From positions 1-40,006 of the forward strand of contig WFRR01000018.1 in assembly GCA_015486375.1 (NCBI GenBank): a DNA stretch of 40,006 nucleotides, written 5' to 3'. Position numbers and translations under genes: made by a program. Positions 1-40,006 of the stretch are shown here, piece by piece (within the stretch, counting starts at the first letter, position 1; every line of letters starts with the position of its first letter). The DNA is from Thiotrichaceae bacterium (GTDB lineage Bacteria; Pseudomonadota; Gammaproteobacteria; Thiotrichales; Thiotrichaceae). The notes under the pieces are model-generated. The model searched no databases. It was not told where the DNA came from and saw only the letters and a list, made by a program, of their open reading frames with translations.

Positions 1-117
1 TCGACTGACTTTAAGTCAACTTTAAACTGTCTTTTAGACAGATAGCTTCTAGTCGGCTTTAGCCGAAACTGCGACTTTCAGTCGTAACCTGAAACTATGG
101 ACTTTAGTCCATAGTCG
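1..117. repeat. Cluster of short palindromes with a CTTTAG-like core
   Basis: Five small palindromes follow each other in about 110 bases: 6-18 (TGACTT-T-AAGTCA), 27-41 (CTGTC-TTTTA-GACAG), 53-66 (TCGGCT-TT-AGCCGA), 72-84 (CGAC-TTTCA-GTCG) and 95-114 (CTATGGACT-TT-AGTCCATAG, a perfect 9-bp stem). Stem sequences differ, but the centre is nearly constant (CTTT(C)AG or a close variant), so these are not copies of one unit but members of one pattern. The cluster ends exactly where the truncated ATPase reading frame begins. It looks like a small dispersed repeat that has replaced the 5' half of that gene, and it may continue beyond the left edge. Confidence 0.75.
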
Positions 118-953
118 TTGTTTTTAAAAAAAGATGATTATTATATACGAGAAGATTATCTTAGCTCGGGAGAGTACTTTGTTATTCACCTTTACAAGCT
201 GATACAAAAAAACCGAAAGCTAATAGTTATTGATGAAATTGATATTTCTTTAGACGCATCTGCTCAAGTAAAGCTTCTTGGTGAACTACGTGAATTTTGT
301 GAAAAACATAGAGTAAACATTCTATTCACAACCCAATCCAATCCCTTGCTCTAATGAAATCATTTTCCTCTCGGGGGCAAGAAAAGTTACATTATATGGA
401 TAATAATGATGGAATAATAACAATCCATAAAAAATCGTATAACTATGTTAAAAGTATACTTTATGGATTTAAAGGATGGGATAAATATATCTTAACAGAA
501 GATGAAATGCTTCAAAGCTACCTTCAGTTTGTATTAAAAGATGAACCTATACACAAGGAATATAAAATTATCTATATAGGTGGTTCGACCAATGTAGTAA
601 GTTTAATGAAAAGGAACAGTAAGGAGGAGTTTTTTTCCTGTACAGAGCATGTCATAAGTATTTTAGATGCTGACCAAAAAAATAAGGCCTATTGTAAAGA
701 CAATAATAATGTCTTTTATAGTCCATTTGATGATATAGAAAAACAGGTTTTCAAATATTATAAAAATGATGAATTCGAGTTTACTGTTGAGTTTCCAAAA
801 GGTATTAATGAAAATAAAAAACCTAAATCACTTTATAAGTCTATAAAAAAACATAGGTATATGTCTGATAATGAAATATTTGAATTTATAAATGATAGGA
901 ATAAAGAAGGGGTTGATACTTTCAAAAAGAGGCTGATTGAATTCCTTTCATAA
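115..953 (+). pseudogene. Decayed AAA ATPase with C-terminal TOPRIM-like domain (OLD-like), frameshifted and 5'-truncated
   Basis: Two adjoining frames (118-354 and 354-953) together read as the C-terminal part of an AAA ATPase fused to a nuclease-like domain. The first frame has a signature-like LSSGEYF, a Walker B strand (KLIVIDEID), a D-loop (SLDAS) and FTTQS. The expected LALMKSF continuation lies in the other frame. The break is explained by a 5-bp tandem duplication (AATCC AATCC, about 336-345): removing one copy restores TTQS-LALM. The second frame carries an acidic TEDE motif and LDAD after a hydrophobic strand, as in TOPRIM domains of OLD-family nucleases. The Walker A half is missing; a TAG at 112-114 and the palindrome cluster lie where it should be. 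OLD-like proteins often act in phage defence, so this is probably a dead defence gene. The family call is by motif only. Confidence 0.7.
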
Positions 954-1250
954 ACTATAGTAAAATTTGTTTTGTATACATGCAGCGATCAAAAAAAATC
1001 AAGCAGACGGGTAAAAGCGTATTTTGGCGTTAGATTTATATGTAGGAATAAGTATAATTTTGTAAAAAGGTCGTTGTTTTCCCTGAGAAGTAAAACCTAA
1101 TTTTGTGACCTTGTCACTTTTACAATGAGAATATGAGAATATGAGAACACTTAATTTTAATATAACAAGACATCAAAATACTCAATTAATTTTTACTTGA
1201 ATTAGTCTATATTAACAATTCATCAACCAATATATTAAAGGAAGAATATT
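954..1250. other. AT-rich intergenic stretch with a small tandem repeat
   Basis: No credible gene is visible between the two broken genes. The stretch contains an 8-bp unit ATGAGAAT repeated at 1125-1132 and 1133-1140, with a third copy at 1141-1148 ending in C. A perfect small palindrome, GTGAC-CTT-GTCAC, lies at 1105-1117. A good ribosome binding site (AAAGGAAG, about 1237-1244) near the right end belongs to the following broken SRPBCC gene. I see no tRNA or other structured RNA. Confidence 0.6.
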
Positions 1251-1689
1251 ATCGCTACTATTTTTAGAAGTTCTATGCTCAACGCATCCATTAATCAGGT
1301 ATGGAATAAAATACATGATTTCAATTCCTTACCTGATTGGCATCCTGTTTCTGTCAATAGTAATATTGAAAACAATGAGCCAAGTGACAAAATAGGATGT
1401 ATTAGAAATTTCGACCATCAAGGATGGGGGAAATATAAGAGAAAGGTTATTAGCTCTAAGTGATACAGAGCATCTGTGTACCTATACCATTCTTGAATCT
1501 CCATTCCCAATAGAGAATTATGTAGCCACTCTACGCTTGATCCCTATAACAGAGGGTGATCGCACATATATTGAATGGACAGCAGAGTTTAATTGTTCTC
1601 AACAAGATGAGGAAAGTTTAATTGAGAATATCGGTGATGGTGTTTTTCAAGCTGGATTTGATGCATTAAAGGATATTTTAGGCAGTTAA
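1251..1689 (+). pseudogene. Broken SRPBCC (polyketide cyclase/START-like) family gene
   Basis: Two frames form one SRPBCC-type lipid-pocket protein. The first (to 1463) reads ATIFRSSMLNASINQVWNKI then DFNSLPDWHP; the second, from about 1423, reads DGGNIRERLLALSDTEH, then TYTILESPFPIENY and IEWTAEF, and ends DALKDILGS with TAA at 1687-1689. One surplus G at 1422/1423 causes the shift: without it CAA-GAT-GGG-GGA-AAT gives the family-like QDGGN. The start also seems lost. The codon expected to be Met, seven bases after AAGGAAG, is ATC at 1251-1253, and the next in-frame ATG (1275) is inside the first strand. With two lesions this is most likely a pseudogene. A sequencing error could explain the indel but would not explain the ATC as easily. 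Confidence 0.75.
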
Positions 1690-1737
1690 AAATTTAGATC
1701 TAATGCACTACCAAAAAAACAATAAGGAGAGAGTTCA

Positions 1738-2238
1738 TTGAAAAAAATAATATTATTAATACTTTGTTTGTCCATGCTTATTTCTGCATGTACAAAAAAT
1801 TCTGGAGAAGGGGGTAAAGAAAAGTTATCAAATACGAGTGATAGTGTTACTCCTACTAAAAATAAGATGTGTTTCGAAAATATTTCAACATATAAAGATT
1901 CAGGTCATACTTATTCAGATGTATTAACAATAGTGATTAATATAAATGGAGATAAAGTGACTGGATATCATGACTGGATTCCAGCAGAAAAAGATGCAAA
2001 TACAGGTACTTTTATTGGAAGTATTAATAAAGAGGGTATTATTGAGGTAATACAGACAGTTTCAGGAGAAGGTGAGACTTATAAAGATAAAATCCATTTT
2101 AAAATGGCTAAAAATCAAATATATGAAAGATGGCAAGAATCTTTAGATAAAAAAGATGGGGTTTATATCAATCCTTCTTGGGGAGATCCTATATCTCAAG
2201 TTGACTGCAATAAACTATATAAGTCAGTATCTAACTAG
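1738..2238 (+). CDS. Small hypothetical lipoprotein
   Basis: This 166-residue protein has a lipoprotein signal: a basic MKK start, a hydrophobic stretch and LISAC with the lipidated cysteine at residue 18. It is therefore probably anchored in a membrane, facing the periplasm. The mature part is hydrophilic and rich in K, D, S and T, with alternating beta-like segments (LTIVININGDKVTGY, GTFIGSINKEGIIEVI), and ends near a cysteine (VDCNKLY). I do not recognise a family. The start is TTG at 1738, chosen because AAGGAGAG at 1724-1731 lies six bases before it and the signal peptide begins there. Codon use is as AT-rich as in the two broken genes before it, so it belongs to the same accessory stretch, but its frame is intact. 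Confidence 0.7.
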   Translation: MKKIILLILCLSMLISACTKNSGEGGKEKLSNTSDSVTPTKNKMCFENISTYKDSGHTYSDVLTIVININGDKVTGYHDWIPAEKDANTGTFIGSINKEGIIEVIQTVSGEGETYKDKIHFKMAKNQIYERWQESLDKKDGVYINPSWGDPISQVDCNKLYKSVSN

Positions 2239-2337
2239 GTATACAGAAAAATTTTGGAAAAAATGAAATTATTACTGAGTTTAGAAAAAATTTTATTAAA
2301 TATATCTTTAAGAGTATAAAAGAATAGGTAGACTAAA

Positions 2338-2364
2338 TCCGTTTTATATTATAAATAAAACGGA
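2338..2364. terminator. Hairpin between the lipoprotein gene and secA
   Basis: A perfect 10-bp inverted repeat (TCCGTTTTAT at 2338-2347 and ATAAAACGGA at 2355-2364) surrounds a 7-base loop. It lies between two convergent genes, 24 bases from the secA stop codon. The A/T-rich arms give U-rich tails in both directions, so it may terminate transcription from both sides, although there is no long T tract after the stem. Confidence 0.5.
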
Positions 2365-2387
2365 CTCAATCTTTAACTTTCGTATTA

Positions 2388-5138
2388 CTAGGTTAATTTA
2401 CCGTGACATTGCTTATATTTCTTACCTGAACCACAAGGACAAGGTTCATTGCGACCCACTTTATCCACAGGACGGCGATAAGGTTGTTCTGAAGCATCAT
2501 CCCCTGTTTGCTCGGCTTCTGGTGCGGCATCATCGGTTAAGATATTACCGCTCTCAGCATGAGAAAATTGCATATCTTGAGGATTTTGCGGGTGCTGCTG
2601 TTCAATTGTTTCAACTTCTTCAGGTTGAGTAATTTCAATTTTAGCAATAAAGCTAATCACTTCATGTTTAACCCGTTCCAGTAAGGACTCGAACATTTCA
2701 AATGCTTCACGTTTATATTCTTGCTTAGGGTTCTTTTGTGCATAACCTCGTAAGCCAACGCTTTGACGTAAATAATCCATTGCTGACAGGTGTTCTTTCC
2801 ACTGTGAATCCAAAACATGCAACATCACATCCCGTTCTAATCGACGCATTTGTTCAGAACTAATCAGGGTTTCTTTGCTCGCTAAGGTTTCTTTCACTTC
2901 CGTCTGAATACGTTCACGGATGCTGTCTTCAAATAAACTATCGTCTTTATCTAACCATGCTTGTACAGATATTTGAATCGCAAATTCTGCTAGTAAGGCT
3001 TTCTCTAAGCCTTCAATATTCCACTGTTCATCAATACTGCCGACAGGAATAAAGTCAGAAACGGTTTCATTAACGACATCTTCACGAATCGCTTCAATCG
3101 TTTCAGCAATATCTTCTGATTCTAATAACTCAAATCGTTGTTCATAAACTACTTTACGTTGGTCATTGGCAACATCATCATATTCTAGTAAGTTTTTACG
3201 AATATCATAGTTATGGGTTTCAACCTTACGTTGGGCATTTTCAATTGAACGCGATACAATTTTAGCTTCAATCGCCTGCCCTTTTTCCATGCCTAAACGC
3301 TGCATAATGGCTTTAACGCGATCTGAAGCAAAAATCCGCATTAAGCTATCTTCCATTGAAAGGAAGAAGCGTGAAGAACCAGGATCACCCTGACGACCTG
3401 AACGCCCGCGTAATTGGTTATCGACTCGACGCGATTCATGTCGTTCTGTACCGATAATATGCAGTCCACCTGCGGCTAATACATCATCATGACGTTTTTG
3501 CCATGCTTCTTTTGTCTCTGAAATTTTGATCGCACTAGCATCGTCACCCAGTACATTGAGTTCAGCTTCAAGGCTACCGCCTAAAACAATATCGGTGCCT
3601 CGTCCTGCCATATTGGTGGCGATGGTGATACTGCCTGCACGCCCTGCATTTTCAATAATATGCGCTTCACGCTTATGTTGTTTTGCATTCAGGACTTCGT
3701 GCTTAATTGACATTTTATTCAATAAGTTCGAAAGCAATTCAGAACTATCAATCGATGCTGTACCGACTAAAACAGGTTGTTTTTTATCAATACAATATTG
3801 AATTTCTTTAGCGATAGCATTGTATTTTTCGCCTGTGGTTAAATAGACTAAATCATTGCCATCTTCTCGAATCATGGGTTTATTGGTCGGAATAACCACT
3901 ACTTCTAAACCATAAATATCTTGTAATTCAAAGGCTTCAGTATCGGCTGTTCCCGTCATACCTGATAATTTATTATAAATACGGAAATAGTTTTGGAAGG
4001 TAATCGAAGCCATTGTCTGGCTTTCTGCTTGAATCTCAACCTCTTCCTTCGCTTCAACTGCTTGATGTAAACCTTCAGACCAACGTCGTCCGGGCATCGT
4101 ACGTCCTGTAAATTCATCAACAATAATGATCTCGCCATTTTTGATAATGTAATCAACATTTAAGGTAAAGAGGGTATGTGCGCGTAAGGCGGCGACCAGA
4201 TGGTGCAAAATAATAACGCTATTACTATCAAATAAACTTTGATCAGGTTTCAATACGCCAATATCTTGCAACATACGTTCTGAGCGTTCTTGACCACGCT
4301 CGGTTAAGAATACTTGTTTGGATTTTTCATCAACGGTAAAATCACCTTCATCTTCAGGTGCAACCACCACATCTTTGGTTTCTTCAACTTCTTGACGTTC
4401 TAATTTTGGAATAATGGTATTGAGAACAATATATAAATCTGAAGAGCCGTCACTCTGTCCTGAGATAATTAAAGGCGTACGTGCCTCATCAATCAAAATA
4501 GAATCGACTTCATCAATAATCGTGAAGTTTAAAGCACGCTGTACCCGTTCTTCTTTGGCAAATACCATATTATCGCGTAGATAATCAAAGCCAAATTCAT
4601 TATTAGTACCGTAAGTGATATCCGCGTTGTAAGCCGTTTGACGTTGTTCCTGATTTAAACCTGAAATAATAATACCAGTGGATAAACCTAAAAAGCTGTA
4701 CAGTTTAGATAGACCATTCGCATCACGTTGAGCAAGGTAATCATTGACGGTAATAACATGTACGCCTTTTTCTGACAATGCATTGAGATAGGCAGCCAGT
4801 GTGGCGACCAAGGTTTTACCTTCACCTGTTTTCATCTCGGCAATCTTGCCTTCATGCAGTACCATGCCACCAATCATTTGCACATCATAATGACGCATAC
4901 CTAAGGTACGTTTGGATGCTTCTCGTACCACGGCAAATGCTTCAGAGAGTAAATCATCTAAACTTTCATCAGCCTTTAAACGTTCTTTAAAATGAGCCGT
5001 TTTTGCTTTTAATTGATCATCACTGAGTTGAATATATTCTTCTTCTAGCGCATTTATGTTTTTGACTTTTTTTGCGAAGCTTTTTACAAGTCGATCATTG
5101 CGACTTCCAAATATTTTTTTGGTTATTGCACCAAGCAT
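2388..5138 (-). CDS. secA: Preprotein translocase ATPase SecA
   Basis: SecA is the motor that pushes unfolded preproteins through the SecYEG channel, in the cytoplasm and at the inner membrane. The protein has 916 residues (about 900 is usual). Visible parts are the Walker A motif MKTGEGKT near residue 105, the Walker B/DEAD-like [19 protein letters not shown], the preprotein-binding and scaffold regions, the second motor domain with [10 protein letters not shown] and [17 protein letters not shown], and a C-terminal zinc-binding tail [14 protein letters not shown], which also binds SecB. The start ATG has GAGGAT a few bases upstream. The gene follows the M23 peptidase gene on the same strand at 63 bases, the usual arrangement downstream of lpxC in several gammaproteobacteria. 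Confidence 0.98.
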
Positions 5139-5159
5139 AGTATCCTCATTTACGGATTA

Positions 5160-5183
5160 AAGAATGCTGATAAAATCATTCTT
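5160..5183 (-). other. Hairpin in the leader of secA
   Basis: A 7-bp inverted repeat (AAGAATG at 5160-5166, CATTCTT at 5177-5183) with a 10-base loop lies between the end of the M23 gene and the start of secA, both on the minus strand. No T tract follows it, so it is a weak terminator at best. It could mark an mRNA processing or leader structure before secA. Confidence 0.35.
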
Positions 5184-5201
5184 AGTAGTATTAGTTATGT
5201 A

Positions 5202-6164
5202 TTATTTCTTTTTTAAAAACTGGCTAAGATACTTTGACGGGTCAATTTGCGTACCATTTTGTAAAATTTCCAAGTGTAAATGTGGCCCTGTCGAACGTCC
5301 TGTGCTGCCTGCTAAAGCAATTAAATCACCTTTCTTAACCAATGCACCTATCTCGATCTTAAATTCACTTAAGTGACCGTAACGACTGACAAGCCCATTA
5401 CCATGATCGACTTCAACTGCATTACCGTATCCCCCTTTGCGTCCGACAAAAGAAATTACGCCAACAGCCACACTGTATATCGGTGTACCCGTTTTGGCAG
5501 CAAAATCGATCCCACGGTGCATACGGCTGCGTCCATTAAATGGATCACGACGATAACCATAGGAGGAAGAGACATAACCTTGGGCGACAGGTTTACCAGA
5601 AGGTTTCACTTCTTCATCAAGTAGGCGACCTTGTATAATCTTTGACATACCCGTCATCATTTTTTGTTCATTCGAGAGGACGCTTTCTAATTGCATTACA
5701 CTCTTCATTAAGCCTGCGGCGGTTGAAGTATCTTCAAAATTTCCAAACTCGTCAGGGCCACCTTGCCCCGGTTTAATATCAAAGTTAAATTCGTTTGAGT
5801 CCAGCTTTGCCATTTTAACTACACGCATACCTAAAGCCCGTAAGCGATAGGTTTCTGCTTCTAATTCACCCAGTTTTTTGGTCAGTGCATCCACATCAAC
5901 GGTATAGTTTGAATATTTTTGTTTGATTTGTTTAACCGTTAACATTTGTTGTTCTAATGCGGTTAATATTTTGCTGGTTTCTTGTTCAGAAAGTTGGCTT
6001 TGTTGCGGAGTATTCTCAAGTTGATATAAACCTAAAATTTGATTAATGGATAGACCGCCAATCAATAATGCCACAAGGAATGCGGGAACAATGAGGTGTG
6101 TCCACGGATTTAAGCAAAACGAGGCTCTACGCGAGCCGTCCTGACTCAGGCATATAACTTTCAT
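5202..6164 (-). CDS. Membrane-anchored M23 family metallopeptidase
   Basis: The 320-residue protein has a cytoplasmic N-terminus, one transmembrane helix (about 22-42), a coiled-coil region (about 50-120) and a C-terminal LytM/M23 domain (about 195-310). The zinc site is complete: H216 and D220 in MHRGIDF, and H297 in GPHLHLE, with H295 and the RYGHL motif also present. It can therefore be an active endopeptidase that cuts peptide cross-links of peptidoglycan, unlike the inactive EnvC/NlpD-type activators. The anchor plus coiled coil resembles MepM-like and DipM-like envelope proteins. The start ATG is supported by AGGAGAG upstream. It lies between secA and the divergent dciA gene, a conserved neighbourhood. 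Confidence 0.9.
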   Translation of the reverse strand: MKVICLSQDGSRRASFCLNPWTHLIVPAFLVALLIGGLSINQILGLYQLENTPQQSQLSEQETSKILTALEQQMLTVKQIKQKYSNYTVDVDALTKKLGELEAETYRLRALGMRVVKMAKLDSNEFNFDIKPGQGGPDEFGNFEDTSTAAGLMKSVMQLESVLSNEQKMMTGMSKIIQGRLLDEEVKPSGKPVAQGYVSSSYGYRRDPFNGRSRMHRGIDFAAKTGTPIYSVAVGVISFVGRKGGYGNAVEVDHGNGLVSRYGHLSEFKIEIGALVKKGDLIALAGSTGRSTGPHLHLEILQNGTQIDPSKYLSQFLKKK

Positions 6165-6194
6165 TGAATCTCTCCTGTTAAAGCACGATAATTG

Positions 6195-6222
6195 TTGTGA
6201 TAGCGTTTAACATCTTTATAAT
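6195..6222 (+). promoter_or_regulatory. Sigma-70-type promoter for dciA
   Basis: TTGTGA (6195-6200), a 16-base spacer and a perfect TATAAT (6217-6222) lie 23 bases before the ATG of the DUF721 gene, leaving a leader of roughly 15-20 bases. Position, direction and sequence all fit a promoter for the plus-strand gene. Confidence 0.65.
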
Positions 6223-6245
6223 TTCCATTAAAATTTGGTGTCATT

Positions 6246-6695
6246 ATGAAAAAAATTAGTTCATATACCCCCAGTAATATTACCGAAGGGCTTCAACAGC
6301 TGGATGAGTTGCAGAATAGTATGCGTCCGTTATTGTCTATACCGACTGAAAGTAAAGACATTCAGTTTTGGCCAGTCTGTTCAAAGCGACAGTTAACAGT
6401 TTTTACGAATAGCCAAATGTTGGCAACACAAATGCAATATCAAAAAAGTAAACTCCTTGCTCACTTAAATAAACTTCACCAGTTTAACTTAAACGGCATC
6501 AATATTAGATTGATTCCAACTAAAATAGCAAGTGAAACGATTAAAAAACAGTCAAATAATTTGTCTGTTGATCAAAATAAAATTCGCAAACCTGTCAGTC
6601 AAAAAGCAGTGGATGAGATGATTTTTGAAGCCAATAATATTGAAGATGATGAAATGCGCCAATTACTTAAAGATATTGCGAATGATAGAATCTAG
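6246..6695 (+). CDS. dciA: DciA-like protein (DUF721), putative replicative helicase loader
   Basis: The 149-residue protein has the DUF721 pattern: an N-terminal helical LQQLDELQNSMRPLL, then a KH-like fold with LTVFTNSQMLATQMQYQKSK and LLAHLNK followed by a short strand NGINIRLIP. The tail is acidic and helical (EANNIEDDEMRQLLKDIA). DUF721 proteins (DciA) bind and help load the DnaB helicase in bacteria that lack DnaC or DnaI. That role is family knowledge; here it is supported by sequence pattern and by position, since DUF721 genes commonly sit between lpxC and secA in proteobacteria. It is alone on the plus strand among minus-strand genes and has its own promoter, so it is regulated apart from secA and lpxC. 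Confidence 0.75.
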   Translation: MKKISSYTPSNITEGLQQLDELQNSMRPLLSIPTESKDIQFWPVCSKRQLTVFTNSQMLATQMQYQKSKLLAHLNKLHQFNLNGINIRLIPTKIASETIKKQSNNLSVDQNKIRKPVSQKAVDEMIFEANNIEDDEMRQLLKDIANDRI

Positions 6696-6704
6696 TATCA
6701 ATAA

Positions 6705-7613
6705 TTATGCCCAAGCTAAACCATCGATATAACGTACAGGAGCAGATTGTTGATCAAACGTAACGATTTCCCATGCCTGTTGATTTAATAGCAGTTCTCG
6801 TACTAATAAATTATTAATCGCATGACCTGATTTATGTCCGTGAAATGCACCAATAATGCCATAGCCTAAGGTGTATAAATCACCGATTGCATCCAGTATT
6901 TTATGTTTTACAAACTCATCTTTATAACGCAAGCCTGAAGGGTTGAGTACTTTATATTCATCTAAAACCACGGCATTATCTAAGCTGCCCCCTAAACCGA
7001 GGTTTTTTGAACGTAGATATTCAACATCACGCATAAAACCAAAGGTACGCGCTCGACTGATTTCATCAACATAAGAGTTATTAGCGAAGTCTAAACAGAG
7101 ATATTGTTGGGTTTCATTAACGATAGGGTGATTGAAATTAATTTCAAAAGAAGCAGAGAAGCCATTATAGGGTTGTAAGCTTGCCCAACTATCGCCTTTT
7201 GAATAAGTGATTTTTTCTTTAATACGAATAAATTTTTTCAGATTGTTTTGTTCTTTAATCCCAGCAGAAAGAATTAAGTAAACAAAGGGAGCAGAGCTAC
7301 CGTCTAAAATAGGAATTTCTTCAGCATTGAGGTCAATATAGATATTATCAATACCTAAACCTGCTAAGGCAGAAAGTAAATGCTCAATGGTTGATACTTT
7401 TACCGTATCTTTGACTAAAGTGGTACTGAGTACCGTTTCACCCACCATTGTCGGCGATACCTTAATTTCTACAGGTTCATCTAAATCTAAGCGATAAAAT
7501 ACAATGCCTGTATTTGCTGCTGCGGGACGCAGACGCATTGAAACTTTTTTTCCAGAATGGAGACCAACACCCGAAGTTTCAATAACTTTTTTTATTGTTC
7601 TTTGTACTAACAA
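6705..7613 (-). CDS. lpxC: UDP-3-O-acyl-N-acetylglucosamine deacetylase LpxC
   Basis: LpxC removes acetate from UDP-3-O-acyl-GlcNAc, the committed step of lipid A synthesis in the cytoplasm. Zinc ligands are visible: the His of STIEHLLSAL and the His and Asp of KHKILDAIGDL. The catalytic region GAFHGHKSGHAIN is complete. I chose the TTG at 7613 as start, because MLVQRTIKK lines up with the start of known LpxC proteins and GGAG lies six bases upstream. A GTG at 7625 in the same frame would add four residues but has its own GGAG inside the coding region. The resulting length of about 302 residues is normal. It follows ftsZ at the end of the dcw cluster. Confidence 0.95.
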   Translation of the reverse strand: MLVQRTIKKVIETSGVGLHSGKKVSMRLRPAAANTGIVFYRLDLDEPVEIKVSPTMVGETVLSTTLVKDTVKVSTIEHLLSALAGLGIDNIYIDLNAEEIPILDGSSAPFVYLILSAGIKEQNNLKKFIRIKEKITYSKGDSWASLQPYNGFSASFEINFNHPIVNETQQYLCLDFANNSYVDEISRARTFGFMRDVEYLRSKNLGLGGSLDNAVVLDEYKVLNPSGLRYKDEFVKHKILDAIGDLYTLGYGIIGAFHGHKSGHAINNLLVRELLLNQQAWEIVTFDQQSAPVRYIDGLAWA

Positions 7614-7724
7614 GTTCAACTCCACAAATAAAAATAAATGGTGTATCTAATATAGGTTTATTTTTTGTAAAAATCTTAGTAACAACTAAATATGTATAAA
7701 GATACAGCAAAACATAATAATCTT

Positions 7725-7750
7725 ATCGTCATCCAATCGGGCATGACGAT
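7725..7750 (-). other. Hairpin between ftsZ and lpxC
   Basis: ATCGTCAT (7725-7732) and ATGACGAT (7743-7750) form a perfect 8-bp stem around a 10-base loop, 40 bases after the ftsZ stop on the minus strand. It could end or stabilise the ftsZ message before lpxC. The T-rich stretch after the stem (ATTATTATGTTTTG) is broken, so it would be a weak terminator. Confidence 0.4.
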
Positions 7751-7789
7751 GATATGAAAGCAGATGTTTTTTTCAGCATATTTAAGCCG

Positions 7790-8977
7790 TTAATCTGCTT
7801 GGTTTCTTAAAAAAGCAGGAATATCTAAAGAATCATATTGGGGCTTATTACTATTACTGGTAGCACCATAGCTACGCTCATTATTGACCACTATATTTTC
7901 AGCACCGACGGCTGTCTTTTGGGCGGGTTCTAATACCACAGGCTTTAAATGTGAACGCGTTTTAGCTCGTTGTTTTTGCTGTGTTTGTGCATTTAAGGTC
8001 TTAGCAAGTTCAATTTCTTCTTCTTCACGTAGACCTGTTGCTACCAGTGTTACCCGAATTTCATCACTCATTTCAGGATCAATAACCGTTCCGACGACTA
8101 CAATGGCATCATCAGACGCAAATTGACGTACGACTTCACCGACTTCGTCAAATTCGTTAATACCCATATCCATACCCGCAGTGATATTAACTAAAACACC
8201 TTGAGCACCCTGAAGATTGACATCTTCTAATAAAGGACTAGAAATGGCTTGTTCTGTGGCTTTTGTGGCACGATCATCACCTGATGCACTGCCTGAACCC
8301 ATCATTGCAACCCCCATATCGGTCATAACAGTTTTCACATCCGCGAAATCCACGTTAATCAAACCAGGGCGAGTAATAAGCTCTGAAATACCTTGTACTG
8401 CATCAAGTAACACATCATTGGCTGCTTTAAAGGCATCTAATAAAGTGACATTCTTACCTAATGAGGTCAGTAATTTTTGGTTAGGAATGGTAATTAAAGA
8501 ATCTACAGAATTACGCAGTTCCTCAATGCCCCCTTTCGCTGAACTCATACGCTTCGGGCCTTCAAATGGAAATGGGGTTGTCACAATAGCAACAGTTAAA
8601 ATACCCAATTCTTTTGCCATTTCTGCGACAACAGGAGCTGCACCCGTGCCTGTACCACCACCCATTCCAGCTGTAATAAAGAGCATATCTGTTCCCAGAA
8701 TAAGTTCTTTAATTCGTTCACGATCTTCTAAAGCCGATTCACGTCCAACTGCAGGGTCTGCCCCCGCACCTAAACCTTTCGTTAAGCTACTGCCTAACTG
8801 CAAAATTGTCTTTACACCTGAAGTTTCAAGTGCTTGTGCATCGGTATTTGCACAAATAAACTCAACGCCTTCAATACCTGCATCGACCATATTCTTGACG
8901 GCATTACCGCCTCCGCCGCCGACACCAACGACCTTGATATCAGCACCTTGTGCTTCATTATCCATTAATTCAAACAT
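7790..8977 (-). CDS. ftsZ: Cell division protein FtsZ
   Basis: FtsZ is the tubulin-like GTPase that forms the Z ring at midcell. The 395-residue protein starts with the glycine-rich [12 protein letters not shown], has the tubulin signature [13 protein letters not shown], and the T7 loop region with NVDFADVK. It then has a variable linker rich in Q, K, N and S, and a C-terminal peptide [14 protein letters not shown], which binds FtsA and ZipA. The start is supported by an AGGAGA-type site (AAAGGAGACAGGC) upstream. It lies 60 bases after ftsA, in the same direction. Confidence 0.99.
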
Positions 8978-9037
8978 GCCTGTCTCCTTTACAAATTTAT
9001 AATAGCCTTAATCATGCAACGCAATCATTTGCAAAGG

Positions 9038-10249
9038 CTATAGATTTCCAGTAAACCAATTTTTTAATCGTTCCCATAAGCTACCTGAGGAGTTCAAGTT
9101 GTAGGTGCGATTTTCACCATAAACTTGTTGAGTTGCACCATACAATAGCAACCCGACTCCTGTTGAGTGTACAGGATCTTCCACTTCACCCCGTAATCCA
9201 CCGACATGGCGAGGCATTCCAACTCGAACAGGCATATGAAATACCTCTTCTGCTAATTCAACCGCACCCATAATTTTGGATGCACCACCTGTGAGTACAA
9301 CACCTGCACCAACCAATTCTTCGTAACCGCTACGACGTAACTCAGCAAGGACTAATAAAAATAGTTCTTCATAACGAGGTTCAATTACTGAAGCTAATGT
9401 TTGGGTAGAAAGTCCTCTCGGTTCACGTTCACCCACACCAGCTACTTCAATAATTGTCTCCTCTTCTAATAAGTGACGTAAAGCACTACCATATTGGATC
9501 TTTATATTATTAGCTTCGTCCGTTGGAGTCCGTACAGCAACGGCAATATCGTTGGTTACTTGATCACCTGCAATAGGAATAACTGCGGTATGACGGATCG
9601 CACCATTGAGAAAAACCGAAATATCACTGGTTCCCCCACCAATATCGACCAAACAAACCCCCAGCTCTTTTTCTTCTTCCTCAAGCACAGAATAGCTTGA
9701 TGCAACTTGTTCTAAAATAACATCTTCAGCATCTAAACCACAGCGTTCTACACACTTTATAATATTTTGCACTGCACTTTCTGCACCTGTGACCAAGTGA
9801 ACTTTTGCTTCTAAACGAACCCCCGACATTCCCACAGGTTCGCGAATACCTTCTTGATTATCAATTACAAATTCTTGTGGTAATACATGCAAAATACGTT
9901 GATCAGCAGGAATCGCAACGGCTTTAGCGGCATCCATGACTCGTTCTACATCGGTTGTCATGACTTCTTTGTCTTTAATTGCCACAATACCATGAGAATT
10001 TAGACTTTGGATATGACTTCCTGCAATTCCCGCATATACTGACTTAACTTGTACGCCAGCCATCAGTTCAGCTTCTTCTACGGATTGTTGTATTGAATGA
10101 ATAGTGGATTCAATATTCACCACTACGCCTTTCTTCATACCCCGTGAGATACTTTTACCAATTCCGACAATATCCATACCGCCATGGTCATTGACTTCAC
10201 CAATTAAGGTGACGACCTTAGACGTTCCTATATCTAATGCAACGATCAT
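9038..10249 (-). CDS. ftsA: Cell division protein FtsA
   Basis: FtsA is the actin-like protein that ties FtsZ filaments to the membrane and recruits later division proteins. It has 403 residues. The N-terminus MIVALDIGTSKV is the first phosphate loop, LVDIGGGTSDISVF the second, and GAGVVLTGGASKI the adenosine loop. An amphipathic helix (SLWERLKNWF) at the very C-terminus is the membrane target sequence. The SHS2 (1C) domain region is present at about residues 80-160. It lies between ftsQ and ftsZ, the normal order. Confidence 0.98.
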   Translation of the reverse strand: MIVALDIGTSKVVTLIGEVNDHGGMDIVGIGKSISRGMKKGVVVNIESTIHSIQQSVEEAELMAGVQVKSVYAGIAGSHIQSLNSHGIVAIKDKEVMTTDVERVMDAAKAVAIPADQRILHVLPQEFVIDNQEGIREPVGMSGVRLEAKVHLVTGAESAVQNIIKCVERCGLDAEDVILEQVASSYSVLEEEEKELGVCLVDIGGGTSDISVFLNGAIRHTAVIPIAGDQVTNDIAVAVRTPTDEANNIKIQYGSALRHLLEEETIIEVAGVGEREPRGLSTQTLASVIEPRYEELFLLVLAELRRSGYEELVGAGVVLTGGASKIMGAVELAEEVFHMPVRVGMPRHVGGLRGEVEDPVHSTGVGLLLYGATQQVYGENRTYNLNSSGSLWERLKNWFTGNL

Positions 10250-10316
10250 CGTTTCACCGCCCTTCTATTAATATTATTGCTTTCCCAAAGGGGGAAATAT
10301 GATAAATGAACCGTGT

Positions 10317-11108
10317 TCATTTCCACTCCACTGCAAAACCATTGGTATAACGTAAATCAACGATACTGATTTTACTTAATTGCCGCGCTAATACAGTGTT
10401 GTAGCCTGCAATAAAACGCCGTAGGCGTTTATCTTGTTCGTATACACCAATTTTTACTACTAATCCTTCTTCAAAATTAATCTGCCATGAACCTCGTGAA
10501 TCTTCTTGTAAACCTGTTAAACGCAATGGAATTTCACTCAATTTTTGTGAAATTTTCAAATAATTTTGACTCATCTCAAGCCCCTTATTTTCAGGGCTGT
10601 ATAGTCTTGGAAAATTCACAGGGTTTTCAGATAATTGACCTTTAAATATTTCACCGTGTTGGTCTAAAAGATGCGTTTCACCCCAAGAGGCAATAGGCTT
10701 ATGTTCAGTAATATAAATAGCTAGGCTGCTTGGCCATGATTTTTGTAAACGAACATTTTTAATCCAATCCAGTGCTTCTAACTCTGTTTCTAAGCCAATA
10801 TCATTCAATTGATATAAATTACTACGGGTATACTTTTGAATAATCTCACTTAATAACGCTTGACTAACATGTTCCGTATCACCTTTGATTTCAACATTTT
10901 TAATTGGCCAATGATTCGGGTTAGTCAGTAAATTCTTTATCCATAAACTTGCACCCAGTACCATCATTAAAATCGCAATCACTTGTATACGACGAATTTT
11001 CTGAATAGGAAGGCGTGAGTTTTGCACTAAACCAATACGTTGTTTAATTCGTTCTATCAGTGTTGCCTGCTGACGAGGACGATGAGCTCTATATTGGTTA
11101 ATACGCAT
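10317..11108 (-). CDS. ftsQ: Cell division protein FtsQ
   Basis: FtsQ is a single-pass inner membrane protein that links the early ring to the FtsB/FtsL complex. A basic N-terminal tail is followed by a transmembrane helix (about residues 41-58, IQVIAILMMVLGASLWI), a POTRA domain (NVEIKGDTEHVSQALLSEII) and the beta domain ending VDLRYTNGFAVEWK. I chose the ATG at 11108, two bases after the ddl stop codon. A TTG at 11141 would give eleven more residues and overlap ddl, with no visible ribosome binding site. The resulting length, 263 residues, is close to the usual 270. Confidence 0.94.
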   Translation of the reverse strand: MRINQYRAHRPRQQATLIERIKQRIGLVQNSRLPIQKIRRIQVIAILMMVLGASLWIKNLLTNPNHWPIKNVEIKGDTEHVSQALLSEIIQKYTRSNLYQLNDIGLETELEALDWIKNVRLQKSWPSSLAIYITEHKPIASWGETHLLDQHGEIFKGQLSENPVNFPRLYSPENKGLEMSQNYLKISQKLSEIPLRLTGLQEDSRGSWQINFEEGLVVKIGVYEQDKRLRRFIAGYNTVLARQLSKISIVDLRYTNGFAVEWK

Positions 11109-11112
11109 GGAA

Positions 11113-12036
11113 TTACACCGTCGCTGCCAATATTTTAACAACTAACTGTTCAAAGCTAATCCCATTAGCTTGAGCTGCCATCGGTACAAGGCTATGACTG
11201 GTCATACCAGGTACGGTATTGACTTCAATTAACCATGTCTTACCCATTTTATCTCGCATCATATCAACGCGTCCCCAACCTTTTCCTTGTACCGAAAGGA
11301 AAGCTTGCAAGGCTAATTGTTGTAACTCTGTTTCTGTTGCCTCATCAAGACCACAAGGACAGTGATACTGCGTATCATTGGATTGATACTTTGCCTCATA
11401 ATCATAAAAATCATTTTGTACTTCTAAACGAATTAACGGTTGTACTTGTTGATCTAAAATAGCACAGGTGTATTCATCGCCTTCAACCCACTGCTCAGCA
11501 AAGACCTGATCATCATATTGAGTTGCATTCTTCCAAGCCGCTTCTAAATCGTCAGCATGACTCACCTTTGCCATACCAATACTTGAACCTTCTGTGGCAG
11601 GTTTAACCATTAGTGGAACACCCAAACTTTCAATCACATGGGCAAAATTAGTCTGTGCATTTAACATTTCTAATCGGGGGGTAGGTAAGTTTTCTCCCAT
11701 CCAAACCCGTTTAGTCATGAGTTTATCCATACTAATGGCGGAAGCCATGACTCCACAGCCTGTGTATGGAATTTGCAGTAATTCCAGTGCTGCTTGAATA
11801 ACACCGTCTTCACCGCCTCGACCGTGTAAAACAATAAAAGCACGATCATACTGTTGCGTTTGTAATTGCGATAAAATATCACGATTTACATCAATACCTT
11901 CCGCATTCACACCCGCACGACACAATGCCTCTAATACAGCTGCACCACTTTTCAGCGAAATTTCACGCTCAGCCGCCCAGCCACCCATTAGCACAGCAAC
12001 ACGCCCTAAGGATTTTTTCTGTTGTTCACTGATCAT
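11113..12036 (-). CDS. ddl: D-alanine--D-alanine ligase
   Basis: Ddl joins two D-alanines with ATP to form the dipeptide that MurF adds to the peptidoglycan precursor. The 307-residue protein has the B-type length. Visible are the N-terminal AVLMGGWAAEREISLKSG, the ATP-grasp region (PLMVKPATEGSSIGM, VFAEQWVEGDEYTCAIL) and the C-terminal metal site WLIEVNTVPGMTSHSLVP. The gene sits between murC and ftsQ. In many relatives murB stands between murC and ddl; here only 38 bases separate them, so murB must be elsewhere. Confidence 0.97.
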   Translation of the reverse strand: MISEQQKKSLGRVAVLMGGWAAEREISLKSGAAVLEALCRAGVNAEGIDVNRDILSQLQTQQYDRAFIVLHGRGGEDGVIQAALELLQIPYTGCGVMASAISMDKLMTKRVWMGENLPTPRLEMLNAQTNFAHVIESLGVPLMVKPATEGSSIGMAKVSHADDLEAAWKNATQYDDQVFAEQWVEGDEYTCAILDQQVQPLIRLEVQNDFYDYEAKYQSNDTQYHCPCGLDEATETELQQLALQAFLSVQGKGWGRVDMMRDKMGKTWLIEVNTVPGMTSHSLVPMAAQANGISFEQLVVKILAATV

Positions 12037-12074
12037 TGTATTGTTTCCTTTCCTTAGTCATATAGATAAATTTA

Positions 12075-13490
12075 TTAGCATTTTGCTAATTTACGCGGTA
12101 AGTTGCTAGAGATTGCGCCAATACTGCCAGCACCTAGGGTCAATAATACATCGCCATCCTTTAAAATATTTTTCAATGTTGTCGCAACATCATCTTCTTC
12201 GCTCACAAAGATAGGATCAACTTGACCACGCAAACGAATGGAGCGGGCTAATGAACGCCCATCTGCTCCTGCAATGGGTTCTTCACTGGCAGCATAAACA
12301 TCCATTAATACTAATACGTCGGGTTTCGATAACACTTGAGAAAAATCTTCAAATAAATCCCGAGTTCGTGTAAAGCGATGCGGTTGAAATAACACGACTA
12401 AACGGCGATCAGGCCAAGAATCTTGTACCGCACGGATGGTTACCTGCATTTCGGTTGGATGATGACCATAATCATCAATCAAACTAATTGTCCCCGCATC
12501 GATTTCAATATCACCATAGCTTTGGAAACGTCGTCCAACCCCTTCAAATTCTTTTAAAGCACGTAAAATAGTTTTATCGTCAACATCCAGTTCAACCGCA
12601 ATTGCAATCGCGGCTAATGCATTGAGAACATTATGTTCTCCTGGCATATTTAACACTACATCCATTGTACGTCCATCTTTAGCACAGGCTAAAGTGAAAT
12701 AGCTCTGCATACCTTGATAATGCACATTCAAGGCACGAATATCAGCAGGGTAATGAATACCATAACTAATCATTGGACGACTAATACGCGGTAAAATATC
12801 GCGGACATGTTCGTCATCCGTACAAACAATCGCCAATCCATAAAAAGGCAAATGATGTAAAAATTCAACAAAGGTATCTTTTAACTTATTAAAATCATTG
12901 TCATATGTACTAAGATGATCGGCATCAATATTGGTGATAACCGAGATAATGGGCTTTAAAAATAGAAAAGAGGCATCACTTTCATCTGCTTCTGCGACTA
13001 AATAATTACCACTGCCTAAGCGAGAGTTCGTCGCTGCACTATTTAATTTTCCACCAATAATAAAAGTAGGATCAAGATGACCTTCGACGAGTACACTGGT
13101 GACTAAACTGGTTGTGGTCGTTTTACCGTGAGTTCCTGCAATCGCAATGCCTTGTCGAAAACGCATTAATTCAGCTAGCATCTCAGCCCGTCTAATAATG
13201 GGGATTTTTGCTTTACGGGCTGCCTGTATCTCAGGATTTAATTCATTAATGGCAGAAGAAACCACAATGACATTTGTCCCTTTAATATTACGTTCATGAT
13301 GACCTTTATAAACGGTACAACCCATATTTTGTAAACGCTGAGTAACCGCGTTACTAGCAATATCTGAACCTGAAACCTCATAGCCAAGGTTCGCGATAAC
13401 CTCAGCAATGCCACTCATACCTGCACCGCCAATACCGATAAAGTGAATGCATTTAATTCGCTTTCTAGCTAAATCTTGATCCGTATTCAT
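12075..13490 (-). CDS. murC: UDP-N-acetylmuramate--L-alanine ligase MurC
   Basis: MurC adds L-alanine to UDP-MurNAc, the first amino acid of the stem peptide. It has 471 residues. The Rossmann-like N-terminus ([17 protein letters not shown]), the ATP loop [14 protein letters not shown], the central domain ([24 protein letters not shown]) and the C-terminal domain with [12 protein letters not shown] are all visible. These are the hallmark motifs separating MurC from MurD, E and F. It starts six bases after the murG stop and is followed by ddl. Confidence 0.98.
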
Positions 13491-13496
13491 TTATTA

Positions 13497-14639
13497 TTAT
13501 TTCCCTTTTAATGGTGATTGTTCATAGCCTGCTAATTGCATACACATATCCGCAACCGCTTCTGTGGCATTGATCTTAGCTAATGCTCTCGCTTGACAGC
13601 TCATTTGCATAATTTTATCTCGATCTGCGAATAGTGCTTTAAGTTCATTTGCTAATGAGGTGGCATTCAATGTTTTTTGAGGGCATAAAATAGCCGCGTT
13701 GGCATCAGCTAAATAGGCTGCATTAGCAGTTTGATGATCATCAACTGCATGAGGATAAGGCACAAGGATCGAGGCTAAACCTGCTGCGGCTAATTCTGAA
13801 ATGGTCATTGCACCTGCACGACAAATCACCAAATCTGCCCATGTATATACAGCCGCCATATCCTCTATATAAGCGGTGACCTCGGCTTCAATACCCACAT
13901 TTTCATACGCTTGAATAGCGGTTTCTAAAGTACTTTTTCCCGCTTGGTGTAGGACATTAATTTTATACTTAGAACGATCTAGTAACGCCAGAGCTGCAGG
14001 GACAGTTTGGTTCAAAGCGAGTGCGCCCAAACTCCCACCGACAATTAATAAATTAAAAGAATCTGAACGATTGTCTAAACGCTGTTGTGGCTCTGCAATA
14101 GCGGCAATTTCTTTACGAACAGGATTACCAACGGTGATGCCTTTTTTAAAGGTCTTCGGAAATGCTTGTAAGATTTTTTTAGCTAAACGTGACAATAAAC
14201 GATTGGTTAATCCCGATACAGCATTTTGTTCATGGATTAATACAGGTTTCCCCATTAATGCTGCAATTAGACCTCCTGGTCCCGCGACAAAGCCTCCCAT
14301 ACCCAATACAGCCGCAGGTTTATGTTTAATCATAATGGCGATCGCTTGGGTTAATGCCATAACAACCCGAATAGGTGCCATGATTAAGGTACTTAAGCCT
14401 TTACCCCGTAAACCGGTGACATTTAACCATGCCATCTCAATATTAGCTGCGGGTATAACGCGGGCTTCTAAGCCTTTATGAGTTCCCATCCAAATAATTT
14501 GTACACCTCGGGCTTCCAAAGCTTTAGCAACCGCTAAACCGGGGTAAACATGTCCACCTGTTCCTCCCGCCGCAATCATAATGGGATGTGGATAAGAGTG
14601 GGTATTATTATTGTTTTGTGTCATGTTTACGTTTCCCAT
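13497..14639 (-). CDS. murG: UDP-GlcNAc:lipid I transferase MurG
   Basis: MurG is the GT-B glycosyltransferase on the inner face of the membrane that turns lipid I into lipid II. The signature IMIAAGGTGGHVYPGLAVA lies close to the N-terminus, and the UDP-GlcNAc site reads LVICRAGAMTISELAAAGLASILVP across its usual length. The protein is 380 residues from the ATG at 14639, about 25 longer than E. coli MurG. The extra part is an Asn/His-rich N-terminal tail. A second ATG at 14624, five codons in, with GGGAAA upstream, is an equally good start. The gene begins about ten bases after the ftsW stop. Confidence 0.97.
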   Translation of the reverse strand: MGNVNMTQNNNNTHSYPHPIMIAAGGTGGHVYPGLAVAKALEARGVQIIWMGTHKGLEARVIPAANIEMAWLNVTGLRGKGLSTLIMAPIRVVMALTQAIAIMIKHKPAAVLGMGGFVAGPGGLIAALMGKPVLIHEQNAVSGLTNRLLSRLAKKILQAFPKTFKKGITVGNPVRKEIAAIAEPQQRLDNRSDSFNLLIVGGSLGALALNQTVPAALALLDRSKYKINVLHQAGKSTLETAIQAYENVGIEAEVTAYIEDMAAVYTWADLVICRAGAMTISELAAAGLASILVPYPHAVDDHQTANAAYLADANAAILCPQKTLNATSLANELKALFADRDKIMQMSCQARALAKINATEAVADMCMQLAGYEQSPLKGK

Positions 14640-14649
14640 TGCTTATATT

Positions 14650-15852
14650 TCATCTTTTTACCCGCCTTCCTTTGCTTCGTTTTATATTGTGAGCACTTCC
14701 ACCGTATAGGGCAAACTGAGTTTCTTTATGAATCCGCATTAAAAATGCCATGGCAACAAAGGCAATTAATAAGCTACTGCCACCATAACTAATAAAAGGT
14801 AATGTCAGCCCTTTGGGAGGTAATAAGGCCATATTAACGCCAATGTGGAATAAGGCTTGAAATCCTACCCAGAAACCAATGCCGTAAGCCAAATAAGCAC
14901 CATAATGTTGTTTCACTTTATCGGCATTAAAACCAATCGTAAATGCACATTTCACCAACCATGCAAATAAAAATAACACCACAACAATACCAATAAAACC
15001 AAACTCTTCGGCTAAAATGGAAAAAATATAATCATTATGGGGTTCAGGAACATACGATTTGTGTACACCTCCCCCTAAACCTGTCCCAAACCAGCCACCA
15101 TTACCAATCGCCATGAGTGCATTAACGGTTTGATAACCCTTATCTAAAGGGTCGCTCCAAGGATCTAAAAATACCGACATACGGTTACCCCGGTAGCTCA
15201 TAAAGAGAAAGGGAATCATGATTAAGATTGCCCCTATAATCACTAACAGTAAACGTTGAAGTTGTACTCCCCCTAAAAATAATAGTGCGATACTAGAGGC
15301 AACAATCACCAACATGGTACCAAAATCAGGTTCAAGTAAGAGTAGCCCACCAATAAAACCCATTGCTCCTAGAGGAATTAATAAAGGTTTATAAGAGGGA
15401 GAAGTGGCAAGATTTTTACCGTGACGTACCATATAGCCAGCTAAATACATTAAGGTAATTAATTTGGCAATTTCTGAAATTTGTAAATTGAAAATTCCCA
15501 GTGAAATCCAGCGACTACTACCATTCACTTCTTTACCAATACCAGGAATTAACACCAGCAATAATAATAGCACGACGATAGGTAATAATTTAACCCCGAG
15601 ATTCTGCCAAAATCCCATGCGAACTTGATAAACCACCAGTGCTAAAATTAACCCCAGTCCCATAAAAATTAGTTGCCGATCGAGGAAATAAAAAATATGG
15701 CTATAATTTTTGTTATCGGCGACTGAAATAGAGGCAGAAGCCATAATAGTAATGCCTAGAGTAATCAATAAGATCAATACAGTCATTAACTCTGTATCAA
15801 TATAACGTGTCCAATTGATTTCTTGCCATCGTTCTGACCAATTTTTAGTCAT
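14650..15852 (-). CDS. ftsW: Septal peptidoglycan glycosyltransferase FtsW
   Basis: FtsW is a SEDS-family polymerase that builds septal glycan strands from lipid II together with FtsI. The 400-residue protein has about ten hydrophobic segments. Conserved parts include SSRWISLGIFNLQISEIAK, LLEPDFGTMLV (with the Asp of the SEDS active site), WFGTGLGGGVHK, HNDYIFSILAEEFGFIG and LPFISYGGSSLL. It overlaps the end of murD by four bases (ATGA), so translation is likely coupled. The C-terminus is a basic cytoplasmic tail. Confidence 0.98.
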   Translation of the reverse strand: MTKNWSERWQEINWTRYIDTELMTVLILLITLGITIMASASISVADNKNYSHIFYFLDRQLIFMGLGLILALVVYQVRMGFWQNLGVKLLPIVVLLLLLVLIPGIGKEVNGSSRWISLGIFNLQISEIAKLITLMYLAGYMVRHGKNLATSPSYKPLLIPLGAMGFIGGLLLLEPDFGTMLVIVASSIALLFLGGVQLQRLLLVIIGAILIMIPFLFMSYRGNRMSVFLDPWSDPLDKGYQTVNALMAIGNGGWFGTGLGGGVHKSYVPEPHNDYIFSILAEEFGFIGIVVVLFLFAWLVKCAFTIGFNADKVKQHYGAYLAYGIGFWVGFQALFHIGVNMALLPPKGLTLPFISYGGSSLLIAFVAMAFLMRIHKETQFALYGGSAHNIKRSKGRRVKR

Positions 15853-17222
15853 TTCGGTAAGCTCCTAACCGCATCCATAAAGACTTCACCCCGATGGATA
15901 TAACTACGGAACATATCAAAGCTGGCACAAGCAGGGGATAACAATACATTGTCTTGAGGCTGTGCTAAATCTGTGGCAAGCGTTACTGCTTGTTGCATAT
16001 TCTCTGCATAAACTAAGGGAATGGAATTTTTGTCTAGAGCTTCAAGACTAGGCTGCAATACTTTAGCAATCTTATCTCTATCTTCACCGATGAGAATAAC
16101 GGCTCGTGCTTTTTTTATAACAACAGAAGTCAGTGGGGTAAAATCGGCATCTTTAGCTTGTCCACCTGCAATTAATACCGTTTTTCCTGATAAACCTGCC
16201 AAGGCAGCTAGCGTTGCGCCAACATTAGTGCCTTTAGAATCATTAAACCATTGTACTTGATTAATTTTTGCAACCCATTGAGTACGATGCTCTAAACCTG
16301 TAAAAGCACGAATAGCATTGAGCATGGCTTTAAGTGGAATATTAACTGCTTCACCCAGCGCCAGTGCTGCGAGTGCATTGGAAATATTATGCTGCCCCGG
16401 CACTTTGATTTCATTCGTCAGCATCAAGCGTTGTTTGCCTTTGCAAAGGTGACCTGCTTTAACGCCATATTGATTCTCTTCAGGCTGATCTAAACCAAAT
16501 GAAATTTGAGGAATTTCAGGGGCTAATGTTGATCTCAGTGCAAAGACTAAGTCATCATCACGATTAATCACTGCCCATTGGCTTTGTTTGAAAATAACTC
16601 GTTTCGCTGCCACGTAATCATCAAAATGATCGTAGCGATCCATGTGATCTTCACATAAATTTAAAATAACCGCTGAACTGGCTTGGAGAGAGTGGGTTGT
16701 TTCTAATTGAAAGCTGGATAACTCCATTACATATAAATCAGGCTGAGGTTTTTGCAATAATTCTAATGAGCTTGTACCAAGATTGCCGCCTGCATACACA
16801 CACCAACCTGCTTTTTCAGCCATTTCAGCCACTAAAGTGGTGACACTACTTTTACCATTCGAGCCTGTAATCGCAATAATGGGTATTTGTGTACTGTTAT
16901 TAACATCACGCACAAACAGCTCAATATCACCAATAATTTCTGCACCTTGCTGTTTAGCGGCTTGAATAGCAGGGGTTGCCACCGCAACCCCCGGACTAAC
17001 GATTAGTTGTTTCGCTTGTATAAAGGTATTAGGGTTAAAGTGACCAAATTCGGTCATGACATCAGGAAAATTCTTGTGTAGTTCCGTTTTTCTTGGCGGG
17101 TTTTTACGACTGTCAACAACAGCAAAACTAATACCCTTACGTGCTAAGTAATAGGCAACAGATAAGCCTGTCTGACCTAAGCCGACAATTAAGCTTGTCC
17201 ATTCTTTCTGTACTGTTGCCAT
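15849..17222 (-). CDS. murD: UDP-N-acetylmuramoyl-L-alanine--D-glutamate ligase MurD
   Basis: MurD adds D-glutamate to UDP-MurNAc-L-Ala. The protein has 457 residues. It begins with SLIVGLGQTGLSVAYYLARKG, followed by the ATP loop AITGSNGKSSVTTLV, LNLCEDHMDRYDHFDDYV in the central domain and WFNDSKGTNVGATLAAL and LIAGGQAKDADF in the C-terminal domain, all specific for MurD. The ATP site lysine is present. It follows mraY by 48 bases and overlaps ftsW by four. Confidence 0.98.
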   Translation of the reverse strand: MATVQKEWTSLIVGLGQTGLSVAYYLARKGISFAVVDSRKNPPRKTELHKNFPDVMTEFGHFNPNTFIQAKQLIVSPGVAVATPAIQAAKQQGAEIIGDIELFVRDVNNSTQIPIIAITGSNGKSSVTTLVAEMAEKAGWCVYAGGNLGTSSLELLQKPQPDLYVMELSSFQLETTHSLQASSAVILNLCEDHMDRYDHFDDYVAAKRVIFKQSQWAVINRDDDLVFALRSTLAPEIPQISFGLDQPEENQYGVKAGHLCKGKQRLMLTNEIKVPGQHNISNALAALALGEAVNIPLKAMLNAIRAFTGLEHRTQWVAKINQVQWFNDSKGTNVGATLAALAGLSGKTVLIAGGQAKDADFTPLTSVVIKKARAVILIGEDRDKIAKVLQPSLEALDKNSIPLVYAENMQQAVTLATDLAQPQDNVLLSPACASFDMFRSYIHRGEVFMDAVRSLPK

Positions 17223-17270
17223 GAATATTTACCTCTATAATAATCTAATCAGTCGATTGAAATTAGCGTA

Positions 17271-18353
17271 TTAACGAATCTTTAACGTCGCCAATCCAAT
17301 TAAAACCAAAACAATCGTGATAATCCAAAAACGTACAATCACTTTAGGTTCTGCCCAACCTTTCTTTTCAAAATGATGGTGTAACGGTGCCATTAAGAAA
17401 ATCCGCTTTCCACCTCTTAATTTATAAGAACCGACTTGCAAAATGACCGATACCGCTTCCATAACAAATAAACCACCCATGATTGCTAATACAATTTCTT
17501 GACGAATAACAATCGCGATAATGGCTAAGGCTGCACCTAATGATAATGCACCGACATCTCCCATAAAGACTTGAGCGGGATAGGTGTTAAACCAAAGAAA
17601 ACCTAAACCTGCTCCAAAAATCGTGCCACAGAAAATGGCAATTTCACCTGTACCTGCGATATAAGGCACTTCCAAATAGGCTGAGAAAACACTATTTCCT
17701 GTTACGAAAGCAAAAATTCCTAAACCTGCTGCGACCATAATCGTAGGCATAATCGCCAGACCATCCAGTCCATCAGTCAAATTAACCGCATTACTTGAGC
17801 CAACAATGACTAAATAAGCCCAAGGAATAAATAGCAGCCCCATTTGCCAAGATACATCTTTGAAAACAGGGAAGAATAATGTAGTTGCTTCGGGGGTATC
17901 AGCGGTGACATACAAATAGACAACAGCTAATAAACCAATCAAAGAGAGCCATAAATACTTAGATTTAGCACTTAAACCTGCATTTTTTTTCTGCCGTAAT
18001 TTAGTGTAATCATCTAAACCACCCACTAAACCAAACCCTAAGGTGACAATCAGCACGACCCAAACATAGTGATTACTCAAGTCACTCCATAAAAGTGTTG
18101 CAACTGAAATACTACTGAGTATCAATGCCCCCCCCATTGTGGGTGTACCTGATTTTTGATGATGATCAGGGCCGTCAGATTGAATATATTGACCAATTTT
18201 CAAACGGGTCAAATAACGAATCATTTTAGGTCCTAACCACAACGACATACCTAATGCCGTTAGAATTCCCATAATGACGCGTAGGGTTAAATATTGAAAT
18301 ACATTAAGAACACTATAATATTGACTTAAAAAATCAAATAAACTCACTAACAT
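17271..18353 (-). CDS. mraY: Phospho-MurNAc-pentapeptide transferase MraY
   Basis: MraY moves phospho-MurNAc-pentapeptide onto undecaprenyl phosphate, making lipid I at the inner membrane. It is 360 residues long, the same as in E. coli, with about ten transmembrane segments. Signature motifs are [25 protein letters not shown]-like [45 protein letters not shown] and the histidine loop [17 protein letters not shown]. The start codon overlaps the murF stop in a TAATG, so the two are translationally coupled. Confidence 0.98.
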
Positions 18354-19690
18354 TAGATAACGCTCTCCTTACTAAAAGCGTTTACTACACGCTCCATTTT
18401 CATTGCCCGAGAACCTTTAATTAATACAGACGTTCTGGCTTGTATTAAAGGTTTTAAATAACTTAATAAAGCATCCATTTCTAAAAAAGACTTTGCCCCT
18501 TCACCGAATGCATAGCAAGCCTGTTGGCTGTATTGTCCTAAACCAATTAATTGATCGATACCTGCATACTTCACCTGTTTACCAATATCGTAATGTAATT
18601 TTTTGACATCATCGCCGAGTTCACCCATATCTCCCAACACTAATATTTTAATTCCATCCCGTTTCGCTAAAACATTAACTCCCATTTGTAAGGAGGTTGG
18701 ATTAGCGTTATAAGTATCATCAATTAAATAAGCCCCTTCTGCTGTTTCAATCGGCGCTAATCTGCCTTTAACTGCCTGCATACTTTCCAAACCATACTGT
18801 ATGCTAGACGGTTCTGCGCCAACAGCCAGTGCGGTTGCTGTCGCGGCTAAGGCATTCATGGCATTATGATCACCCAATAGTTGCAGCTTTACCGTGATAC
18901 GGTGTTGATCCGTGTTAATACACAATTGCCCTTGTGAATCAAACGTGCCAGATATATCTGCTGTGCTATGCATTGCAAAACTCGTTTGAGTTTTGTTTTT
19001 GCAAAGTCGCTGCCAATACGCACTATAAGGATCATCCTTATTAATAATGGCAATTCCTGTTTCACCAAGCCCCGAAAATATTTCAGCTTTAGCCCGAGAG
19101 ACACCTCGAATATCAACAAAACCTTCTAAATGCGCTGCACCTGCATTATTAATGAGGGCAATATCAGGACGAGTCATTTGGGTTAAATAGTCAATCTCAC
19201 CAAAATGATTAGCACCCATTTCAATAACGGCATAATCATGCTGTTTACGTAGTCTAAGTAAGGTTAAGGGTAGACCAATTTCATTATTTAAATTGCCAAT
19301 AGTTGCCAATACATTGCCTTGTTTAGATAAAATAGCCGCTAACATTTCTTTAACTGTGGTTTTACCATTGCTGCCTGTTAAAGCAATCACGGGTAATGAC
19401 AGCTGTTGTCGCCATGCTGCGGCTAAATTACCCAATGCTAGCCGTGTATCTTTGACTAAAACTTGGGGTAAATCACAGTTAATCTTTTTATCGACTAATG
19501 CTGCAGCAGCGACCCCTTCCAGTTTAGAAACAAAATCATGCGCATCAAAACGTTCACCTTTTAGCGCAATAAATAATTGCGTTGCATCGGTATTACGTGA
19601 ATCAGTACTAACACTATCAATATTGACATCTGTGCCAATTAGCTCACCTTGTGTCATCTCAGCTATTTGAGCGAGGCTTAACCATGTCAT
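18353..19690 (-). CDS. murF: UDP-MurNAc-tripeptide--D-Ala-D-Ala ligase MurF
   Basis: MurF adds the D-Ala-D-Ala dipeptide made by Ddl to the cytoplasmic precursor. The protein is 445 residues long. N-terminal [24 protein letters not shown] binds the uridine part, [19 protein letters not shown] is the ATP loop, [10 protein letters not shown] and [11 protein letters not shown] follow in the central domain, and [15 protein letters not shown] with [11 protein letters not shown] marks the C-terminal domain. It overlaps murE by four bases (ATGA) upstream and mraY downstream. Confidence 0.98.
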
Positions 19691-21258
19691 AAACGTATCT
19701 CCTGCAAGGCCATTTTTGCAACTTCTCGGTCGTCAAAAGCAATCTTTTGATTCCCGACTATCTGCACCGTTTCATGCCCCTTACCTGCAATTAGTACGAC
19801 ATCACCTGCTTGGGCTCGTTTAACAGCTAAACGAATGGCTGTATTTCGATCATGTTCAAAAACAACTTTTTCCAATTTCTTAAAACCCTGTTTAATGTCC
19901 CTAAAAATTTTACTGGCATCTTCATTGCGGGGATTATCATCCGTTACAATAACCTCATCCGCTAATGCTTCGGCCTTTTTCGCCATTAAAGCACGCTTAC
20001 CCGTATCACGGTTACCACCACAGCCAAATACACAAATAAGACGCTGTTGCGTGTGTTCACGCAGGGCTAATAAGGCTTGTTCTAAAGCACCGGGGGTATG
20101 TGCATAATCAACCACTAATAATCTTGAATCTTGTTGATGACTGGAAGAAGTAGATGCTGATAGAAGTGGAGCTTGAATACGTTGCATTCGTCCTGCAACG
20201 GTCATAACAGACTTAATTTGTGCGAGTGCTTTGTCCAATGAATAATCCATACTCATCATTACACCCAATACAGCTAATAGATTACTTAGATTAAAACGTC
20301 CTAATATCGGTGCAGTTAATACACTTTCTCCGATAGGCGTAACAATATTCGCGATAATACCGCGATGATCAAAACTTGCCTGTTTTGCTAAAATTAATTC
20401 AACCCCTTTGGGTAAATCAGAAGGGGGATTTAAGCCGTAAGCAATAACGCGCATCTCTGAATTAGCTCGATCTTTAGCTAAACGTAATCCCATTGCATCA
20501 TCAATATTAACCACAATATTATCCAGACCTTGCCAGTAAAATAGCTTTTCTTTTGCGGCAGCATATGCTTCAACCGTATGATGATAATCCAAGTGGTCAC
20601 GGGTTAAATTGGTTAAAACAGCCGTATTGAAATTGACGGCATTGACCCGTCCTTGATCGAGTGCATGTGATGATACTTCCATCGCAACGCTACGGGCTTG
20701 ACTGACTTTTTGTTGCTGTAATAGGCTATGTACACTAATGACATCGGGCGTGGTGTGTGTAGCGGTCTGTAGCTTATCAGGTGAACCAATTCCCAAAGTG
20801 CCAATAACTCGACAAGTATCAGTAAATTCGCTATTTAATGATTGGGCGATAAAATGGCTAACCGAGGTTTTTCCATCTGTACCTGTAATGCCAACCATAT
20901 TTAAATCACGACTGGGGTGATTAAAGTAATTGGCAGCAATATTGCCTAAGTGATTGCTTAAATGCTCAATCGCAATTAAAGGAATGCCTAGTTTAGGTAG
21001 CTCAATATTTGTTTCATTCTCAATACTACTTTCCCAAATAACAGCGGCTGCCCCTAATTGCTCTGCCTTTTTAGCAAAACGAAGTCCGTGGGTTTGCCCA
21101 CCTTGTAAAGCAACAAAGAGCATGTCTGTTTGAATGGCTCGACTATCTAAATTCATTCCTGTAATAGTAATATTCTCAATAGCAGCTAATTGCTGCTGAT
21201 CAAGATACGCTGATAAAAGTGTGCTTAAAGCGATGTTAGGGTTAATAGATTGATTCAT
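19687..21258 (-). CDS. murE: UDP-MurNAc-L-Ala-D-Glu--meso-diaminopimelate ligase MurE
   Basis: MurE adds the third stem-peptide residue. The motif DNPRNEDASKIF near the C-terminus is the DNPR type, which selects meso-diaminopimelate rather than lysine, as expected for a Gram-negative cell. The ATP loop reads GITGTDGKTSVSHF, with Asp and Ser where many relatives have Asn and Thr. Other motifs are THTTPDVISVHSLL, AMEVSSHALDQGRV and NLTRDHLDYHHTVEAYAAAK. At 523 residues it is about 28 longer than the E. coli enzyme. The extra length includes a Ser-rich loop (LLSASTSSSHQQDSR) before the C-terminal domain. Confidence 0.97.
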   Translation of the reverse strand: MNQSINPNIALSTLLSAYLDQQQLAAIENITITGMNLDSRAIQTDMLFVALQGGQTHGLRFAKKAEQLGAAAVIWESSIENETNIELPKLGIPLIAIEHLSNHLGNIAANYFNHPSRDLNMVGITGTDGKTSVSHFIAQSLNSEFTDTCRVIGTLGIGSPDKLQTATHTTPDVISVHSLLQQQKVSQARSVAMEVSSHALDQGRVNAVNFNTAVLTNLTRDHLDYHHTVEAYAAAKEKLFYWQGLDNIVVNIDDAMGLRLAKDRANSEMRVIAYGLNPPSDLPKGVELILAKQASFDHRGIIANIVTPIGESVLTAPILGRFNLSNLLAVLGVMMSMDYSLDKALAQIKSVMTVAGRMQRIQAPLLSASTSSSHQQDSRLLVVDYAHTPGALEQALLALREHTQQRLICVFGCGGNRDTGKRALMAKKAEALADEVIVTDDNPRNEDASKIFRDIKQGFKKLEKVVFEHDRNTAIRLAVKRAQAGDVVLIAGKGHETVQIVGNQKIAFDDREVAKMALQEIRL

Positions 21259-21320
21259 AAGTAAGTCCAGTTACAAGATGCTAAGTCCTTTAGCAGTATG
21301 AGTGAAGTAAATCCATATAT

Positions 21321-23213
21321 TCATAAGACAGGTTCTGTTTGTGTTGCAGAATGAGTTTGCTTAACTGAACTCTGTATAGACGTATTTGGCAATTTATCAG
21401 GGGCAATATCGAGGATGCGTAATGCCGCACCCATAATTTTTGCAAATACAGGCGCGGCTGCCTTGCCGCCACTTTTATCTAATTTGGGATCATCAATCAT
21501 GACAGCAACAATAAGACGGGGTTGACTCACGGGAGCAATTCCTATAAAGCTGGTCATAAAACGATCCGTTCGGTATTTTTTATTAATCAGTTTACGGGCT
21601 GTACCTGTTTTACCTGCAATACGATAACCTGCAATTGCTGCTAATTTTCCTGTGGCTTTGGGTGCAACGACTGTTTCCATCATATTTAGTACGGCATCAG
21701 CATCAGGTTTTAACATCAAATTTTGGCTGATTTTAGGCTTTTTTAAGCGGGTAATACTCAGGTCTCGCAACTGTCCTCCTGTCGCTAATGGTGTATAAGC
21801 TTTTACCATTTGCAATAAAGTTGCTGCGATACCGTAGCCATAACCGTGCGAAGCACTGTCTACTTTGCTCCATTGAGTGTAATCACGAATTGAACCTTTA
21901 GCTTCATTATCAAAACCTGCATGGGGTTTTTGTCCAAAACCTAAACGATTTAAAAACATCCAATGGTCTCGGGGTGCCATCAATAATGCAATACGACTTG
22001 CACCGACGTTGCTGGACTTTGCTAATAAACGAGACAGAGACATTAAGCCGTAATTCTTTGCATCACGAATCGTATAACGTTTACTAAATTTTAACCACCC
22101 GGGGCTAGTATCAATTTCTATATTAGGGTCAATGACACGCGTACTAATGGCGGCTGCAATCGTCAATGGCTTCATAATTGAACCCACTTCAAACATATCC
22201 GCAACCGCCCGATTACGATAATTATGTGGTTTACGGTCTAAACGATTATTAGGGTTAAATTTAGGCATACTTGCCATCGCTAAAATTTCTCCCGTTTGTG
22301 TATCCAGTACAATCGCTGCACCTGAGGTCGCATCTAAACGAAAAACTTGATGTTTGAGGGCTTTATAGGTCGCATACTGTAAGCGACGGTCAATACTTAA
22401 GGTGACATTCCGACCAGGAATCATTTTTTCTAATAGTTCAATATCTTCAATATTACGTCCCAGACTATCCCGCATTACGCGCTTTTTACCTACTTTTCCC
22501 GAGAGATATTGATCTTTAACCCGCTCAATACCAACAACGCCCTTATTATTACTGTTAGTAAAACCAATTAAATGCGAGGCAGATTCTGCCATCGGGTAAA
22601 AACGACGATACTCTTGCTCAGCTCGAATATCAGGAAGCTTTAAATCGAGAATATTTTTAGCAATTTCTGGTGTCTGATTTTTGCTAAGATAATGAAATCT
22701 TTTCTTGCGAAATTTATGCAATCTTTTTTCTAAATCATCGCTACTCATCGCTAATAGTGCAGCTAATTTTTGTAGCTTCTCTGAAAATTTAATAAAATCA
22801 AATTTGGCTATTTCAAATTCATCCTGTTCTTTTCTAGAAACTTTTTTGCCTTTTGCTAATATATTCAGACGTAATCTTTCCGCCTTTTGATGCAGTTGAG
22901 TGCGTTGCTGTAATAATTTTTTTGGATTACAAGAAATATTTTTAACAGGAGAACTAATCGCCAGTGCATCGCCATTGCGATCAAGAATCAAACCACGATA
23001 AGCGGGTATACTCACTTTATGTATTTTGCGTTTATCGGACTCTTTTTGAAAACGATCCTGTTGATAAATTTCGATATAAGCAGCCCGAAAGAGTAGTACC
23101 ACAATGCCCGCTAAGAGCAAACTCAGTAGTAATAAACGTCGCCCACGATAGATGGGAAAGACTTTATTTTTAATACGACGTTTAGATTTTGGGCTTTTAG
23201 GTTTTACATTCAC
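21321..23213 (-). CDS. ftsI: Septal transpeptidase FtsI (PBP3)
   Basis: FtsI cross-links septal peptidoglycan in the periplasm as partner of FtsW. A basic cytoplasmic tail leads into one transmembrane helix (about 27-43), then the pedestal domain and the transpeptidase domain. The three catalytic motifs are intact: SIMK (345-348), SSN (400-402) and KTGT (535-538). The protein has 630 residues against 588 in E. coli. Part of the difference is a Lys-rich helical stretch in the pedestal domain (about 105-185, e.g. DDLEKRLHKFRKKRF). The C-terminal tail is Ser/Thr/Gln-rich. It overlaps ftsL by four bases (ATGA). murE follows after 62 bases. Confidence 0.97.
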   Translation of the reverse strand: MNVKPKSPKSKRRIKNKVFPIYRGRRLLLLSLLLAGIVVLLFRAAYIEIYQQDRFQKESDKRKIHKVSIPAYRGLILDRNGDALAISSPVKNISCNPKKLLQQRTQLHQKAERLRLNILAKGKKVSRKEQDEFEIAKFDFIKFSEKLQKLAALLAMSSDDLEKRLHKFRKKRFHYLSKNQTPEIAKNILDLKLPDIRAEQEYRRFYPMAESASHLIGFTNSNNKGVVGIERVKDQYLSGKVGKKRVMRDSLGRNIEDIELLEKMIPGRNVTLSIDRRLQYATYKALKHQVFRLDATSGAAIVLDTQTGEILAMASMPKFNPNNRLDRKPHNYRNRAVADMFEVGSIMKPLTIAAAISTRVIDPNIEIDTSPGWLKFSKRYTIRDAKNYGLMSLSRLLAKSSNVGASRIALLMAPRDHWMFLNRLGFGQKPHAGFDNEAKGSIRDYTQWSKVDSASHGYGYGIAATLLQMVKAYTPLATGGQLRDLSITRLKKPKISQNLMLKPDADAVLNMMETVVAPKATGKLAAIAGYRIAGKTGTARKLINKKYRTDRFMTSFIGIAPVSQPRLIVAVMIDDPKLDKSGGKAAAPVFAKIMGAALRILDIAPDKLPNTSIQSSVKQTHSATQTEPVL

Positions 23214-23488
23214 TCTCGGATCACCTTAATATCCACGACATCAGGCATTTTCATATTTAACTGATCTCGCGCTTGTCGTTCAATTTCTGTGTGGTTAATC
23301 CGAGTGCTTTTTTCTAAGCGAATCCGCCCCCAGGTTAAATTGAGTTCATCACGCTGCTTTTCTAATTTCTGTAACTGGGTATATAAATGCCGAACTTGAT
23401 AACGATTTTCAACCACAGAAATGGCTAGCCAAAGCGTTGTCACAAACATTAAGATCAGCATCGGTAATCTCCAAACAGGTGCAATCAA
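23210..23488 (-). CDS. ftsL: Cell division protein FtsL
   Basis: This short bitopic protein of 92 residues has one transmembrane helix (about 8-26, RLPMLILMFVTTLWLAISVV) and a periplasmic coiled coil (QVRHLYTQLQKLEKQRDEL). It ends with a conserved-looking stretch, ARDQLNMKMPDVVDIKVI. FtsL forms a complex with FtsB and FtsQ and activates FtsWI. Sequence is poorly conserved in this family, so the call rests on size, topology and the position between rsmH and ftsI, with four-base overlaps on both sides. Confidence 0.92.
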   Translation of the reverse strand: MIAPVWRLPMLILMFVTTLWLAISVVENRYQVRHLYTQLQKLEKQRDELNLTWGRIRLEKSTRINHTEIERQARDQLNMKMPDVVDIKVIRE

Positions 23489-24420
23489 GTTTGTTTCTCC
23501 GCGATTCGCATCACTGCACTACGCGCACGAGGGTTTCTATTCACTTCCTCTAAACTGGCTTTATGGACTTTGCCGATTAAAGTCAATAAAGGTTTATGTG
23601 TTTCATCCATCATAATCGGTAAACCTCTTGGAATTTTAGGTGGGCGAGAATGGCTACGCATAAAGCGTTTCACGATACGATCTTCTAAAGAATGAAAACT
23701 AATAACCACTAGACGCGCCGATTTTTTTAAATAATTAGGCACAGTATCTAAACATGCTTGAAGCGCGGTTAACTCCTGATTAATATAGATACGAACGGCT
23801 TGAAAACTACGGGTTGCAGGATGTTTATGCTTTTCGCGGGGAACGCAAGCGGCAATGAGATCCGCTAATTGTTGTGTTGTCGTCAAAGGGTTTTCAGCTC
23901 GTTTAGCCACAATAGTGCGAGCAATACGGCGCGATAGACGCTCTTCCCCATACTGCCACAGCACATTAGCAATATCTGTTTCCTTGGCTGTATTCAGCCA
24001 TTCTGCCGCAGATTGTCCAACATCAGGATTCATACGCATATCTAAATCCCCATTTTTACTAAAACTAAAGCCGCGACTAGCATCGTCTAATTGAGGCGAA
24101 GACACGCCTAAATCTAATAATAGACCATCAATTTGTGCAGGTAGTCCACTTTCTTGTAGCGCTTGTGGAATATCATGAAATGAGCCTTGCCAAATTTTAA
24201 TACGAGGATCATCGCTATAGCGCTGTTGTGCGCTAGTAATCGCTTCAGGATCTTGATCAATTAGCAATAAACGCCCATTTTCATTGAGCTGCTGAATAAT
24301 TTTAGCACTATGCCCACCCCGTCCAAATGTACCATCAATATAAATACCATCCGCTTGAATATTCAATGCGGCAACGGCTTCTGTTAATAAAACCGTTTCA
24401 TGTGTAAACGTTGTTGTCAT
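23485..24420 (-). CDS. rsmH: 16S rRNA (cytosine(1402)-N(4))-methyltransferase RsmH
   Basis: RsmH (MraW) methylates N4 of C1402 in the decoding centre of 16S rRNA. RsmI, also in this window, methylates the ribose of the same base. The 311-residue protein has HETVLLTEAV, the SAM site YIDGTFGRGGHS, LLLDLGVSSPQLDDASRGFSF, DLDMRMNP and the C-terminal VISFHSLEDRIVKRF. It is the first gene of the dcw cluster here. The gene mraZ, which normally precedes it, is absent. Confidence 0.98.
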   Translation of the reverse strand: MTTTFTHETVLLTEAVAALNIQADGIYIDGTFGRGGHSAKIIQQLNENGRLLLIDQDPEAITSAQQRYSDDPRIKIWQGSFHDIPQALQESGLPAQIDGLLLDLGVSSPQLDDASRGFSFSKNGDLDMRMNPDVGQSAAEWLNTAKETDIANVLWQYGEERLSRRIARTIVAKRAENPLTTTQQLADLIAACVPREKHKHPATRSFQAVRIYINQELTALQACLDTVPNYLKKSARLVVISFHSLEDRIVKRFMRSHSRPPKIPRGLPIMMDETHKPLLTLIGKVHKASLEEVNRNPRARSAVMRIAEKQT

Positions 24421-24441
24421 TATTTTGATGCCTAGAGTTTT

Positions 24442-24469
24442 GTTATATCGAAATTTGTATCAATGCCAA
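24442..24469 (-). promoter_or_regulatory. Sigma-70-type promoter in front of rsmH (dcw cluster)
   Basis: Read on the minus strand, TTGGCA (24464-24469), a 16-base spacer and TATAAC (24442-24447) lie 22 bases before the rsmH ATG at 24420. It fits a main promoter for the division cluster, with a short leader of about 15 bases. I see no tandem MraZ-type boxes near it. Confidence 0.6.
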
Positions 24470-24634
24470 TATATTTAGGAGTTATTGCGGTATCACGGAA
24501 AAATCATACTTGAAAAGGGTTATTTTATAGAGTGATGATCAACGAGAAAATAAAACACGGTTTAAGTTAAGCCAGTCTAAGCAATAAGAAATTTAGAGAG
24601 ATTATAGTAGAACGTTGGAATTTTTACGCGATTA

Positions 24635-24984
24635 GCTTAGCAAAGTTGGCCTATAAGCCGGGTTCTGTCGAGGACAATCATTCATCTGGATACATATCGC
24701 TATGCATCTCAAGCGACCTACCCGAATATAGCGCGGGTCACGCCGACATATTCCTATTTGGTCTTGCACCGGATGGGGTTTACCTTGCCGTTACTGTTGC
24801 TAGTAACGCGGTGCGCTCTTACCGCACCATTTCACCCTTACCTCTTTCGAGGCGGTATCCTTTCTGTGGCACTGGCCGTTAGCTTACGCCACCCAGACGT
24901 TATCTGGCATCCTACCCTGTGGTGCCCGGACTTTACCTCCCCTTATTAAAATAAGGCGCGATTGCCCAGCCAACTTTGCTAAGC
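24635..24984 (-). ncRNA. rnpB: RNase P RNA, bacterial class A
   Basis: The minus strand carries the catalytic RNA of ribonuclease P, which trims the 5' leader of tRNA precursors. Conserved blocks appear in the correct order: GGGGAGGTAAAGTCCGGGC, AGGATGCCAG, ACGGCCAGTGCCACAGAAA, GAGGTAAGGGTGAAA with GGTGCGGTAAGAGCGCACCG, AAACCCCATCCGGTGCAAG with ACCAAATAGG, GGGTAGGTCGCTTGAG, and near the 3' end AGATGAATGATTGTCC then CGACAGAACCCGGCTTATAG. The two ends pair perfectly over 15 bases (24635-24649 with 24970-24984), giving helix P1, which sets the limits used here. It lies 214 bases upstream of rsmH on the same strand, a common arrangement, but without mraZ between. Confidence 0.97.
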
Positions 24985-25089
24985 CTGAACGGTAAAAGAA
25001 AATAGCCTGCTATTCAACACTTATTTACATTTTTATTAAAATTTATTCCTGATCTAAATAAAAGGTCGCTATTTTCTGTAATACAACGC

Positions 25090-25113
25090 AAAAAGGCCAC
25101 CTAATAGTGACCT
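25090..25113 (-). terminator. Rho-independent terminator of rpsT
   Basis: On the minus strand AGGTCAC (25107-25113), a 6-base loop and GTGGCCT (25094-25100) form a 7-bp stem with one G-T pair, followed directly by TTTTT. It lies 58 bases after the rpsT stop and matches an intrinsic terminator. Confidence 0.75.
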
Positions 25114-25170
25114 CTTAAATCCATACCTTGCAACTTTAGAACCTAAATTTAAGTTCTTGGCAGCAATTAA

Positions 25171-25437
25171 TTATGCAGACATTGCATGAACGGCTTTATT
25201 TAAACGGCTTTTATGACGTGCCGCCTTATTTCTATGGATTAACCCTTTACTGGCTGTTGCATCTAAAGATGAAACGGCTGCACAGTAAGCAGTTTGTGCT
25301 AATTCTTTGTCGCCAGCAGAGATAGCTTTAATAACATTTTTCACGCAAGTACGCATACCTGACATAATGTGTTTGTTATGCTGACGGCTTTTTTCTGCCT
25401 GACGTACTCGTTTTTTCGCTGATGTGATGTTTGGCAA
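25171..25437 (-). CDS. rpsT: 30S ribosomal protein S20
   Basis: S20 binds 16S rRNA early in 30S assembly. Read from the TTG at 25437 it has 88 residues, the normal length, starting MPNITSAKKRVRQAEKSRQH and ending with KAARHKSRLNKAVHAMSA. It is rich in Lys and Arg. The TTG is preceded by GGGAG at seven bases. A longer frame upstream is not needed, since the family start MxNIxSAKKR lies here. E. coli rpsT also starts with UUG, linked to autogenous control by S20, so the weak start is probably kept for the same reason. It has its own promoter and terminator. Confidence 0.97.
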   Translation of the reverse strand: MPNITSAKKRVRQAEKSRQHNKHIMSGMRTCVKNVIKAISAGDKELAQTAYCAAVSSLDATASKGLIHRNKAARHKSRLNKAVHAMSA

Positions 25438-25477
25438 AATGCGCTCCCACGATTCCACTGAGAAAATAAAGCCGCAA

Positions 25478-25506
25478 ATTATGCACATAAGTGCTGTATA
25501 GGTCAA
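25478..25506 (-). promoter_or_regulatory. Sigma-70-type promoter of rpsT
   Basis: On the minus strand TTGACC (25501-25506), a 17-base spacer and CATAAT (25478-25483) stand 40 bases before the TTG start of rpsT. Each box has five of six consensus bases and the spacer is ideal, fitting a strong ribosomal protein promoter. Confidence 0.7.
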
Positions 25507-25509
25507 TGA

Positions 25510-26091
25510 TTAAAAAAGTGTATTAATATTTCTAAATAAGGTTTGCTGGTCTGAAAAATCCACAATGGCTAATGCTTGTGCCTGTGTCCATTGCATAACG
25601 CGGCGTTTTCCTTGATCTAAATAGTCTTCTAAATCGCTTAATAAACTGATATGAATTAAGGCATAAAGTGGCTGTAATCGCTGTCCATCATTGGCAATAC
25701 ACAGTTTAGCTTGCGTTTGCTGCTGCGCTTGAGCAAGGCGAGCAATCAGATGCTTAGGAATGCAATAGGCATCACAAGGCACATAAGCTAACCACTCAGT
25801 TTTACAATGCCGTAATGCAGTTGCAATACCCGCTAAAGGACCAGAAAAATCACCGATTTCATCTGCATAGACGGGGCAATTATAAGCCTGATAACGCGCT
25901 ATATTACGATTAGCACTGATCATATAAGTAGAAACTTGGGATTTAAAATCAGACAGAATATATTCAATTAATGCCTGTCCTTGATAATCAATTAAGCCCT
26001 TATCTTGTCCATTCATGCGACGGGCTAAACCGCCTGCAAGAATGGCTCCCGTAATATTGTCTCGAATATTTTGGGGTTTAGCTTGCGCCAT
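25510..26091 (-). CDS. mobA: Molybdenum cofactor guanylyltransferase MobA
   Basis: MobA links GMP to molybdopterin to form the guanine dinucleotide cofactor used by bis-MGD enzymes such as formate dehydrogenase and DMSO/nitrate reductases. The protein has 193 residues from the ATG at 26091. The nucleotidyltransferase start [19 protein letters not shown] holds the GTP-binding loop, [19 protein letters not shown] and [10 protein letters not shown] match the central metal and substrate motifs. The frame is open further upstream, but that part is a shadow of fabI. The chosen start overlaps the fabI end by 14 bases. No other molybdenum genes are in the window. Confidence 0.93.
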
Positions 26092-26869
26092 AACCTGACA
26101 TACCGACGGTGTTATAACCTGAGTCAACATAGGTGATTTCACCGGTGATACCTGAAGCAAGATCGGAACATAAGAAGGCGGCAACATTACCGACTTCATC
26201 AATCGTAACATTACGACGTAGCGGGGCATTAGCGGCGACATGATCTAACATACTGCGAAAATCACTGATACCTGCGGCAGCTAATGTGCGAATCGGTCCC
26301 GCAGAAATTGCATTAACACGCGTCCCTGATGGGCCTAAATCATATGCCATTAAACGTACAGCCGCTTCTAAGCTAGCTTTTGCCATGCCCATCACATTGT
26401 AATTAGGGACTGCGGAGACCGCGCCTAAATAGCTTAAAGTCAATAAAGCACCCTTGCGTCCTTCCATTAACGCCTTACCGTATTTTGCCATCGCTAAAAA
26501 ACTATAGGCACTAATATCATGGGCAATACTAGAACCTTCACGAGTGGTATTATCAACAATACTGCCTTCTAGCTGCTCTTTAGGCGCGAAAGCGACCGAG
26601 TGAATAATACAATCTAAACTATCCCAGTGTGTAGCAAGTTCAGTAAAACAGGCTTCGATGGCTGCATCCGTACCCACATCACAAGGCACTACAATATCGC
26701 TGCCGAGTTGTTTGGCAAATTTTTCCACTCGCGCTTTAAGGCGATCATTTTGATATGTAAAGGCTAGCTCCGCCCCTTGTGCCTGCATTGCCTTAGCAAT
26801 ACCATAAGCAATTGAACGATTACTGGCGACACCTGCGATTAAGACGCGCTTACCTGTTAAAAATCCCAT
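26078..26869 (-). CDS. fabI: Enoyl-[acyl-carrier-protein] reductase (NADH) FabI
   Basis: FabI carries out the last reduction in each cycle of fatty acid elongation. It is a short-chain dehydrogenase of 263 residues. The nucleotide site reads [16 protein letters not shown], and the active site is a Tyr-x6-Lys in [24 protein letters not shown] forms the substrate-binding loop whose neighbourhood is the triclosan target in the family. The start is preceded by AGGAATAAAA. It is followed by mobA with a 14-base overlap. A divergent plus-strand gene (DUF2058) starts about 180 bases away. Confidence 0.98.
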
Positions 26870-27045
26870 TTTTATTCCTATTTATATTTGATTATTCAGT
26901 TCTATCATTAAGCATATTGATGTTGCAACCATTATCAATGATAACGTTATTTACGCAAAGAATAATTTTGCTTGAAAATTCAGTCACAAGCGGTTTAAAT
27001 AGCGTGTTTACTCCCTATTTCTTGATAAATTCAAAAACTGTAATT

Positions 27046-27609
27046 ATGGCCACTTCCTTACAAGATCAACTATTGAATTCAGGGCTTGCAAAAAAAGAAT
27101 CCTTGCAAAATGCCACGACAACTAAAAAAAACTTGCCGACTAAATCGCGTTCTTCCCAAGTTAAATCCCCTGCTAAAAAGCAGTCTGCTCGTTCAAAATC
27201 TTCTGCCAATCAGAATAATAACGATACGCCTTCTTTAGCGTCTTTATATAAAAAACGCAATAAATTTGAACGTAATAAGCGTGAAGACGAAGTACGTAAA
27301 AGAAAGGAAGCGAAGCAACTGAGACGCTTACACTATCAAAAGCTCAGTGCAATTATCACGCCCAATACGCTCAATATTATGGATGCAGAGATCCAATATA
27401 ATTTTGTGATTGGCAATAATATTAAATATATTTATGTCAGCGATGAGCAACAAAAAGCATTGATTGCAGGTGAACTAGCGATTACTTTTTTAGGTGGAAA
27501 ACATTGCTTAATTCCTGCCAGTATTATTGCCGCTATTCGTGAAGTTGAACCCGAAAAATTAATTGTGCTTGCGACTGAAGCTGACACTGAAAAGGCGGAT
27601 GAAAAGTAA
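27046..27609 (+). CDS. DUF2058 family protein (YaiL-like)
   Basis: The 187-residue protein starts MATSLQDQLLNSGLAKKESL, the hallmark of DUF2058. A long Lys/Ser/Asn-rich middle and a strongly charged helix (KRNKFERNKREDEVRKRKEAKQ is split by basic residues) follow. The C-terminal domain has YNFVIGNNIKYIYVSDEQQ and HCLIPASIIAAI. The biochemical role is unknown; the family is sometimes called nucleoprotein/polynucleotide-associated, and the basic middle would fit nucleic acid binding. I chose the ATG at 27046 because the family motif begins there; the open frame to 26812 runs through fabI and its promoter region. Confidence 0.85.
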   Translation: MATSLQDQLLNSGLAKKESLQNATTTKKNLPTKSRSSQVKSPAKKQSARSKSSANQNNNDTPSLASLYKKRNKFERNKREDEVRKRKEAKQLRRLHYQKLSAIITPNTLNIMDAEIQYNFVIGNNIKYIYVSDEQQKALIAGELAITFLGGKHCLIPASIIAAIREVEPEKLIVLATEADTEKADEK

Positions 27610-27632
27610 TTTTTTATTGCTTATAATGATAT

Positions 27633-27670
27633 ATCAATACTTTCAAGTGGTTTTTATTGAAAGTATTGAT
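27633..27670. terminator. Bidirectional terminator between the DUF2058 gene and rsmI
   Basis: A perfect 14-bp inverted repeat (27633-27646 and 27657-27670) encloses a 10-base loop. It sits between two convergent genes. A/T-rich sequence flanks both sides, so it probably stops transcripts in both directions. Confidence 0.75.
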
Positions 27671-27678
27671 TATTAAGC

Positions 27679-28548
27679 TTAATTTTTAGGTTTATTACCT
27701 TTGCTCTTTAGTTGTAAAGCTTGCTTATATAAGTTATTTTTAGAAATATTCAGCATTTTTGCAGCAATACTGCTGGCCTGTTTAACGGGTAATTCTTCCA
27801 GTAAGCTGCTTAACACTTTCTCACTGCTAAGCGTATATTCATCGTTGTTTTCAGTCTTAGTAAAACCTTGCAAAATCAAAACAAATTCCCCTTTTTTGTG
27901 CATAGGATCAGCATCAATCCACACAGATAATTCTGCAATCGTACCGCGAAAAATATCTTCATATAATTTTGTTAATTCTCGGGCTAAAACGATTTCACGG
28001 TGCTGACCAAACACCTGTTGAAAATCGGCAATACTGGCTTGAATACGGTGGCTGGATTCATAATAAACCTGTGTGCGTACTTCCTGTTGATTCTCTTCTA
28101 AATAGGCTCTTCTAGCAGAAGGTTTTGAGGGTAAAAAACCTTCAAAAGTAAAACGCTCGGTAGACAAACCTGCAATAGACAAAGCCGTAATAATCGCACA
28201 TGCACCAGGAATGGGAATAATTGAAAATCCAGCTTGACTTAATATATTGACCATTCGATAACCGGGGTCACTAATTAAGGGCGTTCCTGCATCGCTGACT
28301 AAAGCAATACTCTGATTTTTCTCTAGGAGCTGAATAATATATTGGGTTTTTTCGACTTCATTGTGTTCATGCAAGCTATGCAAGGTGTTATGAATACCAT
28401 AATGACTGAGTAGTTTACGGGTATTACGGGTATCTTCTGCAAAAATAATATCGACTTGCGTTAATGTATCTAAGGCACGTTGAGATATATCCGCCAAATT
28501 ACCGATGGGAGTGGCAACAATATAAATTGCAGCTGGGGTTACAGACAT
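27679..28548 (-). CDS. rsmI: 16S rRNA (cytidine(1402)-2'-O)-methyltransferase RsmI
   Basis: RsmI methylates the ribose of C1402 in 16S rRNA, the same base modified by RsmH. The 289-residue protein has the tetrapyrrole-methylase fold: IYIVATPIGNLADISQRAL at the N-terminus, IIFAEDTRNTRKLLSHYGI, ALVSDAGTPLISDPGYRMV, IPIPGACAIITALSIAGL and FEGFLPSKPSARR. The C-terminal part (LLEELPVKQASSIAAKMLNI) is the small helical domain. It stands divergently from lpoA, the conserved yraL-yraM arrangement of gammaproteobacteria. Confidence 0.97.
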   Translation of the reverse strand: MSVTPAAIYIVATPIGNLADISQRALDTLTQVDIIFAEDTRNTRKLLSHYGIHNTLHSLHEHNEVEKTQYIIQLLEKNQSIALVSDAGTPLISDPGYRMVNILSQAGFSIIPIPGACAIITALSIAGLSTERFTFEGFLPSKPSARRAYLEENQQEVRTQVYYESSHRIQASIADFQQVFGQHREIVLARELTKLYEDIFRGTIAELSVWIDADPMHKKGEFVLILQGFTKTENNDEYTLSSEKVLSSLLEELPVKQASSIAAKMLNISKNNLYKQALQLKSKGNKPKN

Positions 28549-28633
28549 AGAAAAAATATCCTTAACGTCGTACTTTTAATAATCTTTTAACAATAACATA
28601 AAGAATCGGTACAAAAATGTACTAAAACAGCCT

Positions 28634-28661
28634 TTGAAAACAGGATTTTAGTATTTAGAAT
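28634..28661 (+). promoter_or_regulatory. Possible promoter of the lpoA operon
   Basis: TTGAAA (28634-28639), a 16-base spacer and TAGAAT (28656-28661) lie about 80 bases before the lipoprotein gene. The leader it would give contains a 7-bp hairpin (ACACCCT 28678-28684 with AGGGTGT 28693-28699), which could influence transcription or translation of the gene. Confidence 0.45.
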
Positions 28662-28742
28662 ATCTACGACATAGAAAACACCCTATACTGTGAGGGTGTC
28701 ATTTATGCTTGTTCCCCCTTTGTGAAGTGATTGAAGATTAAA

Positions 28743-30239
28743 ATGAAAAATGTGCTAAAGATTATATTATTCTCGTTAATGCTTGCTACTTTAACGGCTT
28801 GCTCCTTATCACCCCCCTCTGCAGATTCTGCTTCTGATTCAATCGCAACAAGCTCTTCTGAGGTACGTCGTGCGAATGTTTTACTGCGTCAGGGCAAAAA
28901 ATTAGAAGCCGCTAGCGTGTATTATAAAGCCTCATTAAAGCAAGTCTCTCCCCATAAAGAGCGATTGGTATTACAAGCTGCGGAAATTGCTAGTTCAGCC
29001 AAAGATAAACCGTTAGCAATGCATTATTTATCTAAATTAAGCAATACCCGTTTAAATCAAGAAAATAGTGCGAGACGTTCCTATGTAAAAGCCTTAATTG
29101 CTTTACTCGATAATCATCGTCAAGCCGCTTTAAAATTACTGCCTAAACAACGCGGAGCTATTTCAGGCAATCTATGGAGTAAAATCCAGCGTGTCCGTCA
29201 GCAAATTATTAAACAATCGGGTGGAAGTAACTCTCAAGGCAGTCAAGCTGTTGTCCTGCCAAATAACACACAAAAAATTGCTGTATTACTACCCTTATCA
29301 GGCAAGCTTGGAAAAGTAGGTCATACCATTTTAAAAGGTATTAAAGCCACTAAAACTAATTCTTCTTCAGGTGGCATTCGCATTAAAAGCTATGATGTGG
29401 CCAGTTCTGATGTGGTGACACAATATAAATTAGCGGTTAAACAAGGTGCAGATGTCATTATTGGCCCTTTAGATAAGCGTAAATTAGCCCGTTTAATTAG
29501 CAAACAACCTAATTTATCTCGTCCGATTATCAGTCTCAATCATCTTAGTGCAGGCAATGTCAAAGCCCCCGCTGCCTTGTATCAATTTGGTTTAGCCCCT
29601 GAAGATGAAGCCCATCAGGTGGCCAACTTCGCCATTTCACGTGGACAAAAACGCGCGTTAGTTTTATATCCCGATAGCAGTTGGGGTAAGCGTTTAGGTC
29701 TTGCTTTTAAGCGTATGTATACCAGCAAAGGTGGCACAATATTAACGGAAAAAGCCTACCCTAATCGCAGTGGTAGTTATAAACAGGTTTTAAAAAGGGC
29801 TTTAGATTCTGCTGGCATTACCAATATTGATATGATTTTCCTCGCTGCTGCACCCAGTCAAGCCCGTCTGATTCGTCCGACATTACAATACTTAAAAGCC
29901 GACCGTATTCCTGTTTATGCAACTTCACATATTTATTCAGGTCAACCCAATGCAGGTAGAAATATGGATTTGAACGGTATTATTTATACAGAAATTCCCT
30001 ATATTCTCGAAGGTTCACAAATTGGAGCAGTCAATGCTAGCTCAGGTAAGTATCCTCGCCTTTATGCAATGGGTGCAGATGCCTTTATGATTGCTAAAAA
30101 TCTTAAGAAAATGGTGCAAAGTCGTCGCGCGTTATCTGGTGGAACAGGCATGATTCGTTTAGGTGGTAATCGTTTCTTACAACGTCAATTAAGTTGGGCA
30201 ACCTTTAAGAAAGGTCGCACCACTCCTTACGGCGAATAA
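28743..30239 (+). CDS. lpoA: LppC/LpoA family outer membrane lipoprotein
   Basis: LpoA proteins are anchored in the outer membrane and reach through the wall to activate the transpeptidase of PBP1a. The 498-residue protein begins with a lipoprotein signal (LTAC, Cys 20). A helical TPR-like region follows (about 40-150), then a periplasmic-binding-protein fold starting at IAVLLPLSGKLGKVGHTILKG and including GADVIIGPLDKRKLARL and ALVLYPDSSWGKRLG. E. coli LpoA has 678 residues, so the N-terminal domain here is much shorter. I chose the ATG at 28743; a TTG four codons upstream is possible. The order lpoA-yraN-SIS gene after a divergent rsmI is the conserved one. A PBP-like protein is encoded about 7 kb further on. 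Confidence 0.93.
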   Translation: MKNVLKIILFSLMLATLTACSLSPPSADSASDSIATSSSEVRRANVLLRQGKKLEAASVYYKASLKQVSPHKERLVLQAAEIASSAKDKPLAMHYLSKLSNTRLNQENSARRSYVKALIALLDNHRQAALKLLPKQRGAISGNLWSKIQRVRQQIIKQSGGSNSQGSQAVVLPNNTQKIAVLLPLSGKLGKVGHTILKGIKATKTNSSSGGIRIKSYDVASSDVVTQYKLAVKQGADVIIGPLDKRKLARLISKQPNLSRPIISLNHLSAGNVKAPAALYQFGLAPEDEAHQVANFAISRGQKRALVLYPDSSWGKRLGLAFKRMYTSKGGTILTEKAYPNRSGSYKQVLKRALDSAGITNIDMIFLAAAPSQARLIRPTLQYLKADRIPVYATSHIYSGQPNAGRNMDLNGIIYTEIPYILEGSQIGAVNASSGKYPRLYAMGADAFMIAKNLKKMVQSRRALSGGTGMIRLGGNRFLQRQLSWATFKKGRTTPYGE

Positions 30240-30251
30240 AGGTGATAGTTA

Positions 30252-30626
30252 ATGACTAAAAAAATGGTTGTTAGTGGGCAAACCCAAGCAGCCCATTTAG
30301 TCAAAGGACAACAGGCGGAAGATTTCGCCTGTGACTACCTGATCGCACAAGGTTTAAGCTTAATTACACGTAACTATCGCGCCCGCTGTGGTGAGATTGA
30401 TTTAATTATGTTGGATGATGCCACCTTAGTATTTATTGAAGTGCGTTATCGTAAAAATAATCGCTATGGCGGTGCAAGTGCCAGTGTTAATTATAAAAAA
30501 CAGCAACGCATTCGTAATACAGCCGCTCTATATTGTCAAAAACAAAGCTGTGATTATCCCTCTCGCTTTGATGTTTGTGCGATTCATGGCAATATGCAAA
30601 TTAATTGGATTAAGCAAGCGTTTTAA
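30252..30626 (+). CDS. yraN: YraN family protein (UPF0102), putative nuclease fold
   Basis: The 124-residue protein matches UPF0102: GQQAEDFACDYLIAQGLSLI, ARCGEIDLIMLDDATLVFIEVRYR and KQQRIRNTAALYC. GEIDLI...FIEVRYR carries the Asp and Glu-x-(K/R) pattern of the PD-(D/E)XK nuclease fold. No activity is established for the family as far as I know. It starts 12 bases after lpoA and is followed by the SIS gene, as in E. coli. The C-terminus ends at INWIKQAF. Confidence 0.93.
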   Translation: MTKKMVVSGQTQAAHLVKGQQAEDFACDYLIAQGLSLITRNYRARCGEIDLIMLDDATLVFIEVRYRKNNRYGGASASVNYKKQQRIRNTAALYCQKQSCDYPSRFDVCAIHGNMQINWIKQAF

Positions 30627-30646
30627 GCGCGAATGAATAGGGGTAA

Positions 30647-31228
<582 letters not shown>

Positions 31229-31237
31229 GCACAAACG

Positions 31238-32542
31238 ATGTCTGAATCTCACTATTCCCATATTCATTTTTTCCGTGAAGCTGCCCCTTATATTCAAGCG
31301 CACAAAGGTAAAACTTTTGTAGTTGCAATTAGCAGCCCGCTCTTAGCGACTGGACAACTCAAAAATTTACTCAATGACATCGCTATTTTATCTACTTTAG
31401 GGGTTAAATTAGTTTTAGTTTATGGAGCAGATTTACAAATTGAACAACAATTAAAACAGAAAAATATCACCTTTAAAAAATACAAAAATCGCATTATTAC
31501 CACAGACGATATTTTAGAAGTGAATAAAAATGTGGTCGGTCGTTTACGGATTAATTTAGAAACCTGTTTAAGCTATGCACTCAATCAACCCTCTGTTATT
31601 AATCAAAGTTTAGCAGTCATTTCAGGCAGTTTTATTACAGCAAAACCCATTGGTATTCATGATGGCATGGATTACCAGCATACAGGCAGCGTTAGAAAAA
31701 TTGCTGATCAACAAATTCAACAACAATTAGCTCATCACAGTTTAGTTTTACTTTCACCACTGGGCTTATCGCCAACAGGAGAAAGCTATCACTTATCGTA
31801 TAAAGAAATTGCGGTACAGGCTACAAAGGCTTTGAATGCAGATAAATTAATCTTTTTACAATCGCTATCCGCGGATGCTGCTAAAAAATTACCGCGACAA
31901 TTGACCTTAAATGAGGCTAAACAGTATTCAAGCTTGCACTGTTTAATTAAACATATTGATGCTGCCGTACAAGCAGGGGTGGAGCGTGTGCATCTGATTA
32001 ATGCACAGCAAAATGGCAGTTTATTACTTGAACTCTATACCCGTGATGGTTCAGGCACATTGATTAGTCATCATCACTATGAACGACTGACTGCGGCAAA
32101 TATTGAAGATATTGCGGGTATTCTCGATCTTATTCGCCCTTTAGAGAAAAAAGGTATTTTAATTCGTCGCTCGCGTGAACAATTAGAGCGAGAAATAGAT
32201 AATTTTATAGTGATTAAGCGTGATAAAAAAGTCATTGCCTGTGCCGCCTTATATAGAATGAAAGCCGCTAAAACAGGTGAGTTAGCCTGTTTTGTGGTAG
32301 ATAATCAATACCGTGGATGCAAAAAAGGCGATGTCTTATTAAGCTTTGCAGAAAAAATTGCCAAACAAATGGGGCTAGAACAATTGCTGGTACTGACCAC
32401 ACAAACAACCGATTGGTTTCGAGAGCGTGGCTTTGTACTTGGCACTGTAAATGATTTACCCGAAGCAAAAAAGCGGCTGTATAACTACCAGCGTAACTCG
32501 CATATTTTGCTTAAAGATATTCATCGTCAATCGATTCATTAA
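31238..32542 (+). CDS. argA: Amino-acid N-acetyltransferase (N-acetylglutamate synthase) ArgA
   Basis: ArgA acetylates glutamate with acetyl-CoA, the first step of arginine synthesis, and is the usual target of arginine inhibition. The 434-residue protein has the amino acid kinase-like domain (about 1-275, FREAAPYIQAHKGKTFVVAI, LVLVYGADLQI) that binds arginine, and a GNAT domain (about 285-425) with LACFVVDNQYRGCKKGDVLLSF and LVLTTQTTDWFRERGF. It follows the SIS gene after nine bases, so it is part of the lpoA operon. Its stop codon overlaps the pdxH stop on the other strand. Confidence 0.96.
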   Translation: MSESHYSHIHFFREAAPYIQAHKGKTFVVAISSPLLATGQLKNLLNDIAILSTLGVKLVLVYGADLQIEQQLKQKNITFKKYKNRIITTDDILEVNKNVVGRLRINLETCLSYALNQPSVINQSLAVISGSFITAKPIGIHDGMDYQHTGSVRKIADQQIQQQLAHHSLVLLSPLGLSPTGESYHLSYKEIAVQATKALNADKLIFLQSLSADAAKKLPRQLTLNEAKQYSSLHCLIKHIDAAVQAGVERVHLINAQQNGSLLLELYTRDGSGTLISHHHYERLTAANIEDIAGILDLIRPLEKKGILIRRSREQLEREIDNFIVIKRDKKVIACAALYRMKAAKTGELACFVVDNQYRGCKKGDVLLSFAEKIAKQMGLEQLLVLTTQTTDWFRERGFVLGTVNDLPEAKKRLYNYQRNSHILLKDIHRQSIH

Positions 32543-33180
32543 GGGGCTAAACGCTGTACCTTCCAATCGTCTAAGGGTGATTCACGCAGGTATTCAAACC
32601 GATCATGTAAACGATTCACCCGCCCTTGCCAAAACTCTACTTTTTCAGGTACAACGCGATAACCACCCCAAAAATCAGGTAAAGGAATTTCACCCTGTTT
32701 AAACTTATCTTGCATTTTTTGCCATTGTAGTTCTAATGCTTGACGGGTCGTAATGACGTGGCTTTGTTTCGATACCCATGCGCCTAATTGACTGCCATGC
32801 GGACGAGAAGTAAAATAAGACAATGATTCTGCAGTGGAAATCTTTTCAGCCTGTCCACTAATTTCTATTTGCCGTTCCAAACCTGTCCACGCAAATAATA
32901 AAGCCACATTGACGTTTTCAGCAATTTCCATGGCCTTTTGACTACCGTAATTTGTAAAAAATACAAAACCTGATTCATCAAAGCCCTTCAATAATACAGT
33001 ACGAATACTGGGCTTATCCTGTGCAGAAACCGTGGCTAAGGTCATGGCATTGGCATCAATAATATCCACATCACAGGCTTGTTTAAACCATTGTTCAAAT
33101 TGTGAAATAGGAGACGCTAGTAAGCGTTCACGCGATAAACCTGTTTGCGTATATTCACGCCGATAATCTGAAATATCCAT
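32539..33180 (-). CDS. pdxH: Pyridoxamine 5'-phosphate oxidase PdxH
   Basis: PdxH uses FMN and oxygen to oxidise pyridoxine or pyridoxamine phosphate to pyridoxal phosphate. The 213-residue protein has the complete pattern: YTQTGLSRERLLASPISQFEQW is the N-terminal segment, PSIRTVLLKGFDESGFVFFTNY and SQKAMEI bind FMN, and WGGYRVVPEKVEFWQGRVNRLHDRFEY is the C-terminal signature (seen in sections). It lies ten bases after thiS and is probably co-transcribed. The stop shares bases with the argA stop, leaving no space between the convergent genes. Confidence 0.97.
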   Translation of the reverse strand: MDISDYRREYTQTGLSRERLLASPISQFEQWFKQACDVDIIDANAMTLATVSAQDKPSIRTVLLKGFDESGFVFFTNYGSQKAMEIAENVNVALLFAWTGLERQIEISGQAEKISTAESLSYFTSRPHGSQLGAWVSKQSHVITTRQALELQWQKMQDKFKQGEIPLPDFWGGYRVVPEKVEFWQGRVNRLHDRFEYLRESPLDDWKVQRLAP

Positions 33181-33189
33181 AAATAATGC

Positions 33190-33390
33190 CTAACCGCCCC
33201 CAATCGCTTGTACAATTTCAATTTGATCATCGTCCTGTAATTGATGTTCCGAAAATAAGCTGCGTAGCACCAGCTCTTTATTCACTTCAATCGCAAGGCG
33301 TTTATTTTCTAAATTTAGAAACACCAACAACTGAGTTAAATTACTCGCATCAGGGATTTCTTGCTGTTTTGCATTAATAATAACGTGCAT
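33190..33390 (-). CDS. thiS: Sulfur carrier protein ThiS
   Basis: The protein is 66 residues long, the usual size, and ends in QAIGGG, so the required C-terminal Gly-Gly is present (followed or preceded by one more Gly). It is adenylated and thiocarboxylated at that end and donates sulfur to the thiazole of thiamine. The ubiquitin-like fold is suggested by MHVIINAKQQEI, LAIEVNKELVLRS and LQDDDQIEIV. thiG, often its neighbour, is not in this window; pdxH follows instead. AAGGAAAAC lies upstream of the start codon. Confidence 0.92.
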   Translation of the reverse strand: MHVIINAKQQEIPDASNLTQLLVFLNLENKRLAIEVNKELVLRSLFSEHQLQDDDQIEIVQAIGGG

Positions 33391-33483
33391 ATTTTGTTTT
33401 CCTTAAAAGTACCATAAAACTATGAAGCTATATTAACAAATTTAGATAAATGCTTTATCCAATCAAGCGATAAAATAATAAAA

Positions 33484-33512
33484 TTGCGTATGATAAAAGG
33501 TAAATTAATAAT
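33484..33512 (+). promoter_or_regulatory. Possible promoter of the HPP gene
   Basis: TTGCGT (33484-33489), a 17-base spacer and AATAAT (33507-33512) precede a strong ribosome binding site (GGTGAGGAG, 33514-33522) and the ATG at 33531. The spacing is good, but the close distance between the -10 box and the ribosome binding site would leave a very short leader. Confidence 0.4.
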
Positions 33513-33530
33513 AGGTGAGGAGAGACTTTA

Positions 33531-34226
33531 ATGAGCAAACTAAATATCCTTGATGCGATCGGTTTAAGCCGACACAAAGTGAGTTTTAAGGACAATATTA
33601 TTTCAGCGTTAGGCGGTTTCTTAGCGATTCTTACAATCTTTGCAAGTAGTTATTTATTACTCGATCCTTTAGTTGCGATAATGGTCATCCCCTCGATGGG
33701 ATCAAGTGCAGTATTACTATTTGCCTCCCCTCATGCCGCTTTTTCACAACCTTGGAATCTTGTCGTGGGACATATTGTTTCGGCAATGATTGGGGTCATG
33801 TGCTGGCAATGGATTCCTAATATCGTGTTTGCAGCTTCTATCAGTGTCGGGTTAGCGATTGCCGTGATGTATTGGTTACGTTGCATCCATCCCCCCGGCG
33901 GAGCAACCGCACTGGCGGCGGTGATTGGTTTAGATTCATTACACGATGCAGGTTATCAATATGAGCTTGAATTAATCGTACTTAATGTACTGAGTTTACT
34001 GATTATTGCGATTGTTTTTAATGCTTTCTTTAAAAAACGCCGTTACCCTTCACACCGCTTTTTTCAGAAGAAAACGCCGCCGCTACCAAAAAGCTATCAA
34101 TCCATTAAACACGAAGACTTTGTCTTTGCCCTCAGCCAAATTGATACCTTAGTCGATATTGATGAGGAAGATTTATTAAAAATTTATGATCTCGCTACCA
34201 AAAATCACTATGAAAAATCATTGTAA
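33531..34226 (+). CDS. HPP family integral membrane protein
   Basis: The 231-residue protein has about five hydrophobic segments (24-44, 47-65, 78-94, 98-116, 146-166) and the family motif IHPPGGATAL (HPP at 120-122). Another conserved patch is VIPSMGSSAVLLFASPHAAFSQPWNLVVGH, given here as a continuous region at about 52-81. A basic loop and a soluble C-terminal tail (DFVFALSQIDTLVDIDEEDL) follow. HPP proteins of plants and cyanobacteria have been linked to nitrite transport; whether that holds here is unknown. It stands alone, and the next gene (mtnP) converges with it after 19 bases. Confidence 0.88.
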   Translation: MSKLNILDAIGLSRHKVSFKDNIISALGGFLAILTIFASSYLLLDPLVAIMVIPSMGSSAVLLFASPHAAFSQPWNLVVGHIVSAMIGVMCWQWIPNIVFAASISVGLAIAVMYWLRCIHPPGGATALAAVIGLDSLHDAGYQYELELIVLNVLSLLIIAIVFNAFFKKRRYPSHRFFQKKTPPLPKSYQSIKHEDFVFALSQIDTLVDIDEEDLLKIYDLATKNHYEKSL

Positions 34227-34245
34227 ATAATGAAAGAACCTGTCT

Positions 34246-35127
34246 CTAATCTAAAACCCGTCCTGCAACCACCGCTAATTTTTCTAACATAGCGGGATCG
34301 CGGTATTTAGGCGCAGTAATTAGGGCATGTTCAAGGCTAGATTTACAATGACAAGACTGTGTAGATTGATCTTTTTGTGCCAAAGGTGCAATGGTTTTTA
34401 CTAATGAACGCGCATTATCAGCATTGGAAAGTAAGACTTTAATAATCGCTTCAACACTGACATTATCATGATCTGGATGCCAACAATCATAGTCAGTTAC
34501 CATTGCAATCGTCGCGTAGCACATCTCTGCTTCACGAGCTAATTTCGCTTCTGGCATATTGGTCATACCAATCACATCACAACCCCATGTGCGATACAGC
34601 TCAGACTCTGCCAATGTTGAAAATTGTGGCCCTTCCATCACTAAGTAAGTACCACCACGAACAATATTCATTTTAGCCTGTGCCGCTGCCGCTTCAATAT
34701 GATCACCTAAACGATGACAAACAGGATGTGCCATTGAAACATGAGCAACCAAACCTGTACCAAAAAAGCTTTTTTCACGGGCAATAGTACGATCAATAAA
34801 TTGATCCACAATAACGAACATGCCGGGGTGTAAATCTTCATGTAACGAACCCACCGCACTCACAGAAATAATATCTGTCACCCCTGCTCGTTTTAGAATA
34901 TCAATATTAGCGCGGTAATTAACCTCAGCAGGTGGCACACGATGTCCGCGTCCATGTCGGGGTAAAAAAACTAATTGTTGTCCATTTAATTCACCAAATA
35001 GGAGTGCATCCGATGGTTCACCAAAAGGCGATGTTATCGTCTCCCAGCGGGTATTCTCTAAACCTTCTATATCGTAAACACCACTGCCACCAATAATACC
35101 TAATAGGGTTGTTTGGGTTTTAGCCAT
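34246..35127 (-). CDS. mtnP: S-methyl-5'-thioadenosine phosphorylase MtnP
   Basis: MtnP splits methylthioadenosine with phosphate into adenine and methylthioribose-1-phosphate, clearing the by-product of polyamine synthesis. The 293-residue protein has GIIGGSGVYDIEGL with the phosphate loop, FLPRHGRGHRVPPAEVNYRAN, the substrate site YLVMEGPQFSTLAES, GMTNMPEAKLAREAE and TDYDCWHPDH. Two Asp residues in TDYDCW are those of the adenine-specific type; methylthioinosine-specific relatives also exist, so substrate is inferred. A Cys-His-Cys (SCHCKSS) near the end is typical of MTAPs. The start overlaps the stop of an 18-codon ORF upstream (TAATG). Confidence 0.92.
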   Translation of the reverse strand: MAKTQTTLLGIIGGSGVYDIEGLENTRWETITSPFGEPSDALLFGELNGQQLVFLPRHGRGHRVPPAEVNYRANIDILKRAGVTDIISVSAVGSLHEDLHPGMFVIVDQFIDRTIAREKSFFGTGLVAHVSMAHPVCHRLGDHIEAAAAQAKMNIVRGGTYLVMEGPQFSTLAESELYRTWGCDVIGMTNMPEAKLAREAEMCYATIAMVTDYDCWHPDHDNVSVEAIIKVLLSNADNARSLVKTIAPLAQKDQSTQSCHCKSSLEHALITAPKYRDPAMLEKLAVVAGRVLD

Positions 35128-35183
35128 TATTTTATTTCATCCATTAAGTCAAATGCTTCCAAAATATCATTGATTGTTCCCAT
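35127..35183 (-). CDS. Short ORF translationally coupled to mtnP
   Basis: An 18-codon frame on the minus strand (MGTINDILEAFDLMDEIK) begins seven to eight bases after a strong ribosome binding site (AAGGATAGGAAGC) and ends with TAA overlapping the ATG of mtnP. mtnP itself has no clear Shine-Dalgarno sequence. The layout suggests that ribosomes enter at the short ORF and reinitiate at mtnP. The peptide is acidic and amphipathic; I know no family for it. It could also be just a leader created by chance, so confidence is moderate. Confidence 0.45.
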   Translation of the reverse strand: MGTINDILEAFDLMDEIK

Positions 35184-35213
35184 GCTTCCTATCCTTGTCA
35201 GATAATAAAATGA

Positions 35214-35239
35214 TGCAATTTTTTGTTTTAACTGTCAAG
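35214..35239. repeat. 26-bp repeat, copy 1
   Basis: The 26 bases at 35214-35239 are identical and in the same direction to 39757-39782. On the minus strand the repeat contains TTGACA, a perfect -35 box, pointing at the short ORF and mtnP; 17 bases after it CATCAT is a poor -10 box. It may be a small dispersed element or a piece of a mobile element end. Confidence 0.8.
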
Positions 35240-35455
35240 CACTGCTTAATTTATGATATTTTTAAACTGACACTAAGCTTTATTTTTGCACGTTATTTGT
35301 ATGAGACTTATATAATGAAATGGATTAAGAATAAGAAAATATCATGATTTTATAGGTAAATCTAAATTTAGTATGACAAGCTTGCTAAGCATGAAAAATT
35401 ATCGATAAGCTTATAGGATTAAACACTATTAATCATTAAGTAGTGGGAGGTTCTT
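35240..35455 (+). promoter_or_regulatory. Upstream region and probable promoter of the PBP module
   Basis: This stretch separates the minus-strand mtnP unit from the plus-strand membrane protein gene. It contains TTGCAC (35286-35291), a 17-base spacer and TATATA (35309-35314), overlapping a perfect TATAAT (35311-35316) at spacer 19. This would give a leader of about 130 bases that ends in a strong ribosome binding site GGGAGG (35445-35450). Small inverted repeats occur in the leader (AAGCTTGCTAAGC, and ATAAGCTTAT-like near 35405-35415), but no known riboswitch is recognised. Confidence 0.5.
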
Positions 35456-37021
35456 TTGAAAAAGTTAGGTTCTATTTACCAACGTATTCTTGTCTCAGAT
35501 CGTGCTTACTGGCTCAATACATTGATTATTATTGCACTGTCTATTTTATCTTTTTATACCACCTTTGATGGTTTCAGTCGTTATATCTTAGTCGAAGATC
35601 AAACAGCAACAGGCTTTGAAATTATATTTTTAATTATAGTGGTTGCGATTATTCAACTATTATTAATCGTGTCATTAAGTAATTTGATTCGTTATAAAAC
35701 ATGGAATGGGCGATCTATTTGGATTGCATTATATATAATAACCATGTTAGTCAGTGTATTTTTTTCTTATAGCTTTTACTACAAATTAATGCAAGCAGAT
35801 AGCTATGCTCAGAAAAACTTTAGTATTCAACTAAATCAATCCTTGCTCAATGCTCAAAATTACCAATCTAGTTTTATGGAAGTGACTGAAACCGTCAAAC
35901 TTTTATCGAGCTATTCCCAAGAAACAGCAAAAAGGGAACGATTAAAAGGCGGAACGTGCGGTGATCATTCTCCCGCAGGTTCAGGTCCTCGCAGAGATTT
36001 ACGTGAAGAAGAAGCGGAGCTATTTACACAACTAAGTGAAACAACAACCCAACTATCAACTAAATTAGTGGGAGAAATGCAAGCACTTAATGATATTAAG
36101 GCTCGTTATTCAACTGAAAAAAATAATACAGCAACGATTCAACAGGAAATGAATACGGTGATTAATCGTATTAATCATCAACGTAATACAGCTGCGATTA
36201 AACAATTAAAACAAATTTTACAACAACATATGGGAGAAGCTCGACAAAATTTATGGGTAGAAATACGTCAAACTAAAATTAGTTGTCCTGATCAACGTAT
36301 TTCACAGTCGGTTAAAGGTTTACTATTGGGTTTAAATGACTTACCTATTTTAGATGAAATTGTACTATTTGATTCAAATGATGATAAGGCAATTATGGCA
36401 AGAGCCATGCATGTTTTTATCAATATTCCCAGCATCATTTATAATGCTTTACTACCTTTGGCACAAGCAGATGCTCAAAAAGATAATAGTAAAAATAAAG
36501 TTAATGCCAATGAAATTAGCAATGCTGATATTAGCCCCTTTATTTTAGGTAGCATGGTAGATGCTATTATATTTTTAATTGGATTTAGCAATGCCAAAAA
36601 ATCACAGCAGCGTAATTATTTAAATGGTCGTTATGCAGGTGAGTTTTTTTCTACTCGTGATATTGTAAGAATACAATCTGCCTTTAATATTCGTGACTTG
36701 CGGAAAATTTTACGCCTACATTTATACAATACAAAAAGCGAACGCTATTTTATTATTCCGTCAGAAGTGTATGTACAATTACCTCATAGTAATGCGTTGA
36801 TTAACCTATTTGAGTCCTTAGTGAGTGCAAATCGTATTGCTAAACCCAAACATAGCCATATTCCTTTAGATGTTATTGCAGAAAGCGTTAAAGATAGATT
36901 AGCCCCCTATTTTATTAATCATAGTGCGCGACCCTTGTTTAATTATTATCCAATTAAAGAAGATAGTTGGAACGACTTAGTACAGTCACTTAACGCTTAC
37001 TCCATGTGGAATCAAAAGTAA
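35456..37021 (+). CDS. Membrane protein with periplasmic coiled-coil domain, partner of divergent PBP
   Basis: I do not recognise a family for this 521-residue protein. It has three hydrophobic helices near the N-terminus (about 19-36, 54-76, 87-108), a long helical/coiled-coil region (about 110-350, rich in Q, E, K, N), a fourth helix (about 360-378) and a soluble C-terminal domain (380-521). With the N-terminus inside, the coiled-coil part would be periplasmic and the C-terminal domain cytoplasmic. In the periplasmic part a compact motif, GGTCGDHSPAGSGPRRDLR (165-183), breaks the coil. Only two cysteines exist, C168 in that motif and C277, and could form a disulfide. The start TTG at 35456 has GGGAGG five bases upstream. 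The stop overlaps the next start (TAATG), so the two proteins are probably made together and act together. Confidence 0.85.
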   Translation: MKKLGSIYQRILVSDRAYWLNTLIIIALSILSFYTTFDGFSRYILVEDQTATGFEIIFLIIVVAIIQLLLIVSLSNLIRYKTWNGRSIWIALYIITMLVSVFFSYSFYYKLMQADSYAQKNFSIQLNQSLLNAQNYQSSFMEVTETVKLLSSYSQETAKRERLKGGTCGDHSPAGSGPRRDLREEEAELFTQLSETTTQLSTKLVGEMQALNDIKARYSTEKNNTATIQQEMNTVINRINHQRNTAAIKQLKQILQQHMGEARQNLWVEIRQTKISCPDQRISQSVKGLLLGLNDLPILDEIVLFDSNDDKAIMARAMHVFINIPSIIYNALLPLAQADAQKDNSKNKVNANEISNADISPFILGSMVDAIIFLIGFSNAKKSQQRNYLNGRYAGEFFSTRDIVRIQSAFNIRDLRKILRLHLYNTKSERYFIIPSEVYVQLPHSNALINLFESLVSANRIAKPKHSHIPLDVIAESVKDRLAPYFINHSARPLFNYYPIKEDSWNDLVQSLNAYSMWNQK

Positions 37022-39531
37022 TGAATCCTATCAAAGCAGCACAATACTTTTATAATAAACAATTACGTCAAGATAGCTTGAGACTCCGATTACATAATTT
37101 AGGCCTATATAACTTAAAAAATGATTTAAAAGGGCATCGTGATAATTTACGTGAAATAATTTTTAATTCAAAGAAAAGGAATTTTAAATCTTTGGCAAAA
37201 TCATTACTGCGCTTACCGATTGTTATCGTCGAACTATTAATCTTGGGAGTCTTATTTTGGTTAGAGTTTATTTTTAAAAGTTTGCCAAGATTCTTTTTCA
37301 GTTTACTACCCTATTCACTATCGGGCTGGATGAAATTTATTGTAATAATGGGTGTTATTACACTTGTTGTCTCTGCGAGTAGCTTATTTTTCTATCTATC
37401 TAAAGAACCTGATCCTAAAATATTACAAGACTATATTAAGCTACACCATTATCGAACCGCTGTTGCATTACGAGATCGACAAGGGCATCTAATTGGTGCA
37501 TTAGCGAGTCCCAATTCACCACCTGATCAATACTTTAGTCATGAACAACGTCAAGGAGCATTATATGTTGAGCATGTTCCTGATGTATTTTGGGATGTAT
37601 TGATTACTCGTGAAGATCGTGATTTAGACTTTAAGTATCAAAACACACATTTGATGGAGATTTTATTGGGACAACGCAACTCTTATAAAGGAATTAACTT
37701 TGCTGCTTTGTTTAAACGCCCCATTCAAAGTAAGCTCAAAGGTAATAATATAGCAGGTGGAAGTGCATTAATTAATTTAATTATCAAGAACTTATATGGG
37801 GTTCGTTATTTTAATGAACAATATTCATCTAATCATTTATGGTCTAAATTACAACGTAAAAAAGAAGAAATTAAAGGCGCAAGAAATTTGTTTCCTTACC
37901 TCGCAAAACATAATGGTTTAGAATTTAAACGTTGGATTGCAATGCACGCCCCCTTACTTTCAGCAGGGGATGATGTCTATGGTATTCGTTCGGCATCCGC
38001 CACTTTGTTTGGTAAACGTCCAAAAGAATTAAGTGCGGCAGAACAATCAATATTGGCGGCAGCATATCATCGAGGGGTACGTTTTCAACCATTATCCGCA
38101 GATGAACGTGAACCTTTACAACAAGCCCGTTTTAAGCGTTGGCAATTACTGATCAAGAAAGCGAAGAAAGGGGTTAGAAATGCTTATCAAACCTCTCAGC
38201 CTGAAAAGATGAATAGGATTTTGGCGGATTTGGAGCAAATGCAAACCCCTCAAATGCCTAAAGTACCGAGCAGTTTACAAAGCTTATTAAATGATCAAAC
38301 TTTCACACAAAGACAGAAATACGGTAATTTAAAACAGCGCACTGACTTATTAATCAGTAGCTTAAAGCCTCGTATTAGTCAGCGTTTAAAGCAAGAAAAT
38401 CAAAAATTAAATCGCTTAGACTCTTATCACCAAGTGATTACTGATATTAAAATTAGTTTACCTGTTGGAAAGAACTATCAGTTTAAAAAACAGTTAGATC
38501 AAACCTTTGCTCAAATAATGCGTTATTGCCCTCATTGCTATAGCAAGAATATTGGGCGACCTGTGAATACAGAAAGTAATGGGGCGTTGGTACGAATTGT
38601 CGTTGCTAATAGTAAAGGTGAAATTGTGCGCTATTATCGTCGAGGTTATGTCCAACGTCGTCCTATTGCCAGTATTAGTAAAATTCCTATTGCTGTTTTA
38701 TTGGCGAGTCATAACGTCAAAATAGCGCAAAAATTTTGTAATAAAGCTTATCAAGGCAGAAAAAATGCTTCAGGTTTATACCTTAAAGGGGTTCAAAATT
38801 GTAATACACCCAAAAAATCAGGGCATAGTTATACCTTTAAAGACAGTATGGCTCAATCTAAAAACTTACCTTTATTTTATGCACTAACAGAGTTAGAACA
38901 ATTTTCACTAGCGCAATTATCCAATCTTTATAAGGACTTTGGTTTAGATGATAGTGCAAGCCTAAGAGGTAATACCCCCACGATTAAACAGCTTGCATTT
39001 GAATTGGCATTCGGTTTAGCTGAAGCGACACCTGAACAAACGCATCGTATGATACAAACATTAACCCAACAGTTGTATCGCCCTACATTACGCGATCAGC
39101 CACATGTGATTCAATCATTACGCATTAGTAAATACCATGAAGATAGTAAGCAAGCCACGGTTCGCAAGCAATATCTAAAAAACCCTAATATGCTCTATTA
39201 TAATATTGCCGCTTATTTAAACAATGAGACAGTTAAGGAAACTTTAAGAAAGATATTTGTTTCCCCTGTAAAAGAGAGTAAAGGTACACTGCACAGCTTT
39301 AATAAAATTGCTAATGTGAATTTTTTATTAGCTAAATCAGGAACATCTGAAACACCATCAAGTAAAACAAGAGATAAATCGGCAATAGGCAGTTTTGAAA
39401 TTCATGGCAATATTTATACCTTCTCTATTTTTATTGGTACGGATGATTTAGAACAAGGTTTAGGTTCTCGTGTCACACATCAACGACTGATTACACCCAT
39501 TATGAAAACCATTGTGAAAAGCTTACTTTAA
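37021..39531 (+). CDS. Divergent class A penicillin-binding protein (GT51-like plus transpeptidase)
   Basis: The 836-residue protein has a soluble basic N-terminus, two hydrophobic segments (about 63-85, 104-125), a GT51-like domain (about 180-385), a helical linker and a transpeptidase domain (about 520-836). The transpeptidase motifs are complete: SISK (551-554), SKN (613-615), KSGT (772-775). In the glycosyltransferase part the glutamate of EDR (E198), GGS (246-248), IIKN (254-257), RKKEE (279-283) and the YGIRSASATLFGKRPKELSAAEQ block are kept, but the usual TITQQ reads ALINL and the ExYLN block is lost. Four cysteines lie in the outer part: CPHC (503-506), C573, C594. The ATG at 37021 overlaps the stop of the preceding gene. 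It could be a working bifunctional synthase or one with only transpeptidase activity. Confidence 0.85.
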   Translation: MNPIKAAQYFYNKQLRQDSLRLRLHNLGLYNLKNDLKGHRDNLREIIFNSKKRNFKSLAKSLLRLPIVIVELLILGVLFWLEFIFKSLPRFFFSLLPYSLSGWMKFIVIMGVITLVVSASSLFFYLSKEPDPKILQDYIKLHHYRTAVALRDRQGHLIGALASPNSPPDQYFSHEQRQGALYVEHVPDVFWDVLITREDRDLDFKYQNTHLMEILLGQRNSYKGINFAALFKRPIQSKLKGNNIAGGSALINLIIKNLYGVRYFNEQYSSNHLWSKLQRKKEEIKGARNLFPYLAKHNGLEFKRWIAMHAPLLSAGDDVYGIRSASATLFGKRPKELSAAEQSILAAAYHRGVRFQPLSADEREPLQQARFKRWQLLIKKAKKGVRNAYQTSQPEKMNRILADLEQMQTPQMPKVPSSLQSLLNDQTFTQRQKYGNLKQRTDLLISSLKPRISQRLKQENQKLNRLDSYHQVITDIKISLPVGKNYQFKKQLDQTFAQIMRYCPHCYSKNIGRPVNTESNGALVRIVVANSKGEIVRYYRRGYVQRRPIASISKIPIAVLLASHNVKIAQKFCNKAYQGRKNASGLYLKGVQNCNTPKKSGHSYTFKDSMAQSKNLPLFYALTELEQFSLAQLSNLYKDFGLDDSASLRGNTPTIKQLAFELAFGLAEATPEQTHRMIQTLTQQLYRPTLRDQPHVIQSLRISKYHEDSKQATVRKQYLKNPNMLYYNIAAYLNNETVKETLRKIFVSPVKESKGTLHSFNKIANVNFLLAKSGTSETPSSKTRDKSAIGSFEIHGNIYTFSIFIGTDDLEQGLGSRVTHQRLITPIMKTIVKSLL

Positions 39532-39781
39532 TACTGGCTTGATGGTGTAAATGACTTTGATAGCGTTCGTATTTCAGCCGTTCGGGATCGTGCATCTTTA
39601 AATAATCCAATTCTTGTTTCGCTTTTTCCAAGCCTTTGGCTTTAAAATTGTCTTTAATTTCTTCATTTTTAAGAAAGTAAATCCATTCATCAAGACTATC
39701 TTTAGCAATATCATCAAAGTCTTTAACTTTGATTAAATAATATTCAGGGTATAGGGTGCAATTTTTTGTTTTAACTGTCAA
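39500..39781 (-). pseudogene. C-terminal remnant of an Rpn/PD-(D/E)XK nuclease-transposase gene
   Basis: The frame holds a well-known tail of Rpn-family recombination-promoting nucleases/putative transposases: LYPEYYLIKVKDFDDIAKDSL, then LDEWIYFLKNEEIKDNFKAKG and LEKAKQELDYLKMHDPERLKYERY. The catalytic N-terminal half is missing: the match stops at the 26-bp repeat (39757-39782). The other end is also cut, since after HHQASI the frame runs into the end of the PBP gene (positions below 39532) and reads unrelated residues. It is a remnant, not a working gene. Confidence 0.8.
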
Positions 39782-39782
39782 G
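39757..39782. repeat. 26-bp repeat, copy 2
   Basis: Identical over 26 bases and in the same direction as 35214-35239. It marks the exact place where similarity of the Rpn remnant to its family ends, so it looks like a junction left by insertion or recombination. On both sides the sequence differs from copy 1. Confidence 0.8.
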
Positions 39783-39806
39783 TAGCTGACTGTCTTTTAA
39801 TGCCTG

Positions 39807-40006
39807 TCACTCTCTTTCTACGGTTAAAATTTCTTTTACCTTATCCACCTCGACCTCTGAAATCGCTGCTATCTCTTGTGCATTAAAGCCTTTTTCCGCC
39901 AATCTTAAAATAATTTTGCGTTTTTCTTCCTGTAATTGTAATCGACTACTCTCTTTTTCTTGTTCTATACCTTGCTCTATACCTTGCTCTATTCCCTGTT
40001 CTATAC
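39807..40006 (-). CDS. C-terminal part of an Rpn/DUF2887-like nuclease-family protein (partial)
   Basis: A minus-strand frame runs off the right edge and stops with TGA at 39807-39809. The visible 65 residues start with four units of the tetrapeptide IEQG (the last IEQE), coded by 12-base repeats at 39960-40004. Then comes a charged helix (KESSRLQLQEEKRKIILRLA) and a small helix-turn-helix-like end, EKGFNAQEIAAISEVEVDKV. Such tails with (G)IEQG repeats are common at the C-terminus of Rpn-type and DUF2887/DUF4351 proteins. It may be an intact gene of this type; its body lies outside the window. Confidence 0.75.
   Translation of the reverse strand, partial: IEQGIEQGIEQGIEQEKESSRLQLQEEKRKIILRLAEKGFNAQEIAAISEVEVDKVKEILTVERE

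Follow-up and report, generated by a model that had tools for sequence, protein, structure and literature searches.

An unnamed membrane-protein family and a divergent class A PBP subfamily form a conserved gene pair in Thiotrichaceae

Two joined genes in a 40,006-nucleotide stretch of DNA from a Thiotrichaceae bacterium (the whole stretch that was analysed, hereafter the window) encode P0001, a 521-residue inner-membrane protein of an unnamed family, and P0002, an 836-residue divergent class A PBP. The P0001-PBP pair is a real conserved unit, and in several lineages it has been kept while the catalytic residues of the PBP were lost. With a probability of roughly 55%, the two proteins are dedicated inner-membrane partners whose conserved job is structural or regulatory, catalysis by P0002 being optional.

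Gene layout and anatomy of the two proteins

Both genes lie on the forward strand, that of P0001 at 35456-37021 and that of P0002 at 37021-39531. They overlap by one base, at 37021, in the sequence TAATG, which holds the TAA of the first gene and the ATG of the second, in agreement with the translational coupling read there in a preliminary description of this DNA. The open reading frame of P0001 has a TTG start, and a Shine-Dalgarno-like GGGAGG can be read on the same strand 5 nt 5' of it (35445-35450). The host genome, a 2.67 Mb draft of 175 contigs, encodes two canonical class A PBPs and one short GT51 protein besides P0002. The preliminary description had also drawn attention to a nearby LpoA homologue. 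Such a gene is indeed present at 28731-30239 (PF04348, E 1e-58), but it is 5.2 kb away from the pair and adjoins rsmI-, yraN- and diaA-like genes. This is a usual gammaproteobacterial neighborhood, and because such synteny is ordinary, the nearness of the gene says little.

P0001 has four predicted membrane helices and a predicted periplasmic helical domain of about 245 residues. In its AF2 model (mean pLDDT 81.8), helices span residues 16-44, 53-79, 83-163 and 356-389, with the helical domain between them. Hydropathy agrees with the model, the third membrane helix (residues 83-110) continuing as a long helix to residue 163. Membrane helices 1-3 (residues 16-110) are thus encoded at 35501-35785, the helical domain (residues 111-355) at 35786-36520, membrane helix 4 (residues 356-389) at 36521-36622, and a small α/β domain, recognized from the AF2 secondary structure and predicted to be cytoplasmic (residues 390-521), at 36623-37018. 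The charges of the loops fit an N-terminus inside the cell, and the large domain would therefore be periplasmic. The preliminary description had proposed a periplasmic coiled-coil domain of about 240 residues; the size holds, and the sidedness is the one suggested by the topology, but a helical bundle is predicted instead of a coiled coil.

Relatives of P0001 have in common a GGTC..G.GP....R signature and two cysteines predicted to be periplasmic. The first, C168 (35957-35959), lies in the signature E...GGTCG.....G.GPR...R and is invariant in three family alignments; the second, C277 (36284-36286), is part of a CPD motif and is invariant in one of the alignments and conserved at more than 90% in the two others. 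Residues S154, E161, G165, C168, G177 and D279 are invariant across the family, including relatives from other classes. According to a cysteine census, the two cysteines are present in nearly all relatives, and in many members they are the only ones, separated by 102-124 residues. The simple reading is that C277 is the probable disulfide partner of C168 and that the bond would tie the helical bundle together. A two-member family found in G197 and G310, which a profile comparison relates distantly to P0001 (96.8%), is devoid of these cysteines.

No significant match was found for P0001 or its relatives in Pfam, NCBIfam, PADLOC or PDB sequences, which bears out the initial view of a four-helix membrane protein of no known family. 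In particular, no chemoreceptor or transporter family HMM matched P0001 significantly in the Pfam, NCBIfam and PDB searches, and a Foldseek search of the PDB with the model yielded generic helical bundles only (best E 0.017). DUF4407 proteins (PF14362) have a similar layout, and distant relatives of P0001 give weak coiled-coil hits to them, but P0001 did not match the Pfam model, and hhalign probabilities against three DUF4407 proteins did not exceed 0.4%, so that this assignment was rejected. A defense protein of the Zorya type was also considered and was set aside for want of a PADLOC match; P0002 matches ZorA weakly (E 0.1).

P0002 is recognized by both the Transgly (PF00912; E 1.8e-10, 41 bits for a cut-off of 27) and the Transpeptidase (PF00905; E 1.9e-8, 34.3 bits for a cut-off of 22.1) profiles. 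Among the PBP1A, PBP1B and PBP1C equivalogs of NCBIfam it reaches at best 38.2 bits, where the cut-off is 508.75. Hydropathy identifies two N-terminal hydrophobic segments (residues 67-85 and 106-124, within 37219-37392), as the preliminary description had suspected; several relatives also have two, while E. coli PBP1A and PBP1B have one. The GT51 domain (37543-38121) has been strongly remodeled, again as first described: in motif I an insert of about 20 residues after the first glutamate replaces F..H.G, motif II is devoid of QQ, and FPYLA..G.EFKRW.AMH stands in place of motif IV. Residues E198 (37612-37614) and E283 (37867-37869) nevertheless align with the catalytic glutamates E233 and E290 of E. 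coli PBP1B. The transpeptidase domain (38629-39447) contains SISK (residues 551-554, 38671-38682), SKN (613-615, 38857-38865) and KSGT (772-775, 39334-39345), together with cysteines C573 and C594. In the window organism, P0002 could well be catalytically active as a transpeptidase. The AF2 model of P0002 (pLDDT 58.6) is too poor to be used.

Conservation of the pair

In an order-level survey of 63 genomes, relatives of P0001 were found in 27 and the PBP subfamily of P0002 in 14; wider searches brought the latter to 21 records. Of the 16 records in which the contigs allow judgment, 15 have the two genes side by side (the window, G004, G007, G013, G025, G028, G029, G030, G031, G037, L111, L112, G252, G661 and G664), a count that leaves aside G023, G027, G033 and G094, cut by contig ends. 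The sole exception is G788, which has both genes on different contigs. G020 probably adds one more adjacent pair, as a 90-residue frame at a contig end, 5' of its PBP gene, clusters with P0001 tails; the profile did not confirm it. The preliminary description had raised the questions of whether the genes are ever neighbors elsewhere and whether their order is constant. They are adjacent both in Thiotrichaceae and in distant genomes, the pair being also present in a second family of Gammaproteobacteria and in two genomes that belong to other classes, but the order varies: the P0001 gene comes first in Thiotrichaceae and G661, the PBP gene in G252 and G664. The joint role that had been proposed for the two proteins is argued for by this co-occurrence.

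Profile scans extended the survey to broader samples. The PBP subfamily was detected in 4 of 369 genomes of the class sample, all among the 7 with P0001, and in 4 of 398 genomes of the phylum sample, all among the 5 with P0001, figures to be read with the fact that the distant PBPs were first recognized as P0001 neighbors and that most of them served to train the scan profile, G094 being the only untrained hit. No sampled genome has the PBP subfamily without a P0001 relative. The named genomes that harbor P0001 relatives are of the Thiotrichaceae type, namely Leucothrix, Cocleimonas, a Thiothrix nivea MAG and Thiomargarita; a search of named genomes with a single PBP sequence returned no match. 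In a tree built with the canonical PBPs of the same genomes, all pair-associated PBPs fall into one clade (SH-aLRT 100) with a long stem, within which the branching order is unsure given the long branches of the G252 and G661 proteins. Other GT51 proteins are present in all nine genomes examined.

Loss of catalytic residues

Among 15 Thiotrichaceae orthologues of P0002, the transpeptidase lysine is lost in 10, the nucleophilic serine in 8, and both GT glutamates in 8. Full SxxK and SxN motifs are found in the window protein and in those of G027, G037, Thiomargarita and L112. In the G004 and G007 proteins, M replaces the lysine and S the asparagine, and the PBPs of G013, G020, G023 and G025 as well as four Leucothrix-type ones have neither the serine, the lysine and SxN nor the two GT glutamates. 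The cysteines equivalent to C573 and C594 are kept in all 15. Among the distant relatives, the PBPs of G252, G661, G664 and G788 retain SxxK and KTG/KSG; the SxN asparagine is missing from that of G664, and that of G252 has D in place of the second GT glutamate. The complete set of transpeptidase motifs noted initially is thus a property of the window PBP but not of the module.

That the proteins devoid of catalytic residues might be products of decaying pseudogenes was ruled out by their long intact frames, 660-804 residues for the eight of them, the shorter ones lying at contig ends, and by dN/dS values of about 0.11-0.13 in two catalytic-loss pairs whose dS was estimable, dS being saturated in the other pairs. 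They are maintained pseudo-enzymes under purifying selection. Because catalysis has been repeatedly lost while the pair was kept, the function that the pair conserves most likely consists in a structural or regulatory action on other synthases.

These losses also bear on the idea that P0001 is an activator of an active synthase, an inner-membrane counterpart of LpoA/LpoB or MacP whose binding in the vicinity of the membrane helix and the GT51 domain would switch on polymerization. The transpeptidase triad is intact in the proteins of the window, G027, G037, Thiomargarita, G252, G661 and G788, the GT glutamates are present in those of the window, Thiomargarita, G037, G664 and G661, and MacP, which is thought to alter the TM-polymerase interface of PBP2a, sets an example of activation at this site (PMC10746261). 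However, Leucothrix and its relatives keep the pair though neither active site remains, and the GT51 domain of the window protein is itself without the usual motif II glutamines and F..H of motif I. As the transpeptidase motifs are missing from most Thiotrichaceae orthologues, activation of a synthase by the partner, as first envisaged, cannot be the general function, and we consider this reading unlikely.

Solo paralogues, known systems and possible function

P0001 paralogues without the PBP subfamily occur in about 11 Thiotrichaceae genomes, several of them downstream of rluC-HAD-sppA or glyQS, which indicates that P0001-type proteins can work without the PBP subfamily. A distant relative in G029 lies behind SrfB/SrfC-like genes; an SrfB search of the genome of the window gave no match, and the control was likewise without signal. 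Leucothrix-type genomes have, after the pair, genes for a BON/OmpA protein and a DUF4332 coiled-coil protein. Against the explanation favored here stand the solo paralogues, which show that the P0001 family is not purely a PBP partner, and the unlinked genes of G788.

The various settings of these paralogues, next to sppA or glyQS or behind SrfB/SrfC-like genes, would suit a general envelope or sensor protein of which P0002 is one client, linkage then reflecting co-regulation with no complex, as would the faint, non-significant resemblance (E 0.08) between the helical part of P0001 and the TorS sensor domain. Mere shared regulation is nonetheless at odds with the occurrence of both gene orders and of the pair in distant lineages, and in the P0001 tree most PBP-linked Thiotrichaceae sequences are separate from the solo ones, which makes this reading improbable. 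A role of the PBP as a sensor, of beta-lactams or lipid II for instance, that signals through P0001 to the predicted cytoplasmic domain of the latter is highly improbable: PBP-like sensors such as BlaR1 and MecR1 are known, but no regulator gene is linked to the pair, and a function common to all members cannot rest on covalent beta-lactam sensing because the serine and the lysine are lost in many orthologues (8 and 10 of 15, respectively).

Comparison with known systems helps to place the pair. Like PBP1A, PBP1B and PBP1C, P0002 carries GT51 and transpeptidase domains on an N-terminal membrane anchor, with catalytic residues present in the window protein. It differs from them in its separate clade, its motif I insert, the FPYLA..G.EFKRW segment in place of motif IV and its two hydrophobic segments, and its sister lineages depart from class A PBPs by the loss of catalytic residues. 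P0001 would resemble LpoA and LpoB as a dedicated class A PBP partner acting in the periplasm. Unlike them, it is a four-helix inner-membrane protein with no lipobox, its first cysteine being residue 168, and no PF04348 match; the true LpoA homologue of the window is a separate gene. The cofactors known to be essential to these enzymes in E. coli are outer-membrane lipoproteins (PMC10216114). The preliminary description had regarded an inner-membrane PBP partner as a different design, but MacP, CozE and CofA, from Gram-positives and actinobacteria, precede it (PMC10746261, PMC7593971, PMC7205459). CozEb is found in complex with PBP1a (PMC7593971), and CofA binds the PBP1a transmembrane domain (PMC7205459). 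P0001 may be akin to these membrane proteins in controlling or stabilizing a class A PBP; it is set apart by its large predicted periplasmic helical domain, its two conserved cysteines and the joining of its gene to that of the PBP. The pbpC-yfhM locus also encodes a class A PBP (PBP1C) beside a dedicated partner, which is, however, a large alpha-2-macroglobulin and not a membrane helical protein, and P0002 is below the PBP1C equivalog cut-off. No direct report was found in the literature on inactive class A PBPs or on the P0001-PBP module in Thiotrichaceae. The new elements would then be the unnamed partner family and the pseudo-enzyme branch, the inner-membrane partner design itself having a precedent.

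In the explanation that we favor, that of dedicated partners, P0001 would hold its disulfide-tied helical domain in the periplasm and its small domain in the cytoplasm, and P0002 would be a class A PBP whose GT51 domain was rebuilt around the new FPYLA..G.EFKRW segment. The likely interface would involve the membrane helices and the region of the GT51 domain and the helical bundle. The pair might position peptidoglycan synthesis or tune it allosterically, probably that performed by canonical PBPs, with which P0002 coexists in every genome tested. Catalysis by P0002 itself is plausible in the window organism, Thiomargarita and most distant relatives, and would have been lost in Leucothrix and several other Thiotrichaceae. 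The physical complex, its interface, the disulfide and the regulatory role are elements that we infer. A more specific version, which we put forward tentatively, is a complex with a non-catalytic essential function: an ancestral unit of synthase and partner would have lost its GT and transpeptidase sites in several lineages, giving rise to a pseudo-synthase scaffold partnered by the disulfide-tied helical bundle in the periplasm.

Class A PBPs are major targets of antibiotics, and what is known of their control in Gram-negative bacteria mostly concerns the outer-membrane Lpo lipoproteins. If the proposed explanation is true, an inner-membrane partner that is conserved and encoded together with a PBP subfamily of its own would represent a second mode of control. 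Many carriers of the pair are sulfur bacteria that are filamentous or giant; their cell shapes are unusual, and the growth of their walls has been little studied. The lineages that have kept the pair after losing both active sites offer a natural experiment in which the structural and the catalytic roles of such an enzyme can be told apart.

Genes adjoining the pair

The genes for the inner-membrane protein P0001 and the divergent class A PBP P0002 form a pair, whose PBP gene is adjoined in genome G023 (L039:1-3147) by a convergent relative of the window's LpoA-like gene (28731-30239). In the window itself, the LpoA-like gene lies 5.2 kb from the pair. Two genes stand downstream of the pair in Leucothrix-type genomes (L051:6764-9659, L052, L053, L055, and L057), one encoding a BON/OmpA protein and the other a DUF4332 coiled-coil protein. 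On the 3' side of the PBP gene, the end of the window (39500-40006) harbors repeated TATACCTTGCTC units and encodes part of a PD-(D/E)XK transposase-like protein, which matches PF12784 weakly.

Paralogues without a linked PBP

BON/OmpA genes are likewise found near solo P0001 paralogues, which have no linked P0002-type PBP, in L064 and L069. Other solo paralogues (L065, L066, L068, L072, L074, and L075) are preceded by rluC-HAD-sppA or by glyQS, and their genomes often have no P0002-type PBP.

Distant relatives

Profile comparison identified a membrane family of 423-428 residues in other gammaproteobacteria (L123:8334-9605, L124:8590-9876) as distantly related to P0001 (96.8%); the P0001 cysteines are absent from it. 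Another distant relative (L081:7312-8877, G029:C1) has the same cysteine signature as P0001. It follows SrfC-like (PF10139) and SrfB-like (PF07520) genes and a gene for a 415-residue membrane protein (L081:419-8877), indicating that the P0001 partner family also occurs in an SrfABC-like setting.
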